Source: Bulleidia sp. zg-1006
GTDB lineage: Bacteria; Bacillota_I; Bacilli_A; Erysipelotrichales; Erysipelotrichaceae
Length of the DNA: 64,000 nucleotides
Reading direction: 5' to 3'
Assembly (NCBI RefSeq): GCF_016812035.1
Contig: NZ_CP069178.1
Span: forward strand, 868,001 to 932,000
Numbering within the stretch: position 1 is the stretch's first letter; each line of letters opens with the position of its first letter. The position numbers were made by a program, and so were the translations under genes. Below are positions 1 through 64,000 of the stretch, in pieces. A model generated the notes under the pieces. That model was not told where the DNA came from. It did no database searches and saw only the letters and a list, made by a program, of their open reading frames with translations.

Positions 1-2
1 GG

Positions 3-956
3 TTCGTAATGCTAATCGTGATTATTTTTATTGGTATTTCTGTCTATTACATCTACGACACCAACAAAGGTAAATTAAAAGGAAAGAAAATAAATGGTGA
101 AGATGTCGTCTTTACAGTTGATAATAACAATGTGACTGCGAATAATCTTTACGATGAACTTTATCGTTTATCTGGCAAATCAGCTCTTACAACTTTTTTT
201 AAACAAAAAGTCGCCGATATGGCAATAAGTACTACCAATACGATGAAGGATACTTCAGCGGCACAGAAGAAAACCATTATTGCTCGTTATGAACAAAAAT
301 TTGGTACAAACTATGAAGCCAAACTAAGAACAGATTTACAACCAACCGGTTATACCGATTTAGAAGAATACTTACTCAACCAACAAAAGATTTCACAAAT
401 TGCGGCAGATTATGCTAAGAAACATTTTGATGAACTTAAGATTCGACAAATCTCTTACATTTTGGTGAAGTTTGAAAATGCTAAAAAAGCAAGTAAGACA
501 CCTACTGAAAAAGAAAAAGCGAAGATGGATGCGGTTGATAAAGAATTAAAAGCCGGTACTGCTTTCTCTAAAGTTGCCGCCAAACACACAGAAGATACAT
601 CCGCTGTCGCAAACGGTGGTAAATTAGGTATTATTGATAAAAATACTTCTAAGTTAGATTCTTCCTTTAAAGAAGCCGCTTTAGCTTTAAATGAAGGTGA
701 AGTTAGCCAATGGATTTATTCCTCTAACTTTGGTTTCTTTAAAATTAAAGCCGATGCAACAACGGCGAATACCCTTGGCGCTTTAAATGCGAAAAGTAAT
801 CCATTCCTACAATTAGTCAACAGCTATGACAACACTTTAGGTAACCCGGCCATTTGGGAAAAAGCGAAAGAATTAGGCGTTGACTTCAAAGGCAATAAAG
901 AATTGGAAAATACCCTCAAGGCTTCTCTTGGGGTAAAAGAAAGTGAGGCTAAATAA
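3..956 (+). CDS. Parvulin-type peptidyl-prolyl isomerase (PrsA/PpiC-like), 5' partial
   Basis: Extracytoplasmic foldase that should isomerise prolyl bonds in secreted proteins. The frame is open to the window edge, so the true start lies outside; the first ATG seen is at 9. A hydrophobic stretch (LIVIIFIGISVYYIY) is the tail of an N-terminal membrane anchor. The PpiC domain covers roughly residues 142-252 counted from that ATG, beginning near IRQISYILVKF and ending near FGFFKIKAD, preceded by a helical SurA-like region. No lipobox is seen, unlike the next gene. The stop codon overlaps the next start (TAATG), so the two are translationally coupled. Confidence 0.85.
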   Translation, partial: FVMLIVIIFIGISVYYIYDTNKGKLKGKKINGEDVVFTVDNNNVTANNLYDELYRLSGKSALTTFFKQKVADMAISTTNTMKDTSAAQKKTIIARYEQKFGTNYEAKLRTDLQPTGYTDLEEYLLNQQKISQIAADYAKKHFDELKIRQISYILVKFENAKKASKTPTEKEKAKMDAVDKELKAGTAFSKVAAKHTEDTSAVANGGKLGIIDKNTSKLDSSFKEAALALNEGEVSQWIYSSNFGFFKIKADATTANTLGALNAKSNPFLQLVNSYDNTLGNPAIWEKAKELGVDFKGNKELENTLKASLGVKESEAK

Positions 957-1828
957 TGATGAAATCTATGAAAAAGGTAGCTATCGCTTTCGTGGTAGCC
1001 TTAGCCCTAGCAGGATGTAGTGATGCCGTTACGAAAGTAAAGGATGCGAAAGATACTTTAGTTAGTATTGGCGGTGAAAATATCACAAAAGGGTCTCTTT
1101 ATAATTTCATGAAGAAATCCTCTGGTGCCAGTACGGTTAACTCTATGGCCATTAAGAAAATTTCTGAAAAAGAAGTCCCTGTCAATGATGAAATGAGAAA
1201 AAACGCTCAAGAAACATTAGCGAACTATAAAAAATTGTATGGTGATAACTTCTTTGCTTATTTGAAAAGAGTAAATTTAAGTGAAGAACAATACGTCAAA
1301 GAGTATTTAATTCCATCGCAACAAGCCAAAAAACTAGCCGAAAAATATATCAATGAAAACTACGATACGATTGTTAAAAAGTACCAACCAGTACAAGCGA
1401 CGGTCTTAAGATTCTCTTCCAAGAAAGATTCTGAAGAAGCTTTAGCGAAAATTAAAAAAGGTGAAGATCCATTAAAAGTAGCCAATGCTCATAAAGCCTC
1501 TGGTAAATTCATTAAACAAATCTTCACATTAGATTCCAAGCAAATCGATGCTTTAGTTCGTAATGCAGTACAATCCCAAAATGAAAAATTAGGTTGGACA
1601 ACTGTTACAAGCTCTAATGGATCTAGTTATAACTTAGTTCGTGTTCATTCTAAAAACACGAAAGAGTTAAAGGATTCCGTTGTTCAATATTTAAGGCGAA
1701 ACGATAAAATCACTTCTGACTCTAACACATATTTCTTTAAGAAGTATAAATTCCATGTTTATGATAAGGGAATTTATGATGCGATGAAGTCTGATTATCC
1801 TCAATCATTAGTTCAGGACGCTAAGTAA
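956..1828 (+). CDS. PrsA-like foldase lipoprotein with a degenerate parvulin domain
   Basis: Predicted lipoprotein of 290 residues: basic N-terminus, hydrophobic stretch and lipobox LAGC with Cys21. The architecture mirrors the upstream gene (helical N-domain, then a PpiC-like segment near residues 145-235), but the parvulin core is shorter and lacks recognisable active-site motifs, so it may act as a chaperone rather than an enzyme. It overlaps the stop codon of the upstream foldase gene and ends one base before the HIT gene, so these three probably form one transcript. ATG codons at 959 and 968 are alternative starts. The family call is fair; catalytic activity is uncertain. Confidence 0.75.
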   Translation: MMKSMKKVAIAFVVALALAGCSDAVTKVKDAKDTLVSIGGENITKGSLYNFMKKSSGASTVNSMAIKKISEKEVPVNDEMRKNAQETLANYKKLYGDNFFAYLKRVNLSEEQYVKEYLIPSQQAKKLAEKYINENYDTIVKKYQPVQATVLRFSSKKDSEEALAKIKKGEDPLKVANAHKASGKFIKQIFTLDSKQIDALVRNAVQSQNEKLGWTTVTSSNGSSYNLVRVHSKNTKELKDSVVQYLRRNDKITSDSNTYFFKKYKFHVYDKGIYDAMKSDYPQSLVQDAK

Positions 1829-1829
1829 T

Positions 1830-2234
1830 ATGTGTTTATTTTGTGATATTGTGGCTGGTAAAATTCCCACCTACAACGTTTATGAGGATGAAGATATTTT
1901 AGCTTTCTTAGATATTTCTCAAGCAACGAAGGGACATACCCTTGTTATTCCTAAGAAACATTATAGTTCTTTATTAGATTGTCCAAAGCAAGAAGCTATA
2001 AAGCTTATGGCGGTGGTATCTGATTTATCAAAAACATTAGTTCACAACCTTGACGCAAAAGGCATTAATGTTCTAAGCAATGCTGGAGAGATGGCTGGTC
2101 AAACGGTTCCTCATTTCCACATTCATTTATTACCTCGTTATTCTCAAGAAGATGGTTTTAAAACCACATTCTTAGAAACAAACAATCCAAATTATTCTAG
2201 TCTTTTAGAACAAATTAAAAATGGCAACCACTAA
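1830..2234 (+). CDS. HIT family protein (Hint-like nucleotide hydrolase)
   Basis: Cytoplasmic histidine-triad protein of 134 residues, the usual length for a bacterial Hint protein, which hydrolyses nucleoside phosphoramidates and related nucleotides. The triad HFHIHLL is at residues 95-101, with the catalytic His expected at the central position. Zinc-type Cys2 and Cys5 (CLFC) begin the protein. It starts two bases after the foldase stop. A strong hairpin follows at 2279-2318. Its place beside prsA-type genes resembles the hit-prsA neighbourhood of Bacillus. Confidence 0.92.
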   Translation: MCLFCDIVAGKIPTYNVYEDEDILAFLDISQATKGHTLVIPKKHYSSLLDCPKQEAIKLMAVVSDLSKTLVHNLDAKGINVLSNAGEMAGQTVPHFHIHLLPRYSQEDGFKTTFLETNNPNYSSLLEQIKNGNH

Positions 2235-2278
2235 TAAAGCGTTCAGTTAGGGATGTATTGCAAAATTTGATTTAACTG

Positions 2279-2318
2279 AAAGCCTACTTAATGTTAATAA
2301 AAACACTAAGTAGGCTTT
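2279..2318 (+). terminator. Rho-independent terminator after the foldase-HIT operon
   Basis: Perfect 12-bp stem: AAAGCCTACTTA at 2279-2290 and TAAGTAGGCTTT at 2307-2318, with a 16-base loop and a T-rich tail. Outer bases (ACTGAAAG and TTTCAGT) can extend the stem. Confidence 0.85.
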
Positions 2319-2321
2319 CTT

Positions 2322-2405
2322 TCAGTTTTCTATAATATTTCCACTCAAAATAAAATTTATTGAAGTCCCGTTATTAAACTTGATTTTTCTTGCTTTAAAT
2401 GTCAT
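2322..2405 (-). CDS. Short open frame, 27 residues, unknown
   Basis: Minus-strand ATG at 2405 to TGA at 2322. The product begins MTFKARKIKFNNG and ends SGNIIEN. The composition is plausible for protein and it lies just after another short frame (2412-2564) on the same strand, but it has no recognised family and no strong ribosome-binding site. It may be the remnant of a larger gene. Confidence 0.25.
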   Translation of the reverse strand: MTFKARKIKFNNGTSINFILSGNIIEN

Positions 2406-2411
2406 TACAGC

Positions 2412-2564
2412 CTATTTTAACAATTCTTGTTCCAAAACATTACAGTTATTGAATCTGGTTATGCCCACTCCTAGCAATGGGATAGAATTTGAGTTTCCAG
2501 CATAATACACATCTAGTATCTTACTGTCTTTGATACAATTAAACTTTTCCTTTGAACTCCGAAA
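2412..2564 (-). pseudogene. Remnant reading frame, C-terminal piece of an unknown protein
   Basis: Minus-strand frame open from an in-frame TAG at 2565-2567 to TAG at 2412-2414. It contains a protein-like stretch (KILDVYYAGNSNSIPLLGVG, then ITRFNNCNVLEQELLK). There is no ATG or ribosome-binding site at its beginning, and coding-like sequence continues upstream in another frame. This is the pattern of a decayed gene. No family is recognised. Confidence 0.3.
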
Positions 2565-2603
2565 CTATTCCTCTATACTCTGAAACTTTTTATTGTAGGC
2601 ATT

Positions 2604-2627
2604 AAAAAAGACGGTATTGCTACCGTC
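2604..2627 (-). terminator. Minus-strand terminator
   Basis: GACGGTA at 2610-2616 pairs with TACCGTC at 2621-2627 around a 4-base loop. On the minus strand it is followed by TTTTTTAA. It lies downstream of the lipoprotein gene that ends at 2797. Confidence 0.75.
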
Positions 2628-2796
2628 CTTACACTAAAATCAAATTGTATATTATAACTAGATTGAATTAAATCTTTAAATTTTCACATCAAATTTTGCA
2701 ATTCTACCAGATTAATTCCCATAATTCTTAAAATATCAGTAAACGCTACTTTCTGCCTGCTGTCTTTATAATTTTTCCCATTCTAATCACCACCCC

Positions 2797-3306
2797 TTAC
2801 TTTTTAATCGTTATTATTACATCTTCATTCGACAATAAGTCTGTAACTTCCTGCTCCGGTAAATTTATTTTTCCAAGCTTCGTATATGCCCATGAATTTG
2901 AACCATAAAACACAACAAGATTATTACTGTTATAAAGGACTATATCCCCATTGTGTGTGGTCATCTGTTTATCATTACTTCTATACTGCTTTCTCAATGA
3001 ACCCACCTGCTCATTACCTCCGTACCTGGACATGCTGATAACCATATCACCCTCTGAGACATCTTCCATTAGTGACCTCGTTGAAGCATTATCCTCCCAT
3101 ATAACAGGAACAAGCGTATCATTAATATATAATTTCATATCATATTTCTGACTTTCTTTACTATTTACACTTTGACTGTCACTTTTAGCTTCCCCAGTAA
3201 TTTTATCTGTCTGATTTTTATTGCCACAGTCATTTACTATATTTCCACATCCCACCATAGAAACAAGTATCACCATAGACAGAATAGTACAAAATAATGT
3301 TCGCAT
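2797..3306 (-). CDS. Cyclophilin-like-fold lipoprotein
   Basis: Predicted lipoprotein of 169 residues with a signal peptide and lipobox SMVGC (Cys20), then a polar linker to about residue 54. The rest (from KYDMKLYINDTLVPVIW to DVIITIKK) resembles the small cyclophilin-like domain of TM1367-type proteins (Cyclophil_like2), with its GDIVLYNSNNLVVFYG core. Members are usually not shown to be prolyl isomerases, and the ligand is unknown. The start has a good ribosome-binding site (AGAGGTAGAAGC). It lies 54 bases after the hydrolase gene on the same strand and was probably co-transcribed with it. Confidence 0.75.
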   Translation of the reverse strand: MRTLFCTILSMVILVSMVGCGNIVNDCGNKNQTDKITGEAKSDSQSVNSKESQKYDMKLYINDTLVPVIWEDNASTRSLMEDVSEGDMVISMSRYGGNEQVGSLRKQYRSNDKQMTTHNGDIVLYNSNNLVVFYGSNSWAYTKLGKINLPEQEVTDLLSNEDVIITIKK

Positions 3307-3360
3307 TGCTTCTACCTCTTAAACTTGTTGATATAGTTAATACTTTCTTTTACATCACTA

Positions 3361-4353
3361 TCATACTCCATTTTCTTCAAAGAATTTCTGTATCTTATCG
3401 AAAGGGATTACTTCTAAATTATCATAAAGATCTGTATGAACAGCACCTGTAATGGTAAGAAACTCTTTATTATCAGTGTAATTACTGTCCTTAATCATAG
3501 CTTCATATGCATCTTTCCCAAAATAATAACTATGTGCCTTATCTCCATGCATAATAAGAACTGCACTTCTGATTTCATTACTGTATTTAAGAATCGGTTG
3601 ATTCATAAATGACTGACAGCCAATCACATTCCATCCGTCATTTGAATTGAGGCTTCTGGCATGATAGGCTCTGCCTTTATAGTATTCGCTATAATCTTTC
3701 ACAAAGAATGGCACATCCTCTGGAATCGGAAGAGGGATACATCCACCAGCCCTTGAGTACTCACCTTTTTTGTATTCTTCTGTTCTAATTGAATTTAGCC
3801 TTTTCTTTAAATTATAACGAGCTTCCTCATTGTTTTCAGAATCAAAATATCCGTTGGCATTCACTCTTGTCATATCATACATTGTCGAAACAATTGTTGC
3901 CTTGATTCTGGTATCAAGAGTTGCTGTGTTAATGGCCATACCACCCCATCCGCAAATTCCAATAATACCGATTTTATCTGCATCCACATTATCCTGAACT
4001 GAAAGAAAATCTACTGCAGCCATAAAATCCTCTGTATTAATATCCGGAGATGCCATATATCTTGGTTTTCCACCACTTTCACCTGTAAAAGACGGATCAA
4101 ATGCAATAGTCAGATACCCCCTCTCTGCCATTGTCTGGGCATACAGTCCGGAACACTGCTCTTTTACTGCTCCAAAAGGTCCACTTACTGCAATCGCAGG
4201 AAATTTATTCTTAGGCTCTTTTGGAATATACATATCTGCAGCAAGTGTGATGCCATATCGATTTATAAATGTGACCTTCTTGTGATCCACCTTCTCACTT
4301 TTAGGAAATGTCTTGTCCCATTCCGCAACTAGCTTAAGTTCATCTGTTTTCAT
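3361..4353 (-). CDS. Alpha/beta hydrolase with a Cys nucleophile (dienelactone-hydrolase-like, YcjY/DltE type)
   Basis: Cytoplasmic alpha/beta hydrolase of about 330 residues. The nucleophile elbow reads GICGWGG, placing Cys134 where most relatives have Ser; a Cys there is typical of dienelactone-hydrolase-type enzymes. The acid and base are probably in MHGDKAH and in AVHTD. The substrate is unknown. I prefer the ATG at 4353 over the ATG at 4371, because GGAGG lies 11 bases before the former and the earlier start has no such site. Its promoter overlaps the MerR palindrome at 4422-4443, so the divergent MerR protein very likely controls it. Confidence 0.85.
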   Translation of the reverse strand: MKTDELKLVAEWDKTFPKSEKVDHKKVTFINRYGITLAADMYIPKEPKNKFPAIAVSGPFGAVKEQCSGLYAQTMAERGYLTIAFDPSFTGESGGKPRYMASPDINTEDFMAAVDFLSVQDNVDADKIGIIGICGWGGMAINTATLDTRIKATIVSTMYDMTRVNANGYFDSENNEEARYNLKKRLNSIRTEEYKKGEYSRAGGCIPLPIPEDVPFFVKDYSEYYKGRAYHARSLNSNDGWNVIGCQSFMNQPILKYSNEIRSAVLIMHGDKAHSYYFGKDAYEAMIKDSNYTDNKEFLTITGAVHTDLYDNLEVIPFDKIQKFFEENGV

Positions 4354-4414
4354 ATTATCAAATACCTCCATATAAGTTCATATTGAAAATAAAATCTTCA
4401 TGTATTATAATATG

Positions 4415-4445
4415 ATTATAAGACCTAAAGTTAACTTTAGGTCAA
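4415..4445 (-). promoter_or_regulatory. MerR-type promoter and operator for the hydrolase gene
   Basis: On the minus strand TTGACC (4440-4445) and TATAAT (4415-4420) are separated by 19 bp, the lengthened spacer typical of MerR-activated promoters. The spacer contains most of a perfect 22-bp palindrome at 4422-4443 (half-site GACCTAAAGTT). A TATAAT at 4455-4460 could serve the divergent merR gene. Confidence 0.85.
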
Positions 4446-4477
4446 GCATTGTTTTATAATCGAAAGAAGGTAAATAT

Positions 4478-4915
4478 ATGTATACAATTGGACAAGTTTC
4501 AGAGATGTTTAATCTCCCAATCTCCACATTAAGATACTATGATAAAGAAGGATTCTTCCCTCATCTGGAGCGAAAAGGCAATATCAGATATTTCAGAGAT
4601 ACTGAAATTGAAGCTTTACGGGTTATTGAATGTTTAAAATTATCCGGTCTTGAAATAAAAGATATTAAGCGATTCTTCCAGTGGGTTATGGAAGGCCCAT
4701 CAAGCTACTTCGATAGAAAACAATTATTTGAATCTCGTAAAAAAGCTGTACTTTCTGAAATAAAACAGCTTGAAAAAACTCTTGCCATGCTCGAGTTTAA
4801 ATGTTGGTATTATGATAAAGCATTGCAAGATGGTACTGAGGATGGCATTAATGCCCTGCTTCCAGATAAACTTCCCAAAGATATTCAAAAACTATATAAC
4901 AAGGCACATAAATAA
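4478..4915 (+). CDS. MerR family transcriptional regulator
   Basis: Regulator of 145 residues. The N-terminal winged helix-turn-helix (YTIGQVSEMFNLPISTLRYY and the following wing) spans about residues 1-70. A helical linker (KAVLSEIKQLEKTL) would form the dimerisation coiled coil. There is no cysteine-based metal-binding loop, so an organic or redox effector in the AdhR/NmlR style is more likely than a metal. It is divergent from the hydrolase gene across the 19-bp-spacer promoter, and autoregulation through the same palindrome is likely. The start is preceded by GAAAGAAGG. Confidence 0.93.
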   Translation: MYTIGQVSEMFNLPISTLRYYDKEGFFPHLERKGNIRYFRDTEIEALRVIECLKLSGLEIKDIKRFFQWVMEGPSSYFDRKQLFESRKKAVLSEIKQLEKTLAMLEFKCWYYDKALQDGTEDGINALLPDKLPKDIQKLYNKAHK

Positions 4916-5056
4916 TACAGCTGGGTTGATAACCCGAGATAGGTGAATCTGGGGTGCGGATTGGTGTCCAATATGTTCTTTTTCCAGTTTTACACCAGAT
5001 ATTTTGCGCCATTTTCAGTTTTCAATTTTATCGAACTAAATTTTACTCTATCTTGT

Positions 5057-5190
5057 AGCTTCTTTTAATCGTTTAATATCTTTTTTTAATTTCTCATTTT
5101 GACTGATTTCAAATCGGTCTTCCATCACTTTGTTTTCATACCATGATGTAAAATTTCCTGATTGGTCATCAATAGAATTCCTGTTTCGAT
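5057..5190 (-). pseudogene. Remnant coding fragment downstream of the recombinase
   Basis: A minus-strand frame with no start codon at its beginning encodes a hydrophilic helical tail (DDQSGNFTSWYENKVMEDRF, then EISQNEKLKKDIKRLKEATR) and stops at 5057. It follows the recombinase stop directly but in another frame, and an in-frame TAA precedes it. It looks like the end of a mobile-element gene that lost its start. No family is assigned. The rest of 4916-5192 holds only a short hairpin near 4924-4936. Confidence 0.4.
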
Positions 5191-5192
5191 TT

Positions 5193-6770
5193 CTATCTAT
5201 TTAATTCTATCCGACTGCCATCAAGGAATGTGAATTCAATCTTTCCATCATGATGTACTGTAATGTAGTCTACCATGCTAAGCCATACATTTTTATCAAA
5301 CTCTCTCATGAAATCTTGCTTTTCCAGTTCCTTTATAAAGTCCTCTACCTCATCACGCTTGAATTGTTTTTCTATGATGGTTTGCTTGATTTCATCCAGC
5401 CTAACCTTTGTAGCATTAAACCTATTTACTAAACTGGTATATCTTACTTCATACTCATCCTGGTTTTGAACTTTTCTAGCATTCTCGTTTATACAGTCAT
5501 TCACTTGCTCAGCAACTATATTTAATTCTTCTTCAAGTTCAATCTTTTCTTTTTCAAGTGATGAGGTATCAAATATTATCTTTGCCATTTCTTTATGGGT
5601 GCTAATAATCTCTTTCTTATTCTTAACCAGCTTGTTGACTGCCTGTAAGAATAACTTTTGAATCTCTTCTTCCGTCAAATGAGGAGTGCTACATTTTTCT
5701 TCAAACTTATGATTGCATTGCCAAATTTTCTGACGGTATTTGCTGGTTGAATGCCATGTCTTTGAACCGTACCACGATCCGCAGTCTCCACATTTAATCC
5801 TGCTCGAGTAAACGCTAACGCTTGAAATTCTGTTTTTACCGGCTTTTCTTTGTTCTAGTAGCCTTTGTACTCTATCAAATGTACTTGGTGGAATAATAGC
5901 CTCGTGGTTTCCTGTTACATAATATTGAGGTATTTCACCTTCATTCTTTTTCTTTTCCTTGGTTAAGAAATCAACTGTAAATGACTTTTGCAGCAGTGCA
6001 TCACCTTTATATTTTTCATTACTAAGTATTGTTGCAACTGTTCTGGCTGACCATTTCTTCTTCCCGCCGGGTGTTAATATCCCCTCTGAAGTTAGTTCTT
6101 TTGCAATTCCAAAAGGTGAATATCCTTGAAGGAAAAGTCTATAAATCTTTTTTACAACTTTGGCTTGTTCATGATTAACCACTAGGTTTCCATCTGCTCC
6201 CCTGTCATATCCTAAAAATCTTTCAAAAGGTACTGTAACCTTACCATCAGCAAACCTCTTTCTTTGTCCCCATGTGCAGTTTTCTGAAATGGATCTTGAT
6301 TCTTCTTGGGCAAGGCTGGACATAATCGTGATGAGTAGTTCTCCCTTGCTATCAAAAGTCCAGATGTTTTCTTTTTCAAAGAATACTTCTGTCCCATGTT
6401 CCTTTAGCTTTCTGATAGTAGATAAGCTATCGACCGTATTTCTTGCAAAACGGCTGACTGATTTTGTGACAATGAGGTCTATCTTTCCATCAAGAGCATC
6501 TTTTACCATTCGCTTAAATCCATCACGCTTTTTCGTGTTGGTTGCAGTGATACCTTCGTCTGTATAGACCTCTACGAACTCCCAATCCTCTCTACTTTTG
6601 ATGTAGTTTGTATAGTAATCAAGCTGTGCTTCGTAGGATGTTTGCTGTTCTTCGCTATCGGTTGATACTCTGGCATATCCTGCAACTTTTCTTCTTTTTA
6701 CTTCGCTTATTGGATATTGATTAAATTTACTAATGGTTGCAGGGATTGTGGTTACCTTTCTTACGACCAT
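5193..6770 (-). CDS. Large serine recombinase
   Basis: Site-specific integrase/excisionase of 525 residues acting through a phosphoserine linkage. The resolvase domain is at about residues 28-175, with the catalytic Ser36 in YARVSTD and Arg-rich SRFARN. A recombinase domain follows at about 195-300. A zinc ribbon begins near residue 325 (CGDCG and a later CNHKF...C), followed by a coiled coil near 405-500. It appears complete, with ribosome-binding site AAGGAGTGAT before the ATG. That site overlaps the end of a second, truncated recombinase (6777-7397), so the two were once tandem genes. It is the best candidate for mobilising the surrounding island, but no att site could be fixed. Confidence 0.93.
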   Translation of the reverse strand: MVVRKVTTIPATISKFNQYPISEVKRRKVAGYARVSTDSEEQQTSYEAQLDYYTNYIKSREDWEFVEVYTDEGITATNTKKRDGFKRMVKDALDGKIDLIVTKSVSRFARNTVDSLSTIRKLKEHGTEVFFEKENIWTFDSKGELLITIMSSLAQEESRSISENCTWGQRKRFADGKVTVPFERFLGYDRGADGNLVVNHEQAKVVKKIYRLFLQGYSPFGIAKELTSEGILTPGGKKKWSARTVATILSNEKYKGDALLQKSFTVDFLTKEKKKNEGEIPQYYVTGNHEAIIPPSTFDRVQRLLEQRKAGKNRISSVSVYSSRIKCGDCGSWYGSKTWHSTSKYRQKIWQCNHKFEEKCSTPHLTEEEIQKLFLQAVNKLVKNKKEIISTHKEMAKIIFDTSSLEKEKIELEEELNIVAEQVNDCINENARKVQNQDEYEVRYTSLVNRFNATKVRLDEIKQTIIEKQFKRDEVEDFIKELEKQDFMREFDKNVWLSMVDYITVHHDGKIEFTFLDGSRIELNR

Positions 6771-6776
6771 TTTTTA

Positions 6777-7397
6777 TCACTCCTTATCTTGTTTCTTATT
6801 TTTCCAGTATTCACGTATCTGTGGTATCTGCTTTTCTCGTCTTTCCTTAATCCAAGGAACTCCACGCTTTTTCTCAAGATATTCCTTGATTTCCTCATGT
6901 CCATCTTTGAATTTAAATCTGACCTAATTATCTGCGATGTAAATTCGCTCTATTTCTTTATCCATTACCTCCTCGTCAAATTCTTCAAGTTCTAGCACCT
7001 CACAGACTAGTTTTTTGAGTGTCACATCTTGTATGGAATTATGAGGACATTCACTTCTCTTGGATCTGCATGAAAGATAAGTTATGTTCTCTCCACTTTT
7101 TAGCGTTGATCTTAAAGAAGTAAATGTGTTTCCACATCTATCACATTCAATGAGTCCTGTAAAAGGTGTAGCTGATTTCTTTCTACGATATAGATGCTTA
7201 TTCTTTCTTTGCTCCGAAATTTTTGCTCTAACCTCTTCAGTAAAATATTTCTTTCTATCTATCTTTCTATATGGTTTTTCAACTTTCAAGGTACTCTGCG
7301 TTGATTTAATTGTGGAGTTTACACCTTTTAAGGCTTTATCAAGACCGGTAGTATCTCCACCAATTTCAACAGTAATTCCCTTTATTCTATTTGCCAC
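6777..7397 (-). pseudogene. Chimera: tape-measure N-terminus fused in frame to a recombinase C-terminus with an internal stop
   Basis: The GTG start at 7397 has a strong site (GGAGGG). The first 38 or so codons (MANRIKGITVEIGGDTTGLD and following) match the beginning of siphophage tail tape-measure proteins. From about residue 39 the frame becomes the C-terminal half of a large serine recombinase, with a zinc ribbon (CDRCG, then a Cys pair in CRSKRSECP) and the typical tail. An in-frame TAG at 6924-6926 interrupts it. The same frame resumes with VRFKFKDGHEEIKEYLEKKR and runs to TGA at 6777. The translated 157-residue product cannot be a recombinase because it lacks the catalytic domain. It probably marks the place where an element inserted in the phage gene and then lost its left part. 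Confidence 0.8.
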
Positions 7398-7425
7398 TTG
7401 TATCCCTCCTTCCTAAAAATGGGCA

Positions 7426-7458
7426 TGAAAAAGACACCTACTATTTAGCAAGTGTCTT
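7426..7458 (-). terminator. Hairpin terminator upstream of the tape-measure fragment
   Basis: AAGACAC at 7431-7437 pairs with GTGTCTT at 7452-7458; on the minus strand TTTTTC follows. It resembles the hairpin at 9547-9574 in position relative to a phage gene start, suggesting terminators of the original late operon. The remaining sequence from 7460 to 7666 shows no gene. Confidence 0.6.
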
Positions 7459-7666
7459 AAAACAATTTAATATTCAGTTATACAGGCTATACTTTTACTT
7501 CGACTTATCTTTTACCTGCTCTTCATTTTTCACATTTTCTACTTTCCTCTACCCTCTATAAGTAAAGTCTAAACTTTCAACCCAACCACTTCTATACCGC
7601 ATATTGGTCAGCGGTAGACTTGCCTAGTTCATCCTAATTAATAATTTTTCTATAAAAAATTCAAGT

Positions 7667-8005
7667 CTATTCTTTATCATGATTACTATCTGAGTTTAGT
7701 TCTTCTTCCAGATTCCTTTTTCCGTATAGAATCCTTGAAATAATAACTTCCGCTTTTTCTTCTTTAACTAAATAAAAAATCAAGAAATTATCACATGGTA
7801 CAATATGTACTCCCCTGCTTTTCCATGGTTCACTATCCACCAAACGGTGTCTCATAGGGAACTCATCAAGACTTTGTATAACCTTTTGAATCCTGTCTAT
7901 CTGACCTTTTGCATTTTGAGGAGACAATAGGCTAAAAGTAATATAGGCATAAATTCCTCTTAAGTCCTCCTCTGCTTCCCGGGTAAGAGTAACTAAATAA
8001 CTCAT
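7667..8005 (-). CDS. RelE/ParE family toxin
   Basis: Small toxin of 112 residues with the RelE/ParE fold signature: YLVTLTREAEEDLRGIYAYI at the start, RHRLVD in the middle and VHIVPCDNFLIFYLV followed by VIISRILYGKRN near the end. RelE relatives cleave mRNA on the ribosome, while ParE relatives poison gyrase; the sequence alone does not settle which. It overlaps the antitoxin gene by four bases (ATGA). The product is paralogous to the toxin at 8877-9209. Confidence 0.88.
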   Translation of the reverse strand: MSYLVTLTREAEEDLRGIYAYITFSLLSPQNAKGQIDRIQKVIQSLDEFPMRHRLVDSEPWKSRGVHIVPCDNFLIFYLVKEEKAEVIISRILYGKRNLEEELNSDSNHDKE

Positions 8006-8307
8006 ATACCGAATTCCTTATTCAAAGATTCAAACACCTCATTTATCGGTTTAGTCCTTCCTTCAAGGACGTCTTGGTATCCTTTTTCTAATTCCATATT
8101 AAATTCATCCTTTGTCATAGAAGATATATCAAGTGGTTTTCTGTAATTTAATCTTGCATCGAAAGGAAGTCCCTGTTGCATAACCACCTGCTTATAAAAC
8201 ATAGTAATAGCACTTGATGGTGGTAGTCCTAAAGCATTTAATATTTGCTCTGCTTGTTCCTTTAATCCCGGTTCAATACGTGCATATAAATTCGCTGTCT
8301 TAGCCAT
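8002..8307 (-). CDS. RelB/DinJ family antitoxin
   Basis: Antitoxin of 101 residues when started at the ATG at 8307, which has AGAGGTGA ahead of it; an earlier in-frame start at 8343 lies inside the promoter and is unlikely. The N-terminal ribbon-helix-helix (TANLYARIEPGLKEQAEQIL, then LGLPPSSAITMFYKQVV) is the DNA-binding and dimerisation domain. The acidic C-terminus would wrap the toxin. It is co-transcribed with the toxin gene and divergent from a second pair of the same family. Confidence 0.9.
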   Translation of the reverse strand: MAKTANLYARIEPGLKEQAEQILNALGLPPSSAITMFYKQVVMQQGLPFDARLNYRKPLDISSMTKDEFNMELEKGYQDVLEGRTKPINEVFESLNKEFGI

Positions 8308-8331
8308 AAAATCACCTCTTTCTTTGAGATA

Positions 8332-8360
8332 ATTATACAACATTGCATTGGCATTTGCAA
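8332..8360 (-). promoter_or_regulatory. Promoter of the leftward toxin-antitoxin pair
   Basis: On the minus strand TTGCAA (8355-8360), 17 bp, then TATAAT (8332-8337). The region carries several TTGCA/TGCAA words, probably RelB operator half-sites. Confidence 0.7.
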
Positions 8361-8519
8361 GTGTGCATTATCTATCCTCTAATTTTAATCCTCTTCAATC
8401 AAATAAAAAATACTAGATGTGTTTTAAACTAAGCAAGTGATAATCTGTTAATTTACTTAAAAATATCTCGTAAATACGCATTTTTATTAAATCTATGTTT
8501 CTTATTTGCTTGCGTATGC

Positions 8520-8548
8520 TTGCATTTGCATTTATTTTCCTGTATAAT
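8520..8548 (+). promoter_or_regulatory. Promoter of the rightward toxin-antitoxin pair
   Basis: TTGCAT (8520-8525), 17 bp, then TATAAT (8543-8548). As in the mirror promoter at 8332-8360, the -35 element lies inside repeated TTGC(A/G)T words (8507-8531), suggesting related operators. Confidence 0.7.
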
Positions 8549-8574
8549 ATAGACAAGAAAGGAGCGTGACACCC

Positions 8575-8880
8575 ATGGCAAATACAAATGCTGTTTATGC
8601 AAGAATCGATACAAACTTAAAAGAAAATGCTGAAAGCATCTTAAGTCAGCTTGGAATTTCTCCATCCAGTGCAATACAAATGCTTTACAGTCAAATTGTT
8701 CTTCAAAAAGGTATGCCTTTTGAACTTCGCCTTCCGCCTAAAAAACCTTTAGCTCTAGGCAGTCTCTCCAAAGAAGAACTGGACTTAGAACTTCAAAAAG
8801 GAATTGACTCTTTAAATGCCGGAAAATCCTATAGTGTAGATGAAGTCGATGACTACTTTTCAAAGGAATATGGCATATGA
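8575..8880 (+). CDS. RelB/DinJ family antitoxin
   Basis: Antitoxin of 101 residues, starting at the ATG at 8575 with AAAGGAG about ten bases upstream. A GTG at 8566 is too close to that site. The ribbon-helix-helix N-terminus (NAVYARIDTNLKENAESIL, then LGISPSSAIQMLYSQIV) aligns closely with the antitoxin at 8002-8307, so the two are paralogues. The C-terminus ends EVDDYFSKEYGI, close to the FESLNKEFGI end of the other. The stop overlaps the toxin start (ATGA). Confidence 0.9.
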   Translation: MANTNAVYARIDTNLKENAESILSQLGISPSSAIQMLYSQIVLQKGMPFELRLPPKKPLALGSLSKEELDLELQKGIDSLNAGKSYSVDEVDDYFSKEYGI

Positions 8881-9209
8881 GCAAAACCTACAAAGTAATT
8901 TACTCGCCGCAGGCTTTACAAGATTTAACAGAAATATATGAATATATTCGGTTCACTTTACAGGCACGTATTGCAGCTGATAACCAATCATCCCGTATCA
9001 GAAAGATGATTCGCTCTCTTGATACATTGCCGGCAAGACACTCTCTTGTTGAATGGGAGCCTTGGACTTCCATGAAAATATATAAAGTTCCGGTTGATAA
9101 TTATATGATTTTTTATCGTGTTGATGATGAGTTAACGACTGTTTCCATCGTTCGTATTTTTTATTCAGGCAGAAACATTGAGGATATCATCAAACATACA
9201 AATGATTAG
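8877..9209 (+). CDS. RelE/ParE family toxin
   Basis: Toxin of 110 residues paralogous to the one at 7667-8005. Shared landmarks are the opening YKVIYSPQALQDLTEIYEYI, the central RHSLVEWEPW (RHRLVDSEPW in the paralogue) and the C-terminal YMIFYRVDD and FYSGRNIEDI. It is translated with its antitoxin through a four-base overlap. A short AT-rich stretch follows, after which convergent phage debris begins. Cross-talk with the neighbouring antitoxin is possible but untested. Confidence 0.88.
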   Translation: MSKTYKVIYSPQALQDLTEIYEYIRFTLQARIAADNQSSRIRKMIRSLDTLPARHSLVEWEPWTSMKIYKVPVDNYMIFYRVDDELTTVSIVRIFYSGRNIEDIIKHTND

Positions 9210-9245
9210 TTTTATATTAGGGCAAATTTCTGCCCTTTTTATATG

Positions 9246-9387
9246 TTAGAACCTATCAAACTCAGCCTGCCCTGCCACCTTGCTATATTTCACTCCATCA
9301 TTTGATTTTTCAGTCCAAATATCTAGTACCATTCCAATTGTAAGTAAATCAAGTTCTGAAATGCTTATCCCTATTTCCACGCATCAC
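9246..9387 (-). pseudogene. C-terminal fragment of a phage tail-assembly chaperone
   Basis: A minus-strand frame without a start encodes GISISELDLLTIGMVLDIWT followed by EKSNDGVKYSKVAGQAEFDRF and a TAA at 9246. This is like the C-terminus of siphophage tail-assembly chaperone proteins, the gene just upstream of the tape measure. It is joined in another frame to the portal fragment near 9385, which marks a large deletion. The family call rests on remembered motif similarity. Confidence 0.6.
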
Positions 9388-9520
9388 TCATGGTCATCGC
9401 TGTTCGTTCATTGACTCGTTTCCCACTGGATGATTGCCCAATGAAAAAGGAATAACTATTATTGCTGAGTTTGTTTTCTGGTTTATCTCTTGATTTAAAA
9501 AGTCCACTAAATAGTCCCAT
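9371..9520 (-). pseudogene. N-terminal fragment of an HK97-type phage portal protein
   Basis: ATG at 9520 with an AGGAGGT site, then 49 codons (MGLFSGLFKS at the start; GKRVNERTAMTMS near the end), ending at TAG 9371-9373. The opening and the VNERTAM motif are typical of portal protein N-termini, which normally run to 400 or more residues. The frame leaves portal-like sequence around codon 45, at the junction with the chaperone fragment. The start and its ribosome-binding site are still intact. Confidence 0.7.
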
Positions 9521-9541
9521 CGTTACCTCCTGATTTCCATA

Positions 9542-9574
9542 GAAAAAGCACCTACTTTTTTATTTGTAGATGCT
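9542..9574 (-). terminator. Hairpin terminator upstream of the portal fragment
   Basis: AGCACCTAC (9547-9555) pairs with GTAGATGCT (9566-9574), with one G-U pair; on the minus strand TTTTTC follows. It may now end transcription of the Imm5-like gene, whose stop is at 9593. Confidence 0.7.
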
Positions 9575-9592
9575 TTAAATGTCTATTTTGTT

Positions 9593-10159
9593 TTATAAAC
9601 TGGACCTTGTTTCAATATCATATTTCTCTAAAATTTGATTTGCAAGTTCAATTTGACGATTTCTTTCTTCTTCAACCTTTATCATATTTTTAGGGAATAG
9701 AATATTAATAACTTTAATAGCATAATCAGATGATACAATAGCATGTGCTCTCATATGACCTGTTGCTATGGATTGAGCAAATACTCTTGCCGAGAATTTA
9801 CTTAACTCATTGATAGACTGTTGCCCTAATTTATTTGCTAAAAAACCGGCATTTCTTAGTTCATAGGCATTTATTTTTCCGTCAATACGCATATTTATCT
9901 TATTTGTCGTTTCACGTATAATTGATTCTTTTAATTCATTATCACCAATTTCTATAAACGATAAAAATGGCTGAGCATTTTTTATTGCCCACATTGCTAG
10001 GTATTTTTGAGGCATTTTATATAAAATTAATTCTAGTGTATTCCTTTTCTCTGATAAATCATTTATTTTAATTTTGTGCTTTGAGGGTATTTCCCACTTA
10101 CCTTCTTTAAATATATATTGTTCAAATTTATTCCATGAAAAATCTGTTGGTTCTATAAT
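9593..10159 (-). CDS. Imm5-like putative immunity protein without a canonical start codon
   Basis: The first ATG in frame (10015) gives 140 residues, but coding-like sequence continues upstream without a stop to about 10162 (EPTDFSWNKFEQYIFKEGKW and onward). A near-perfect GGAGGTGAT lies at 10162-10170. At normal spacing only ATT (10157-10159) or ATA (10154-10156) could start, giving about 188 residues. The body (AMWAIKNAQPFLSF ... ARVFAQSIATGHMRAHA) resembles the helical Imm5-like family of putative toxin-immunity proteins; no partner toxin is seen. Either a non-AUG start is used or the start codon has mutated. Function is inferred from family resemblance only. Confidence 0.55.
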   Translation of the reverse strand: MIEPTDFSWNKFEQYIFKEGKWEIPSKHKIKINDLSEKRNTLELILYKMPQKYLAMWAIKNAQPFLSFIEIGDNELKESIIRETTNKINMRIDGKINAYELRNAGFLANKLGQQSINELSKFSARVFAQSIATGHMRAHAIVSSDYAIKVINILFPKNMIKVEEERNRQIELANQILEKYDIETRSSL

Positions 10160-10198
10160 ATATCACCTCCATAAATTCTAAATTATCTAACGACTTAT

Positions 10199-11098
10199 CT
10201 ATTTTTGCTCATCCAACATAGACAGATATAGATCAAGTCTCTGATTTAAATATCTTGCAAACATGTCTGCCATTGCCGATAGATTATGTTTTACATGATA
10301 TTCATCAAAGGCTTCATAATATTTTAAGCGATCAGTAAACTTTATATCTATCGGCGGATAGCCCACTTTCATTAGTTCCAAGTTAACCAGTAATCTTCCG
10401 GTTCTTCCATTTCCATCAATAAAAGGATGTATACCTTCAAATTCGATATGAAAACGAGCAAGCTTAGTCACAATATCTTCCTTGCTGTTTTTATATTGTT
10501 CCAGTAGTTCTTCCATCTTAGGTATAATCAAATAGGGCTGTACAGGTTCATGTGCAGCACCCATAATCCGAACAGGCACTCTTCTGTATATTCCTCTATC
10601 CTCTTTTTTATCAACCAAGACTAAATAGTGAATATCCTTTATTACTTTTTCAGATATTTGAGCATTTTCACTAACAAGCTGTCTTATATAATCAAAGGCC
10701 TCTTTATGTCCAATTACCTCCAAATGTTCCTTTAATGATTTCTGTTCAATAGTAAGTCCTCTCAAAACCATGTCTGTCTCTCGAAGAGTTAACGTGTTGC
10801 CTTCGATTGCATTTGAGTTATAAGTATATTCTGTTAGAAATTCTTCATTTAACCTCTCCAGCTCTCCTTCTGTTAAAGGTCTTCTTTTTCGAAGCATTTC
10901 TAATTTATCTTCTATGATTGGAATGAGTGATTCCTTAATTTTATATCTTCCATCAGTCGGTTTTGTTGCATCATAGGGTATTTTCCAAACCCGTCCTTCT
11001 TGATATGCACCGGGAATCTTCCCTTCCGAGCATAAAATCCTTACTCTTCTATCAGATATCCCCCATTTTTCAGATGCTTGTTTCACTGTAATATACAT
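10199..11098 (-). CDS. Fic-domain protein with N-terminal helix-turn-helix
   Basis: Probable AMP-transferase (299 residues). A MerR/excisionase-type helix-turn-helix occupies about residues 1-45 (YITVKQASEKWGISDRRVRI). The inhibitory motif SNAIEGN at 95-101 fits [S/T]xxxE[G/N], which blocks ATP in autoinhibited Fic proteins. The Fic motif HPFIDGNGRTGR at 224-235 has every catalytic residue. The ATG at 11098 lies seven bases after GGAGGG; a TTG at 11101 is less well spaced. The DNA-binding domain, together with five short repeats upstream (11139-11225), suggests autoregulation. It sits between terminase and portal fragments of the dead prophage. Confidence 0.92.
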   Translation of the reverse strand: MYITVKQASEKWGISDRRVRILCSEGKIPGAYQEGRVWKIPYDATKPTDGRYKIKESLIPIIEDKLEMLRKRRPLTEGELERLNEEFLTEYTYNSNAIEGNTLTLRETDMVLRGLTIEQKSLKEHLEVIGHKEAFDYIRQLVSENAQISEKVIKDIHYLVLVDKKEDRGIYRRVPVRIMGAAHEPVQPYLIIPKMEELLEQYKNSKEDIVTKLARFHIEFEGIHPFIDGNGRTGRLLVNLELMKVGYPPIDIKFTDRLKYYEAFDEYHVKHNLSAMADMFARYLNQRLDLYLSMLDEQK

Positions 11099-11138
11099 CA
11101 ATTATCCCTCCAGTATTTCCTAATTATACCATTTTATC

Positions 11139-11225
11139 GGAACAATATAAACGAATAAGGAATAACATATATCATTTAGTGGAACAATACAACTCTATGG
11201 AATAATGCCTTGTATACGGAATAAT
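11139..11225. repeat. Five iterated GGAAYAAT repeats upstream of fic
   Basis: GGAACAAT or GGAATAAY begins at 11139, 11159, 11181, 11199 and 11218, spaced 18-22 bp, close to two helical turns. All are on the same strand, upstream of the fic gene, and the first lies beside a minus-strand TATAAT at 11123-11128. Most likely these are operator sites for the helix-turn-helix of the Fic protein. Confidence 0.65.
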
Positions 11226-11253
11226 ATTTGTATTCGTAACGAAACGATAATTT

Positions 11254-11637
11254 TTACACAAATAAAATACCCCTACTGTCGTACACACTCTCTGCATTGG
11301 TATTCCCACAACGAATGGCTCGATTTAATGCCATAATAGTCGCAATGGCTCCGTCAATTTTCTCCGTGGATTTTTCCTTATCTGCTTTGATATTTCCGGC
11401 AGGGTCTGTCCTAATAAAAATATTATCCATATTCCATCTAAGGACAGGATGCCCACCATGAGCAAGTTTTTTCTCCAGCGTTAGTTTCATTAACTCCTTT
11501 GTCGGTGGAGACATATCCTTAAAGCCCTGTCCAAAAGGAACTACAGTAAATCCCATGTTCTCTAAATTTTGAACCATTTGAACAGCACCCCATCTATCAA
11601 AAGCAATCTCTTTGATATTAAATCTTCTCTTTATTAC
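11254..11637 (-). pseudogene. C-terminal fragment of phage terminase large subunit
   Basis: A frame open from a TAG at 11638-11640 encodes the nuclease-domain end of TerL: FNIKEIAFDRWGAVQMVQNL, then a stretch with HGGHPVLRWNMDN, IRTDPAGNIKADKEKS and EKIDGAIATIMALNRAI, the last holding the conserved Asp. The ATPase half is missing and there is no start, although an internal ATG at 11577 could yield 107 residues. It is the most upstream piece of the phage debris in transcription order, as terminase is in intact phages. Confidence 0.85.
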
Positions 11638-11766
11638 CTATTTACCGTATTTAGCACAATGAAACTTTTCCTATTTTTTTGACACACTTCAAAACATTAT
11701 AATCACTAACTTTTTGATTTTTGCTAGACACCCTTTATTTTTGACGCCCCATCTTAAATAAAAAAT

Positions 11767-11786
11767 TTTGACCCGGCATGGTCAAA
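11767..11786. repeat. Short inverted repeat in the gap before the terminase fragment
   Basis: TTTGACC (11767-11773) and GGTCAAA (11780-11786) flank six bases. The surrounding 11640-11842 has no convincing gene; other TTTTTGAC words occur near 11677 and 11738. A protein-binding site or an element-end scar is possible. Confidence 0.3.
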
Positions 11787-11842
11787 TTCATTATTTTCTG
11801 CTTATTAAATTATACATCCTACCTTGAAGATAAAAAATTCAC

Positions 11843-12088
11843 CTAGAAGTTTAATTGTATCCTTTTGATATACTTCTTCTCGATATAGATACATTTAACT
11901 TTTCCTGAATACTTACTTTCCAACGCTTTCAGTGCAAGCAGATTATCCCCGTGAATAAGCATATTTTCAGTTTCAGGGTCATTTTCTGTATTGGATAATT
12001 CCTTGTTTTCAATCAAAATTCTAGGTTCTAATTTTATTTCTTTATCTTTACCAAGCCAAGTAAGCTCAAGTTTCTGGTTACTTGTCAT
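11843..12088 (-). pseudogene. N-terminal fragment of a type III restriction-modification methyltransferase (Mod)
   Basis: The first 70 or so residues match the start of type III Mod proteins, including NMLIHGDNLLALKALESKYS and KVKCIYI, the FxGxG-equivalent motif just before the catalytic DPPY. Instead of DPPY the frame reads EKKYIKRIQLNF and stops, so no catalytic site exists. Overlapping frame sequence (EEVYQKDTIKLLGEFF) from about 11900 suggests another gene tail was joined there. Its start overlaps the BRO gene by eleven bases. The Res subunit is absent. Confidence 0.8.
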
Positions 12089-12944
12089 TGTTTTTATCTC
12101 CTTTATCTATTGTTTTTGTAACATCATCAATTAGTTTCCCAAAGTCAATTGCATTTTTTGATGTAATTACAGGTTTTCCTGTTTCCGCTTCTATTTCTTT
12201 TCTTGCATTTCCGGCAATATTTCCACCACGCTTAGCTACTTTTTTATTTTCTTCCAAACCTTGCGGATTAGTAGATTCTGCAATATCTTTTGTAGCAGTT
12301 TCAGCCAGCATATTTAATATAAGTTCAGTAGTGGACATATTATCCCTTAGGTTTTCCTTTTTTAGACCTTTTAAATCTTTATACTGCTTGGTTATCATTC
12401 CAGACCAAGCCTTTGAAATTTCATTAGTAAGAATTGCGTATTCTCTTCCTTCTGTTACTCCATGGTCTTGCCAAGAGTCTGTAAGTTCTTTTCTTACCTG
12501 AATAGCTTGTAATCTTTGATTAATCCATTCTCTTGTGTAGCCTTTTTTTAGATAGGTTTCCAAAGCTCTATCTATTGTTAGTTCAGGGTCAATTGTTTCG
12601 TCAATTCTTTCTTTTCCAACTTCTGCAAGCCACATCTTAAAAGGCTCTGCTTTAGGAGCTGGGACAGACTGAATAATACGAAAGATTCCTTGCATATCAG
12701 CAACGTCTGTTTTATACATCTTACCGTCTTTAGGAGATTTTAATTTCAGTGCGTGACAAAACGTCACGACCTCACTACCTTCTTCTTTTAATCTCTGTTT
12801 TAATTTTCGCCAATATGCTCCGGAATCTTTGCTATCCGTCAAAACTCCTATAATGTCAACAATACTAAAATACCATTCTTCTTTTTCGCTGTCCCAAGAA
12901 GAGCGTATTTTGTTTCCTTCAAATAACTTTATTTCATTACTCAT
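12078..12944 (-). CDS. BRO-family antirepressor-like DNA-binding protein
   Basis: Protein of 288 residues with an N-terminal BRO-N domain (IKLFEGNKIRSSWDSEKEEW, FSIVDIIGVLTDS) and a C-terminal region with repeated basic and Asn/Gly-rich stretches (KKVAKRGGNIAGNARKEIE). BRO proteins in phages act as antirepressors, but this type is often next to type III restriction-modification genes. Here it overlaps the XRE regulator by eight bases and the Mod fragment by eleven, forming a three-gene module. It may regulate methyltransferase expression. The product looks intact although the methyltransferase is dead. Confidence 0.85.
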   Translation of the reverse strand: MSNEIKLFEGNKIRSSWDSEKEEWYFSIVDIIGVLTDSKDSGAYWRKLKQRLKEEGSEVVTFCHALKLKSPKDGKMYKTDVADMQGIFRIIQSVPAPKAEPFKMWLAEVGKERIDETIDPELTIDRALETYLKKGYTREWINQRLQAIQVRKELTDSWQDHGVTEGREYAILTNEISKAWSGMITKQYKDLKGLKKENLRDNMSTTELILNMLAETATKDIAESTNPQGLEENKKVAKRGGNIAGNARKEIEAETGKPVITSKNAIDFGKLIDDVTKTIDKGDKNNDK

Positions 12945-13158
12945 GTTTTATCTTTTCCTTCGGTATAAATTCCAATATATCATTAGGTGTACAATTTAAA
13001 GCCATACAGATACTTTCCACTTTATCTAAAGCCATATATTGTCCGTTTCGTATTTTGGTAATTATATTTGCCGAAATTTTGGCATCACGCATTAAATCCT
13101 GATTGGAAATATCTTTTTCAATCATCATATGTAATAGTCTTTTGTAACTTACAGACAT
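12937..13158 (-). CDS. XRE-family (Cro/CI-like) transcriptional regulator
   Basis: Compact 73-residue helix-turn-helix protein (SNQDLMRDAKISANIITKIR followed by a recognition-loop NGQYMALDKVESIC) ending NDILEFIPKEK, typical of single-domain XRE regulators. It is the first gene of the XRE-BRO-Mod module and probably represses it. A TATATT-like -10 lies about 15-20 bases ahead of the GATGGAGG ribosome-binding site. Confidence 0.9.
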   Translation of the reverse strand: MSVSYKRLLHMMIEKDISNQDLMRDAKISANIITKIRNGQYMALDKVESICMALNCTPNDILEFIPKEKIKHE

Positions 13159-13380
13159 AATTTTCCTCCATCGATATTTTTAATTAATATATCATATTTC
13201 TGTGATTATCTCCATGCTAACATTTTATATTTAATCCCCTAAAAATTTTTAACCGCCAGATTTTACTATCTCTCAAGGCTAGCTAATATAAGAATTAACT
13301 ATTAAAATTACAGAACCAGAATAAAGAAACAAACCATATGGATATTATATATCGGTGTAGTAGATATCCCACAAAACAAA

Positions 13381-13426
13381 GAAAAATCGGCATAACTAGT
13401 ATTTCTACTAATTGTGCCGATTAATT
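13381..13426 (-). terminator. Terminator after the LacI-family gene; gap 13159-13478
   Basis: AATCGGCA (13385-13392) pairs with TGCCGATT (13415-13422) and inner TAGTA/TACTA bases extend the hairpin. T-runs flank it on both strands, so it may work in both directions. Otherwise the 320-base gap shows only AT-rich sequence and the XRE promoter. Confidence 0.85.
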
Positions 13427-13478
13427 TTTTAAGAAATTGAATCTCTAAGTGAAAGCCCCTAATGGTTGCCATTTCCTT

Positions 13479-14480
13479 TTATAAGGTGGATTCATGCCAA
13501 TGAATTTCGCAAGATAAGATTTGGTTTGGACATTCCTTCCACTTCTTTTCGATAGCATCAATCAGAATCTTTGCCGATTGATAACCCTCTTCATAGGCTG
13601 GTTGAACAATCGTTGTGACGGAAGGAGCAGATAAATTCGTCCATTCCGTGTTATCAAAACCAATTAAGCCTATCGTTTCTGGCATTAAATTTCGATAATT
13701 ACGCATGGCTAAGAAAACTCTTGGTAATAAGAAACAATTGGCAACAAAGATTAAAGTCTTTGTGCCAAACCTCAATTCACTTTCAATGAGCTTTTGTAAC
13801 TCTTCAACCTGAATATCTCCATCCACAATCTTTGTTTTCCAAGTTAAACCTTTTAGAGTTAATGCATCCTCAAAGCCCTTCACTCTTTCCATACGAGTAC
13901 TTAGCACACTAGGATCCGCGGTAATCATCATAAATTCATCATATTGCTTGTCTCCATACTCGGAAATCAAAGCTAATACAGCTTCATAGTTATTCGTTTT
14001 TACCCATTTTTCATCATCCATGGATACTTGCGAATCAATGAATACCACTTCTTTACCCTTTTCTTTGATGAGTTTTGTCAAAGAAGAAAAACGTCGAGAT
14101 GGCTGAATAATAAAGCCATCCACGCCCATGGATAACATACGATTGACATAATTTTCTTCAATTTCGAAATCGTAATTACTATTACCGACAATCAATTGAT
14201 AATGGTCTCCACGAGCAAAATCATCAATTCCTTTAACAATCTGATTCGCAAATGTATTGGTAATGTTCCCAATAATCACCCCAATCAAGCGTGTGTGTTT
14301 CGCATTTAAAGAACGGGCCGCCATGCTGGGATGATAGTTTGTTTCAGCAATGACCCTTTCAATTCTTTTTTTTGTATCTTCCGACATCTTATCCATTTTC
14401 CCATTTAGGTAAAAGGAAACAGTTGTTTTGGAAGTATTTGCTCTTTCAGCAATCTCTGTAATCGTTATTTTTTCGCTCAT
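13479..14480 (-). CDS. LacI-family repressor of the glycosaminoglycan locus (RegR/KdgR type)
   Basis: Regulator of 333 residues: N-terminal LacI helix-turn-helix (ITITEIAERANTSKTTVSFY), hinge RSLNAKHTRLIGVII, and a periplasmic-binding-like effector domain to the end. Relatives beside hyaluronate genes in streptococci are RegR; the effector is probably a keto-deoxy-sugar intermediate. It is encoded at the end of the leftward arm, 34 bases after the lyase gene. The likely binding sites are the AAACCGGTTT palindromes at 19767, 19857 and 19884. Confidence 0.85.
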   Translation of the reverse strand: MSEKITITEIAERANTSKTTVSFYLNGKMDKMSEDTKKRIERVIAETNYHPSMAARSLNAKHTRLIGVIIGNITNTFANQIVKGIDDFARGDHYQLIVGNSNYDFEIEENYVNRMLSMGVDGFIIQPSRRFSSLTKLIKEKGKEVVFIDSQVSMDDEKWVKTNNYEAVLALISEYGDKQYDEFMMITADPSVLSTRMERVKGFEDALTLKGLTWKTKIVDGDIQVEELQKLIESELRFGTKTLIFVANCFLLPRVFLAMRNYRNLMPETIGLIGFDNTEWTNLSAPSVTTIVQPAYEEGYQSAKILIDAIEKKWKECPNQILSCEIHWHESTL

Positions 14481-14514
14481 AGAAACCTTTCTTCCTACTA
14501 TATTACCATATCCT

Positions 14515-16422
14515 TTACGAAGTTCTTAAACGATATAGCTGTTTTTTATGAATGACAACCGCTTTTGCATGGAATGGCACATTCCGGCAAAATAAAATCT
14601 TCGTTCCTTTGTATATTTCTTCTTGCAAAAAAGCAATCGTATAACAATTACCATTTTTTAATTTAATTTCATAAGCTAAGCCTTGTTTGTCTGATAGAAC
14701 AGCTTGATTCCCTTGTTGAATAGGTACTTGTGTCAGCTTTGTTTCTTGAGGATAGAAGCATGTCACAAAACTTCCTTCGTCAACAAGGCAATGGTCAACT
14801 TTTGCGACAAAATGATCCTCCAATTGATTGTATTGCTTTGAACAAACGTCTTTCTTGACACTTAAAGAACCACTATGATACCAATTAAGCTCTTCCATTG
14901 AAGTAATACTTGAATCAAAATGAAAGAATTGGCTTACTTTATGCTCACCTTGACAATGCACTTGATCCACCAGCAAGCAAATACCCTCCTCAATAAAGAC
15001 AAGCTTTCTCGTCCAAACTTCCAAAGGATTTTCAGATAGGATTGTTCCTTCTAAATAATGAACACCATCCTCATGGTGAACATAGCTAGGCAAGACTTTC
15101 GCAAAAGTATTATATGACCAACTACCCTTTGGTACACAGATTTCTTTATCATCCACCAATAAAGAATTATGACTTCTTTGGGATTTCAAAAATGGTCTTA
15201 AAGCACAATCTTCTCGGTAACTATAACGACCTGAATCAATTAGAATTGGCTTGCCTTCTATAAATAAACTGAAATGCAGATTATCACTATGTCCATGTCC
15301 ACTACCTAAAGAACTATTTAGAAACATCAAATAATCGGCTTTATTATCCCAAGAGCTACGTATTGTGTAGATACCAGAATAGATACCATCATAATACCTT
15401 TCCTTAGGTTCTGATTTATTTTGTTTTTGATAAAAGTCTACAATATCTTGTCCAAAAGCAAAGAAAGATTCACCATCCACTTCTTTCACCAGAGAAAGAT
15501 AATCCTTTTGTTTCAAGAGAAAAGAAGAACGCAATAAAACATCTTCTACCCCAACTTCATCACTATCACCATAAGCCTCTATCTTCATTTTTGGTGTGAT
15601 TAAGTGTTTTAAAGCATTGGTCATATTAGCCATTACCTTCGCTAATAAAACTTTCAATTCTTCCTCTAAGTCTACGTAATAATAAACCTTCTGAAGACTA
15701 TTCAGCACTTCCACATGGTACATCGTTGACTGTTCCCAGTGCATGCCATCCGGATAGATTTGCATTTCTAGCTGGGTTTTTAATTCTTCTTTAGCCCATT
15801 TATATTCTTCATTTAATTCTTGAAACAAAGGCAATACAATCACCAAAGACGCCATTTGAATACTACCCCAATTGCTTAAGGTATATTTAGTTTTACAAGA
15901 TTTTTTTAAATAAAGAATCTGGGCTTTCATACTGGAAAGAATGGTATCTGTTTCTTCTTTTGTTAGAAGCTGAAAGGCTTTTAGATACGGTAATAATTCA
16001 TAAAAATTCAATAAACGAATACCGGTATCTAATGTTCTAGTAGATGGATTATCTTTTATTTCCGAATGATCTTTAAGCCAAAGAAAAATCAATTCCTTTG
16101 CCTTAATAAGATACTTTTTATCCCCTGTCATTTGACTAGCTAACGCTAAATCTTTGAGATAATCCATTCGATTAAGCATAAAACACCATTCTTCATCTTC
16201 GTTTGGATGAGCCAACCAATCCATTGGTTGAAGCGTATAAGCTTTTAAACAGCGTTCCATATCCCAACGACGATTAAATAAGAAAGTATTCTTTAAAATT
16301 CTCTCAGCGTTCTTTAAAGCTTCTGTATCGTTAAAATGGGATTGATTTATTTTCTTTTGGAGGATGATTTCATCCATAATTTGTTCATATGTTTTCATAA
16401 ATAAGAAAAAGGAAGCCGGCAT
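14515..16422 (-). CDS. Heparinase II/III-family polysaccharide (oligosaccharide) lyase
   Basis: Protein of 635 residues. The N-terminal part (to about 330) is the helical alginate-lyase-like toroid, with NRRWDMERC, LNRMDYLKDLA and LSNWGSIQMASL. The rest is the beta-rich Hepar_II_III domain, with SGHGHSDNLHFSLFIEGKPI and the DSGRYSYRED motif. No signal peptide is seen, so it should act in the cytoplasm on imported oligosaccharides, as in streptococcal hyaluronate clusters. The start is unclear: ATG 16422 has AAAAGGAAG nine bases upstream but lies in the loop of a terminator-like hairpin; ATG 16398 (MKTYEQ) has no such site. Exact substrate is not determined. Confidence 0.85.
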   Translation of the reverse strand: MPASFFLFMKTYEQIMDEIILQKKINQSHFNDTEALKNAERILKNTFLFNRRWDMERCLKAYTLQPMDWLAHPNEDEEWCFMLNRMDYLKDLALASQMTGDKKYLIKAKELIFLWLKDHSEIKDNPSTRTLDTGIRLLNFYELLPYLKAFQLLTKEETDTILSSMKAQILYLKKSCKTKYTLSNWGSIQMASLVIVLPLFQELNEEYKWAKEELKTQLEMQIYPDGMHWEQSTMYHVEVLNSLQKVYYYVDLEEELKVLLAKVMANMTNALKHLITPKMKIEAYGDSDEVGVEDVLLRSSFLLKQKDYLSLVKEVDGESFFAFGQDIVDFYQKQNKSEPKERYYDGIYSGIYTIRSSWDNKADYLMFLNSSLGSGHGHSDNLHFSLFIEGKPILIDSGRYSYREDCALRPFLKSQRSHNSLLVDDKEICVPKGSWSYNTFAKVLPSYVHHEDGVHYLEGTILSENPLEVWTRKLVFIEEGICLLVDQVHCQGEHKVSQFFHFDSSITSMEELNWYHSGSLSVKKDVCSKQYNQLEDHFVAKVDHCLVDEGSFVTCFYPQETKLTQVPIQQGNQAVLSDKQGLAYEIKLKNGNCYTIAFLQEEIYKGTKILFCRNVPFHAKAVVIHKKQLYRLRTS

Positions 16423-16438
16423 TTCGTCGCTTCCTTTT
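16407..16438 (-). terminator. Hairpin between the IID and lyase genes that encloses the lyase start
   Basis: AAAAGGAAGC (16407-16416) pairs perfectly with GCTTCCTTTT (16429-16438). On the minus strand the second arm ends in TTTTTC. It can act as a terminator after the IID gene, and also buries the ribosome-binding site and start at 16422. Confidence 0.65.
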
Positions 16439-16444
16439 GATTGT

Positions 16445-17263
16445 TTATCCTAAAATACCTAAGAAACTTAAGGCAATACCGAGTACAACCGTAATCAAAA
16501 CCAAAGTATAAGTTGTCATGCCTTTCTTCTTAATGAGATAATACATCAATAATGTATAAAGCACTGGAAGTAAGGCAGGTGCTACTTTATCCAACATAGC
16601 TTGGATATTCACGGTAGATTGTTTTACACCTTGTTGAATTTGACCGGCCGCTAAGGAAACTTTCACATTCATCTTCACAAATGTTGCAGCCAAACCAGCA
16701 ATAACGGTAACACCAATCATGCTAGCAGCTTCGGAAATGGTACCCATTTGACTAGATAACTTATCAATCATATCAGTACCAAGCTTACGTCCATAGCCAC
16801 CCACAATTAACTTAATCGCTAATAAAGTAACGTTTTCAGCTAATAAGAATAACAATGGTGCCAGGCTAAAGCCTTGCATAGCCATAGATGCAAAGATAGT
16901 TGAGAACAATGGGGCAATACAGAATTGTGATAAAGAGTCACCAATGCCAGCCAAAGGTCCCATTAAAGCCATCTTAATACCACGAACCTCTTCGTAATCA
17001 TAACCATTATCAGCCATGGCTAAATGAATGGATGTCACAAATGGTAAGAAGTTTGGGTTTGTGTTATAGAATTCTGAATTACTTTCTAATTCTTTCGCTA
17101 ACTTAGCTTTGTCATCTCCATACATTTTTTTGAATGCAGGATACATAACTAAAGCATAACCTAATCCTTGATAGTTGGTATAATTAAAGCCATTTTGTAA
17201 AAAGTAAGCACGTAAAGTGGTCTTTGTGTAATCGGCCTTCGTTAATTTATTAAATCCAGTCAT
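16445..17263 (-). CDS. PTS mannose-family IID component
   Basis: Membrane subunit of about 272 residues, the normal IID length, starting at the ATG at 17263 (MTGFNKLTKADY) behind GGAGAAG. Earlier in-frame starts lie within the IIC gene. It carries the IID signatures LRAYFLQNGFNY, MYPAFKKMYGDD and GIKMALMGPLAGIGDSL, plus C-terminal membrane segments. It works with IIC as the translocation channel. Its start overlaps the IIC stop by 14 bases. Confidence 0.93.
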   Translation of the reverse strand: MTGFNKLTKADYTKTTLRAYFLQNGFNYTNYQGLGYALVMYPAFKKMYGDDKAKLAKELESNSEFYNTNPNFLPFVTSIHLAMADNGYDYEEVRGIKMALMGPLAGIGDSLSQFCIAPLFSTIFASMAMQGFSLAPLLFLLAENVTLLAIKLIVGGYGRKLGTDMIDKLSSQMGTISEAASMIGVTVIAGLAATFVKMNVKVSLAAGQIQQGVKQSTVNIQAMLDKVAPALLPVLYTLLMYYLIKKKGMTTYTLVLITVVLGIALSFLGILG

Positions 17264-18038
17264 TGTGTTCTTCTCCATTTCCGTTTTCTGTTTGGACAAC
17301 AGTCTTCTTATTGGAATCGTTGTAATACTTAATAGCGAAGCAAGCGCCAACTAAAGCAATTCCCATAACCGGCATCTTTAGGTAAGCGGCTAAGATATAA
17401 CCAAGGATGGCGAAAGGAATTAATTCTTTCTTTAACATAACTGTCATAATCATAGCAAAACCAATTGCCGGTAACATACCACCAGCTACTGATAAGCCCT
17501 TCAACAATTGAGCAGGAATTAATTTAACAACACTGCTTAACCATTCCATTGCATAAGCGCCTGAGAAGCCTAATGCGAAACCAACAACCGCAAATAAGAC
17601 AATCGTTGCGTTAGCGTGCCAACGGAAAGCACCGAAGTTTTGTTTCTTAAGTGCATTCGCAGCCGATTCTGGCCCACCAGCTCGAACGGTGTAAATTGCT
17701 GTTTGTAAAAATTGAATCGCTACCGCAAATGGAAGTGATAGAGATAATGCCGATTCCGGTGTAACACCAGGCACGGTGATTGCCATCAAAGTACCAATAA
17801 TACCGGGACCAATTGGGTTTGGAGGAACTGTTCCACCAGCACCAACACCAAATCCCATGAAAGCTAATTCAGCAATTGCTCCACACTTTAAAGCTGTTGG
17901 TATATCATTTAAGACTAAACCAACGCCAAAGCTTAAAACAATAGCGCGGTTGGTAAAAATACCAAATAACATACCCGAATAACAGAATGCAGTCCATAAA
18001 CCAATTAAGATGGCTTGAACCAAACTAATAGTTACCAT
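17250..18038 (-). CDS. PTS mannose-family IIC component
   Basis: Integral membrane protein of 262 residues with the IIC pattern: ALKCGAIAELAFMGFGVGAG, VPPNPIGPGIIGTLMAIT and many hydrophobic segments. It forms the sugar channel with IID. Similarity is to the AgaW-type subunits used for unsaturated glycosaminoglycan disaccharides and N-acetylgalactosamine. It lies 20 bases after IIB. No IIA gene is present in this locus, so an IIA encoded elsewhere must supply the phosphate. Confidence 0.93.
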   Translation of the reverse strand: MVTISLVQAILIGLWTAFCYSGMLFGIFTNRAIVLSFGVGLVLNDIPTALKCGAIAELAFMGFGVGAGGTVPPNPIGPGIIGTLMAITVPGVTPESALSLSLPFAVAIQFLQTAIYTVRAGGPESAANALKKQNFGAFRWHANATIVLFAVVGFALGFSGAYAMEWLSSVVKLIPAQLLKGLSVAGGMLPAIGFAMIMTVMLKKELIPFAILGYILAAYLKMPVMGIALVGACFAIKYYNDSNKKTVVQTENGNGEEHNDWI

Positions 18039-18058
18039 ATCTTTCCCCTTTCTCTAGA

Positions 18059-18550
18059 TCATAGGTAATCTTTTATGTCCACCTGAGCAGCCCCATCGGT
18101 TCCGCCCGGTGTTGTGACCGTATTAAATTGAATATTGTATTGTTCGACCATTGTCTTAAGAGCTTTTTTATCTTCTGCTCCTAAGAAGATAGAACGAGTA
18201 ACTTTTTCTTTACCTTCAGCATTATGAATGTTACCAATGTTGATTTCTTTCACCGGTACACCACCCTCCACAAGCTTTAAAGCATCAGCACAATCCTTAA
18301 CCACTAAGAAGATGGTTTGCTGAGGACTGGCTTTGTGAATAATATCAATCACTTTTTGAATGCTAAAGAAGCGAACAGCTAAGCTCTTTGGTAAAGCTGT
18401 CTTCATTAGAGTTTGTGACATATGATCTTCACTAACCGCATCATTAGCAACAATCACTGTGTTCACACCTAATGTTTTTGCCCATAGGGCACCTTGTCCA
18501 TGAACCAGTCTTTCATCAATTCTGGTCATAACGATATTTGGTGTATTCAT
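18059..18550 (-). CDS. PTS mannose-family IIB component
   Basis: Soluble phosphotransfer subunit of 163 residues. The phosphorylated His is in TRIDERLVHGQG (His17), the standard IIB signature. The C-terminal end (TTPGGTDGAAQVDIKDYL) is also typical. It transfers phosphate from IIA to the incoming sugar bound to IIC/IID. It follows ugl by ten bases, in the order ugl-IIB-IIC-IID, the same as in streptococcal hyaluronate clusters. Confidence 0.93.
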   Translation of the reverse strand: MNTPNIVMTRIDERLVHGQGALWAKTLGVNTVIVANDAVSEDHMSQTLMKTALPKSLAVRFFSIQKVIDIIHKASPQQTIFLVVKDCADALKLVEGGVPVKEINIGNIHNAEGKEKVTRSIFLGAEDKKALKTMVEQYNIQFNTVTTPGGTDGAAQVDIKDYL

Positions 18551-18560
18551 ATTTTCCTCC

Positions 18561-19748
18561 TCACCAATAGGAATTCCATTGTTTCAACTGCCGATAAATG
18601 GCTTCCATGTAATAGTAGTCACCCCAGATGTTTCCTTCATCAACACCTTTGCCAGAGTGCCAAGAATAGACACCATGTTCAAGAATGGCTTGTCCAGCTT
18701 TGATTTCCTTATTTGCGTAATTTTGCATCAAAGATCTAAGGATAAGTGCAGCGGCGTGTTCATAGACTTTCGCATCTTCATCATTCTTCAAATATGGTAG
18801 CATCTCTAAAATTCCACACACCGCAATCGCCGCTGCTGAAGAATCTTTGGATTGATTAGAACCATCGTTAAAGATTAAGTCCCAATAGCACACATCATCT
18901 TTTGGTAAACGATTTAAGAAATAATGTAACATACCCTTAAAATAAGGAATGTTATCCATATTCTTAGTGTAACGAGTGTTCAATGGAATACCATAAATAC
19001 CCCAAGCTTGCCCTCTAGCCCAAGACGAACTATCGGAGTAACCTTGTCGAGTAGCTCCATGAGATGGTCCTCCTGTTTCATAATCCATATAGAAGGTATG
19101 GAAAGCAGAAGCATCTTCCCGAATGACATATTGCAAGCTTGTCTTAAAATGCAAACTTGCGACTTCAGCGTAACGAAGATTTCCTGTCACCTCACTAGCC
19201 CAATACAATAATGGAATATTCATCATACAATCGATGATAAAACGATAATGTTCCGGACTATCCTTAGGTCCCCAAGCTTGTAGGAATTGACCCTTTTCTT
19301 GCCAACGTTCCATCAATTTATCCGCCGCCAACAAAGCGGCTTCTTTCGCTAAATCACTACCCGTGATTTTGTAAGCACTAACGCAAGATAAAGAATATAG
19401 GAAACCTAAATCATGGTGATCTAACGCAATCCGTTTTTTCACCCGATTGGAAAAACTTGCGACATTCTTCATAGCTAGGTCACGATACTTCTCTTCTTTT
19501 GTGTATTCATAACATAGCCATAACATTCCCGTCCAAAAGCCATCTGTCCATTCAATGTTCTCAATGATTGGATATTGACCTTGTTTCGTACAAGAGTAAG
19601 GAAACTTATCTTTGAAATAATCTAAATTCGCTTCCACTTGTTTCACACACAAGTTCATCGCTTCTTCTAATTCCTTTTTGCTAAGTAATTCAGAATGTAA
19701 GTATCTATCTCTTTGGGCAATCGTTTCAATATGGATCGATTTAGCCAT
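18561..19748 (-). CDS. ugl: Unsaturated glucuronyl hydrolase (GH88)
   Basis: Cytoplasmic enzyme of about 395 residues that hydrates the double bond of the 4,5-unsaturated uronic acid at the end of glycosaminoglycan disaccharides, releasing the uronate and the amino sugar. The two aspartates known from Bacillus UGL correspond to Asp113 in HHDLGF and Asp173 in IIDCMMNIPL. The start at 19748 has GGAGGTGAGAAGG before it; an upstream start at 19784 lies over the operator. It is the first gene of the leftward operon and directly follows the AAACCGGTTT site at 19767. Confidence 0.93.
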   Translation of the reverse strand: MAKSIHIETIAQRDRYLHSELLSKKELEEAMNLCVKQVEANLDYFKDKFPYSCTKQGQYPIIENIEWTDGFWTGMLWLCYEYTKEEKYRDLAMKNVASFSNRVKKRIALDHHDLGFLYSLSCVSAYKITGSDLAKEAALLAADKLMERWQEKGQFLQAWGPKDSPEHYRFIIDCMMNIPLLYWASEVTGNLRYAEVASLHFKTSLQYVIREDASAFHTFYMDYETGGPSHGATRQGYSDSSSWARGQAWGIYGIPLNTRYTKNMDNIPYFKGMLHYFLNRLPKDDVCYWDLIFNDGSNQSKDSSAAAIAVCGILEMLPYLKNDEDAKVYEHAAALILRSLMQNYANKEIKAGQAILEHGVYSWHSGKGVDEGNIWGDYYYMEAIYRQLKQWNSYW

Positions 19749-19766
19749 CCTTCTCACCTCCAAATA

Positions 19767-19776
19767 AAACCGGTTT
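19767..19776. promoter_or_regulatory. LacI-type operator O1
   Basis: Palindrome AAACCGGTTT located just downstream of the leftward promoter, where a bound repressor would block elongation. Confidence 0.8.
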
Positions 19777-19791
19777 ACTAGCAAGTCCTAT

Positions 19792-19819
19792 TTTATAGGC
19801 TTTTTATGAATTATGTCAA
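19792..19819 (-). promoter_or_regulatory. Promoter of the ugl-PTS-lyase operon
   Basis: Minus-strand TTGACA (19814-19819), 16 bp, then TATAAA (19792-19797), between operators O1 and O2. Confidence 0.75.
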
Positions 19820-19856
19820 GCGTTTTTACCATAAATTTCCCATATTTTAAAAAAAT

Positions 19857-19866
19857 AAACCGGTTT
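19857..19866. promoter_or_regulatory. LacI-type operator O2
   Basis: Palindrome AAACCGGTTT between the two divergent promoters; it starts 27 bp before O3 and 90 bp after O1, allowing looping. Confidence 0.8.
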
Positions 19867-19877
19867 AGTTCATTTTA

Positions 19878-19906
19878 TTGACAAAACCGGTTTACTAAAC
19901 TAAAAT
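19878..19906 (+). promoter_or_regulatory. Promoter of the kdgA-kdgK-dhuD-dhuI operon
   Basis: TTGACA (19878-19883), 17 bp, then TAAAAT (19901-19906). Operator O3 fills the spacer. Confidence 0.8.
19884..19893. promoter_or_regulatory. LacI-type operator O3 in the promoter spacer
   Basis: Third AAACCGGTTT copy, directly against the -35 element of the rightward promoter, so binding would exclude RNA polymerase. Confidence 0.85.
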
Positions 19907-19932
19907 AACATTGCATGAAAAGGAGGACGACA

Positions 19933-20916
19933 ATGAACGATTTATACGAAAGAATCTCGCAAATCGGCATTGTTCCTGTGGTAAAGATATTTGAAGCCGA
20001 AGATGCCCTACCCTTAGCGAAAGCTTTGTGCAATGGTGGCATTGATGTAGCGGAAATCACTTTCCGTAGCGAACATGCAGTAAGTGCTATTCAACAAATT
20101 CATTCCGAATTACCGAATATGTTGTTGGGAGCAGGTACGGTTTTAACGATTGAACAAGCTAAACAAGCCAAAGAAGCTGGTGCTTCCTTTATTGTGACAC
20201 CAGGTTTAAATCCGGCGATTGTTAAGTGGTGTTTGGAACAAGAAATACCTATTTTACCTGGAGTTTCTACCGCAAGTGAAATCGAACAAGCCTTATCTTT
20301 AGGTCTTAAAACCTTAAAGTTCTTCCCGGCTGAAAGTAGTGGTGGTGCGAAAAAGCTAAAAGACTTTAGCGGTCCTTATCAAAATGTTCAATTCTTACCA
20401 ACCGGTGGTATCAATGCAACGAATATGCATGACTACTTACAGTTGCCTAATGTAATAGCGATTGGTGGTAGCTTTATGCTAGCGAATGATATTGTGCAGG
20501 CAAAGGACTGGGAAACCATCCAAAACTTAGCTGCCAAAGCCATTAAATCTCTATTAAAGTATCAACTCATCCACATTGGCATTAATTCCAGTAGTCCTGA
20601 AGATTCAGAAAAAGTATGCAAGCTTCTTTGCCAGCTATTTCATTTCACATACTATAAGAAACCGAAGTCAAACTTTGCTGGTGTTGGATTTGAAGTCTTA
20701 CATGGGCAAGGTCATGGTAAAAATGGTCATATTGGTATTTATACCCCTTATCCCGAAAGAGCTTTGTATCAGTTAAAGAAAATGGGTGTTCATGCCATAG
20801 AAGAAACGATTACTCGTAATAAAAAGAGTCATCGCATCAATTTTGCATACTTGGATTTGGAAATTGGCGGATTTGGTGTTCATATCATCAATCCTGATGT
20901 AAAGATGGAGGTATAG
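19933..20916 (+). CDS. kdgA: KDPG/KHG aldolase fused to a C-terminal VOC-like domain
   Basis: Residues 1 to about 205 are a class I KDPG aldolase, cleaving 2-keto-3-deoxy-6-phosphogluconate to pyruvate and glyceraldehyde-3-phosphate. Visible landmarks are AEITFRSE with the catalytic Glu, GAGTVLT, FIVTPGLNP and LKFFPAESSGG with the Schiff-base Lys. Usual aldolases end near 210 residues. This one continues for about 115 residues (LIHIGINSSSPEDSEKVCKL, NGHIGIYTPYPERALYQLK, FGVHIINPD), which resembles a vicinal-oxygen-chelate (glyoxalase-like) fold. The start at 19933 follows AAGGAGG; one at 19915 does not. The role of the added domain is unknown. Confidence 0.88.
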   Translation: MNDLYERISQIGIVPVVKIFEAEDALPLAKALCNGGIDVAEITFRSEHAVSAIQQIHSELPNMLLGAGTVLTIEQAKQAKEAGASFIVTPGLNPAIVKWCLEQEIPILPGVSTASEIEQALSLGLKTLKFFPAESSGGAKKLKDFSGPYQNVQFLPTGGINATNMHDYLQLPNVIAIGGSFMLANDIVQAKDWETIQNLAAKAIKSLLKYQLIHIGINSSSPEDSEKVCKLLCQLFHFTYYKKPKSNFAGVGFEVLHGQGHGKNGHIGIYTPYPERALYQLKKMGVHAIEETITRNKKSHRINFAYLDLEIGGFGVHIINPDVKMEV

Positions 20917-20917
20917 A

Positions 20918-21937
20918 ATGAAAGTTATCACATTTGGTGAAATTATGTTACGGTTAGCCCCTCATGGCTATTATCGTTTTGGTCAAAGTAATGATTTTGA
21001 AGCCAGCTTTGGTGGTTGTGCTGCCAATGTGGCCGTTAGTTTAGCTAACTTTCAAGAAGAAGTATCTTACATCACTAAATTACCAAAGCATGCTATTGGT
21101 CAATGGGCAGTGGATGAATTAAAACGCTTTGGTGTCGATACTTCTTTGATTTGTCGTGGTGGTAATCGGCTTGGCATTTATTACTTAGAAAAAGGAGCTA
21201 GTCAAAGAGCTAGTCAAGTCATCTATGACCGTGCGCACTCTTCTTTCTCAGAAGCAAGACCGGAGGATTTTGATTGGTCAAAGATATTTCGAGGGGCTGA
21301 TTGGTTCCATTTTACGGGTATCACCCCTGCTTTAAATCCTAGTATTGCCAATATTACTTTAGAAGCATGTCAAAAAGCGAAAAAGCTTGGCTTAACGATT
21401 TCTTGTGATTTAAACTTCCGTAAGAAATTATGGACTAGTGAACAAGCCAAAGAAACGATGTCTAAGCTTGTTCCTTATGTGGATGTTTGTATCGCTAATG
21501 AAGAAGATGCCGATAAAGTATTTGGTATCAAGGCTAGCTCAACCAATGTCTTAACAGGAGAATTATCCAAAGAAGGCTATGAAGAAGTTGCCAAGAAACT
21601 TCAAGATACTTTTGGTTGCCAAACCATCGCTATTACTCTAAGAAAGAGCTTGTCCGCTAGTGAAAATCTTTGGTCAGCTATGCTTTATGAAAATGGAAAG
21701 ACCTATTTTTCAAAGGAATACCACATGCACATTGTCGACCGTGTTGGTGGCGGAGATTCCTTTGGGGCCGGTTTAATTTATGCTTGTCGTCACCTAAGTG
21801 ATCCAAGCGAAAGAATTGAGTTCGCAGTAGCGGCTAGTTGTTTAAAACATAGTATTGAAGGTGACTTCAACCGTGTGAAAGTGAATGAAGTTCTAACCCT
21901 TGCACAGGGGGATGGTTCAGGACGTGTGCAAAGATAA
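20918..21937 (+). CDS. kdgK: 2-keto-3-deoxygluconate kinase (PfkB family)
   Basis: Ribokinase-fold sugar kinase of 339 residues that phosphorylates KDG to KDPG for the upstream aldolase. N-terminal GEIMLRLAPHGYYRFGQ and FGGCAANVAVSLANF are typical of KDG kinases. The catalytic Asp is in the C-terminal signature DRVGGGDSFGAGL. The gene starts two bases after the aldolase stop. The C-terminal tail is slightly long (LAQGDGSGRVQR) but otherwise regular. Confidence 0.93.
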   Translation: MKVITFGEIMLRLAPHGYYRFGQSNDFEASFGGCAANVAVSLANFQEEVSYITKLPKHAIGQWAVDELKRFGVDTSLICRGGNRLGIYYLEKGASQRASQVIYDRAHSSFSEARPEDFDWSKIFRGADWFHFTGITPALNPSIANITLEACQKAKKLGLTISCDLNFRKKLWTSEQAKETMSKLVPYVDVCIANEEDADKVFGIKASSTNVLTGELSKEGYEEVAKKLQDTFGCQTIAITLRKSLSASENLWSAMLYENGKTYFSKEYHMHIVDRVGGGDSFGAGLIYACRHLSDPSERIEFAVAASCLKHSIEGDFNRVKVNEVLTLAQGDGSGRVQR

Positions 21938-21951
21938 CAGGAGGAAAAAGT

Positions 21952-22755
21952 ATGTTTGAAATGAATTCCTTTTCTTTAAAAGGAAAGATTGCCTTTATTA
22001 CAGGGGCTAGTTATGGAATTGGTTTTGCGATTGCGACTGCTTACGCAAAAGCTGGTGCCACTATTGTTTTTAATGATATTAAGCAGGAATTAGTGGATAA
22101 AGGTTTAGTTGCTTATAAAGAACTAGGTATTGAAGCTCATGGTTATGTATGCGATGTGACCGATGAGGTAGCTGTCTTAGCCTTAGTTAAAAAAATTGAA
22201 AAAGAAGTTGGTATTATTGATATTCTTGTTAACAATGCCGGTATTATCAAGCGTATTCCAATGATTGAAATGTCGGCGAAGGATTTCCGTCAAGTCATTG
22301 ATGTGGATTTAAACGCCCCTTTCATTGTTTCTAAAGCACTTATCCCTTCCATGATTAAAAAAGGTCATGGCAAAATCATTAACATTTGTTCCATGATGTC
22401 TGAATTAGGTCGTGAAACCGTTAGTGCTTATGCGGCGGCTAAGGGTGGTTTAAAGATGTTGACACGAAATATTTGTTCAGAATATGGTAAATATAACATT
22501 CAATGCAATGGTATTGGACCTGGTTATATCGCTACTCCACAAACAGCTGTCCTTCGTGAAAGACAAGCGGATGGTAGTCGTCATCCATTTGATAGCTTCA
22601 TTGTAGCGAAAACTCCTGCAGAAAGATGGGGAGAAACAGAAGATTTAATGGGACCGGCTGTCTTCTTAGCATCCGAGGCAAGTAACTTTGTGAATGGACA
22701 CATTCTTTATGTAGATGGTGGTATCTTAGCCTATATTGGTCGTCAACCGGAATAA
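21952..22755 (+). CDS. dhuD: DhuD/KduD-type short-chain dehydrogenase
   Basis: Rossmann-fold oxidoreductase of 267 residues. It has the cofactor loop TGASYGIG, NNAG, and the catalytic Ser/Tyr/Lys in ICSMMSELGRETVSAYAAAK. In this neighbourhood it should reduce the keto-uronate (2,5-diketo-3-deoxygluconate) to KDG, as DhuD does in streptococcal hyaluronate clusters; annotation pipelines often call such proteins gluconate 5-dehydrogenase. Ribosome-binding site AGGAGG precedes the start. Confidence 0.88.
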   Translation: MFEMNSFSLKGKIAFITGASYGIGFAIATAYAKAGATIVFNDIKQELVDKGLVAYKELGIEAHGYVCDVTDEVAVLALVKKIEKEVGIIDILVNNAGIIKRIPMIEMSAKDFRQVIDVDLNAPFIVSKALIPSMIKKGHGKIINICSMMSELGRETVSAYAAAKGGLKMLTRNICSEYGKYNIQCNGIGPGYIATPQTAVLRERQADGSRHPFDSFIVAKTPAERWGETEDLMGPAVFLASEASNFVNGHILYVDGGILAYIGRQPE

Positions 22756-22768
22756 TAAGGAGGAAAAA

Positions 22769-23401
22769 ATGAAAATTGCATTAATTAATGAAAATTCACA
22801 AGCCGCTAAAAATTCAATTGTCTACACTGCTTTGAAGGAAGAAGCGGATAAGAAAGGTCATACTGTTTATAACTATGGTATGTATTCAGCGGAAGATGAT
22901 GTTCAATTAACCTATGTTAAAAATGGTTTATTAGCTTCTATCCTATTAACAACAAAAGCTGTTGACTTTGTAGTCACAGGTTGTGGCACCGGACAAGGAG
23001 CTATGTTAGCCTGCAACTCTTTTCCAAATGTACTTTGCGGTCATATCACAAATCCATTAGATGCTTTCTTATTTGGACAAGTGAATGATGGTAACTGTAT
23101 CGCTATGCCTTTTGCCCAAAACTTTGGTTGGGGTGGTGAAGTTAATCTTCGTTATACCTTTGAAAAACTATTTGCCGAAGAATTTGGTAGCGGTTTTCCA
23201 AAAGAAAGAAGAGAGCCCGAACAACGTAATAAAAAGATTTTAGATGGTATTAAAGAAATCACATATCGTCCTCTAATGGATATCTTGAAAGAAATCGACC
23301 ATGATTTCTTAAAAGAAACAATCTCCGGCAAACACTTTGAAGAATACTTCTACCCAAATTGCCAAGATGAAGAAATTGCTAACTTCCTAAAATCCTTATA
23401 A
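22769..23401 (+). CDS. dhuI: DhuI-type uronate isomerase (RpiB/LacAB family)
   Basis: Isomerase of 210 residues starting at the ATG at 22769 behind AAGGAGG; an upstream start overlaps dhuD. It has the RpiB/LacAB core (MKIALINENSQA, VVTGCGTGQGAMLACNSFPN with the conserved Cys and a GHITNPLDAFLFGQVNDGNC loop) and an extra C-terminal helical part. In hyaluronate-type loci this family member isomerises 4-deoxy-L-threo-5-hexosulose uronate, replacing unrelated KduI. It is the last gene of the operon and is followed by a strong terminator. Confidence 0.88.
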   Translation: MKIALINENSQAAKNSIVYTALKEEADKKGHTVYNYGMYSAEDDVQLTYVKNGLLASILLTTKAVDFVVTGCGTGQGAMLACNSFPNVLCGHITNPLDAFLFGQVNDGNCIAMPFAQNFGWGGEVNLRYTFEKLFAEEFGSGFPKERREPEQRNKKILDGIKEITYRPLMDILKEIDHDFLKETISGKHFEEYFYPNCQDEEIANFLKSL

Positions 23402-23439
23402 AAAACATCCATCAGCTTAATAACTGATGGGTGTTTTTT
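23400..23439 (+). terminator. Terminator of the kdgA operon
   Basis: ACATCCATCAG pairs with CTGATGGGTGT around an 8-base loop (23416-23423), with A-run and T-run on either side; probably also ends the converging gatD transcript. Confidence 0.9.
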
Positions 23440-23464
23440 CTTATCTTTACTATTTTCTTTCGTT

Positions 23465-24199
23465 CTATCTAGCTAATCCCATTCTCTTTAACATCACTTC
23501 TTTCGCTTTATTTTCCCATTCATCATCAAGGGATTTTAAAGCCATTGTCATTCCTTTTCTTGCCAAAGCTCTTTGTAATACAAAGTCTGCTACTTCTGGA
23601 TTTTTCGGTAATAAAGGACCATGTATATAGGTCGCAATCACTTGTTCATTCATAAAACCTTCCGAAGAACCTTTATATTCATTGCCATGACCACTTAATA
23701 CACGACCAAAAGGTGTTTCCACCTGTTTCGTTTGACCACCATGATTTTCAAAACCAAGCACTTGAACCACTTCTTTCCCCAAATTAACTTCAATCGCAAC
23801 ATCACCAATACAACGATGCCCACGATCACTAGCGACTGTATAATACGGAAAGAAGGACAAACCATTCACAACCTTTCCATCTTGATCCTTATAATATTGA
23901 CCAAATAGTTGGTATCCACCACAAATCAATAAAAATTGACAACCCTTATCCAATAAATGTTGAATCGCTTTTTTACGACTTAATAAATCTTGATAAATGA
24001 GATTTTGTTCCTTATCGGCACCACCACCCATAAAGAAAATATCCACATCCTCCATTTCCGCTTTTTGATTTAAAGAACAAGTCCTAACTTCCAAATCAAT
24101 ATTACGTTTGGCACAACGATACTTTAGAGTTTCAATATTTCCCTTATCACCATACAAATCCATCAAATCATGGTACATCCATAAAAGAACTAATTTCAT
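23465..24199 (-). CDS. gatD: Lipid II isoglutaminyl synthase, glutamine amidotransferase subunit
   Basis: Class I glutamine amidotransferase of 244 residues. The nucleophile Cys93 is in LLICGGYQLFG and the His in ATYIHGPLLP. It supplies ammonia to MurT for amidation of D-Glu in lipid II, a step of Gram-positive wall synthesis. The ATG at 24199 overlaps the murT stop (ATGA). An upstream in-frame start at 24274 would lie within murT. Confidence 0.93.
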   Translation of the reverse strand: MKLVLLWMYHDLMDLYGDKGNIETLKYRCAKRNIDLEVRTCSLNQKAEMEDVDIFFMGGGADKEQNLIYQDLLSRKKAIQHLLDKGCQFLLICGGYQLFGQYYKDQDGKVVNGLSFFPYYTVASDRGHRCIGDVAIEVNLGKEVVQVLGFENHGGQTKQVETPFGRVLSGHGNEYKGSSEGFMNEQVIATYIHGPLLPKNPEVADFVLQRALARKGMTMALKSLDDEWENKAKEVMLKRMGLAR

Positions 24200-25506
24200 T
24201 GACTTGCCTTCTTTCCAAGAATATGACGTGTCGCATGTAATGCGGTGTACGTTGAAAGCACGTAAGAAGGACAATGATCTTCATCCAAGAAATTTACTGC
24301 TTCCTCTACCTTCTCTTTAACCATCACTTTATCTTCCAAGCCTTCGTATTTCAAACGCAAAGCCATATCATAAGCCCTTAGCCCCGAAGTTACAACATGA
24401 CGTACATTGCCTTTTAATAAGCGTTCAAAGTGAGCATCCCAAATCCAAGAAACATCACAGCCATCTTGATCATTATCGTTTAAAATAATCAAAATATTCT
24501 TCTCCTTCTCATCACTTAGAATATACTTCAAAACCTCATTCGTACCAGTCGGATTTTTAATCAAATTGATCACACAAGGCTTGGATAACGCAAAAACTTC
24601 ATTCCTACCTTCCTTCATTTCAAAGCTTTGAAAAACTTTATTGGCACATTCAACATCTAACTTTAAATCCTGTATAACTGTTAAAACCGCCGCACAGTTA
24701 TAAATGGCATAGATTGTATTCATAAAGGAATAAAAGCTTCTTCCTAAAGCTTGAAAACGATGATTCTCATAGTCGATTGCACTCACATAGAAAGCTGGTT
24801 CAATCTGTCCAAAGTCATCCTTTTCACAATGGAAACGACCAATATGGGAATACTGATAATACTCATACACCAAACGATTGGAACAACGCGGGCAAAACTT
24901 ACCCTCACTGGCTTCATCACTTGTCTTTTGGGATATGGCATTTTCACCAACTGAAAAAAATTGAATCTTTGCTTGTTTAGCATTATCCGCCAAACGAACC
25001 ACATTCGGATCATCTCCATTTAAAATCAAAGTCCCTTTAAAATCCTTTGTGACTTCTTCAATACGACGAATGATTGTTTCCATTTCGCCGGCTCGATCCA
25101 ATTGATCACGGAAGAAATTATTCACCACCAAATGCGTTGGATGAAGATCCTTAAATTGACGATAAAGCGTTAATTCATCCACTTCAATCACACAAGCATC
25201 GGCTTGAATATGATAATGACCATCACTATTGACCGCTAATAAAGACGCAATACCAACATTCAAATTATCCCCTTTGCGATTATGAACAACTTTTAAGCCG
25301 GCTTGCCGTAAGCTTTCAGCTATTAAATTAGAAGTAGTGGTTTTTCCATTCGTACCAGTCACTAAAATCACAATTTCCGGCATTTGAAATTTTGAAATCA
25401 TTTTTTTATCGAACTTCAAACCCAAAGTTCCGGGAAAAGAACCGCCTCTTCCCATCTTCTTTAAAACCCTGGCAACCAATTGTGTTAAACGTAATGATAC
25501 CGACAT
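24196..25506 (-). CDS. murT: Lipid II isoglutaminyl synthase, MurT subunit
   Basis: Mur-ligase-type protein of about 436 residues. It has the ATP loop TGTNGKTTTSN, a zinc ribbon (CPRCSNRLVYEY then a further Cys in GRFHCEKDD) inserted in the central domain, and the DUF1727 C-terminal domain with NDNDQDGCDVSWIWD. It activates the D-Glu carboxylate for amidation with GatD ammonia. The start at 25506 follows AAAGGAG; an earlier start overlaps yhaM. It is coupled with gatD. Confidence 0.93.
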   Translation of the reverse strand: MSVSLRLTQLVARVLKKMGRGGSFPGTLGLKFDKKMISKFQMPEIVILVTGTNGKTTTSNLIAESLRQAGLKVVHNRKGDNLNVGIASLLAVNSDGHYHIQADACVIEVDELTLYRQFKDLHPTHLVVNNFFRDQLDRAGEMETIIRRIEEVTKDFKGTLILNGDDPNVVRLADNAKQAKIQFFSVGENAISQKTSDEASEGKFCPRCSNRLVYEYYQYSHIGRFHCEKDDFGQIEPAFYVSAIDYENHRFQALGRSFYSFMNTIYAIYNCAAVLTVIQDLKLDVECANKVFQSFEMKEGRNEVFALSKPCVINLIKNPTGTNEVLKYILSDEKEKNILIILNDNDQDGCDVSWIWDAHFERLLKGNVRHVVTSGLRAYDMALRLKYEGLEDKVMVKEKVEEAVNFLDEDHCPSYVLSTYTALHATRHILGKKASQ

Positions 25507-25507
25507 C

Positions 25508-26443
25508 CTATTTCTCCTTTGGTTTATAGAACTGGCGATTTTCCATTGAGAATAAACGACTTGTCCAAGAGCCTGGCTCAACTTCCTTTAAAGCAAGCTT
25601 CAATGTATTCAAATGAGCATCAATATTATCCACAAGAGAAAGAATTTCCGCTTCTTGAAGACAAGGTAATACTGGTGAACCATATTCTAAATGACCATGA
25701 TGGCTTAAAATCATGTGGTGCAATAAAATCGTTTCTTCCTCTTCTTCTAAGGATAATTCCTTTGCGACTTCGCTTAACCAACCATTCGCTAAAGAAATAT
25801 GACCTTCTAAGCGACCTTGTAAAGTATATTCCGTTGTGATTGGACCGGACATTTCTTCTGTCTTTCCCATATCATGAACTAAAGCCCCGCTAATCAATAA
25901 ATCTTTATTGAGTTGAGGATAAAGATCACATAGAGCCAAACAAGTCTTGACCATACTTAAACTATGTTCTGATAAACCACCCAAAAACGCATGATGAATT
26001 TTAGAGGCGGCCGGATAATCAAAATACCTCTGTCCCACCTTTTGAAACATCGCAATCACCAGCTTCTTTAAAACCGGTGAAGAAATCTGATCAATGTAAG
26101 ACCTTACCTCTTCTTTCCGCTTTTCTTCGGGAATAAGAGAAGATAACACAAAGTCTTCTACAACCACGTTTTCACCGGCTTTGCCAGCACTTAAAATACG
26201 ACCTTGCATTTGTCCTTTATAGTCCAAAACATCAAATGTAAATTGAATCAATCGACCATTTTGAATCAATTTAATATCTTCTTGACGAACATCCCACATT
26301 TTACCTTCTAAACTACCGGAACTATCCGCAAGTATCATCGACAAATAAGGCGCTCCTTTATTTGTCATTCCATTTTTAACATCTTTGACCAAAAGTGGTA
26401 ATTGGTATCTTTCACCAACCACATATTCACTAATCTTAGGCAT
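25508..26443 (-). CDS. yhaM: 3'-5' exoribonuclease YhaM
   Basis: Protein of about 311 residues with an N-terminal OB domain (DVKNGMTNKGAPYLSMILAD) and a C-terminal HD domain (HHAFLGGLSEHSLSMVKTCL, LVHDMGKTEEMSG with the metal-binding His-Asp). YhaM trims RNA from the 3' end in Bacillota. The third of three consecutive ATGs (26443) is best spaced from GGAGG. Its start overlaps the end of the upstream glycosyltransferase-RecX gene. Confidence 0.92.
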   Translation of the reverse strand: MPKISEYVVGERYQLPLLVKDVKNGMTNKGAPYLSMILADSSGSLEGKMWDVRQEDIKLIQNGRLIQFTFDVLDYKGQMQGRILSAGKAGENVVVEDFVLSSLIPEEKRKEEVRSYIDQISSPVLKKLVIAMFQKVGQRYFDYPAASKIHHAFLGGLSEHSLSMVKTCLALCDLYPQLNKDLLISGALVHDMGKTEEMSGPITTEYTLQGRLEGHISLANGWLSEVAKELSLEEEEETILLHHMILSHHGHLEYGSPVLPCLQEAEILSLVDNIDAHLNTLKLALKEVEPGSWTSRLFSMENRQFYKPKEK

Positions 26444-28424
26444 CATCATCCTCCATATCATTGATTACTGTATAAACATCTTCATAACTATAACCCTGAT
26501 TTAAGCAATAACGATAAATTCGATTGCGTAAATCCGTTCCTGAATATTTCCGTGCATAGCGTTTTTTAGCTTGATTAGCACATTTGCGTAAATAATCCAA
26601 CTCCTTTGCATCCACTTTACTAAAATCTAGTTGAACCATCACTCGATCAATTAAATCGTCATTATAACCTCTTTGACGAAGCTTTATACGAATGGTTTCT
26701 TTCGTTTTCTTTAAAGAATAAGAGGAAGAACGAAGGATTTTTCGGGCGTATTCCAACGCAAAATCTTCTTCTTGAACTGGTTCTTCTTGTAAAGCCTTTT
26801 GAATAAGATGTTCAGAAATTCCTTTTCTCGCTAAACGACGGCGAACCTCATTTTCACCAAATAATGATGAAAATAAAGAATGTATATGCTCTCGGGCATA
26901 GCGTTCATCATTTAAATAGCCCTTTTCTTTTAAACTACGAATAATCGCTTGCACACTATCTAAAGAACATTGGGTATTTTGAGTTAACCAATCCACAATT
27001 TCTTTTTGGCTTCGATCTTTAATAGCTATTTTTTTTAAACAAGCTTGATAAGCCGCTGTTTGCACTTCTTTTTCTTTAAGAACTTTATAAATATGGTGAT
27101 TAAAGAAACCATGCGCTCTTAAACCATATTCATAATAATCATCCACCGATACTTTCAAGCGCAATTCTTCCTGCTCACTAGATCTTAAGTACAACTCAAC
27201 AATCGTATCCTTGGTTCGCATTCGTAAGATTTCATATTGAATGCGATTGAAATCAATCACTCGACTATACACTTCTAAAATCTTTGTGTAGAAAGTTTCC
27301 GCACTAAATGGTTTTGTGACCGAAACACAGCGTTGACAATATCTTCCATATTCATGACCATCCATTTTTTCAAATTCTAAAATCGCATTAGCCAGACTTT
27401 CTTCATCTACAAAAAACCAGCCTGTTTCATTTGGCATTAACAAACCATCTAAGACCTCATCTTTTCTAGCAAACAATGGCAAACCGGAAGCCAAGGCTTC
27501 AATAAAAGTCATCCCTTGCGTTTCACTTAAAGAAGCGGACACAAAGGCGTTACTACTACGATATAAATCCGGTACAGTCTCACGAGGAATTGGTCCTGTT
27601 AAGATGACATCCTTTTCTAAGCCTTGTTTAGAAACTAGCTTTTTAAGACTATCGAAATCAGGTCCTCCACCAACAATCACCAGTTGACTCTTCGCTCCCT
27701 TTTTAAGGGCAACTTCATAGCCACTTATGACCAAGTCCAAAGCCTTTTCCTTGGCCAAACGACCAACATAAATAATAATGGAACGATTTTCCGCTAGACC
27801 ATATTTCTTTCTGGTTTCTAATCTTCTTTCTTCACTAAACTCTTTGGGATTAAAACGCTCTAAAGAAAGACCGGTGGGAATAACCGTCAGTCTTCTTTGA
27901 ATACCATAGTTTTCTAGCATTTCCTTGGTTTTTAAAGAAGGTGTAATGACTTCTTGCGAGCTTTCACCATATAGCCTTGATAGTTTAGCTACCGCCATCT
28001 TACCAACTTCATCAACTGTTTTTGAATTCAATAAATTCACATAGTGTGTGTAATCTTCATAGGTTGTATGATAGGTCGATACCAATGGAACACCTAGATG
28101 CTTAGCACAAATACGAGCAAAAATCCCCACCCCAAATTCAGTTTGGGCATGAATGATTTGTAAGTTTAACGAACGAATGACTTCCAAAGCCTCCGAATGA
28201 AAAGGCGAAGCCATCACATAACCATATAGAAATTTCAATTGAATACCACTAAGACGTAAAACATCCTGATCTTCATTCCATTCCATATCTTCTTTTCCTG
28301 TATAGGTGGTGATGACATAAACCTCATGTCCATGTCTTTTTAGTTCTTGAAAAAGGATATAGGTGGAATTCGCTACACCATTGATTTCTGGCACAAAGGT
28401 ATCGGAAAATAGACCAATTCGCAT
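26436..28424 (-). CDS. Fusion of a GT4 glycosyltransferase and RecX
   Basis: Protein of 662 residues. Residues 1 to about 390 are a GT-B/GT4 transferase (MRIGLFSDTFVPEINGVANS, YVGRLAKEKALD, SLSETQGMTFIEALASGLPL), closest in pattern to diacylglycerol glucosyltransferases. From about 393 the protein is a RecX: LYLRSSEQEELRLKVSVDDY then three-helix repeats with LKEKGYLNDERYAREHI, NEVRRRLARKGISEHLI and LRQRGYNDDLIDRVM. RecX normally binds RecA filaments and is a separate protein of 150-270 residues. No stop or ribosome-binding site separates the halves. It lies between a flippase-like gene and yhaM. Confidence 0.9.
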   Translation of the reverse strand: MRIGLFSDTFVPEINGVANSTYILFQELKRHGHEVYVITTYTGKEDMEWNEDQDVLRLSGIQLKFLYGYVMASPFHSEALEVIRSLNLQIIHAQTEFGVGIFARICAKHLGVPLVSTYHTTYEDYTHYVNLLNSKTVDEVGKMAVAKLSRLYGESSQEVITPSLKTKEMLENYGIQRRLTVIPTGLSLERFNPKEFSEERRLETRKKYGLAENRSIIIYVGRLAKEKALDLVISGYEVALKKGAKSQLVIVGGGPDFDSLKKLVSKQGLEKDVILTGPIPRETVPDLYRSSNAFVSASLSETQGMTFIEALASGLPLFARKDEVLDGLLMPNETGWFFVDEESLANAILEFEKMDGHEYGRYCQRCVSVTKPFSAETFYTKILEVYSRVIDFNRIQYEILRMRTKDTIVELYLRSSEQEELRLKVSVDDYYEYGLRAHGFFNHHIYKVLKEKEVQTAAYQACLKKIAIKDRSQKEIVDWLTQNTQCSLDSVQAIIRSLKEKGYLNDERYAREHIHSLFSSLFGENEVRRRLARKGISEHLIQKALQEEPVQEEDFALEYARKILRSSSYSLKKTKETIRIKLRQRGYNDDLIDRVMVQLDFSKVDAKELDYLRKCANQAKKRYARKYSGTDLRNRIYRYCLNQGYSYEDVYTVINDMEDDDA

Positions 28425-28437
28425 AAAAGGCTCCCTT

Positions 28438-29469
28438 CTATTCGTTTTTCATCTTGACAATAAGAAATACAATTGCCCCGATGATTAGAGTTAGATAAAA
28501 AGTCGATAAACGCCACAAAATCATAATTGATGTAGCTTGTGCAGATGTAAAAATCGTCGAAAACATCAAGACAAAAGTCGCTTCCGTTCCCCCACTACTG
28601 CCTGGCATTGGTAGAAACGCATTCACCATCGCCACAAAAGAACTTAGCGCCATCATATCCAATACATTCGATAGTGTAAAAGGAATATGCAAAGCCCAAG
28701 CACAAAGTACCGGTACAGAATAAATAATTAAGAAACGCAAAACATTAATGCTTACTAATTGGTATACCAATCGATGATTTTGATGAAGAATAGTAATTTC
28801 ATGAGCTAGGTTCTCTAATGTTTTATCCAAGCGACTTAATGAGGCATCCACATCTTTTACCATGTGTAATTTAGCCCCAATATAAATACCTTTAGTTGTA
28901 ATCCAAGTATAAAAACGCTTTGATTTAGCTAATAAAATCAAGAAAACAATTACCCCTGTCGCAACTAAAAAACCGCCTAAAACAATCGCAAAGAATGAGG
29001 AATAGGTACGATAAAAATAACCGAAACGTAACAATAATAAGACTAACACCACCGCAATCATCGTGGCTTGATAGGCAATAAAATCAAGCCATAAAACACC
29101 TACGGCACTTGAAACTGAGACACCTTGTTTACGAAAAATATAAAGCTGAGCCACTTGACCACCTGAGGCACCTGGGGTGATGTTGTTGAAAAGACCGGCA
29201 ACATAGGCATTCATAAGTCCTTCTTTAAAACGGTAGTTTTTATGACTAACTTGCACTTCTAAAGCTAAGCCTTTAGCCAATAATGCTTTTTCTAAAACAA
29301 GTAAGGCAACCAATAAAATCAAAATCCAAGGGTTCGCCGCTTTTAAATGATTAATGACGTCTTGATAATGATCTTTCATTGTCATAAAAAATACAAAGCC
29401 TGTCAGCGCAAAGACAAGAAAGATGTTGAATGCCGTATTTTTAAGTAGTCTTTTAAGAAATTTCAGCAT
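28438..29469 (-). CDS. Lysylphosphatidylglycerol synthase TM-region / flippase-like membrane protein (UPF0104)
   Basis: Polytopic membrane protein of 343 residues with the domain also found in MprF flippases (FKEGLMNAYVAGLFNNITPG, ASGGQVAQLYIFRKQGVS, LPMPGSSGGTEATFVLMF). No aminoacyl-transferase domain is attached. With the adjacent glycosyltransferase it may flip or handle glycolipids; that is inferred from position. The start lies 32 bases before a bidirectional-looking AT-rich gap and the downstream neighbour follows after 13 bases. Confidence 0.85.
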   Translation of the reverse strand: MLKFLKRLLKNTAFNIFLVFALTGFVFFMTMKDHYQDVINHLKAANPWILILLVALLVLEKALLAKGLALEVQVSHKNYRFKEGLMNAYVAGLFNNITPGASGGQVAQLYIFRKQGVSVSSAVGVLWLDFIAYQATMIAVVLVLLLLRFGYFYRTYSSFFAIVLGGFLVATGVIVFLILLAKSKRFYTWITTKGIYIGAKLHMVKDVDASLSRLDKTLENLAHEITILHQNHRLVYQLVSINVLRFLIIYSVPVLCAWALHIPFTLSNVLDMMALSSFVAMVNAFLPMPGSSGGTEATFVLMFSTIFTSAQATSIMILWRLSTFYLTLIIGAIVFLIVKMKNE

Positions 29470-29562
29470 GCAATTATTATACTATTCTTTCCTTCTTTTG
29501 AACATTTCAGTAATACTTCAAGCTTATCCTCTTCTGAAATAACTCTCTATTTGAAAATATGT

Positions 29563-29588
29563 AAAAAGCCTACTTTTGTAGGCTTTTT
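29563..29588. terminator. Terminator after the second glycosyltransferase gene
   Basis: AAAAAGCCTAC (29563-29573) and GTAGGCTTTTT (29578-29588) form an 11-bp stem with a TTTT loop; the arm overlaps the stop codon of the gene ending at 29587. The T-run suits the minus strand. Confidence 0.9.
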
Positions 29589-30591
29589 ACTGGTTCAACA
29601 CCTCTTCATACACAGCTTTTAATTGTTTACCAACCTCTTCAATGCGTCTTTCCTTAGCTACTAAATAACCTTGTTTAGAAAGATTAGGTAATTTCTTTTC
29701 AATAATCCCTTGTAACTTTTCAATGAATTCATCATTATTATTTGCTAAATACGCATTTTCACCATTCTTTAACCATGGATTATAACAAGCAATATCTCTT
29801 AAAAGAAGCGATTGTTTTGAAGCAAGTGCCTCTAATACCACAATCCCTTCGGTCTCTTCATAGCTTGGAAAGAAGAAACAATCGGCATCATGATAAGCGC
29901 CTTCAATCAAGGAGCCTTTCACATAACCGGGAAAAATACAATTGCTAGGTGCCTCTTGAATAGCTAAGGTAATTTCAGGTGGAATGATTAACTTTGAAAT
30001 ATCACCAAACCAAATGAATGTGTATTGCGGTAATTGTCTCGCAACTGCAATAAAATCCAAAATACCTTTTCGTTTGAATAATAAACCCACCCCCATAACA
30101 ACCTTTTGATTGGCTTGTAAATGGAAATAATCACGGTACAATTGAATTTTTTGCTCATCATAAGCGTAACGATTTAAATCAATCCCATTTGAAATCACAT
30201 AAATCTTTTGCCTTAAGCCATATCCCTCTAATAGTGATTTTGAATATGGTGTTGGCGTAATAATCGCATCGGCTTGTTTATACAAATCCACCAAACGAAT
30301 TTTCACAAAGGGAGCAATCACATTGGAAAAAGTGAAAGAATTACGGAAATCTTCCATTGTACTATGAGCATGATAAATCACTTTCTTACCCATTTTTTTA
30401 GCATGATGAATAATGGCATCGGAATTCATTCCCCATGTGTTGATATGCAAAATATCATAGTCTTCTGCCCAAGGATTCGTGGTATACTCCACTCCTTGAG
30501 AACTTAAGGCTTTCATTTGGTGCTGAAGTGCACGTCCTATTCCTGATTTTGCTAAGGCATCTTGACCTTCAAAATATAGTAAGACTTTCAT
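29587..30591 (-). CDS. GT4 family glycosyltransferase
   Basis: GT-B transferase of 334 residues: N-terminal YFEGQDALAKSGIGRALQHQ acceptor domain, VYHAHSTMEDFRN, then the donor domain (GVGLLFKRKGILDFIAVAR, FFFPSYEETEGIVVLEALAS with the EX7E-type glutamates). It resembles bacterial diacylglycerol alpha-glucosyltransferases, and with the GT-RecX gene nearby suggests two-step diglycosyl lipid synthesis; this is inference. It overlaps the V-ATPase subunit D gene by four bases, so it is probably read as part of that operon. Confidence 0.88.
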   Translation of the reverse strand: MKVLLYFEGQDALAKSGIGRALQHQMKALSSQGVEYTTNPWAEDYDILHINTWGMNSDAIIHHAKKMGKKVIYHAHSTMEDFRNSFTFSNVIAPFVKIRLVDLYKQADAIITPTPYSKSLLEGYGLRQKIYVISNGIDLNRYAYDEQKIQLYRDYFHLQANQKVVMGVGLLFKRKGILDFIAVARQLPQYTFIWFGDISKLIIPPEITLAIQEAPSNCIFPGYVKGSLIEGAYHDADCFFFPSYEETEGIVVLEALASKQSLLLRDIACYNPWLKNGENAYLANNNDEFIEKLQGIIEKKLPNLSKQGYLVAKERRIEEVGKQLKAVYEEVLNQ

Positions 30592-31211
30592 GAACGATGG
30601 TTTTCCTTTTGTGCTTTAATGACTTTTAAACGTGAGAATTCCTCTCTTTCTTTTTCTTCTAAAGCCGAAGAAATGTGTTGAATTTGTGAAGATAAACGAG
30701 GTAATACCACATTTTTTAAAGCGTTCGCTCTTTTTTGCGTTTGAGCAATCGCCGCAGCTAAATGATATACCGCATTATCCACTTCAGCCAAAGTATAACT
30801 CAATTCCTTAATCTTTTGAAATTGTAAATAAGCTTCATCAATACGGGAAGAAGTATTTAAAAGACCATAGGGAATTTCTAAATTTTTCTTTGGTGTATAT
30901 AGCACATTGGGAATTTCCACCCCCATCACGGAACGATAGGTCAATTCTACCTCATCCGCAATCGCTACCTGTTCTGCAATCGAACTGATGATTCCCGAAG
31001 ACATATTGGCTTGTTGTAAAAGATAATAACCTAGCTTATAAGCATCACTAATTTCCTCACGCAAGACTTTCACTTTCTCAACCAAAGCCATCATTTCTTT
31101 AATCAAAATATGACGTTTACGATCCATTAAATCATAACCATTTTTCGCTAAATCATACCTGCGTTTTAAACGAAGTAAGTTTCCCTTTGTTGTGGGCATT
31201 TGCACAGGCAT
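30588..31211 (-). CDS. ntpD: V-type ATPase subunit D (central stalk)
   Basis: Helical hairpin protein of 207 residues (MPTTKGNLLRLKRRYDLAKN at the start), the rotor shaft inside the A3B3 head. Long coiled-coil helices occupy both ends. Overlaps ntpB by one base and the glycosyltransferase by four. Confidence 0.94.
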   Translation of the reverse strand: MPVQMPTTKGNLLRLKRRYDLAKNGYDLMDRKRHILIKEMMALVEKVKVLREEISDAYKLGYYLLQQANMSSGIISSIAEQVAIADEVELTYRSVMGVEIPNVLYTPKKNLEIPYGLLNTSSRIDEAYLQFQKIKELSYTLAEVDNAVYHLAAAIAQTQKRANALKNVVLPRLSSQIQHISSALEEKEREEFSRLKVIKAQKENHRS

Positions 31212-32626
31212 TATATCGCTCCTTTTTTCGCTAAATCAATCACATTTTGCGCTCTTTGAGTATTGTAATATTCTTGAATGAAGGCATCGTCTAAACGATC
31301 TAATTCTTCCTTTGGTAGCGTAGATAATAAAGCCCAAGCTAAATCTAATGTTTCAATGATGGAACGATTGTCATCCTTTTGACCAATAAAGACCGCTTCC
31401 ACTTGACGAGCAAACTTCATGTATTGTCGGTCTTTTACTGACAATTCATCTTCACCAATAACGGAAGCTAGCGAACGTACTTCTTGCACTCGGGAATAAG
31501 AGGCAAATAATTGGTTGGCCACTGCCTGATGATCTTTACGCGTTAAACCCTCACCAATACCATCCTTCATCAAGCGGGATAAAGAGGAAAGAATGGCGAT
31601 TGGCGGTTGAATTCCATTCATAAATAAATCACGATCTAGGACAATCTGTCCTTCGGTGATATAACCGGTTAAATCTGGTACTGGATGAGTAATATCATCA
31701 TTTGGCATCGTTAAAATGGGAATTTGAGTAACTGAACCCTTACCGCCTTGAATAATGCCCGCTCTTTCATAAAGGGAAGCTAAATCTGAATATAAATAAC
31801 CCGGATATCCTTTGCGTGAAGGAATTTCTCCGGAAGTACTCGAAAATTCACGAATGGCTTCGCAATAAGCTGTCATATCCGTTAAAATAACCAATACATT
31901 GCGCTGTTGTTCAAAAGCTAAATATTCCGCAGCCGTTAAAGCAAGACGAGGGGTCATAATTCTTTCCAAAATTGGATCATCCGCTAAGTTTAAATACATA
32001 CAAACCTTTTCCATAACCCCTGTTTCTTTAAAGGATTTTTGGAAAATATCAGCAACGTCTTTCTTAACCCCCATAGCACCAAAAACAATGCAGAAGTTCT
32101 CCGCATCATCACCGGTTAAGTGTGCTTGACGAACAATTTGAATAGCCAATTGATCATGTGGTAAGCCGGAGCCGGAAAAAATCGGTAACTTTTGCCCACG
32201 AATTAAAGTATTCAAACCATCAATGGCGGAAATACCTGTATTAATGTAATTACGAGGGTATTGACGGGAAACAGGGTTTAAAGGTTTGCCATTCACATCC
32301 GCATATTTTTTCACAAAAACAGGACCTAAGTTATCTATTGGTTCGCCTAATCCATTAAAAACACGACCTAAAATTTCATTGGAAACACCTAACTCCATTG
32401 GATGCCCTAAGAACTTCGTTTTCGTATTGTTTTTAGCTAATTCATCCGTTCCTTCAAAGACTTGAACAATTGCTTTATCCCCTTGAATTTGAACCACCCG
32501 ACCCGAACGACAACGACCATCCTTAAGTTGGATTTGAACCATTTCTTCATTTCCTATATTTTCGCAATGGTCTAAGGCGACTAAGGAAGTTTGAATTTGT
32601 GATAAACCTAATTTTTGAATACTCAT
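31211..32626 (-). CDS. ntpB: V-type ATPase subunit B
   Basis: Non-catalytic nucleotide-binding-fold subunit of 471 residues (GQKLPIFSGSGLPHDQLAIQ replaces a functional P-loop; YPGYLYSDLASLYERAGII is the ATPase alpha/beta signature). Three copies alternate with subunit A in the head. Length is standard. Confidence 0.95.
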   Translation of the reverse strand: MSIQKLGLSQIQTSLVALDHCENIGNEEMVQIQLKDGRCRSGRVVQIQGDKAIVQVFEGTDELAKNNTKTKFLGHPMELGVSNEILGRVFNGLGEPIDNLGPVFVKKYADVNGKPLNPVSRQYPRNYINTGISAIDGLNTLIRGQKLPIFSGSGLPHDQLAIQIVRQAHLTGDDAENFCIVFGAMGVKKDVADIFQKSFKETGVMEKVCMYLNLADDPILERIMTPRLALTAAEYLAFEQQRNVLVILTDMTAYCEAIREFSSTSGEIPSRKGYPGYLYSDLASLYERAGIIQGGKGSVTQIPILTMPNDDITHPVPDLTGYITEGQIVLDRDLFMNGIQPPIAILSSLSRLMKDGIGEGLTRKDHQAVANQLFASYSRVQEVRSLASVIGEDELSVKDRQYMKFARQVEAVFIGQKDDNRSIIETLDLAWALLSTLPKEELDRLDDAFIQEYYNTQRAQNVIDLAKKGAI

Positions 32627-32635
32627 GATACCCTC

Positions 32636-34384
32636 CTATCGTATCGTCGCTAATTCAGCATCAATTTTTGTTTTTAATTCATCCAATAATTCTAATCGAT
32701 TATTAGGTACCGAATATTTCATTTTAATCACTTCTTCAAAAATGCCGGTTTTTAAAATTAAAGATACCGGAATATGTTTCTGAATCAATGGTAAACAAGC
32801 TTGTTTTAAATGGTGAATGACTTCTAACATTTTGACCTGCTTCGACATTGGAACATACGTATCTTCCTTATGGAAAGAGTTTTGTTGTAAATAACCAACC
32901 CGAATCACTCGTGCTATTTCCAAGTTTAGTTTTTGATCATCCGGTAAAACATCCGATCCAATCAAACGCACAATTTCCATTAAGCGTCCTTCTTCATGAA
33001 GGATTTCTTGAACTTCAGATCTTAAATCCCCAAAATTGCGAGATACTTGATGGTCATAATAAGCTGTCAATTCATTTAAATATTCCGAGTAAGAATCATT
33101 CCAATTCACAGCCGGATAATGACGAGCATAAGCCAAGTTCTTATCCAAAGCCCAGAAACAACGCACAAAGCGACGGGTATTTTGAGTAACTGGTTCTGAG
33201 AAATCAGCTCCTTGTGGGGAAACTGCTCCAATCAAAGAAAGCGAAGCTTTACATCCATTTAAAGTTTTAACCATCCCTGCTCTTTCATAGAATTGAGCAA
33301 TGCGACTTGGTAAATACGATGGAAAGCCTTCTTCAGCCGGCATTTCTTCCAAACGACCGGAAATTTCACGTAAAGCTTCTGCCCAACGCGAAGTACTATC
33401 TGCCATTAGAGCCACATGATAACCCATATCACGATAGTATTCTGCTATCGTTACGCCTGTATAAATTGAAGCTTCACGGGCTGCCACCGGCATATTGGAA
33501 GTATTTGCAATCAAGCAAGTACGATCCAATAAAGGACGATTGCTCTTAGGATCCACCAATTGAGCAAACTCTTCTAAAACTTGTGTCATCTCATTACCAC
33601 GTTCACCACAACCAACGTAAATAATAATATCAGCATCACACCACTTAGCAATTTGATGTTGTAACATGGTCTTACCAGCTCCAAAGCCGCCAGGAATAGC
33701 CGCGGCTCCACCCTTAGCCAAAGGAAATAAAGTGTCAATGACCCGTTGACCTGTAATCAAAGGAATTTGAATTCTTTCTCTTTTTTGAATAGGACGAGGA
33801 TTACGAATTGGCCACTTTTGCGCTAAAGTTAATGAAACCACTTCTTTATTTTTATCCAACTGAACATCGATGATTGAGTCTTTAACACTATACAAACCAT
33901 TTTCACTAATCCGAACAACCGTTCCACTCAAACCAATAGGAACTAAAGAGCGATGTTCAATCAAAGAAGTTTCAGGACATCCGGCGAATATATCCCCTTC
34001 TTGAACATGGTCTCCTACCTTTACATCCACATGAACATTCCATTTCTTATTTTCATCCAAAGAAGGAATAGGAGTAGTTGCCGCAATAAAAGGACCTTGT
34101 CGGTCTTGCATAGCCATTAAGGGTCGTTCAATACCATCAAAGATATTGCCTAAAATACCAGGACCTAAAGTCGCACTTAACAAACTACCTGTACCGATAA
34201 CTTCATCCCCTTGTTTTAAGCCAACTGTACTTTCATAGACTTGAATCATAGTTTTATTTTTATCAATGCGAATGACTTCACCTAATAAACCCTGCTTACC
34301 AACATGAACCACTTCTTTCATAGCAAAATCCTGTGTTTCTAGCACAGAAATAACCGAGCCATTGACGGAATAGATTTTTGCCAT
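32636..34384 (-). CDS. ntpA: V-type ATPase subunit A (catalytic)
   Basis: Catalytic subunit of 582 residues. It has the P-loop GGFGAGKTMLQ, GERGNEMTQVLEEF with the catalytic Glu, and SYLPSRIAQFYERAGMV. The characteristic non-homologous insert of V-type A subunits is present around residues 115-190. It hydrolyses ATP to drive ion pumping, or runs in reverse. Confidence 0.96.
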   Translation of the reverse strand: MAKIYSVNGSVISVLETQDFAMKEVVHVGKQGLLGEVIRIDKNKTMIQVYESTVGLKQGDEVIGTGSLLSATLGPGILGNIFDGIERPLMAMQDRQGPFIAATTPIPSLDENKKWNVHVDVKVGDHVQEGDIFAGCPETSLIEHRSLVPIGLSGTVVRISENGLYSVKDSIIDVQLDKNKEVVSLTLAQKWPIRNPRPIQKRERIQIPLITGQRVIDTLFPLAKGGAAAIPGGFGAGKTMLQHQIAKWCDADIIIYVGCGERGNEMTQVLEEFAQLVDPKSNRPLLDRTCLIANTSNMPVAAREASIYTGVTIAEYYRDMGYHVALMADSTSRWAEALREISGRLEEMPAEEGFPSYLPSRIAQFYERAGMVKTLNGCKASLSLIGAVSPQGADFSEPVTQNTRRFVRCFWALDKNLAYARHYPAVNWNDSYSEYLNELTAYYDHQVSRNFGDLRSEVQEILHEEGRLMEIVRLIGSDVLPDDQKLNLEIARVIRVGYLQQNSFHKEDTYVPMSKQVKMLEVIHHLKQACLPLIQKHIPVSLILKTGIFEEVIKMKYSVPNNRLELLDELKTKIDAELATIR

Positions 34385-34385
34385 G

Positions 34386-34982
34386 TTAGTTGCCTCCTTC
34401 TAAGATAAAGCCTGAGTGGCTTCTAAACCAATCTAAACTTTCGTCCAAACGTTCTTTCAAAGCACAAGAAAACTCCAAGCCTTGATAAAAATCAATGTAG
34501 CTAAATCCACCAAATTGAAAGTAACGTATTTTTATTTCATTTTTCATACTTTTTTCATCCAAAATAGATTGAAATAAGTCTTTGTCTTCTTCTCGAACAT
34601 AGAAATAGCCACTCTCTAAAACGGGTGCCTTTTCTAAATTTTTGACTAAGTAAGTACGATACTGATCACTTTTCACAAAAGCATGTATCCTTTGTTCAAC
34701 CTCGCTCACCATTTCAGAAATATACTCCAAGCGCATATTCAATAAACTTTGCATATATTCAAACTTGACTTGGGATTTTTGATTAGCAACGGCCGCTCTT
34801 AAATCATTAAATTCTTTTTCTAAATAATGCTTTGTTTCTTGCTGTAAACCTTTCTTATAAAGGGTCAACGTTTCATCGTGTATTTGATTAATTTCATTTT
34901 TTAACGTATCTAAAACCATTTGGGATTCTGATTTTACACCCTGTTCAATCGCATCCAGGATTTTCTTTTCGTAATCTTCCAT
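34386..34982 (-). CDS. ntpE: V-type ATPase subunit E (peripheral stalk)
   Basis: Subunit of 198 residues with a long N-terminal helix (residues 1-100, rich in Glu/Lys/Gln) and a globular C-terminal part. It pairs with the small coiled-coil subunit at 38599-38928 to form the stator stalk. Sequence conservation in this family is low; the call rests on position and layout. Confidence 0.85.
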   Translation of the reverse strand: MEDYEKKILDAIEQGVKSESQMVLDTLKNEINQIHDETLTLYKKGLQQETKHYLEKEFNDLRAAVANQKSQVKFEYMQSLLNMRLEYISEMVSEVEQRIHAFVKSDQYRTYLVKNLEKAPVLESGYFYVREEDKDLFQSILDEKSMKNEIKIRYFQFGGFSYIDFYQGLEFSCALKERLDESLDWFRSHSGFILEGGN

Positions 34983-34989
34983 ATCCCTC

Positions 34990-35298
34990 CTACAATTTCA
35001 AACCGATGGCAGAACTAATATAACCATCAATTCTTTCACTAATCTTCGCTAATCCATGGCGGTCAGAAATCTCTACAATCAAAGGTTGTTTTAAATTCAT
35101 CTTCCATTTTGCGACCACATCCGCCACTTCATTCATCGCTTTCGTGGTCATAAAAATAATCGCCATGGATGGATCCTTGATTTTCTCTTGTAATGCTTTT
35201 AAAATTTCTTCTTTTTCATGCAATACCACACCATCAATACCAACTAAACGTAAGCCGGTTTGGGTGTCCACATTATCCGATATACAATAGGCTTTCAT
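34990..35298 (-). CDS. ntpG: V-type ATPase subunit F
   Basis: Small Rossmann-like protein of 102 residues (AYCISDNVDTQTGLRLVGID, AIIFMTTKAMNEV) that sits on the central stalk with subunit D. Its place between K and E fits. Confidence 0.9.
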   Translation of the reverse strand: MKAYCISDNVDTQTGLRLVGIDGVVLHEKEEILKALQEKIKDPSMAIIFMTTKAMNEVADVVAKWKMNLKQPLIVEISDRHGLAKISERIDGYISSAIGLKL

Positions 35299-35300
35299 AA

Positions 35301-35735
35301 TTAAAGCTTGTTGATGATTAAGATGGAAATCAATAGACCATAAATCGCAACCCCTTCACCAAGAGCAACGAAGATAATAGCACGACCAAAGTTATTTCCA
35401 TCTTCACTAACGGCACCAATCGCTGCCGGAGCTGCACTCGCAACAGCCCAACCGGCACCTAAAGAAGAACCGGCTACCGCAATAGCTGCCGCAAGGAAGC
35501 CTAAACCAGTGTTACTATTACTGGATTGTGTTGCTTCTTCAGCAAATGAAGCGAATTGATTGGCTTGTAAAACAATCGTCGTTAAGAAAGCGGCAACGAA
35601 TAGAGCCACTTGCGTTAAAAGCCTTGACTTCACATTCTTTTGATTAACACCATGACGAACAATCAGCCATAAAGGACCAACAATTAAAATAACAGCCATA
35701 AATGGTAAAACAATTTGATTAAACGATAATAACAT
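35301..35735 (-). CDS. ntpK: V-type ATPase proteolipid subunit K
   Basis: Membrane rotor subunit of about 144 residues, started at 35735 behind AAGGAGAAAAG. The C-terminal half is a classic c-type hairpin (GLGFLAAAIAVAGSSLGAGW ... ALGEGVAIYGLL) with the ion-binding Glu127. The N-terminal half has two hydrophobic segments without the usual Gly-rich proteolipid pattern, joined by a Ser/Asn/Gln-rich loop. NtpK of Enterococcus has two recognisable hairpins, so this one looks eroded in its first half. Confidence 0.9.
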   Translation of the reverse strand: MLLSFNQIVLPFMAVILIVGPLWLIVRHGVNQKNVKSRLLTQVALFVAAFLTTIVLQANQFASFAEEATQSSNSNTGLGFLAAAIAVAGSSLGAGWAVASAAPAAIGAVSEDGNNFGRAIIFVALGEGVAIYGLLISILIINKL

Positions 35736-35745
35736 ACTTTTCTCC

Positions 35746-37551
35746 TTAGTCAGCACTCTTTGTGCTATATGCTACAAATTTTGTGCCACCACCTGTGTAG
35801 TAGCGTGAAAACATTTCATAATATTCCAAACGCAAGGTTTGAATACCAACAATTAAACCCTCTAAGCCCATAACGAAGATATTTCCTATAATAAAAACAA
35901 CAATCCCGGCTGTACCGGTCATCTTCATTAAAGTCATCACCACCAGCATCATACCGGCATGCGATAAAATGAAACCACCTACACGCAAATACGATAAACT
36001 ATTCGTTACAAAGCTCAATAATATTTCAAAAACTTCAAAGAAATTTTGGACAACATAGCCAAGCCAACCTTCACTCGGTTTAAAAGAATGCCCTTCCACT
36101 ACCGCTTCAAAGCGCTCTTTCAATAAGAAACATAGTAATGGTAGATACACAAACACAATCATAAATGGTAACGATGTTAGACTTATTCCATATAAAGTCC
36201 GGGCTCCAATAGCCACTAAAATAAAGCCATAGAAACCAAAGCCAACCATTCCGTTTTGCGAGAGAAAAACTTCTATCCAGCGTTTATGACGGGCATTATT
36301 CCAAATATTCATCAACATTGTGATTAGAATTAAACTAGCACCAAGTAAAACTGCGCTAATTAATAAACCCATCGTATTAGAGCCATCCATCACATCCAAT
36401 AACTTTTCACGAACATTGAAAATTTGTTGGTGAATTGGATTTAATACCTCTTCTAAGCCAAATACAGATCCATATAAGAAACCAAAAATAGAAGAAGTAA
36501 CACCCACACGGGCAATAATACCAAATAACTTAGCTTTCTTTTCTAGTAAGAAACCAAGAATAGCCAATACCAAGCCTTGTCCCAAATCCCCAAACATAAT
36601 GCCAAAAATTAAGGAGTAGGTAACTGCCACAAAGCTTGTTGGATCAAAGTCATCGTATTTAGGTAATCCATACATTTCCACAAAAAGTTCAAATGGTCTT
36701 GTGAACCAATTATTTCTAAGAATAGTTGGACAAGGAATGGAAACTTCTGATGGTTCTTTTTCTTGAATGCTTACATCCTTAAATAAAGCTTTAAAGCTCT
36801 GTATCTTTCTGGCTGGTACAAAACCATCGAATTCATATCTTTCATCCTTCTTTAAGACATAAGGATATAGCTTTAAAATAGACGATTGCTTCAAACAATA
36901 CGAATACACATCCATCATCTTCCATCGACATTCTTGAACCCTCTTTTCACGGTCAAAAGCTGGAATTTGAATTGGTTCAAAGAATAAAGAATGAAAAATT
37001 TTCTGTGTTCGTTTCAAATATGCATCACTGGTCACATAGACTAACCAAACGTATTGATTATTACTATGTAATTTATGAATGGAGAAACTTTCACCAGCAT
37101 AAAGAGAAATCTTTTTATAGGAATCCAAAGGCAAACGTCCTAGACCAAAGTTTAAATATTGTGCTTCTTTCATCCTTTCAAAACCCAAAGGTGCTAATTC
37201 ATGCAAGGCTTTCTCATCATCCTCCGATAATATTTCCACTTCCCCATTGGTATCTAAACCAAACTCATGATTTAATTCGGCGATATAATTCTGAATTTCG
37301 GCTTCAGAATAAGTCCCCGTTGGTTCTTTTTCTTTCAAAACACAACCAACCATGTGACCAATATTTTGAAAACTTTGTGCGTAAGAATCATAAGGATTCT
37401 CTTCATTCAACAAAACACCCTCTTTATCTTCTACTAATTGACTAGCCAAGATGGGATGAATCGGTTGACTTTTCCCAATCATCTCTAACATCTCATTCAA
37501 GTGCGATTTTGAACAAGAAAGAGATACATATTTCATTTTTTCAATTGCCAT
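35746..37551 (-). CDS. ntpI: V-type ATPase subunit I (membrane stator)
   Basis: Protein of 601 residues: soluble N-terminal half to about residue 290, then multiple membrane helices (FGIMFGDLGQGLVLAILGFL, SYLRVGGFILSHAGMMLV, YEMFSRYYTGGGTKFVAYS at the end). It holds the half-channels and the essential Arg facing the K-ring; SLSYLRVGG contains a candidate. Confidence 0.94.
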   Translation of the reverse strand: MAIEKMKYVSLSCSKSHLNEMLEMIGKSQPIHPILASQLVEDKEGVLLNEENPYDSYAQSFQNIGHMVGCVLKEKEPTGTYSEAEIQNYIAELNHEFGLDTNGEVEILSEDDEKALHELAPLGFERMKEAQYLNFGLGRLPLDSYKKISLYAGESFSIHKLHSNNQYVWLVYVTSDAYLKRTQKIFHSLFFEPIQIPAFDREKRVQECRWKMMDVYSYCLKQSSILKLYPYVLKKDERYEFDGFVPARKIQSFKALFKDVSIQEKEPSEVSIPCPTILRNNWFTRPFELFVEMYGLPKYDDFDPTSFVAVTYSLIFGIMFGDLGQGLVLAILGFLLEKKAKLFGIIARVGVTSSIFGFLYGSVFGLEEVLNPIHQQIFNVREKLLDVMDGSNTMGLLISAVLLGASLILITMLMNIWNNARHKRWIEVFLSQNGMVGFGFYGFILVAIGARTLYGISLTSLPFMIVFVYLPLLCFLLKERFEAVVEGHSFKPSEGWLGYVVQNFFEVFEILLSFVTNSLSYLRVGGFILSHAGMMLVVMTLMKMTGTAGIVVFIIGNIFVMGLEGLIVGIQTLRLEYYEMFSRYYTGGGTKFVAYSTKSAD

Positions 37552-37562
37552 AATACCTTCTT

Positions 37563-38606
37563 CTAATAAATCAATAGCGCTCTCGTTCGATCTTGACTAA
37601 TGCCATAATGAACAGCCTCTATGATATCAATCAAATTTTGAATTTCAATTTCACTTAAATGAATGTAAGCAAACATTAAAATGTTTGGATTTAATTCTTG
37701 GTAAATCAAGTGACGATTTAGTTCATACTGAATCCGTTTTGTGAAATGTTCAATGTATTGAAAATGATTGAATCCAATGTATTTTTTATACCTTGTTTGT
37801 TGCAGTTTTTCTAAAATTTGATCGGCATTCAAAGTATCCAACCATTCCATTAAAGTCTTCCAAGGAATAAAGACGGATTGTTTCATCAATAAAGGACGGA
37901 TTTGTTCGGGTTTTGATTGAAAGTATTTCTTCAATCGATAAATAATCTGAATGTTCTCTAATTCGATGACAATCTTTACTATCTCATTCATCTTCTTTTG
38001 CGTATCTTCATGACCAAATTGGCGAATGTACATCATCATTTCTTCATCCATTCTTTCATGAAGCCGATGTTCTAAGGTCACAAAGTCTAATTCCTCAATT
38101 GGCTTTGAACGATAAAGTTTTAACACCGTCGCATACGCTGTTCCCTTTAATAAATGCAAGAGTTCTTCAAAATCAGATACTTCACTTAAACCCATAAAAT
38201 CAAAACTACTGTATTGCGAAACATACAAGGGCATATGGGTGATTAAATCTTCCTTTGAAACCGAGTTATTGGAGGATAAAGCACGAATCTTCATCATAAT
38301 CAATTCTATTTCTGTATTCGCCATTAAATTGTGAACGAGATGCTTCCCGTCTGCTTCCATATAACGAATAAGTTTATTGATGCGATGAAAAATTTCTGTT
38401 CGAATTAGAACCTCCAATTGACCACGATGAATGGCCTTCACATTAATTCCTGTTAAGCAATCATGAAAGAGTTCGCTGTTTTGTAAAAAAGTAGCGACTT
38501 CCGCTTCACTTTTTTTATTGAGTAAACTCAAATAATCACTTTCTTGCAAGCGATGACCATACATGGAACGAACTTTTGCCATGATGGCATTATGAGAACT
38601 ACTCAT
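37563..38606 (-). CDS. ntpC: V-type ATPase subunit C (d-like)
   Basis: Helical subunit of about 347 residues that links the central stalk to the K-ring. The start at 38606 (MSSSHNAIMAKVRSMYGHRL) overlaps the preceding gene by eight bases; a longer frame up to 38732 lies inside that gene in another frame and is unlikely. The pattern RSMYGHRLQESDYLSLL is typical of the family. Confidence 0.88.
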   Translation of the reverse strand: MSSSHNAIMAKVRSMYGHRLQESDYLSLLNKKSEAEVATFLQNSELFHDCLTGINVKAIHRGQLEVLIRTEIFHRINKLIRYMEADGKHLVHNLMANTEIELIMMKIRALSSNNSVSKEDLITHMPLYVSQYSSFDFMGLSEVSDFEELLHLLKGTAYATVLKLYRSKPIEELDFVTLEHRLHERMDEEMMMYIRQFGHEDTQKKMNEIVKIVIELENIQIIYRLKKYFQSKPEQIRPLLMKQSVFIPWKTLMEWLDTLNADQILEKLQQTRYKKYIGFNHFQYIEHFTKRIQYELNRHLIYQELNPNILMFAYIHLSEIEIQNLIDIIEAVHYGISQDRTRALLIY

Positions 38607-38928
38607 GGTCCTCTTCCAAAGAAGTAACACGCTTGATAAGCATTGTGATCCACTCTTCGCGATGTTCAAGAAATTGTTTTTCAAGCTTCTTTTTGTTGGC
38701 AGTGAAATTAAGTTCCAAACGTTTTTTTTCATCCGCTACTTCTTGTACCATATCTTTTTCCTTTTGTTCAAGGGTTTCATTCACTTTATCCCAAGCTTCT
38801 TTAGAAAGTCGTTGTTCTTCAACTGCAATTTTAGCTAGAAGTTGGTTTTTTTCTTCATGAGCAGCCGCCACTTCCTTCCTTGTTTTTTCATCTAAATCAA
38901 GGAGTTTTTTAATTTGTTCGAGCTCCAT
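38599..38928 (-). CDS. V-type ATPase subunit G/H-like coiled coil
   Basis: First gene of the operon: 109 residues, almost entirely coiled coil (EEKNQLLAKIAVEEQRLSKE, KKRLELNFTANKKKLEKQFL). It fits the peripheral-stalk partner of subunit E. A minus-strand TATAAT at 38952-38957 and the TGGAGG ribosome-binding site mark the operon start. Family assignment is from position and composition. Confidence 0.8.
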   Translation of the reverse strand: MELEQIKKLLDLDEKTRKEVAAAHEEKNQLLAKIAVEEQRLSKEAWDKVNETLEQKEKDMVQEVADEKKRLELNFTANKKKLEKQFLEHREEWITMLIKRVTSLEEDHE

Positions 38929-39032
38929 ATTTGTCCTCCATACAACAAATTATTATAACTCTCATTTTGAACATCGCACTTTTTTTCATGTATTTTACAC
39001 AATTTTCTAGTCTAAATAAGCAAGTCCAATAA

Positions 39033-39057
39033 AAAGAGTGTAGTGATTACACTCTTT
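39033..39057 (-). terminator. Terminator of the PFOR gene
   Basis: AAAGAGTGTA and TACACTCTTT pair perfectly around GTGAT; on the minus strand TTTTTATT follows. Confidence 0.9.
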
Positions 39058-39066
39058 CTTGTATTC

Positions 39067-42000
39067 TTAAGCTTCTTGCTCGTCTTGTATGCGCTTCTTC
39101 ATTTGAAGCTTGGCATAACGTGTTTGAGCATCTTGTAAAGCCTTATCGAATAGCTTATTCGCTTCTTCTTCACCCTTAATCTTCACTAAGTTGAAGTAAC
39201 GTCCTTCATTCATTAAGAAGTCTTTGAACTTATCCCACTTAGGTGTGCGAGAATCAAGCGTTAACGGTTTTTGATTACGTGGATCATAGCGGTAAAGAAC
39301 TGTATAACCACATTCAACAGCGTTCTTTTGAGTAACCGGCATGTTAATCAAGCCACCTTTAATACCTTGTTCAATACATGGCGCATAAGCAATCACGATG
39401 GAAGGTCCCTTATACGATTCGGCTTCCTTGAAAGCCTTGATGGTTTGTGCTTGGTTAGCTCCCATCGAAACAGATGCTACATAAGCCGTACCATATTCCA
39501 TAAAGATTTGACCTAAGTCTTTCTTCGCTAATGCTTTACCACCGGCGGCGAACTTCGCAATGGATGCGGCTTGTGAGGACTTCGAAGATTGTCCACCTGT
39601 ATTGGAATAAACTTCGGTATCTAAGACAAGCACGTTTACGTCTAAGTTATTGGCCATGACATGGTCTAATCCACCATAACCAATATCATAAGCCCAACCA
39701 TCACCACCGACAATCCAAACCGACTTCGATACTAAATCATCTTCATAAGCCAATAGTTCTTTAACAGCTTCAACTTTCGATGCCTTAACGTGTTCTACTA
39801 AGCTTGCCTTAATCTTACGTTGTTCTTCACGCTTATCATTCGCTGCTAAGTAAACTTCAAAATCAGCCTTCAATTCCGGTTCAACTGTATCTAAGTTATC
39901 TTCCATAATTTTTAAGATATGCGCTGACTTATAGGCATTAGCAATAGCCATACCAAAGCCATATTCTGCATTGTCTTCAAATAAGGAGTTAGCCCAAGCC
40001 GGACCATCATTATTTACGTCAGTCACAAATGGAGAAACTGGCGTTGCGGAGCAGTAAATCATCGAACAGCCTGTCGCATTCGCAATAATCATATCCTTAC
40101 CAAATAACTGCGTTGCTAAACGGTAATAACCGGCTTCACCACAACCCGGACAGGCACCGGATACTTCAAAATAAGGCATCATTAAGGAAACACCCGCTTC
40201 CGTATTGTTATTACCAAATTCCGGCTTATAAGTAACTTCCTTATATAAGTAATCCGCCAAGGCTTGTTGTTCACGTTGGGTATTAATATCCTTAGCACTT
40301 AATGCGTCCACCGGACATACCGTGATACATACACCACAACCCACACAGTTTTCCGTTGATACTTGAATACGGAACTTCAAACCAGCTTCTTTAGCACCCT
40401 TATAAGCAGGAGTTGGATCTTTGTAAGTTAGCTCAAGCTTATTAGCTTTAGCGATTTCATCCGCCTTCGCTAATTCCTTTTCATCCATTAAAACGGAACG
40501 AATTGTAGCATGAGGACAAGCAAATCCACACTTACCACATTCAATACATTTATTCACATCCCATTCCGGAACGAAAGCACCCACGCTTCTTTTTTCTAAG
40601 AAAGCTTCATTGCTACGAACAGAGCCATCTAATATACCTTGTTCAACAAAGGTTGATACCGGCATATTATTACCGTCTAAGGCATTGATACGTTGTGCAA
40701 ATTCATCGTAATAACGATCACCTGTTTCATTGTATAAAGCCTTTGAGTAAGTTAAATCAGCCCAAGCTTTATCAACCGGAACTTCAACTAAACCATCAGC
40801 CCCAGCTTCAATTGCACGAATATTCGCATCCACAACCTCTTGCCCCTTACGAGCATACGTTTTTTCAGCTGAATGTTTCATCAAGTCAAGCGACTTATCA
40901 TAAGGCATGATTCGTTCATTAAGCTTGAAGAAAGCCGATTGTAAGATGGTATTTGTATGACGACCCATGCCTGTTTCTTGCGCTAGCTTTGTCGCATTGA
41001 TGATATACCACTTTGCTTTCTTCTTTGCCAAAGTGGCTAATAAACGATTGGGCATACGACTAACAATTTCATCAGCAGGAATCATGGTATTCAATAAGAA
41101 AGTGCCACCTTCCTTTAAATCACGAACCATATCAAATTGGAAACAATAGGATTCTTGTGAACAAGAAATAAATTCAGCTTTATCAATGTAATAAGGAGAA
41201 TGAATGGGTGACTTACCAAAACGTAGATGAGAACGAGTTACCCCACCTGACTTCTTGGAGTCATATGCAAAATAAGCTTGGGAGTAAAGATCTGTATTAT
41301 TACCGATAATCTTAACTGTCGATTTATTGGCACCCACCGTACCATCTGATCCTAAACCATAGAATAGACAAGAAGTATAATCACTATCCACTGAAATTGG
41401 TGCTTTCGCCAAGGATAAATTCGTGACATCATCATCAATACCGATTGTGAATTCTTCCTTTGGATTACTCTTCTTTAATTCTTCATAAACGGCATTAATA
41501 TCTGATGGGTTTGTGTCTTTAGAAGATAAACCGTAGCGACCACCAATAATAGTTAGGTCTTTGTGTTTACGTAATGCTGAAACAACATCTAAGAACAATG
41601 GTTCACGAGAGCCTTGTTCCTTGGTACGATCTAGTACCGCAATGCTCTTAACACTAGCCGGTAAAACATCCTCTAACATCTTTGCTGAGAATGGACGGTA
41701 TAAGTAAACCTTAACCAAACCAACTTTTTCACCACGCTTGACCAACGTATTAATCGTTTCTGTGATTGTATCGGTTACAGAACCCATTGCAACGATAACA
41801 CGTTGTGCATCAGGTGCGCCTGTATAAACAAATGGTGCATAAGTACGACCCGTATAATCCGATACCTTCTTCATGTAAGAAGCTACGATTTCTGGAATTT
41901 GTTCAAAATGACTATTTTGGGCTTCAGCGGCTTGGAAGAAAATATCATCATTTTGCGTACCGCCACGGACAACAGAATTGCCATGTGGATTTAAGGCATG

Positions 42001-42627
42001 CTTACGAAAAGCAACTAATTTTTCTTGGTTAATTAATGACTTTAAAAAATCATAATCCATCACTTCAATCTTGTCGATTTCATGTGATGTACGGAAACCA
42101 TCAAAGAAATGCATAACTGGTGCACTTGCTTCGATGGCAACAGCATGCGCTACACCAGCTAAATCCATACAATCTTGAACAGAGTGGGAACACATTTGAA
42201 CAATTCCCGTTTGACGAGCTGCATAAATATCAGAATGGTCACCAAAGATACTCAGGGTATGGGTAGCTAAAGTACGAGCAGCCACATGTATAACCCCCGG
42301 TAACATTTCTCCTTTTAATTTATAAATATTTGGAATCATCAATAATAATCCCTGTGAAGCAGTAAATGTAGTGGCTAAAGAACCGGCTTGTAAAGCACCA
42401 TGGATGGCACCGGCCGCACCACCTTCTGATTGCATTTCAACAACCTTAACACGATCATTAAAGATATTTTTACGACCTGCCGTTGACCAAGCATCAACAT
42501 TTTCCGCCATTGGTGACGATGGCGTAATTGGGTAAATTCCGGCTACTTCTGTAAACGCATAGGCAGCATGCGCTGTGGCTGTATTACCATCCATCGCTTC
42601 GAATACTTTCTTATGTTCTGTACTCAT
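39067..42627 (-). CDS. nifJ: Pyruvate:ferredoxin (flavodoxin) oxidoreductase
   Basis: Single-chain enzyme of 1186 residues that oxidises pyruvate to acetyl-CoA and CO2 and reduces ferredoxin. Domains in order: pyrimidine-binding (NTATAHAAYAFTEVAGIYPI near residue 15), gamma-type domain, two [4Fe-4S] clusters (CIECGKCGFACPHA and CVGCGVCITVCPVDA), and the TPP domain with ACPGCGEAGY and GGDGWAYDIGYGGLD. The length is standard for the fused homodimeric type. Monocistronic, with its own terminator. It indicates anaerobic fermentation. Confidence 0.97.
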   Translation of the reverse strand: MSTEHKKVFEAMDGNTATAHAAYAFTEVAGIYPITPSSPMAENVDAWSTAGRKNIFNDRVKVVEMQSEGGAAGAIHGALQAGSLATTFTASQGLLLMIPNIYKLKGEMLPGVIHVAARTLATHTLSIFGDHSDIYAARQTGIVQMCSHSVQDCMDLAGVAHAVAIEASAPVMHFFDGFRTSHEIDKIEVMDYDFLKSLINQEKLVAFRKHALNPHGNSVVRGGTQNDDIFFQAAEAQNSHFEQIPEIVASYMKKVSDYTGRTYAPFVYTGAPDAQRVIVAMGSVTDTITETINTLVKRGEKVGLVKVYLYRPFSAKMLEDVLPASVKSIAVLDRTKEQGSREPLFLDVVSALRKHKDLTIIGGRYGLSSKDTNPSDINAVYEELKKSNPKEEFTIGIDDDVTNLSLAKAPISVDSDYTSCLFYGLGSDGTVGANKSTVKIIGNNTDLYSQAYFAYDSKKSGGVTRSHLRFGKSPIHSPYYIDKAEFISCSQESYCFQFDMVRDLKEGGTFLLNTMIPADEIVSRMPNRLLATLAKKKAKWYIINATKLAQETGMGRHTNTILQSAFFKLNERIMPYDKSLDLMKHSAEKTYARKGQEVVDANIRAIEAGADGLVEVPVDKAWADLTYSKALYNETGDRYYDEFAQRINALDGNNMPVSTFVEQGILDGSVRSNEAFLEKRSVGAFVPEWDVNKCIECGKCGFACPHATIRSVLMDEKELAKADEIAKANKLELTYKDPTPAYKGAKEAGLKFRIQVSTENCVGCGVCITVCPVDALSAKDINTQREQQALADYLYKEVTYKPEFGNNNTEAGVSLMMPYFEVSGACPGCGEAGYYRLATQLFGKDMIIANATGCSMIYCSATPVSPFVTDVNNDGPAWANSLFEDNAEYGFGMAIANAYKSAHILKIMEDNLDTVEPELKADFEVYLAANDKREEQRKIKASLVEHVKASKVEAVKELLAYEDDLVSKSVWIVGGDGWAYDIGYGGLDHVMANNLDVNVLVLDTEVYSNTGGQSSKSSQAASIAKFAAGGKALAKKDLGQIFMEYGTAYVASVSMGANQAQTIKAFKEAESYKGPSIVIAYAPCIEQGIKGGLINMPVTQKNAVECGYTVLYRYDPRNQKPLTLDSRTPKWDKFKDFLMNEGRYFNLVKIKGEEEANKLFDKALQDAQTRYAKLQMKKRIQDEQEA

Positions 42628-42803
42628 TTTGTCCTCCTTGATATAAATTAATTATAGTCCTTTCGCATTGAAAATAAAGGATTTTTGCTTTAGATGGTAC
42701 ACTCATTAGTTAAAAATAGTCATGTAATATCTATATGATAACTATTTCACGGCAGAAAATAGGTCAAAAGAATAGATTATCCCTCTTTTCTTAAGCAGAA
42801 AAA

Positions 42804-42829
42804 GACAGCATTTCCTATGAAATACTGCC
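42804..42829 (-). terminator. Terminator of the flavin lipoprotein gene
   Basis: GACAGCATTTC (42804-42814) and GAAATACTGCC (42819-42829) pair with G-U allowance; TTTTTCTG follows on the minus strand. The rest of 42628-42847 shows no gene. Confidence 0.8.
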
Positions 42830-42847
42830 CTTTTAATCCGGAAACTT

Positions 42848-45418
42848 CTATTTATTGTCTTCAACAATCGTCTTCGCGGCAATACGACCTGAAACAAAGA
42901 TTTCAACAATCGCATTACCACCTAAACGGTTACCACCATGGATACCGCCGGTTACTTCACCAGCCGCATATAAGCCCTTGATGGCTTTACCATCTTTATC
43001 AAGGACATGGCGCTTGCTGTCAACCAATAAACCACCCATTGTATGGTGCGTTGAAGGGGCTATTAGACGAATCTTTAACTTAACACCATCTAATGTGTAT
43101 GTTTCCGGCTTGTACTTACCATTAGCGTCCTTTTCAGCCTTGCCAATCAAACTTGTCCAACCTGTTTTGGTTGGGTTTAAGTTCTTATCTTGACCAGTCA
43201 TTAAAGCCTTATCGTATTCCATGATTGTCTTCTTCACTTCTTCAGCATTAGTTTCTAAGCCAAGTTTCTTGAATAAGTCACCTAATTGATCCACTGTACG
43301 AGTGTATTGACGATTCTTTACATCACTATTCCACAAAGTAAGATCTTCATCCTTTGGTGTACCGTATGGGTATGGACCAGGAATATTGTGATCGTTATTA
43401 GCAATTTCAATAACTGTACCATTAGAACCTTCAAAGCTAACACCATTATCAAATTCGCCTAAAGATAGAACGTCGCGCTCCCCTGCTTCATTAACATAAC
43501 GCTTTCCTGTCTTAGGATTCACATGAATCGCATAGTCGCCACCACCGAAAGCAAGGTTACCATTATCGACCCAAGAAATAGGCATTAATTGTGTATAACC
43601 CATACCGGTTAATTGCGCTCCGACCTTTTGTGCCATATCCAAGCCGGCACCGACTAAGCTAGAACGATTGGTGGTTTTAGTGGAATCCGTAATGGCACCA
43701 TCTTTCCAGTATTTATTTGTTTCTTTAACACGCTTGATATTAGCGGCGTAACCACCAGTCGTTAAAACAACACCCTTCTTAGCGTGTAAGACAACTTCTG
43801 TACCATCGTATTTCTGTGCCTTTACACCCGTTACTTTACCATTTTCAACAATCAATTCCATCGCTTTTGTGCGTAATAAAATCTTATTCTTATCATGATT
43901 TTCAGCGGTCTTTAATAATGTATTCTTTGTCGGAACAAAGTATGTATTCCATACCGATTTACCCTTCTTATTGGCACCATCCCGATCAGGAACACCATCT
44001 TTATTTAAGTCCGAGCCTAAGAAGTCATTTTCACGATTCCATAAAGCACCCACGATTGTCGGTTGAATGGAGTTATCAAACATAGCTCCTTGTGATTCTA
44101 ACCAGCCCTTAAGATCTTGACCGCCATTAACGAATTGCGATACTAATTCATAGTTACCATAAATCCATTCAGTCTTCTTCGCATTTGGTCTTAAACCACC
44201 ATAATATGTTTGGAAGATGTGCAAATTAACCGTTGAGAACAATGGTAATTCTGTTTCAGCTGTACCAGCGGCTAACTTAGGTTGTGCCCAGTTGATGTAA
44301 GCCTTAATTTCTTTCTTTAAGGCTTGTAATGTACCCAGATACTCCTTATGCACACCAGCTTTCGATAATTCATTGATATCCCCGGCCACAAACGCATGAT
44401 TTTTGAAGTAATTACCATCAAACTCTTTTTCATTCCAATTTAAGATGGTCTTAAGAATGGTGATATTACCAGCAGCTTGTTTTACCTTCTTATAGCTCTT
44501 GCCTTTATAAGTACCTGTTGTCGCATTTGGATTCGTTGCATCCCAAACTAAATACTTTTGAACCGATTGAAATTGACCACCGGAAGCGACTGTATTACCA
44601 CCAATTTCAACATTTTCTTCAACCACAACAACACTATTACCGGATTGTGCCGATTGAACCGCCGTAGCCATACCTGCTCCACCTGCTCCAACAACAACCA
44701 CATCATAAGTTTCTTCTATCTTTTGACCAGCTTTACGAACCACTTTATTTTTCTTAAAGCCCTCTAAATCACTAGCCTTTGCCTGTGAAGCCGCATCCAC
44801 TAAGGCATTCTTAAAGCCAACGGAAGTAAATGTTGCACCGGAGACAACATCAATACCGGCCCCATTCGCTTTCTTGGCATCATTTACCAAATGATTAAAA
44901 GCAGGTTTACCGATGTGGGCTGTTTCTTTACTGCTATATTTAATATCTTCGATGCCATCCTTTGAGAAAGTAACTCTCAGAGAAATTAATCCATTATAAC
45001 CATTTCCTTTACCTGCGTAAGTACCCTCTTTGTAAGTAATTGGAACATTCTTATGTTCAGCCTTACCGCCATCTTCTTTAGCACCGGCCTTCTTTAAAGC
45101 ATCAGCAACTGCTTCCACAATCCCCTTAGAAGTAATAGTAGCACCAGATACAGTGTCTACATTTGCACGGTTGGCTTTTTCAATTGCCTTTGGAATTTGT
45201 TCTAAAGCAGGTTTTGCGATGCTTTCTGTTTCTTTTTGTTCTGTAACCTTGACGGTTTCAATCTTATCTTTTGAAACCTTTACAGAAACCTTGATATCTC
45301 CATTTCGTCCTTTACCTATACCTTCATAGGTACCGGCTTTATACTTACCTTGATTTGAACAACCAACAAGTGTTAAAGCCATAACTAAGCTCAAAAACAA
45401 ATTGATTTTTTTCTTCAT
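42848..45418 (-). CDS. Extracellular fumarate-reductase-like flavoprotein (lipoprotein with two FMN-binding domains)
   Basis: Lipoprotein of about 856 residues started at 45418 behind AGGGAGGAAAA. Lipobox TLVGC gives Cys20. Two FMN-binding domains follow, each with an ApbE flavinylation motif: SGATITS at 91-97 and SGATFTS at 193-199. From about 239 comes an FAD-binding fumarate reductase/urocanate reductase domain (VVVGAGGAGMATAV, THHTMGGLLVDS with catalytic His, GEVTGGIHGGNRLGGNA). The domain order suggests electrons pass through two covalent FMNs to FAD on the outer membrane face and reduce fumarate, urocanate or a similar acceptor. No partner gene or ApbE is nearby. Confidence 0.92.
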   Translation of the reverse strand: MKKKINLFLSLVMALTLVGCSNQGKYKAGTYEGIGKGRNGDIKVSVKVSKDKIETVKVTEQKETESIAKPALEQIPKAIEKANRANVDTVSGATITSKGIVEAVADALKKAGAKEDGGKAEHKNVPITYKEGTYAGKGNGYNGLISLRVTFSKDGIEDIKYSSKETAHIGKPAFNHLVNDAKKANGAGIDVVSGATFTSVGFKNALVDAASQAKASDLEGFKKNKVVRKAGQKIEETYDVVVVGAGGAGMATAVQSAQSGNSVVVVEENVEIGGNTVASGGQFQSVQKYLVWDATNPNATTGTYKGKSYKKVKQAAGNITILKTILNWNEKEFDGNYFKNHAFVAGDINELSKAGVHKEYLGTLQALKKEIKAYINWAQPKLAAGTAETELPLFSTVNLHIFQTYYGGLRPNAKKTEWIYGNYELVSQFVNGGQDLKGWLESQGAMFDNSIQPTIVGALWNRENDFLGSDLNKDGVPDRDGANKKGKSVWNTYFVPTKNTLLKTAENHDKNKILLRTKAMELIVENGKVTGVKAQKYDGTEVVLHAKKGVVLTTGGYAANIKRVKETNKYWKDGAITDSTKTTNRSSLVGAGLDMAQKVGAQLTGMGYTQLMPISWVDNGNLAFGGGDYAIHVNPKTGKRYVNEAGERDVLSLGEFDNGVSFEGSNGTVIEIANNDHNIPGPYPYGTPKDEDLTLWNSDVKNRQYTRTVDQLGDLFKKLGLETNAEEVKKTIMEYDKALMTGQDKNLNPTKTGWTSLIGKAEKDANGKYKPETYTLDGVKLKIRLIAPSTHHTMGGLLVDSKRHVLDKDGKAIKGLYAAGEVTGGIHGGNRLGGNAIVEIFVSGRIAAKTIVEDNK

Positions 45419-45540
45419 TTTTCCTCCCTGCATATAGCTATATGCACATTCATCTTAGCAAAGCCTTCACATTGTTACAACTATAATATGTATGGCGTTC
45501 CATTTTTCGATAGGGAATAAGTAAAGGATGAATTGTGCAT

Positions 45541-45566
45541 AAAAAAGAACAATTCTTTTATTGTCC
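45541..45566 (-). terminator. Terminator after yneF
   Basis: GAACAAT (45547-45553) pairs with ATTGTCC (45560-45566), with one G-U pair; TTTTTT follows on the minus strand. Confidence 0.7.
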
Positions 45567-45567
45567 T

Positions 45568-45780
45568 TTATTGCTTCATAGTTTTCATGACCGCTTTGAT
45601 TTGAGCCTCACTTGGTTTACGACCCATCTGCATAAACATCGCACGAATCATCTTTTCGTTTACAGGTGGGTTTTCTTTCAATTGCTTTTCAAATGCACGT
45701 CTTGTTAAGAAAAAAGTAACGATAGCCGATACGACCGCCCCTGCTAAAAACATCCCTAATGAACTAAAAAATTCTGGCAT
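45568..45780 (-). CDS. yneF: YneF family small membrane protein (UPF0154)
   Basis: Protein of 70 residues with one N-terminal transmembrane helix (GMFLAGAVVSAIVTFFLTRR) and the conserved tail ENPPVNEKMIRAMFMQMGRK. The function is unknown, though widely conserved in Bacillota. Confidence 0.93.
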   Translation of the reverse strand: MPEFFSSLGMFLAGAVVSAIVTFFLTRRAFEKQLKENPPVNEKMIRAMFMQMGRKPSEAQIKAVMKTMKQ

Positions 45781-45820
45781 CTAATTTACCTCGCTTTTAC
45801 CTGCTTATTCTATCTATTTT

Positions 45821-47170
45821 TTAATGGACTTTCAAGTTCTTAATATGGCAAAATAAATCTTTGTCCATTAAATGATGTTCCATTACATCACGAATAAAGC
45901 GATTATCATAATGACAAATCTCATCCGCCACTTTTAAACTCGGATAACCTGTTCCTCTTTGTAAATAATCATCCGTTACAATCGAATAGACTCTCTCTTC
46001 TAGTATCTTTTCACCATTTACGAAAAGACAATTTTCTTTTTCTTCCACATTGGTACTAAAACTCAATGTACCTAAAACATTTCCTCGAAACCCAGGTCCC
46101 TTTCCCGATTGACGAATATGATCTTCTACCTTTGATAAATAATAGGCTTCTAAGATTTCTTTCCCCTTTATTTCATACATGGTTGGATTAAGTTTCGATG
46201 GGAAAGTTTCTAACAATGATTTTTGACTAACCGGACGAAGGAGAGAATGGTTCGCAATACCATGGTGCATTACAGCCAAATCTTGTCCATAATCCTTCCA
46301 TAAAGCATCACAAAGAAAACGCATCAGCTCACAAGAATGAAAAGCATCAAAAATTAACTCATCATAAACTTCCATTTCCTTTTCTAAAATGGCATCTGCT
46401 TTATTTAAATAGATATTCATTTGTTTATCAAAGCTAGAACTTCTTTCATCGGCTAAAACAAGCTGTTCACTTTTCAAAAAATGAATACCATCTTCCAAAA
46501 CATCTAGTGTCAAAACATCTAAAAATTCACCTTTACCACCTTGCAAATAACGATTAGAACAAATCTTTTGATGGGAATGACCACCTAAGATAAAATCAAT
46601 CTCTTTAAAATTTTCTAAAATCTTTTCATCCACAAAATAACCACTATGGGAAAGTAAAAGACAATAATCATACTGCCCTTTTCTTTCATCCAAAACTCTT
46701 CTTAAACACGCAAAAGGTTCTTGTATTTTCAGATGAGCCATCACCATAAAATTGTTATAACCATTTTCTTTTAAATGTTCGTTGTAATAAGGCGTTAGTC
46801 CTATCACTAAGATGGTCTTATCCAAGACTTTTAAGAGCTTACTAGACGGAAGATGTGGTAATGGTTGATTCAATTCATCACTTAAATTAGCAGAAATATA
46901 AGGGAATTTTTTGAATAAATCTTTCAGATGAACACCTAAATCCGCTTCATTATTTCCAACTGTTAATACATTCGGTTGACAAAGGGATAATAACTCCAAA
47001 GCCATTTGACCATGATCAGCACTTACGATTTTATGACTAATATCCGTATAATCACCAGCATCTAAGTAGAAATCATTCTTTGTTCTATGTTTTTGTAAAT
47101 ACACAAATACATTCTCTAAAAAAGAAAATTGGCTATGAATATCATTTGTATGAAATATCTTTATTTGCAC
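45821..47170 (-). CDS. Bifunctional metallophosphatase/5'-nucleotidase-like protein (YunD type)
   Basis: Protein of 449 residues. The calcineurin-like phosphatase domain has FHTNDIHSQF, LDAGDYTD, TVGNNEADLG and LGGHSHQK metal-binding motifs, and the C-terminal 5'-nucleotidase domain follows (YSIVTDDYLQRGTGYP). There is no signal peptide, so it is cytoplasmic, unlike secreted UshA-type nucleotidases. It hydrolyses nucleotides or UDP-sugars; the substrate cannot be told here. The 272 bases before it (47171-47442) show no gene. Confidence 0.9.
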   Translation of the reverse strand: MQIKIFHTNDIHSQFSFLENVFVYLQKHRTKNDFYLDAGDYTDISHKIVSADHGQMALELLSLCQPNVLTVGNNEADLGVHLKDLFKKFPYISANLSDELNQPLPHLPSSKLLKVLDKTILVIGLTPYYNEHLKENGYNNFMVMAHLKIQEPFACLRRVLDERKGQYDYCLLLSHSGYFVDEKILENFKEIDFILGGHSHQKICSNRYLQGGKGEFLDVLTLDVLEDGIHFLKSEQLVLADERSSSFDKQMNIYLNKADAILEKEMEVYDELIFDAFHSCELMRFLCDALWKDYGQDLAVMHHGIANHSLLRPVSQKSLLETFPSKLNPTMYEIKGKEILEAYYLSKVEDHIRQSGKGPGFRGNVLGTLSFSTNVEEKENCLFVNGEKILEERVYSIVTDDYLQRGTGYPSLKVADEICHYDNRFIRDVMEHHLMDKDLFCHIKNLKVH

Positions 47171-47442
47171 GGCTTTATTCTATCAAATTTCCATGAAATG
47201 AAAAGTCGTAAAAGCATAGAAAAAGTCAGAGGTTGATATGTTCCCTCTTATGTAGAGGTGGGTATTCTTATTTCCTCTTTAGGATTCTTGATTCAATCAA
47301 GCATTCAACACCGAGGTCCTAGTCAGAATTCCCTTATATCGAAATGTTAGAAAAATACAAATCCTCTGACAAGTTTATTATAAGAATTAGATTTCTGTTT
47401 TACCAGTCTTTTATTTCTTTTTAATTATGATAAAATACAAGC

Positions 47443-48852
47443 TTATTCTTCTGCTTTCTTAAATTCAACAATTTCCGGATATTTCTTTAATGTATCAATA
47501 TCTCGATCATTTAATGGACGATAAATATTATAAGAATATCGATTTAAAAATTTATTTGTTTTGGTTTCATTATGAACATCAAAATAACCAATCCATCTTT
47601 CTTTTGAATTTGCGCCTATTTTATAGTACTTATCAATAACACTTTTACGATACCTTTCCATAATATCCACAACTTCTTTATACTGATTCATTTTATTGAC
47701 CGGAATACGAACTTGCAACTTATAGCCTTCATATTCCTCAACGCTATAAACCAGTTCTTCACCGACTTTTAATTTATACTGATTAGCCAAACCAAAACCT
47801 TTGGTTATTCTACCCGCAAAAGCAATGCCAAAACTAAGTATAATGGCTAAAATAAAGCTAATAACATTATTTTTTGATAAGGTAATCTTCCGACGATATA
47901 CGAACATCGCCACCACATACGCCACTAGTAATACCAATATCTGAACACTCACTGCAACAAACGGTATATTCCAATATTGGAAAGCGATTGCCATCATCAA
48001 ACCAAACAAGTAGACATGAACGATAAATGGGTAGGCCATAACATCGTTAGAAACCAATTCCGCATTTTCACTAGAACGACGAATGAAGTAACGAGTCAAG
48101 CCAACCGTCGCAATTATTCCGTAAATAAGCAATAAAGTAATCGTAAACCAAGGCGGATAAAACGCACTATTAAAAGTATACATATTTGTTTTCCCTAAGA
48201 AAATTCTTAAGAAAATTCTTTGGACATCCTCCGTAACCATGATTTCCGGTGAAAATAACTTAAATAATTGACTAAACCAAGCAACACTCCAACCATTTTT
48301 ACCCGCCACCAAAGAATAGGAGAAAGATTCTTGTAAGTAGAAAACAATCATGAAGACAAACGAATACGCAAACGTCATCACCACCCCATCAAATATATTG
48401 TTTGCGACTAAAAACAACACACTATGTATCAAAAGTAACACTAGGATAATAACTGCCATATAAATAATATAAATAATGAAATATTGAAAAGGTTGAATCG
48501 TAGTCCTTAAAATTGACTGGGCTAATAAAGTGACCAATAACCAGTTCATGAATACAAACACCCACGCAAAACCAATTGTTGTTACTAATAAAGTCTTACG
48601 ACTAAGGGGAAGTGAAAAATACTGATCCGCACTTTTTCGTCTTTGGTAAACTGAGAAGAAGATACCCGGCAAAACAAAACTCAAAATAAGCGCTAAAATA
48701 AAGGCAATGGAAACGACCTTAATTAAGCGATCGTAATTCGATTCCCAGCTTGATAATAACGGGGTAAAACAAATTGCAAAGAAGATAAGCGTTAAAAAGT
48801 TCCATAGTATTCTCTTTGATTGATAAAGATACTTAAAATAGGCCTTACTCAT
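47443..48852 (-). CDS. ABC transporter permease (YtrC/YtrD-like)
   Basis: Membrane protein of 469 residues with several hydrophobic segments (LIFFAICFTPLLSSWESN, ALILSFVLPGIFFSVYQRRK with SADQYFSLPLSRKTLL) and a soluble C-terminal domain after the last helix near residue 345. It overlaps the ATP-binding gene by eight bases. YtrBCDEF-type exporters are induced by wall-active antibiotics in Bacillus; that role is inferred from the regulator and gene order. Confidence 0.85.
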   Translation of the reverse strand: MSKAYFKYLYQSKRILWNFLTLIFFAICFTPLLSSWESNYDRLIKVVSIAFILALILSFVLPGIFFSVYQRRKSADQYFSLPLSRKTLLVTTIGFAWVFVFMNWLLVTLLAQSILRTTIQPFQYFIIYIIYMAVIILVLLLIHSVLFLVANNIFDGVVMTFAYSFVFMIVFYLQESFSYSLVAGKNGWSVAWFSQLFKLFSPEIMVTEDVQRIFLRIFLGKTNMYTFNSAFYPPWFTITLLLIYGIIATVGLTRYFIRRSSENAELVSNDVMAYPFIVHVYLFGLMMAIAFQYWNIPFVAVSVQILVLLVAYVVAMFVYRRKITLSKNNVISFILAIILSFGIAFAGRITKGFGLANQYKLKVGEELVYSVEEYEGYKLQVRIPVNKMNQYKEVVDIMERYRKSVIDKYYKIGANSKERWIGYFDVHNETKTNKFLNRYSYNIYRPLNDRDIDTLKKYPEIVEFKKAEE

Positions 48853-49729
48853 CTAAGCTTCCTCTACTTTCTAATTCATAAATAAATAATTCTTCAAAGT
48901 TCACCGGTAATACATCCAACAGTAATGGATTTAAGTTATTAAGTTCTTCTTGAACCTCTTGTTTTGAACCACGGATAACCAACTGATAAACATGACCTTC
49001 TTTTTCAAAATGAAGAACATCGAAATTCTTGAAATCATTGGCTGTGAAATCATGTTTAAAAACCAGCTGATATTTATTCAAATCATCCCTAGAATCCAAC
49101 AAATCCCCTGTACGAAGAAGCTTTCCGTCCTCTAAGATACCAAATGAATCACAAATATCTTCCAATTCTTTCAAGCTATGCGATGAGATAATAACGGTTA
49201 ACTGCTCACTTTCAACCAGTTGTGCTAATACCTTCTTAAATTTCAAACGAATTAAAGGTTCTAAGCCATCGTAAGCCTCATCCAGAAGCAATAGCTTTGG
49301 TTGAATGGATAAAGCAAACAATAACGCTACTCTTCTTTTGTTTCCTTTGGATAAAGTGGAGATGGTCATCTCCTCTTTTAATTCAAACATCTTTAAAAAA
49401 CGATTGTAATTTTCTTTAGAAAAGGAATATAAGTTCTCGTAAAAAACTCTTTGACCGGCAATAGTAGAACCGGTTGGAAAGTACAAATCATCAGACACAA
49501 ACGCAATTTCATTACGTATGTTCGCATCTAAATAGGTATTTTTTCCTTCAAATAAAATTTCACCATCGTTCAATCGATACACTCCCGCAATAGTACGAAG
49601 TAAAGTCGATTTTCCTGCTCCATTGATACCAACCAAACCGAAGATAGAACCGGTTGGTATGGTTAAATCCAATTCACGTAAAACACTGTTTGGACCAAAG
49701 GCTTTTGTTCCTTTTTTGATTTCAAGCAT
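48845..49729 (-). CDS. ABC transporter ATP-binding protein (YtrB-like)
   Basis: ATPase of 294 residues: Walker A GINGAGKSTLLR, signature LSKGNKRRVALLFALSIQPK and Walker B LLLLDEAYDGLEP. In the signature an LSKGN replaces LSGGQ, common in YtrB relatives. Overlaps both neighbours by eight bases, so it is one translational unit with the permease and the GntR gene. Confidence 0.93.
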   Translation of the reverse strand: MLEIKKGTKAFGPNSVLRELDLTIPTGSIFGLVGINGAGKSTLLRTIAGVYRLNDGEILFEGKNTYLDANIRNEIAFVSDDLYFPTGSTIAGQRVFYENLYSFSKENYNRFLKMFELKEEMTISTLSKGNKRRVALLFALSIQPKLLLLDEAYDGLEPLIRLKFKKVLAQLVESEQLTVIISSHSLKELEDICDSFGILEDGKLLRTGDLLDSRDDLNKYQLVFKHDFTANDFKNFDVLHFEKEGHVYQLVIRGSKQEVQEELNNLNPLLLDVLPVNFEELFIYELESRGSLDE

Positions 49730-50081
49730 GTCCTTCCTCCCTATATAGTTTTTGAATGATTGCTTCTAAACACTGTTGGCTCATTCCATTTCTTTGGAAT
49801 GGTCTTAGAAAGTCTAAAATTTCATCCTCCACACTTTGTTCAACATTGATTTTTGCGACATAAACACCTTTTTTAGGAATGTTGTACACAAAACCCTGTT
49901 TTTCTAGCTCACTATACGCTTTCATCACTGTATTGGGATTAATCCCATTATCTTGAGCTAGTTGTCGAACCGATGGCAAACGATCTTCTTCCTTCAAAAT
50001 ACCAACTTCAATGAAACGGATCATCTGATTCTTAATTTGTTCTTGAAGAGGTATCTTGGATTGTAAATTTAATAGAAACAT
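49722..50081 (-). CDS. GntR-family regulator, YtrA type
   Basis: Short repressor of 119 residues: N-terminal winged helix (IPLQEQIKNQMIRFIEVGIL, LPSVRQLAQDNGINPNTVMK) and a brief C-terminal dimerisation segment, the short YtrA subfamily layout. It heads its own operon. Two 13-bp direct repeats in its promoter (50091 and 50109) are candidate operators. Confidence 0.92.
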   Translation of the reverse strand: MFLLNLQSKIPLQEQIKNQMIRFIEVGILKEEDRLPSVRQLAQDNGINPNTVMKAYSELEKQGFVYNIPKKGVYVAKINVEQSVEDEILDFLRPFQRNGMSQQCLEAIIQKLYREEGHA

Positions 50082-50090
50082 GTTACCTCC

Positions 50091-50148
50091 ATCTGTATTA
50101 ACTGTACTATCTGTATTAACTATATGATACAGTAATTCCCTTTGTCAA
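50091..50148 (-). promoter_or_regulatory. Promoter and operator repeats of the ytrA-type operon
   Basis: ATCTGTATTAACT occurs at 50091-50103 and again at 50109-50121, 18 bp apart. On the minus strand TTGACA (50143-50148) and TATAGT (50119-50124) are separated by 18 bp, so the repeats cover the -10 element and the transcription start. Confidence 0.7.
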
Positions 50149-50172
50149 TAAAAAAAGCACCTGAAAGTGCTT
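50149..50172 (-). terminator. Terminator of the hisS-aspS operon
   Basis: AAGCAC (50155-50160) and GTGCTT (50167-50172) with a 6-base loop; a T-run follows on the minus strand, touching the ytrA-type promoter. Confidence 0.85.
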
Positions 50173-50179
50173 AAAAAAT

Positions 50180-51934
50180 TTATTTTTCTTCTTTAACAGC
50201 AATACCAAGAATATCCAATTGCTTAGTATCCACTACATTAGGACTTTGTGACATCAAATCCATAGAAGAATTCGTTGTTGGAAAAGCCACCACATCACGA
50301 ATATTATCCGTACCAGCTAAACACATGACCAAACGCTCTAAGCCAATCCCCACACCACCATGAGGTGGGGCACCATATTGGAAAGCTTCTAAAAAGAAAC
50401 CAAACTTTTCTTTCGCTTGTTCTAAAGTTAAGCCAATGGCTTCAAACACCTTAGCTTGCAAGGCTTGATCATGAATACGAATTGAGCCTGATAATAATTC
50501 ATAACCATTAAGAACTAAGTCATAAGCTCGAGATAATACACGCTCTGGATTAGACGTCATATAAGGAATATCTTGTTCACGAATAGCGGTGAAAGGATGA
50601 TGCGTCGCTACCCAACGTTGTTCCTCTTCCGAGTATTCAAACATTGGGAAATCGGTTATCCAAACAAAATGGTCATTTTCTCCTTTCGGAACCAAATTCA
50701 ATTCTTTACCAAGACGAACACGTAAAGCCCCCAAAGCACTTAAGCTATGATTTTTTATACCTGAAATAATGAATATCAAACCATTGTTTTGAACTTGAAG
50801 CCTTTCATCTAAAGATTTTAATTCTTCCTCGCTAATTACTTTACGAATCGAACCTGTATAAGCATTGTTTTCTTTTTTCAAATAAGCTAGAGCTTTAACT
50901 CCAAAGCCATGTCTTACAAATTCTTGAAGTTGATCGAGTGTCTTACGAGAATACTTATCGGCTACGTTTTCAAAGTATAAGGCCCCAATCACTCCTTTAA
51001 CACTTAATCCTTCTTGGAAACCGACAAAGTCCGATTTAGAAAAGATGTCTTTTACATTTTGAATTTCATTTCCAAAACGTAAATCCGGTTTATCACAACC
51101 AAAACGATTTAAGCTATCAAAATAAGAAATTCTTTTAAATGGTGTCTTTAGGTCGATTCCTTTGGTTTCTTGCCAAATGGTCTTCATCAACTTTTCAACC
51201 ACCGCAAAGATGTCTTCTTCATCCGCAAAACTCATTTCAATATCAATTTGGTTAAATTCAGGTTGGCGGTCTGCTCTTAAGTCTTCATCTCGGTAACAAC
51301 GAGCAATTTGATAGTATTTATCCAATCCAGCAATCATACATAATTGCTTATAAATCTGGGGTGATTGTGGTAAAGCCCAAAACTTTCCTGGATAAATACG
51401 GGATGGCACTAGGTAGTCACGTGCCCCTTCCGGGGTTGAACGAGCTAATGTCGGTGTATCGACTTCTAAAAATCCCTCTTCTTCCAATACCCTTCTTGCA
51501 ACAGATTTCACTTTTGCTCTTAACATTAAATTCTTTTGTAAGATTGGTCTTTTTAAATCCAAATAGCGATATTGAAGACGGGTTTCTTCTAAAGAATCAC
51601 AATCATCTTTAATTGGAAATGGTGTCGTCTTGGCGGTATTTAAAACACACATCTTAGAAACAAGAACCTCAATATCTCCCGTTTCAAGCTTTGGATTCGA
51701 ATCTTTACGAAGGGCTACTTTTCCTTCTACTTGTAAAACATATTCGCTACGAATATCCTTTACTTCCGGAATATCTTCTTCTTGAATGACCAGTTGAACC
51801 AAGCCTGAGCAATCTCTTAAATCCACAAACACCATCGATCCGAAATTTCTTCTTGTGTGAACCCAGCCAACCAATTGAACACTTTTTCCAATATCTTCTT
51901 TTCTTAAACTTCCATTTTCCCGATTTCTAAGCAT
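50180..51934 (-). CDS. aspS: Aspartyl-tRNA synthetase
   Basis: Class II synthetase of 584 residues: N-terminal OB anticodon-binding domain (VQLVGWVHTRRNFGSMVFVD), motif 2 RCYRDEDLRADRQPEFNQID, the bacterial GAD insert near 290-400 and motif 3 GVGIGLERLVM. It overlaps the hisS stop by eight bases and is read from the same T-box-controlled promoter. Confidence 0.97.
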   Translation of the reverse strand: MLRNRENGSLRKEDIGKSVQLVGWVHTRRNFGSMVFVDLRDCSGLVQLVIQEEDIPEVKDIRSEYVLQVEGKVALRKDSNPKLETGDIEVLVSKMCVLNTAKTTPFPIKDDCDSLEETRLQYRYLDLKRPILQKNLMLRAKVKSVARRVLEEEGFLEVDTPTLARSTPEGARDYLVPSRIYPGKFWALPQSPQIYKQLCMIAGLDKYYQIARCYRDEDLRADRQPEFNQIDIEMSFADEEDIFAVVEKLMKTIWQETKGIDLKTPFKRISYFDSLNRFGCDKPDLRFGNEIQNVKDIFSKSDFVGFQEGLSVKGVIGALYFENVADKYSRKTLDQLQEFVRHGFGVKALAYLKKENNAYTGSIRKVISEEELKSLDERLQVQNNGLIFIISGIKNHSLSALGALRVRLGKELNLVPKGENDHFVWITDFPMFEYSEEEQRWVATHHPFTAIREQDIPYMTSNPERVLSRAYDLVLNGYELLSGSIRIHDQALQAKVFEAIGLTLEQAKEKFGFFLEAFQYGAPPHGGVGIGLERLVMCLAGTDNIRDVVAFPTTNSSMDLMSQSPNVVDTKQLDILGIAVKEEK

Positions 51935-53198
51935 TTTCTTTATCCCAGCTTTCTAATTTTTTAACTAATTCTTGACGTTCAATCGTTACCTGGGTCTTAT
52001 CGCTTGTTCGCTTAACATTCACCTTATGATTCTTAACCTCATCCTCACCAAGAATAATGACATACTTGGCATGATTACGATCGGCAGACTTAAATTGTGA
52101 TTTTAAAGATCTTGGTAGTAAGTTCGCTTCTGTATGAAAACCATTCTGCCTTAACTCTTGCGCCAGCTTTAAGACTTCTAAACTAACATCTCCTAAACCG
52201 ATCACATAAGCATCACAAGTATTATCTTCGCCAAAATCATGACCTTCATCACTTGCTAAAGAGATTAATCTTTCCATTCCAATCGCAAAGCCAATACCCG
52301 ACATATCTGGTCCACCATAATATTCCACAAAGTGATCATAACGACCACCCGCAAAAATCGTTGCTTGGGCACCACTATCTTCACGGGTTGAAACCACTTC
52401 AAACACCGTATGTGTGTAATAATCCAAACCACGCACCAAGCGATCATCCACTTCATAAGGAATACCCAAAGCGGCCAAGGCGGCTAAAACACGATTGAAA
52501 TAGTCCCTTGATTCTTCATTTAAATACTCCATTAGACGAGGCGCATTGTGCAAACATTCTTGATTATGATCCATCTTACAATCCAAGATACGTAATGGAT
52601 TTTGTTCATAACGACGATGACAATCGGTACATAAATTTTCTAAATGTGGTTTAAAGTGTTCCTTTAAAGCTAGACGATAATTCGCTCTTGACTCATCATC
52701 CCCTAAAGTATTAATTAAGACCTTAATGGAAGAAATACCCATTTGTTTCACAATGTCATAGCCTAAAGCGATTGTTTCAGCATCTAATTCAGGAGATTTA
52801 GCACCAATATTTTCAACCCCAAATTGAGTGAATTGACGTTGTCTTCCTTTTTGTGGGCGTTCATGGCGGAACATCGCTCCTAAATAATACAAACGAGCCG
52901 GTAATTCCATAAAACCATATAATTTATGTTGATCAAAAGCACGAATCACCCCTGCTGTTCCTTCTGGTCTTAGGGTATACGATTCATCTCCCGTCGCAAA
53001 AGTATACATTTCTTTATTGACCATATCGGAAGAATCATTTTCTCGTTTGAAAACCCTCGTTTCTTCAAAATATGGTGTACGAATTTCTTTATAACGGTAT
53101 TTTTTTGTTGTTTGGCGGATTACTTCTTCCACATAGTGCCACTGATTCATCTCTTTTGGCAAAATATCGTAAGTTCCTCTTGGTGTTTGATAACTCAT
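51927..53198 (-). CDS. hisS: Histidyl-tRNA synthetase
   Basis: Class II synthetase of 423 residues: TPRGTYDILPKE at the start, motif 2 in FRHERPQKGRQRQFTQFGVE, histidine motifs GLDYYTHTVFEV and AGGRYDHFVEYYGG, motif 3 GIGFAIGMERL and a C-terminal anticodon domain. First gene of hisS-aspS; preceded by a T-box leader. Confidence 0.97.
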   Translation of the reverse strand: MSYQTPRGTYDILPKEMNQWHYVEEVIRQTTKKYRYKEIRTPYFEETRVFKRENDSSDMVNKEMYTFATGDESYTLRPEGTAGVIRAFDQHKLYGFMELPARLYYLGAMFRHERPQKGRQRQFTQFGVENIGAKSPELDAETIALGYDIVKQMGISSIKVLINTLGDDESRANYRLALKEHFKPHLENLCTDCHRRYEQNPLRILDCKMDHNQECLHNAPRLMEYLNEESRDYFNRVLAALAALGIPYEVDDRLVRGLDYYTHTVFEVVSTREDSGAQATIFAGGRYDHFVEYYGGPDMSGIGFAIGMERLISLASDEGHDFGEDNTCDAYVIGLGDVSLEVLKLAQELRQNGFHTEANLLPRSLKSQFKSADRNHAKYVIILGEDEVKNHKVNVKRTSDKTQVTIERQELVKKLESWDKENA

Positions 53199-53220
53199 AA
53201 CTTCATCCTTTCTTAATCAA

Positions 53221-53440
53221 TAAAAACGTCCTTAGAAAAGGACGCTGATGCGCGGTACCACCTTAATTCATGAACTTAAGTCCATGCTCTTTAACCTTAA
53301 CGCAGTATCACGTACTTTCCTACTCTTTTCAGAAAATCTTCTCCCGAGTGTCCCAAACAATTCAACCATCAATGCTTACACCAAACCATTGTCGCTAAAT
53401 TGGTTTCCTTGTTCTTTTCTCTTTCTTTGAATTGTCTTCG
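53221..53440 (-). ncRNA. T-box riboswitch leader of hisS-aspS
   Basis: The minus-strand leader contains the T-box core TGGTACCGCG (53251-53260 on the other strand) and a terminator (CGTCCTT 53227-53233 with AAGGACG 53238-53244, then TTTTTA). An upstream stem I region has the AGAGAA-like and GGGAGAAG elements. The expected specifier position reads GACAC (53348-53352 reversed), containing both GAC for Asp and CAC for His. A TATAAT -10 lies at 53443-53448. Uncharged tRNA should favour antitermination. Confidence 0.9.
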
Positions 53441-53469
53441 TCATTATACACTATTTTTCAAAAGAAAAA

Positions 53470-53489
53470 CCTGCTTTATAGCACAGGTC
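53470..53489 (-). terminator. Terminator of the rel gene
   Basis: ACCTG (53470-53474) and CAGGT (53485-53489) close a small hairpin followed on the minus strand by TTTTTCTTTT, overlapping the hisS promoter region. Confidence 0.65.
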
Positions 53490-55694
53490 TTAATAAATCG
53501 CTCTTTCCACCGATAGAATGGAATCAATTTTACGAATATTTGCCATTAAATTCTCTAACTGCTCCAAATTTTTTACACGAACCGACATTGTGAAGCGAGC
53601 GGTTAAGGTTTCATGATTAGTCGTCGCATTGATAGCTTCTAAATTTAATCGACATTGTGAAACAACGGTTACGATATCCGTTAGTAAAAAGTTACGATCA
53701 CTGGCGATGACCAACAAATCAGTTTGGTAAGTTTGATCAACTTCTCTATCCCCCCAATAGACATCAATTAAATGAGCTCCTTTGTGCTTTGCGTTTGGAC
53801 AAATGGTTCGATGCACCTTCACCCCTTCCGTCTTGGTGATATTACCAACGATTTCATCATTGTACACCGGTAAACAACAATGCGCTAAAGACATTTTAAT
53901 CGAATCAATACCCGGCACCACTAAACCGGACTTTGATACTTTCTTAACCGCCGCTTTATTTAAGGAACGAGATAAGTTCATATCTTCTGCCACCCTGGAC
54001 TTTTGGTTTGTTAAACGCTCAGCCACTGAGCTAACACTAATATTTCTGGTCGCAATCCCATACATCAACTCTGTATAATTTGAAGCTTGTGCCTGCATTG
54101 AGTTACAAACATCCATGATTTTTGCTTTATCCATGTATTCTTTCGCATCAAAACCACGTTTTCTCAATTCTTCGCTCAATAAACGTTCACCATCTGGAAC
54201 ACGATCTTCTTTTAATTGTGATTCTTTCTTTTGGAAATAAGCTTTAATCTTATTCTTAGCTTGATTGGTCTTAACAACATTTAACCAGTCTTCTGATGGT
54301 CCTGTTCCTTTTTGAGTGCGAATATTGACCACATCTCCAGTATGAAGGGTCGTGTTTAAAGGAACCATAGCATCATTCACAATCGCACCAACGGTTGTAT
54401 GACCAACATCGGTATGAATCCGATACGCAAAGTCTAAAGGAGTTGCCCCACTTGGTAAATCAATGACTCTTCCTTTTGGTGTCATCACATAAACATTAGC
54501 TTCAAATATATCCTTTTGTAAAGTTTCCATGTATTCGGAAGGACTGGAATTTTCTTCTGAATAAATCGCAAAATCTTTAAACCATGATAGCTTGGCTTCA
54601 ATTTCTTTATTGGCGGTGTGTTTGTCGTATTTCGTTCCTTCTTTATAACGCCAATGAGCCGCAATACCTTTTTCCGCTATGGCATCCATTTCTTCTGTAC
54701 GGATTTGCACCTCAAAAATCTTGCCCGAATCACCAATTATTGTTGTATGCAAAGATTGATACATATTTGGTTTCGGAACCGCAATATAATCCTTTAAACG
54801 ACCGGGAATCGGCTTATAAGTTGCATGAATATACCCTAAGACTTCATAACAATTCAATTCTGTTTTTGTTACAATGCGGATTGCTAGCAAATCTAAGATT
54901 TCATCAAAGCGCTTATTCTTTTTTTTCATCTTTCGATAAATGGAATACAAATGCTTTGAACGCCCGAAAATACGGAATTCCAAATGATTTTCTTTTAAAA
55001 TCTTTGAAATATTTTGAATCATCACATTCACATTATGATCACGTTCGGTTTTCTTAGCTTCCACTAAATGTGCAATACGGTAATATTCGTCACGGTTTAA
55101 ATAATAAAAGCTTAAATCTTCTAGTTCATTCTTAATGGTCGAAATACCCAAGCGATGAGCAATAGGCGTGTACACATCCAACGTCTCTGATGCAATTCTT
55201 TTTTGGCTTGCTTCAGTTTGAAATTGAAGTGTGCGCATATTATGCAGACGATCGCAAAGCTTAATTAAAATGACACGTATATCTTTGGCCATCGCAATAA
55301 AAATTTTACGATGGTTCGCCGCTTGATATTCAGGGTCATCTTTCCCCTTGTATTCTAAAGTGCCAATCTTTGTGACAGATTCCACCAAGGAAGCGACTTC
55401 TTCACCAAAATCTTCAGCTAACACACTTTTTGAAACACCACAATCCTCAATGACATCATGCAAAAAACCGGCGCTAATCGTCTGTGGATCCACTCGTAAG
55501 GTAGCCAAGATATACGCCACATTCGCTAAATGAATAAAATAAGGTTCCCCACTTTTACGAAATTGACCAGCGTGTTTTTCAATGGCGTAATTAGCCGCCT
55601 TTTCAATCAAGGAGAGAGATTCTTCTTGATGAATGTAGGATTTAGCTTCTTCTAAAACATCCGATACACCGGGATTATTCATGAATTGTTTCAT
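53490..55694 (-). CDS. rel: Bifunctional (p)ppGpp synthetase/hydrolase (Rel/RSH)
   Basis: Protein of about 734 residues started at 55694 behind AAAGGAGGAGAG. It has an HD hydrolase domain (HAGQFRKSGEPYFIH, GFLHDVIEDCG), a synthetase domain (GRSKHLYSIYRKM, PKPNMYQSLHT), TGS (VYVMTPKGRVIDLPSGATPL), a helical and zinc-finger region with CCLPVYNDEIVG, and a C-terminal ACT domain. It controls the stringent response. The HD motif is intact, so both activities are expected. Confidence 0.95.
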   Translation of the reverse strand: MKQFMNNPGVSDVLEEAKSYIHQEESLSLIEKAANYAIEKHAGQFRKSGEPYFIHLANVAYILATLRVDPQTISAGFLHDVIEDCGVSKSVLAEDFGEEVASLVESVTKIGTLEYKGKDDPEYQAANHRKIFIAMAKDIRVILIKLCDRLHNMRTLQFQTEASQKRIASETLDVYTPIAHRLGISTIKNELEDLSFYYLNRDEYYRIAHLVEAKKTERDHNVNVMIQNISKILKENHLEFRIFGRSKHLYSIYRKMKKKNKRFDEILDLLAIRIVTKTELNCYEVLGYIHATYKPIPGRLKDYIAVPKPNMYQSLHTTIIGDSGKIFEVQIRTEEMDAIAEKGIAAHWRYKEGTKYDKHTANKEIEAKLSWFKDFAIYSEENSSPSEYMETLQKDIFEANVYVMTPKGRVIDLPSGATPLDFAYRIHTDVGHTTVGAIVNDAMVPLNTTLHTGDVVNIRTQKGTGPSEDWLNVVKTNQAKNKIKAYFQKKESQLKEDRVPDGERLLSEELRKRGFDAKEYMDKAKIMDVCNSMQAQASNYTELMYGIATRNISVSSVAERLTNQKSRVAEDMNLSRSLNKAAVKKVSKSGLVVPGIDSIKMSLAHCCLPVYNDEIVGNITKTEGVKVHRTICPNAKHKGAHLIDVYWGDREVDQTYQTDLLVIASDRNFLLTDIVTVVSQCRLNLEAINATTNHETLTARFTMSVRVKNLEQLENLMANIRKIDSILSVERAIY

Positions 55695-55715
55695 CTCTCC
55701 TCCTTTCATTCCAAG

Positions 55716-55739
55716 AAAGCAGCGAACTATCGCTGCTTT
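55716..55739 (-). terminator. Hairpin between apt and rel
   Basis: AAAGCAGCGA and TCGCTGCTTT pair perfectly around four bases. The minus-strand tail is not T-rich, so it may be an attenuator or processing site rather than a strong terminator. Confidence 0.5.
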
Positions 55740-55742
55740 GCT

Positions 55743-56276
55743 TTATTGATCGCTTAATTCCACCATACTAAAGACATCGTAATCTTTTAACACTTCTCTT
55801 CCTTCCATGCCATTACCATATAACTCAATGATAAAAGCACAACCAGCAACCGTACCACCTAGTTCTTCAACCATTTCACAAGTTGCCTTTGCAGTACCGC
55901 CTGTTGCCAATAAGTCATCCACGATTAAAACACGTTGTCCAGATTGAATGGCATCTTTATGCATAAACACTTCGTTAGTACCATATTCCAAAGTATAGCC
56001 TTTAGAAATAGTTTCGCGAGGTAATTTTCCCGGTTTGCGTACGGGAATAAAACCAATACCCATTTGTACAGCTAAAGGACAACCAAAAATGAAACCACGG
56101 CTTTCTGGTCCGACGATGACATCCGCTTTGACTTTTCTAGCATAGCTTTCTAATTGATTGGTTACTTCTTGAAACGCTTCTCCATTTTGAATCAATGGCG
56201 TAACGTCTCTAAACAAGATTCCCTTGCTTGGAAAATCCGGAATAGAGGCGATATAGTCTACTAAATTGAGTGCCAT
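55743..56276 (-). CDS. apt: Adenine phosphoribosyltransferase
   Basis: Purine salvage enzyme of 177 residues making AMP from adenine and PRPP. PRPP motif [16 protein letters not shown], and the N-terminal [17 protein letters not shown], are diagnostic. In many Bacillota apt lies between recJ and rel, as here. Confidence 0.96.
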
Positions 56277-56318
56277 AATAATCTCCTTTTTTAAAAATGC
56301 AATTGTATTATATCATTG

Positions 56319-57893
56319 TCACCATAAATCTTCGATAACCATTTGGATTTTCTCTTGATTCCGAAAAGAATTAATGGAAAGGGTGCCAATAAAGTGGGAA
56401 GCTTGTAAATTGGCTTGAATGCCTTTATTAGCATAAAGAATAGCTTCTACTTTTTCTCCATTTACTTTAAAACTGTATTTTTGCATAGAAGAATAGGCTT
56501 TAAATTCAATAAAATCCGGTTTTTCAATACAAATCAATGGCTCTTTCCATTCACTTGGATAAGGTTCTAAATTCATTAAAGCTTGCACTGCCTTAAAGCT
56601 TAAATCCTCCGGTTCCAAGACCAATACATCTTTGCCCTTATCTTCTTGACTTTCAAGCTGAAGATTGGCGACATAGGTTTGAAAAGCTGAAAAATTTTCT
56701 TCTGAAACACTTAAACCACAAGCCTGTTCATGACCACCAAAGCTTTCAAAAAACGCAAAGTCTTTTAAAGCTTCAAATAAATTCACACCCGGAACAGAAC
56801 GACCACTTCCCTTGATAATATCACCATCGGTTTTCGTTAACACCAAACAAGGACGTTTAATTTGGTTTGTTATTCGACCTGCAATTTGCCCACAAATCCC
56901 TTCTAACAAATCTGGATCATAAAGAACTTCAATCGCTTTCCCCTGCACTTTATTTTCCAATTCTTTTGCTTTCAGTTGGGAAGCTTTTTTTCTTTCTTGA
57001 TTGATTTGATCAATCTGCTTGGCCATTTTGTTTTGGGCTTCTTCATTCTTGGTTAATAAGTACTTGACTAATTGGTTCACATTCGCTAAATGGCTCATTC
57101 TTCCTAAACTATTTAACTTAGGAATAATAGTAAATTGAAGTGTTTGAACATCGATTTGACTACCCTTAGAAACTAATTTTTGCAAAGCGGGAACACAACC
57201 TTCTTGCAAATATTGAACTGCTTTTTGAATTAAAGTTCGTGTTTGTGCAAAGGGAGGCATCACATCCCCCAAGGCAGCAACCCCGGCTAAGGCAATCATT
57301 TCTTTGACTTCACCAATTAGATAATAAGAAATTTCTAAAGCCACTCCTGCTCCTGAAAAATAACGATACTCTTTTTCCATAAAAGTTGGATGCACAAGAA
57401 TATCCACCGGAACCGGTTCTTCAATTTGGTGATGGTCGGTCACAATTACCTCAATACCTAGCTCTTTCGCTTTTTCCAAAGCGGGAAAGGCTTTTACACC
57501 ATTATCCACTGTCAAAATCAAAGAATAACCTTTTTCTTTCGCCAGCTCAACCGTATGCACTTGTAAGCCATAGCCCTCTTTGACGCGGCCCGGAATATAA
57601 TAACCATTTTTAATCCCATATTGATCCAAGCTATATTTCATGATACCGGTTGAACAAACACCATCACAATCATAATCGCCGGCAATTAAGACTTTCTCTT
57701 GTTTCTCTTTCGCCATTTTTAAACGCTCAACACACTTTAAAACACAATCAGCTTTGGAATATACAATTTCTCTAGGCGCTGATAAAACTTCTTGAATTTT
57801 GGTTTCATCTTCTGTCACCATGCTTAATAGCTTACCCACTAAGTTTTCTACGGGATAAGGATTATATTCTATCTTTTGTTTATTCCACATCAT
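56319..57893 (-). CDS. recJ: Single-stranded-DNA exonuclease RecJ (short form)
   Basis: Protein of 524 residues with DHH phosphoesterase motifs (AGDYDCDGVCSTG, TVDNGVKAF, VTDHHQIEEP), a DHHA1 domain (GSGRSVPGVNLFEAL, FGGHEQACGLSV) and a C-terminal OB-like part. RecJ is usually nearer 560-780 residues, so the extra C-terminal domain of Bacillus RecJ is missing. It overlaps murD by 14 bases. Confidence 0.92.
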   Translation of the reverse strand: MMWNKQKIEYNPYPVENLVGKLLSMVTEDETKIQEVLSAPREIVYSKADCVLKCVERLKMAKEKQEKVLIAGDYDCDGVCSTGIMKYSLDQYGIKNGYYIPGRVKEGYGLQVHTVELAKEKGYSLILTVDNGVKAFPALEKAKELGIEVIVTDHHQIEEPVPVDILVHPTFMEKEYRYFSGAGVALEISYYLIGEVKEMIALAGVAALGDVMPPFAQTRTLIQKAVQYLQEGCVPALQKLVSKGSQIDVQTLQFTIIPKLNSLGRMSHLANVNQLVKYLLTKNEEAQNKMAKQIDQINQERKKASQLKAKELENKVQGKAIEVLYDPDLLEGICGQIAGRITNQIKRPCLVLTKTDGDIIKGSGRSVPGVNLFEALKDFAFFESFGGHEQACGLSVSEENFSAFQTYVANLQLESQEDKGKDVLVLEPEDLSFKAVQALMNLEPYPSEWKEPLICIEKPDFIEFKAYSSMQKYSFKVNGEKVEAILYANKGIQANLQASHFIGTLSINSFRNQEKIQMVIEDLW

Positions 57894-59172
57894 TTTTCAC
57901 CATTTCCTTAAATTGATGACCACGGTCTTCAAAGTTTTTAAAAGCATCGTAAGAAGAAGCGGCTGGCGATAATAAAATCATTCTTCCTTGATTCGTAATC
58001 TTTTTCGCTAGTGAAACAGCTTCTTTCAACGTTTCTACTGCATAGAAATTCTTTTCTTTCTTTCCTAATTCCGAAAGAATTCTTTTTCCTGTCGCATACA
58101 TGAAAATATAGTAGTACATTGGATGGGTTTGAATGTAATTCTCCAATACCTGATAATCAATGCCACGATCCATACCACCAATTAAAATGGTTTGTACCAA
58201 GGGAAGGCTTTCAATAGCTTGAATACAAGATTGACCAATGGTGGAAATAGAATCATTCACATAATGAATGCCTTTATATTCACCTATGTATTCCAAACGA
58301 TGTTCCAAAGGTTCAAATTCTTTTAGACCTTGTTCAATAGCTTTTCGATGCATCCCTAATTCCATAGCAATCGCCACTGCTATCGCCATATTTTGTTCAT
58401 TATGATGACCAATTAATTTTGTCTTGGGCATAGTCATTTTAGCAACCGGATTGATGAAATACCCATCTTTCGCATAAACATCTTTTTGAAGATACCAAGC
58501 TTTCTGAAGCTTTGGTAAAAAATCCGGTAAATCAGGATGAACAATCGCTAAATCATTGTCTTGTTGGTAAGCATAGATATGGGATTTCGCTAAACCATAT
58601 TTTGCAAAGCTGCCATAATGATCCAAATGTTCTTCATAAAGATTTAAAAACACAGCAATATGAGGAGATACACGTGTATATTCCATTTGATGACAAGATA
58701 ATTCAAAAACCGCCAAGGCACCTTGTTCCATAGCTTCGATTTCCTCGAAACATGGTTTACCGATATTGCCAACTAAAACCACTTTTTTCTCTTGTTTTAA
58801 AAGCGCATAGACTAAAGAGCTAGTGGTACTTTTACCCTTAGTACCAGTAATACCAATAACTTGTTCACGATACATTCTTAGAAATAATTCCGTTTGCGAG
58901 CTAATGGTTTCTAATTCTTGATCAGGTTTTAAAACGATACCTGGTGCTTTTAAGATGCAATCAAAATCTTGTAAGTTCACTTCTTCAATGGTCTTTAAAG
59001 TAGCTTTTTCATAGTTCTTTTGAAAAGCCGGTGAACCTTTTTGATCAATTAAAGTGAGTTCCATTTCCGGTAATAAATGGTGCAAAAAATAATACGATGA
59101 TTCTCCTTCTTGACCTAAACCCCAGATCGCTATTTTTTTATCTTTGCATAAAGTTTTCCATTGTTCCAACAT
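57880..59172 (-). CDS. murD: UDP-N-acetylmuramoylalanine-D-glutamate ligase
   Basis: Mur ligase of 430 residues that adds D-Glu to UDP-MurNAc-Ala. It has an N-terminal Rossmann domain (KIAIWGLGQEGESSYYFL), the ATP loop GITGTKGKSTTSSLV, FELSCHQMEYT and C-terminal LSPAASSYDAFKNFEDRGHQ, which is diagnostic of MurD. Its start overlaps the end of the broken HAD gene. Confidence 0.95.
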   Translation of the reverse strand: MLEQWKTLCKDKKIAIWGLGQEGESSYYFLHHLLPEMELTLIDQKGSPAFQKNYEKATLKTIEEVNLQDFDCILKAPGIVLKPDQELETISSQTELFLRMYREQVIGITGTKGKSTTSSLVYALLKQEKKVVLVGNIGKPCFEEIEAMEQGALAVFELSCHQMEYTRVSPHIAVFLNLYEEHLDHYGSFAKYGLAKSHIYAYQQDNDLAIVHPDLPDFLPKLQKAWYLQKDVYAKDGYFINPVAKMTMPKTKLIGHHNEQNMAIAVAIAMELGMHRKAIEQGLKEFEPLEHRLEYIGEYKGIHYVNDSISTIGQSCIQAIESLPLVQTILIGGMDRGIDYQVLENYIQTHPMYYYIFMYATGKRILSELGKKEKNFYAVETLKEAVSLAKKITNQGRMILLSPAASSYDAFKNFEDRGHQFKEMVKNDVE

Positions 59173-59822
59173 GCTTATTCTCCTCTAATAAATCCACTAC
59201 ATCTAATAAACTATCAAGTTTAAAATCAATCGCTTCCTTGAAGTCATTATCCACTTTTATTGTATCCTCTATGAAGATAGAATGCATACCTGCTTTTTTT
59301 GCGGCTAAGATACCCGCTTTTGAATCTTCTGAAACAAGACACTCTTTTGGATTTACATCTAATACTTTTGCCCCTAACAAGAATATATCTGGATTTGGTT
59401 TAGCATATTTAACCATATCTCTGCCAATAATTGTTTCAAACTGCAAAGGGTAAGAAACAGTATTTACTAAAGTTTGCACATACTCCGAATGGGAGGACGA
59501 ACAAATCGCAAGCTTATACTTTTCTTTTTCAAGGTATTGAAATAAAGGAATTAATCCTTTGCGATTTAAACAGTCCTTTTGAATACGACCAAAAATCTAA
59601 ATCAAAATGTCTTTTTTTAACGAAAATCTCAATATCGTCAAAATGAAGTTGATGCAGATAATCCGCTATTTCTTTTCCACCGGAACCAGTGATATGTCGA
59701 AAAAAATCATTGGGTAATTCTTTATGATAAATACTCCTTGCTTCTTGCCAAATCCTATTCGCAATGCTTTCAGTTTCAAACATCAAACCATCACAATCGA
59801 ACAATAGTGCCTTTATTTCCAT
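59138..59822 (-). pseudogene. HAD-superfamily phosphatase (beta-phosphoglucomutase-like) split by a frameshift
   Basis: The start at 59822 gives MEIKALLFDCDGLMFETES, the DxD motif I of the HAD family, and a cap domain. The frame ends at 59529 with an unrelated tail. Removing one A from the four at 59577-59580 continues the protein (KDCLNRKGLIPLFQYLEKEK, KLAICSSSHSEYVQTLV) into a frame ending at 59138 that holds motif III/IV (KYAKPNPDIFLLGAKVLDV, CLVSEDSKAGILAAKKAG). Without the shift neither piece is a working enzyme. A real mutation, phase variation in the A-run, or a sequencing error are all possible. Confidence 0.85.
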
Positions 59823-59837
59823 ATCTCCCCCAGCAAA

Positions 59838-59869
59838 GAAGCCGTAAGATCATTCGATTTTACGGCTTC
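59838..59869 (-). terminator. Terminator after secDF
   Basis: GAAGCCGTAA (59838-59847) and TTACGGCTTC (59860-59869) pair perfectly around a 12-base loop, ten bases after the secDF stop; TTTG follows on the minus strand. Confidence 0.7.
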
Positions 59870-59878
59870 TAATTATTC

Positions 59879-62170
59879 TTAAGCATTGATACCTGGAATA
59901 GTGTATTCATCCAAGTGTTCTTTTCGACTTTCTTTCTTTTTCTTATTCTTTTCCTTTGGTTTATGGTGTGTACGAATGTAGTTCCATAAAATTGGTGAGA
60001 TGAAAATAGATGAGAAAGTACCGGCCATTAGTCCCACTAGCATCGCAAAGATGAATGTGAAGATAGCTCGACTTCCAAAAGCTAATAAAATAATAACTGG
60101 AACAATCGTTGTAAAGGAAGAATTAAGGGCTTCTTTAATCGTCGCATCAATGGCATCATTGACAACCATCTTATAGTCAACACTTGCTTTATTCTTATGA
60201 AGTCTCATTTGTTCACGAATACGGTCGAAGACAATAATGGAGTTATTAATCGAATAACCAATAATCGTCAATAAGACTGAAATCAACTCAATATTCACTT
60301 CTAACCTTAATATGCCAAAGACGGCTAACACAATTAAGACATCATGCACCAAAGCCAGCAAACAGGATAAGGCATAATCCCATTCATAACGGATGGTCAC
60401 ATAAGACATCATCGCAATCCAAGCCACAATCGTTAAGATAAAGGCATTATGAACTAAGTCACGACCAACCACCGGTGTAACAATATTATCACCGGGTTCT
60501 TGTCCATAAACCTTCTTTAAATCTTTCTTCACTTGGGTTAGTTGTTCCGTTGAGATAGCTTGCTTGGTTGTCGCATAAACCGTCTTATCTCCAGACGCCT
60601 GGAAAGAATAGCCCTTTAAGCCCAACTTTTCAAATTCCTTTTGAACCTCCATTGTTGTAATGTTCTTATTAGAAGCAACGGTTAATTTTGTACCAGAGCT
60701 AAAATCAATTCCTAAGTTAAAGAAACCATTGCCTTTGACTTGATTAAAAATACCCAGACCTAAGAAAAGTGCTATCACTACAATTGCTGTACGAATTAGA
60801 TATTTCGCTTTACCAACATAATCCACATGATGTGTTCCTGTGTAGAACTGTTTTTCACCATTTGAAACATCTGGAATTTGGTTTGGTTTTACTGCAAACC
60901 AAGTTGGATGATTATCACAAACACCAGACTTCACAACAAGATCTAATAAAATCTTAGATAAACCAACATTTAAGACCAATGTCATAAAGACAGTAATCAT
61001 CAACATTGTCGCAAAGCCTTTGACCGTACCAGAACCCCAAATATACATAATTAAAGCCGCAATTAAGGTTGTGAATTGGGCATCAAAGACAGCCGCAAAA
61101 GATAGCTTTTGCCCTTCTTTAACAGCAGTTCGAATCGATTTACCAGCATACATTTCTTGACGAATACGTTCATAATTGACAATATTCGCATCAACTGTCA
61201 TGCCAATTCCCAATACCAAGGCACCAATACCCGATAGAGTAAAGGTAGCACCCATTAAGGCATAAATACCAAAAACAGCCCAAATATAAGATATCAACAT
61301 AATAGAAGCGATGATACCCGGTAAACGATACATGAAAATCATAAATAGCATCACAATACCAACGCCAATCATACCCGCAAAAGCAGTCTTACTAAGAGCG
61401 TCTTGCCCATAAGCCGCCGAAACAACATTGGAAGAAATTTCATTTAACTTCACTGGTAAAGAACCGGAGTTGATTAAGTTCGCTAAGGTACGAGCACTTT
61501 CTTCCGTAAAATTACCTTGAATAATGGAATCACCTGATAAGGCTTGGTTAACCGAAGCCGCAGAAACGTATTTTGGTTCTTTTCCTTGCGCTTGTTTTTG
61601 TGCTTCCGCTTTATAAGAATCACCTTCCTTATAGTCTAACCAGATAACCATAACATTTTCACCTTTGGTTTTTCTGGAGATTTCTCTAGTAATGGCTTGG
61701 AATTTCGCATTATTAGCTACTTTAAAAGAAACTACCGGTTCACCATTTTGGTAAGCTAAAGAAGCACCACCTTCTTGCAGGATGGAAGAATCGGCTAACT
61801 CTTTATCATTCACATCACGGAAGGTTAACTTAGCGGTAGTTCCAATTAACTTACGAGCCGTATCTAAATCCTTGGCACCAGCCAATTGGACACGCACACG
61901 ATTATTCCCTTCCACACTAATTTGTGGTTCGTTTACCCCTAAGACATTCACACGCTTACTGATACTATTGATGACCGACGGCATGTCCACCGCTTTCCCT
62001 TTTTGAAGCGGCTCAATCTGGTAAAGGATTTCAAATCCCCCTTGCAAATCAAGACCAAGGTTAATATGACGAATAATGGTCTTATAGGTTGTGGAAGCCA
62101 ATACAATCAAAAGAGCAACGATTAAACCGAATACCCCTAGACTTCCTCTTTTATTTTTCTTTTTTGGCAT
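59879..62170 (-). CDS. secDF: Protein translocase SecDF fusion
   Basis: Membrane protein of about 763 residues started at 62170 behind TTGGAGG. The SecD half has NLGLDLQGGFEILYQIEP, a large extracellular domain and six helices (GIGMTVDANIVNYERIRQEM). The SecF half has NLGIDFSSGTKLTV and IGYSINNSIIVFDRIREQMR. It uses the ion gradient to help Sec export. The fused form is usual in Bacillus. Confidence 0.96.
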   Translation of the reverse strand: MPKKKNKRGSLGVFGLIVALLIVLASTTYKTIIRHINLGLDLQGGFEILYQIEPLQKGKAVDMPSVINSISKRVNVLGVNEPQISVEGNNRVRVQLAGAKDLDTARKLIGTTAKLTFRDVNDKELADSSILQEGGASLAYQNGEPVVSFKVANNAKFQAITREISRKTKGENVMVIWLDYKEGDSYKAEAQKQAQGKEPKYVSAASVNQALSGDSIIQGNFTEESARTLANLINSGSLPVKLNEISSNVVSAAYGQDALSKTAFAGMIGVGIVMLFMIFMYRLPGIIASIMLISYIWAVFGIYALMGATFTLSGIGALVLGIGMTVDANIVNYERIRQEMYAGKSIRTAVKEGQKLSFAAVFDAQFTTLIAALIMYIWGSGTVKGFATMLMITVFMTLVLNVGLSKILLDLVVKSGVCDNHPTWFAVKPNQIPDVSNGEKQFYTGTHHVDYVGKAKYLIRTAIVVIALFLGLGIFNQVKGNGFFNLGIDFSSGTKLTVASNKNITTMEVQKEFEKLGLKGYSFQASGDKTVYATTKQAISTEQLTQVKKDLKKVYGQEPGDNIVTPVVGRDLVHNAFILTIVAWIAMMSYVTIRYEWDYALSCLLALVHDVLIVLAVFGILRLEVNIELISVLLTIIGYSINNSIIVFDRIREQMRLHKNKASVDYKMVVNDAIDATIKEALNSSFTTIVPVIILLAFGSRAIFTFIFAMLVGLMAGTFSSIFISPILWNYIRTHHKPKEKNKKKKESRKEHLDEYTIPGINA

Positions 62171-62171
62171 C

Positions 62172-62459
62172 TTATCCTCCAATCATTTCTGAAAAATCGG
62201 TTATTGGCATCTTAGCCCCCTCACGGATGGCTTGGACCGATAAAAAACGAATAATATCTTTCGCTTCAATCTTCCAAATCGTATCCACCGCCTCGGTTAA
62301 GCTATCGCTTATTCCATTTTTCCAGATAAACAAAGTTAAATAGTCTTCTAAGTCACTATAACTAAGAGTCGGAACTTGTGTCCTTTTCATCTGTTCTAAT
62401 TTTAAAACCATCGCTAATTGAACCGATGGATGATTTACATCGAAGACTTCTTTGTTCAT
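62172..62459 (-). CDS. ComN-like post-transcriptional regulator family protein
   Basis: Protein of 95 residues (LSYSDLEDYLTLFIWKNGIS, KIEAKDIIRFLSVQAIREG), resembling the small ComN/YrzD family, which in Bacillus also lies near secDF. It ends two bases before the secDF start and is probably co-transcribed from a TATAAT at 62479-62484 (minus strand). Assignment is moderate. Confidence 0.65.
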   Translation of the reverse strand: MNKEVFDVNHPSVQLAMVLKLEQMKRTQVPTLSYSDLEDYLTLFIWKNGISDSLTEAVDTIWKIEAKDIIRFLSVQAIREGAKMPITDFSEMIGG

Positions 62460-62490
62460 TCTTCCTCCCAGTTCGACAATTATAACAAAA

Positions 62491-62516
62491 AAAAGAGCTC
62501 TATTGTAGAGCTTTTT
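62491..62516 (-). terminator. Terminator of the mraY transcript
   Basis: AGCTCTA (62496-62502) and TAGAGCT (62506-62512) with flanking A and T runs; the minus strand continues with TTTTTTTTG. Confidence 0.9.
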
Positions 62517-63519
62517 AATGAATTAATAGCCATAAGCCAATCATCGCAAAGAAAAATTCCAATAACCAGAATAAATAAACAACTTGAACTTCCTTCAATC
62601 CCCAGATTTTAAAGCTATAATGAATTGGTGTATAAGGGAAAACACGATGATGAAATAATTTTACTGCACTAATTTGAATGATAACACTCATGGCTTCAAG
62701 AACAGGAATACCGGCAATTAATATCAAAGCTAATTCAGTGTGCGTAATCAAGGCAATCGTTGCTAAAGAACCACCCAAAGCTAAAGAGCCTGTATCGCCC
62801 ATAAAAACCTTCGCCGGTTTATGATTAAAGAATAAATAACCAAATAAACTACCTCCCATAGCCGCACAAAAGATAGCGATGACTGGTAATTGTTTCTGAA
62901 TAGCGTAGATAAAATAAGCCATAAAAGCAATCAAACTCACCCCACCGGCTAAACCATCCATACCATCGGTTAAATTGACCGCATTAGTTGATCCCATAAA
63001 CATCAATAGGATAATGATAAGAAAGCCGAGGCATTGGAAAATAGAAGCTCCTTTTAAATAATCCAAGCCTTTCATTTGATAAAGAAGAAATGTCATCACA
63101 ATAGCTAGAATGGCTTCAATCAATAAACGAGTTCTCGCTTTTAAACCGGCGTTATTTCGTTTCAAAACAACCGTCATATCATCCACAAATCCAATCATTC
63201 CAAAGCCAACAAGCCCTAGCACTAACATCCATAGTGTTAAATCGCCTTTATTTGGCGCAAAGATAATAGTCGTTACCATTGTCACAAGGGAGAACAATAG
63301 TCCTGCCATAATAGGTGTTCCGCTTTTCTTTTCTAAAGCATATTCTGATTCGGTTTGTTGGATAGATACTTTCTTTAAATATTGGATGAATTTAGGCATA
63401 ATCACCAACACTAAAGCACTACTTAAATAGAAAGCCATCGCTGATGTAGTCGGCATTCCAAGCGCAACAATAATGCATCCTAAGAGATAAATACCAATTT
63501 CTATATATTTTTTCTTCAT
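62515..63519 (-). CDS. mraY: Phospho-N-acetylmuramoyl-pentapeptide transferase
   Basis: Polytopic membrane enzyme of 334 residues making lipid I. Motifs: KKSGTPIMAGLLF, FGMIGFVDDMTVVLKRNNAG, STNAVNLTDGMDGLAGG, FMGDTGSLALGG and the C-terminal HHRVFPYTPIHYSFK. It lies 13 bases after the penicillin-binding-protein gene, a typical division/cell-wall cluster order. Confidence 0.96.
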   Translation of the reverse strand: MKKKYIEIGIYLLGCIIVALGMPTTSAMAFYLSSALVLVIMPKFIQYLKKVSIQQTESEYALEKKSGTPIMAGLLFSLVTMVTTIIFAPNKGDLTLWMLVLGLVGFGMIGFVDDMTVVLKRNNAGLKARTRLLIEAILAIVMTFLLYQMKGLDYLKGASIFQCLGFLIIILLMFMGSTNAVNLTDGMDGLAGGVSLIAFMAYFIYAIQKQLPVIAIFCAAMGGSLFGYLFFNHKPAKVFMGDTGSLALGGSLATIALITHTELALILIAGIPVLEAMSVIIQISAVKLFHHRVFPYTPIHYSFKIWGLKEVQVVYLFWLLEFFFAMIGLWLLIH

Positions 63520-63532
63520 TCTCTTTTTCCCC

Positions 63533-64000
63533 TTATGTTCCTAGCTGAATTTCTATCTTATCATTTTTATGCACCACAGAGTTAGCTGGAACGGACTGTT
63601 TCAAGACAACACCATTTCCCTTTACGACAAAATTTAATCCCGTCACATCTCGTAATGATTCAATTTCTTTACGCGACCAACCACGCAAATCCGGTAGATT
63701 AAATTGATTCTTATCCATCACTAAAAATACTTTTTCATTTGATAATACACGATGTGTCGCAAGTGGATATTGACTAATAACCGATTGTCCTTCTCCGAGA
63801 ACCAATAAATTGACTTTGCTTGATTTCAATTGTTGCTTAGCATAAGGCAAACTATGATTCACAACATTTGGCATCGTGGATTGAATCAGTTGTGTTCCTT
63901 TATCTTTTTGTTCACTTGATTTTACCGTTTTATCACTAAAACCATAGGTCATCGCAACCTTTCTTAAGAAAGCCTTTTGTGGCTCAACATCGACATGAGC
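63533..64000 (-). CDS. C-terminal part of a class B penicillin-binding protein with PASTA domains (5' partial)
   Basis: The frame is open to the window edge (AHVDVEPQKAFLRKVAMTYG at the start of what is visible), so only the last 155 residues are seen. Two PASTA-like repeats are recognisable: PNVVNHSLPYAKQQLKSSKV and PDLRGWSRKEIESLRDVTGL, ending NDKIEIQLGT. PBP2x/PbpX-type division transpeptidases end this way and precede mraY in many Bacillota. The transpeptidase domain lies outside the window. Confidence 0.85.
   Translation of the reverse strand, partial: AHVDVEPQKAFLRKVAMTYGFSDKTVKSSEQKDKGTQLIQSTMPNVVNHSLPYAKQQLKSSKVNLLVLGEGQSVISQYPLATHRVLSNEKVFLVMDKNQFNLPDLRGWSRKEIESLRDVTGLNFVVKGNGVVLKQSVPANSVVHKNDKIEIQLGT

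Follow-up and report, generated by a model that had tools for sequence, protein, structure and literature searches.

A glycosyltransferase–RecX fusion gene in Bulleidia and its distribution across the order Erysipelotrichales

In Bulleidia sp. zg-1006, and in most of the Erysipelotrichales genomes surveyed here, a GT4 glycosyltransferase (GT) and the RecA modulator RecX are encoded as a single polypeptide. This is probably a two-function protein whose halves each retain their usual role, the two having been joined by operon history. The gene lies in a 64,000-nucleotide stretch of the Bulleidia chromosome (contig NZ_CP069178.1, positions 868,001 to 932,000; the whole stretch is referred to here as the window), where it forms one frame running from ATG to stop with zero internal stops (Table 1). 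A preliminary description of this DNA had placed a 662-codon frame at exactly this position, without stating its strand, and had seen in it a complete GT4 transferase joined to a complete RecX. Both points are borne out, the Pfam matches comprising both GT4 domains and all three RecX repeats. The host genome is complete (1.55 Mb in one contig, 99.8% complete) and the same full-length frame recurs in relatives, most closely in Bulleidia extructa W1219 (82% identity) and from there down to 33% identity, so that the frame is neither a chance occurrence nor an assembly error. The assembly artefact against which the preliminary description had cautioned, like a frameshift artefact, is ruled out by these independent full-length copies.

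Table 1. The fusion gene, its parts and its neighbours in the window
Feature	Position	Strand	Basis
gatD-like, lipid II isoglutaminyl synthase subunit	23465..24274	-	Pfam, NCBIfam
murT-like, lipid II isoglutaminyl synthase subunit	24196..25581	-	Pfam, NCBIfam
yhaM-like 3'-5' exoribonuclease	25508..26461	-	frame overlaps 3' end of fusion gene
GT-RecX fusion gene, 662 codons + stop	26436..28424	-	frame, Pfam, NCBIfam, full-length relatives
RecX half, residues 395-662, N-terminal beta domain and three-helix repeats	26439..27242	-	Pfam, crystal-structure matches, model
GT4 half, residues 1-394, monoglucosyl-diacylglycerol synthase-like	27243..28424	-	Pfam, NCBIfam, model, ends of separate GTs
GT4 E-x7-E motif, E301 ... 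E309	27498..27524	-	invariant in 69 fused proteins
Flippase-like membrane protein (PF03706 / TIGR00374), upstream neighbour	28438..29469	-	Pfam, NCBIfam; order conserved
Terminator-like hairpin, 13 pairs, between bgsA-like and flippase genes	29561..29590	-	consensus match only
BgsA/IagA-family second glycolipid glucosyltransferase	29587..30591	-	NF053513, 497 bits, above 460 cut-off

The GT half has the features of a retaining GT4 glycosyltransferase, namely N- and C-terminal GT4 domains (PF13439, 94.7 bits; PF00534, 109.7 bits) and an E-x7-E motif, the catalytic pair of which (E301/E309) is invariant across 69 aligned fusions. In Foldseek searches a model of the whole protein matches the folds of the GT4 enzymes MshA, BshA and PimA. 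The best NCBIfam match, over residues 1–396, is to alpha-monoglucosyldiacylglycerol synthase (NF049988), the family of Acholeplasma laidlawii alMGS and Enterococcus faecalis BgsB. The E. faecalis pathway has two steps, BgsB producing monoglucosyl-diacylglycerol and BgsA then the diglucosyl form (PMC3083329), and it is because of this precedent, together with the family match and the presence of a BgsA-family gene in the same cluster, that the GT half is assigned a probable role in the glucosylation of diacylglycerol. The likeness to alMGS and BgsB also covers the E-x7-E motif and, in context, both the BgsA-family gene and the flippase-like gene; the fusion differs from these enzymes in scoring 241 bits, below the 400-bit equivalog cut-off, and in bearing RecX at the C-terminus of its GT.

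In the RecX half, the Pfam repeats PF21982, PF02631 and PF21981 all exceed their cut-offs of 26 bits (the three repeats score 49.3, 38.8 and 32.1 bits). The NCBIfam match (NF010733, residues 414–658) reaches 105 bits, under a cut-off of 240 bits that does not discriminate here because no genome in the order or class samples attained it, the stand-alone RecX proteins found elsewhere in the class likewise scoring below it. An AlphaFold model of this half alone (pLDDT 90.7) contains the repeat helices, and Foldseek comparison with the RecX crystal structures 3d5l, 3e3v, 3c1d and 3dfg gives TM scores by target length of 0.81–0.86 (0.82 for 3d5l); the profile match to 3e3v has an E value of 8.6e-28. 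Between the host and B. extructa, dN and dS are 0.130 and 1.17 for the RecX half and 0.094 and 1.67 for the GT half: dN is well below dS in each, and purifying selection acts on both. A decayed RecX half is ruled out by the dN/dS values, the fold and the repeat scores. Like Bacillota RecX (Bacillus subtilis RecX/YfhG, 264 aa; structures 3d5l and 3e3v), this half comprises a beta domain and three-helix repeats in ~265 aa, but it differs in being made as the C-terminal part of a protein that begins with a glycosyltransferase. In firmicutes recX is reported to lie systematically distant from recA (PMC1193525), and so too does the fusion gene, recA being ~500 kb away at G000:C1:395808. With RecA present in the genome, membership of the RecX family suggests that this half modulates the RecA filament. 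The fusion gene is the one RecX match in the host genome, and a search of the complete genome found no second, stand-alone recX, which settles for this genome the question of its absence raised in the preliminary description.

The order of transcription is BgsA/IagA-family glucosyltransferase, flippase-like protein, GT-RecX, then the yhaM-, murT- and gatD-like genes, and in almost all loci read from the order yhaM is directly downstream of recX. The terminator-like hairpin sits between the bgsA-like and flippase genes, and the fusion gene may belong to a separate unit consisting of flippase, GT-RecX, yhaM, murT and gatD. Family f2 of the order (loci L109–L111) differs from family f1 in that the BgsA-like gene follows yhaM downstream and has the opposite orientation. 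Next to the glycolipid cluster, and oriented as it is, the window has three genes (30588–34384) whose translations resemble, by eye, V/A-type ATPase subunits.

The survey of relatives that had been proposed for the fusion was carried out on 294 Erysipelotrichales genomes, of which at least 197, from each of the order's two families (f1 and f2), have a single frame across both halves (the figure is a count of listed rows, and a few of these frames are cut at contig ends or bear stops). Carriers include Bulleidia extructa, Lactimicrobium massiliense, Amedibacillus dolichus, Dielma fastidiosa, Breznakia pachnodae and Merdibacter massiliensis. Outwith the order, several hundred sampled genomes of the class and phylum yielded no fusion and no whole-protein match through both halves; the RecX frames listed there are of 168–344 residues and the GT frames of ~380–485. 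The suggestion that the fusion is a lineage marker is well supported by this distribution. Two genomes (G039 and G060) were left out, having no RecA, RecX or GT match at all despite high stated completeness; as RecA goes unmatched too, withheld or unreadable sequence is the probable cause, and not a genuine lack of GT and RecX. PF02631 alone is too weak for calling RecX absent, as it missed the RecX of G161, a full-length fusion carrier. No description of the fusion was found in a search of the open-access literature.

In three neighbouring families belonging to other orders (f8, f10 and f19), flippase, GT, recX and yhaM occur as separate overlapping frames in the same order. Among 16 loci fetched from these families around the GT, the GT, recX and yhaM genes are consecutive in all 16 and the flippase gene is present in 15; three further f8 loci found via recX (L142, L222 and L226) have the same cluster order. 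In a fourth f8 locus (L144) the GT position is occupied by a far weaker GT match, and three more (L223–L225) run flippase-recX-yhaM without a GT. No such four-gene cluster was seen in the loci read from other unfused families. These clusters resemble the fusion locus in having the same four genes in the same order with overlapping frames, and differ in that GT and recX are separate, the GT stopping at the fusion point or slightly beyond it: the f8 and f19 enzymes end exactly at the counterpart of residue 394 of the Bulleidia fusion, and the f10 enzymes extend some residues further. That the genes stand separately in this order, with GTs ending so close to the fusion point, indicates that overlapping neighbours merged, the end of the GT being joined to the start of RecX. 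As a side observation, recX and yhaM are neighbours of glycolipid genes in several families of the class (f8, f10, f19; for example L142, L286 and L289).

Of the 69 fused proteins, 62 have an ungapped junction; in the others it is only slightly shifted. In the AlphaFold model of the whole protein (pLDDT 88.2) the last GT helix, residues 375–394, ends at the fusion point and is directly succeeded by the first RecX strand, from residue 396, so that no linker is predicted between the halves; a pTM of 0.63 leaves their relative placing unsure. Because junction length is so constant, the fusion is more likely to have arisen by one event, in an ancestor of the Erysipelotrichales, than by two, although f10 groups beside f2 in a tree of RecX and YhaM (support 80, on a long branch), which makes two separate fusions possible.

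That tree, built from 100 loci, has 10 changes between the fused and unfused states within the order; an earlier tree with fewer exceptions had six. Both trees come from quick searches and contain many weak forks; moreover, change counts alone cannot tell gain from loss. The changes are read as losses because the junction is constant, because GT stubs remain in frame and because the exceptions are nested inside fused clades. GT and recX have been split in at least four places (L113–L116; L274/L277; L275; L278), the GT stop and recX start overlapping as ATGA in L115 and L116, and in about six clades the GT half has been lost and recX kept. Two of these losses have left a GT stub: at L119 (385 aa) and L120 (457 aa) the remains of the GT, short or degenerate, still read in frame into a RecX that is intact, and neither stub passes the Pfam thresholds for a GT domain. 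RecX is kept in nearly all splits and losses, G114 (L276) being the single candidate for the reverse. Genomes lacking the GT half have no close BgsA homologue, as is true of some fused genomes also. The exception is G133, which has a recX locus without a GT and, elsewhere, a GT of different architecture beside a BgsA-like gene; this second enzyme (L242:4280-6163) is a GT4 protein fused to a C-terminal VTT (DedA-like) membrane domain and has apparently replaced the lost GT half. Separate genes in close relatives, put forward in the preliminary description as evidence that would tell against the fusion, do exist in some relatives of the same genus, but as later splits nested in a fused clade.

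The split-off RecX of G127 (L278:3976-4596) has 207 aa and is without the N-terminal beta domain, whilst G073, of the same genus, is still fused. The stand-alone RecX of G220 (L122:4503-5792) has an N-terminal extension of ~190 residues in which a motif resembling 'IGAPISQSIGRIY' occurs three times in similar form; no Pfam family matches the extension.

Could the halves be made as separate products, RecX being freed by an internal start or by proteolytic cleavage near residue 395? Split species do make both halves from separate genes at the same operon position, but start codons preceded by a Shine-Dalgarno sequence are found between residues 380 and 460 in 27 of 69 genes, against a mean of 27.6 in synonymous shuffles, and the fused proteins have no conserved Met at the junction. 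An internal start is rejected for want of any excess over the shuffles; with cleavage also facing what the model predicts to be a structured helix-to-strand step rather than a disordered linker, separate products seem distinctly unlikely, and the protein probably stays in one piece. Far less credible is the idea that the RecX half has lost its action on RecA and now regulates the glycosyltransferase or provides it with a scaffold. Its divergence, as measured against the NF010733 cut-off, could be taken that way, but stand-alone RecX of the class falls under the same cut-off, RecX persists even where the GT has gone or only a stub of it is left, and the fusion carries the sole RecX of the host genome; we consider the idea barely tenable.

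The preliminary description had also suggested membrane tethering of RecX, or a coupling of DNA repair to the state of the envelope. In functional coupling of this kind a peripheral-membrane GT half would hold RecX at the membrane, or fix the amount of RecX to glycolipid synthesis, such that RecA activity follows envelope state or the reverse. The long retention of the fusion across the order, its structured and linker-free junction and a gene order conserved already before the fusion are all in keeping with such coupling. Against it, the fusion has been undone independently about ten times, with cases in which the entire GT has gone but RecX persists and others in which a stub remains without a catalytic GT. 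The behaviour of B. subtilis RecX also tells against it, that protein being dispersed during growth and, after damage, forming foci on the nucleoid and co-localising with RecA threads (PMC3527212). A membrane-bound fusion would need access to RecA from the face of the membrane, a difficulty for an intact fusion and for tethering alike. With the genes neighbours before they were fused and recX kept through the undoings, tethering and repair–envelope coupling find no positive support; no evidence requires either, and we regard the coupling as unlikely. The strongest version of the proposal, that cluster and fused form together represent an old link between glycolipids and RecA control, the GT holding RecX at the membrane in most Erysipelotrichales and RecX sensing or following glycolipid state, we think quite improbable.

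We return, then, to a two-function polypeptide. Judging from families and neighbours, the GT half would carry out the first step, glucosylation of diacylglycerol on the inner membrane face, a BgsA-like enzyme then adding the second glucose, whilst the RecX half would modulate the RecA filament. Comparison of the clusters shows that the gene arose from two neighbours with overlapping frames, GT and recX, within a flippase–GT–recX–yhaM cluster, most likely once, in the ancestor of the Erysipelotrichales, and the halves would since have been held together by co-expression and a lack of strong selection against the fusion, not by a common task. Some observations sit less easily with this. The fusion has outlasted strong sequence divergence across most of the order, perhaps because it confers an advantage under selection; the gene order flippase-GT-recX-yhaM, conserved in several families, might point to an older functional link; and both halves score under the curated equivalog cut-offs.

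The fusion is found order-wide, and the unfused cluster, the later splits and the in-frame relics are all visible in living genomes. Together they provide a clean natural experiment on the ‘Rosetta-stone’ premise that fused genes imply linked functions, and the evidence here is that mostly they do not: as the neighbours merged and later came apart many times, the join is a stable mark of lineage rather than evidence of wiring between repair and envelope. For annotation there is a warning, since the recX of fusion carriers is hidden in genes likely to be named glycosyltransferase, and anyone looking for a stand-alone recX would mistakenly conclude that the gene is absent.
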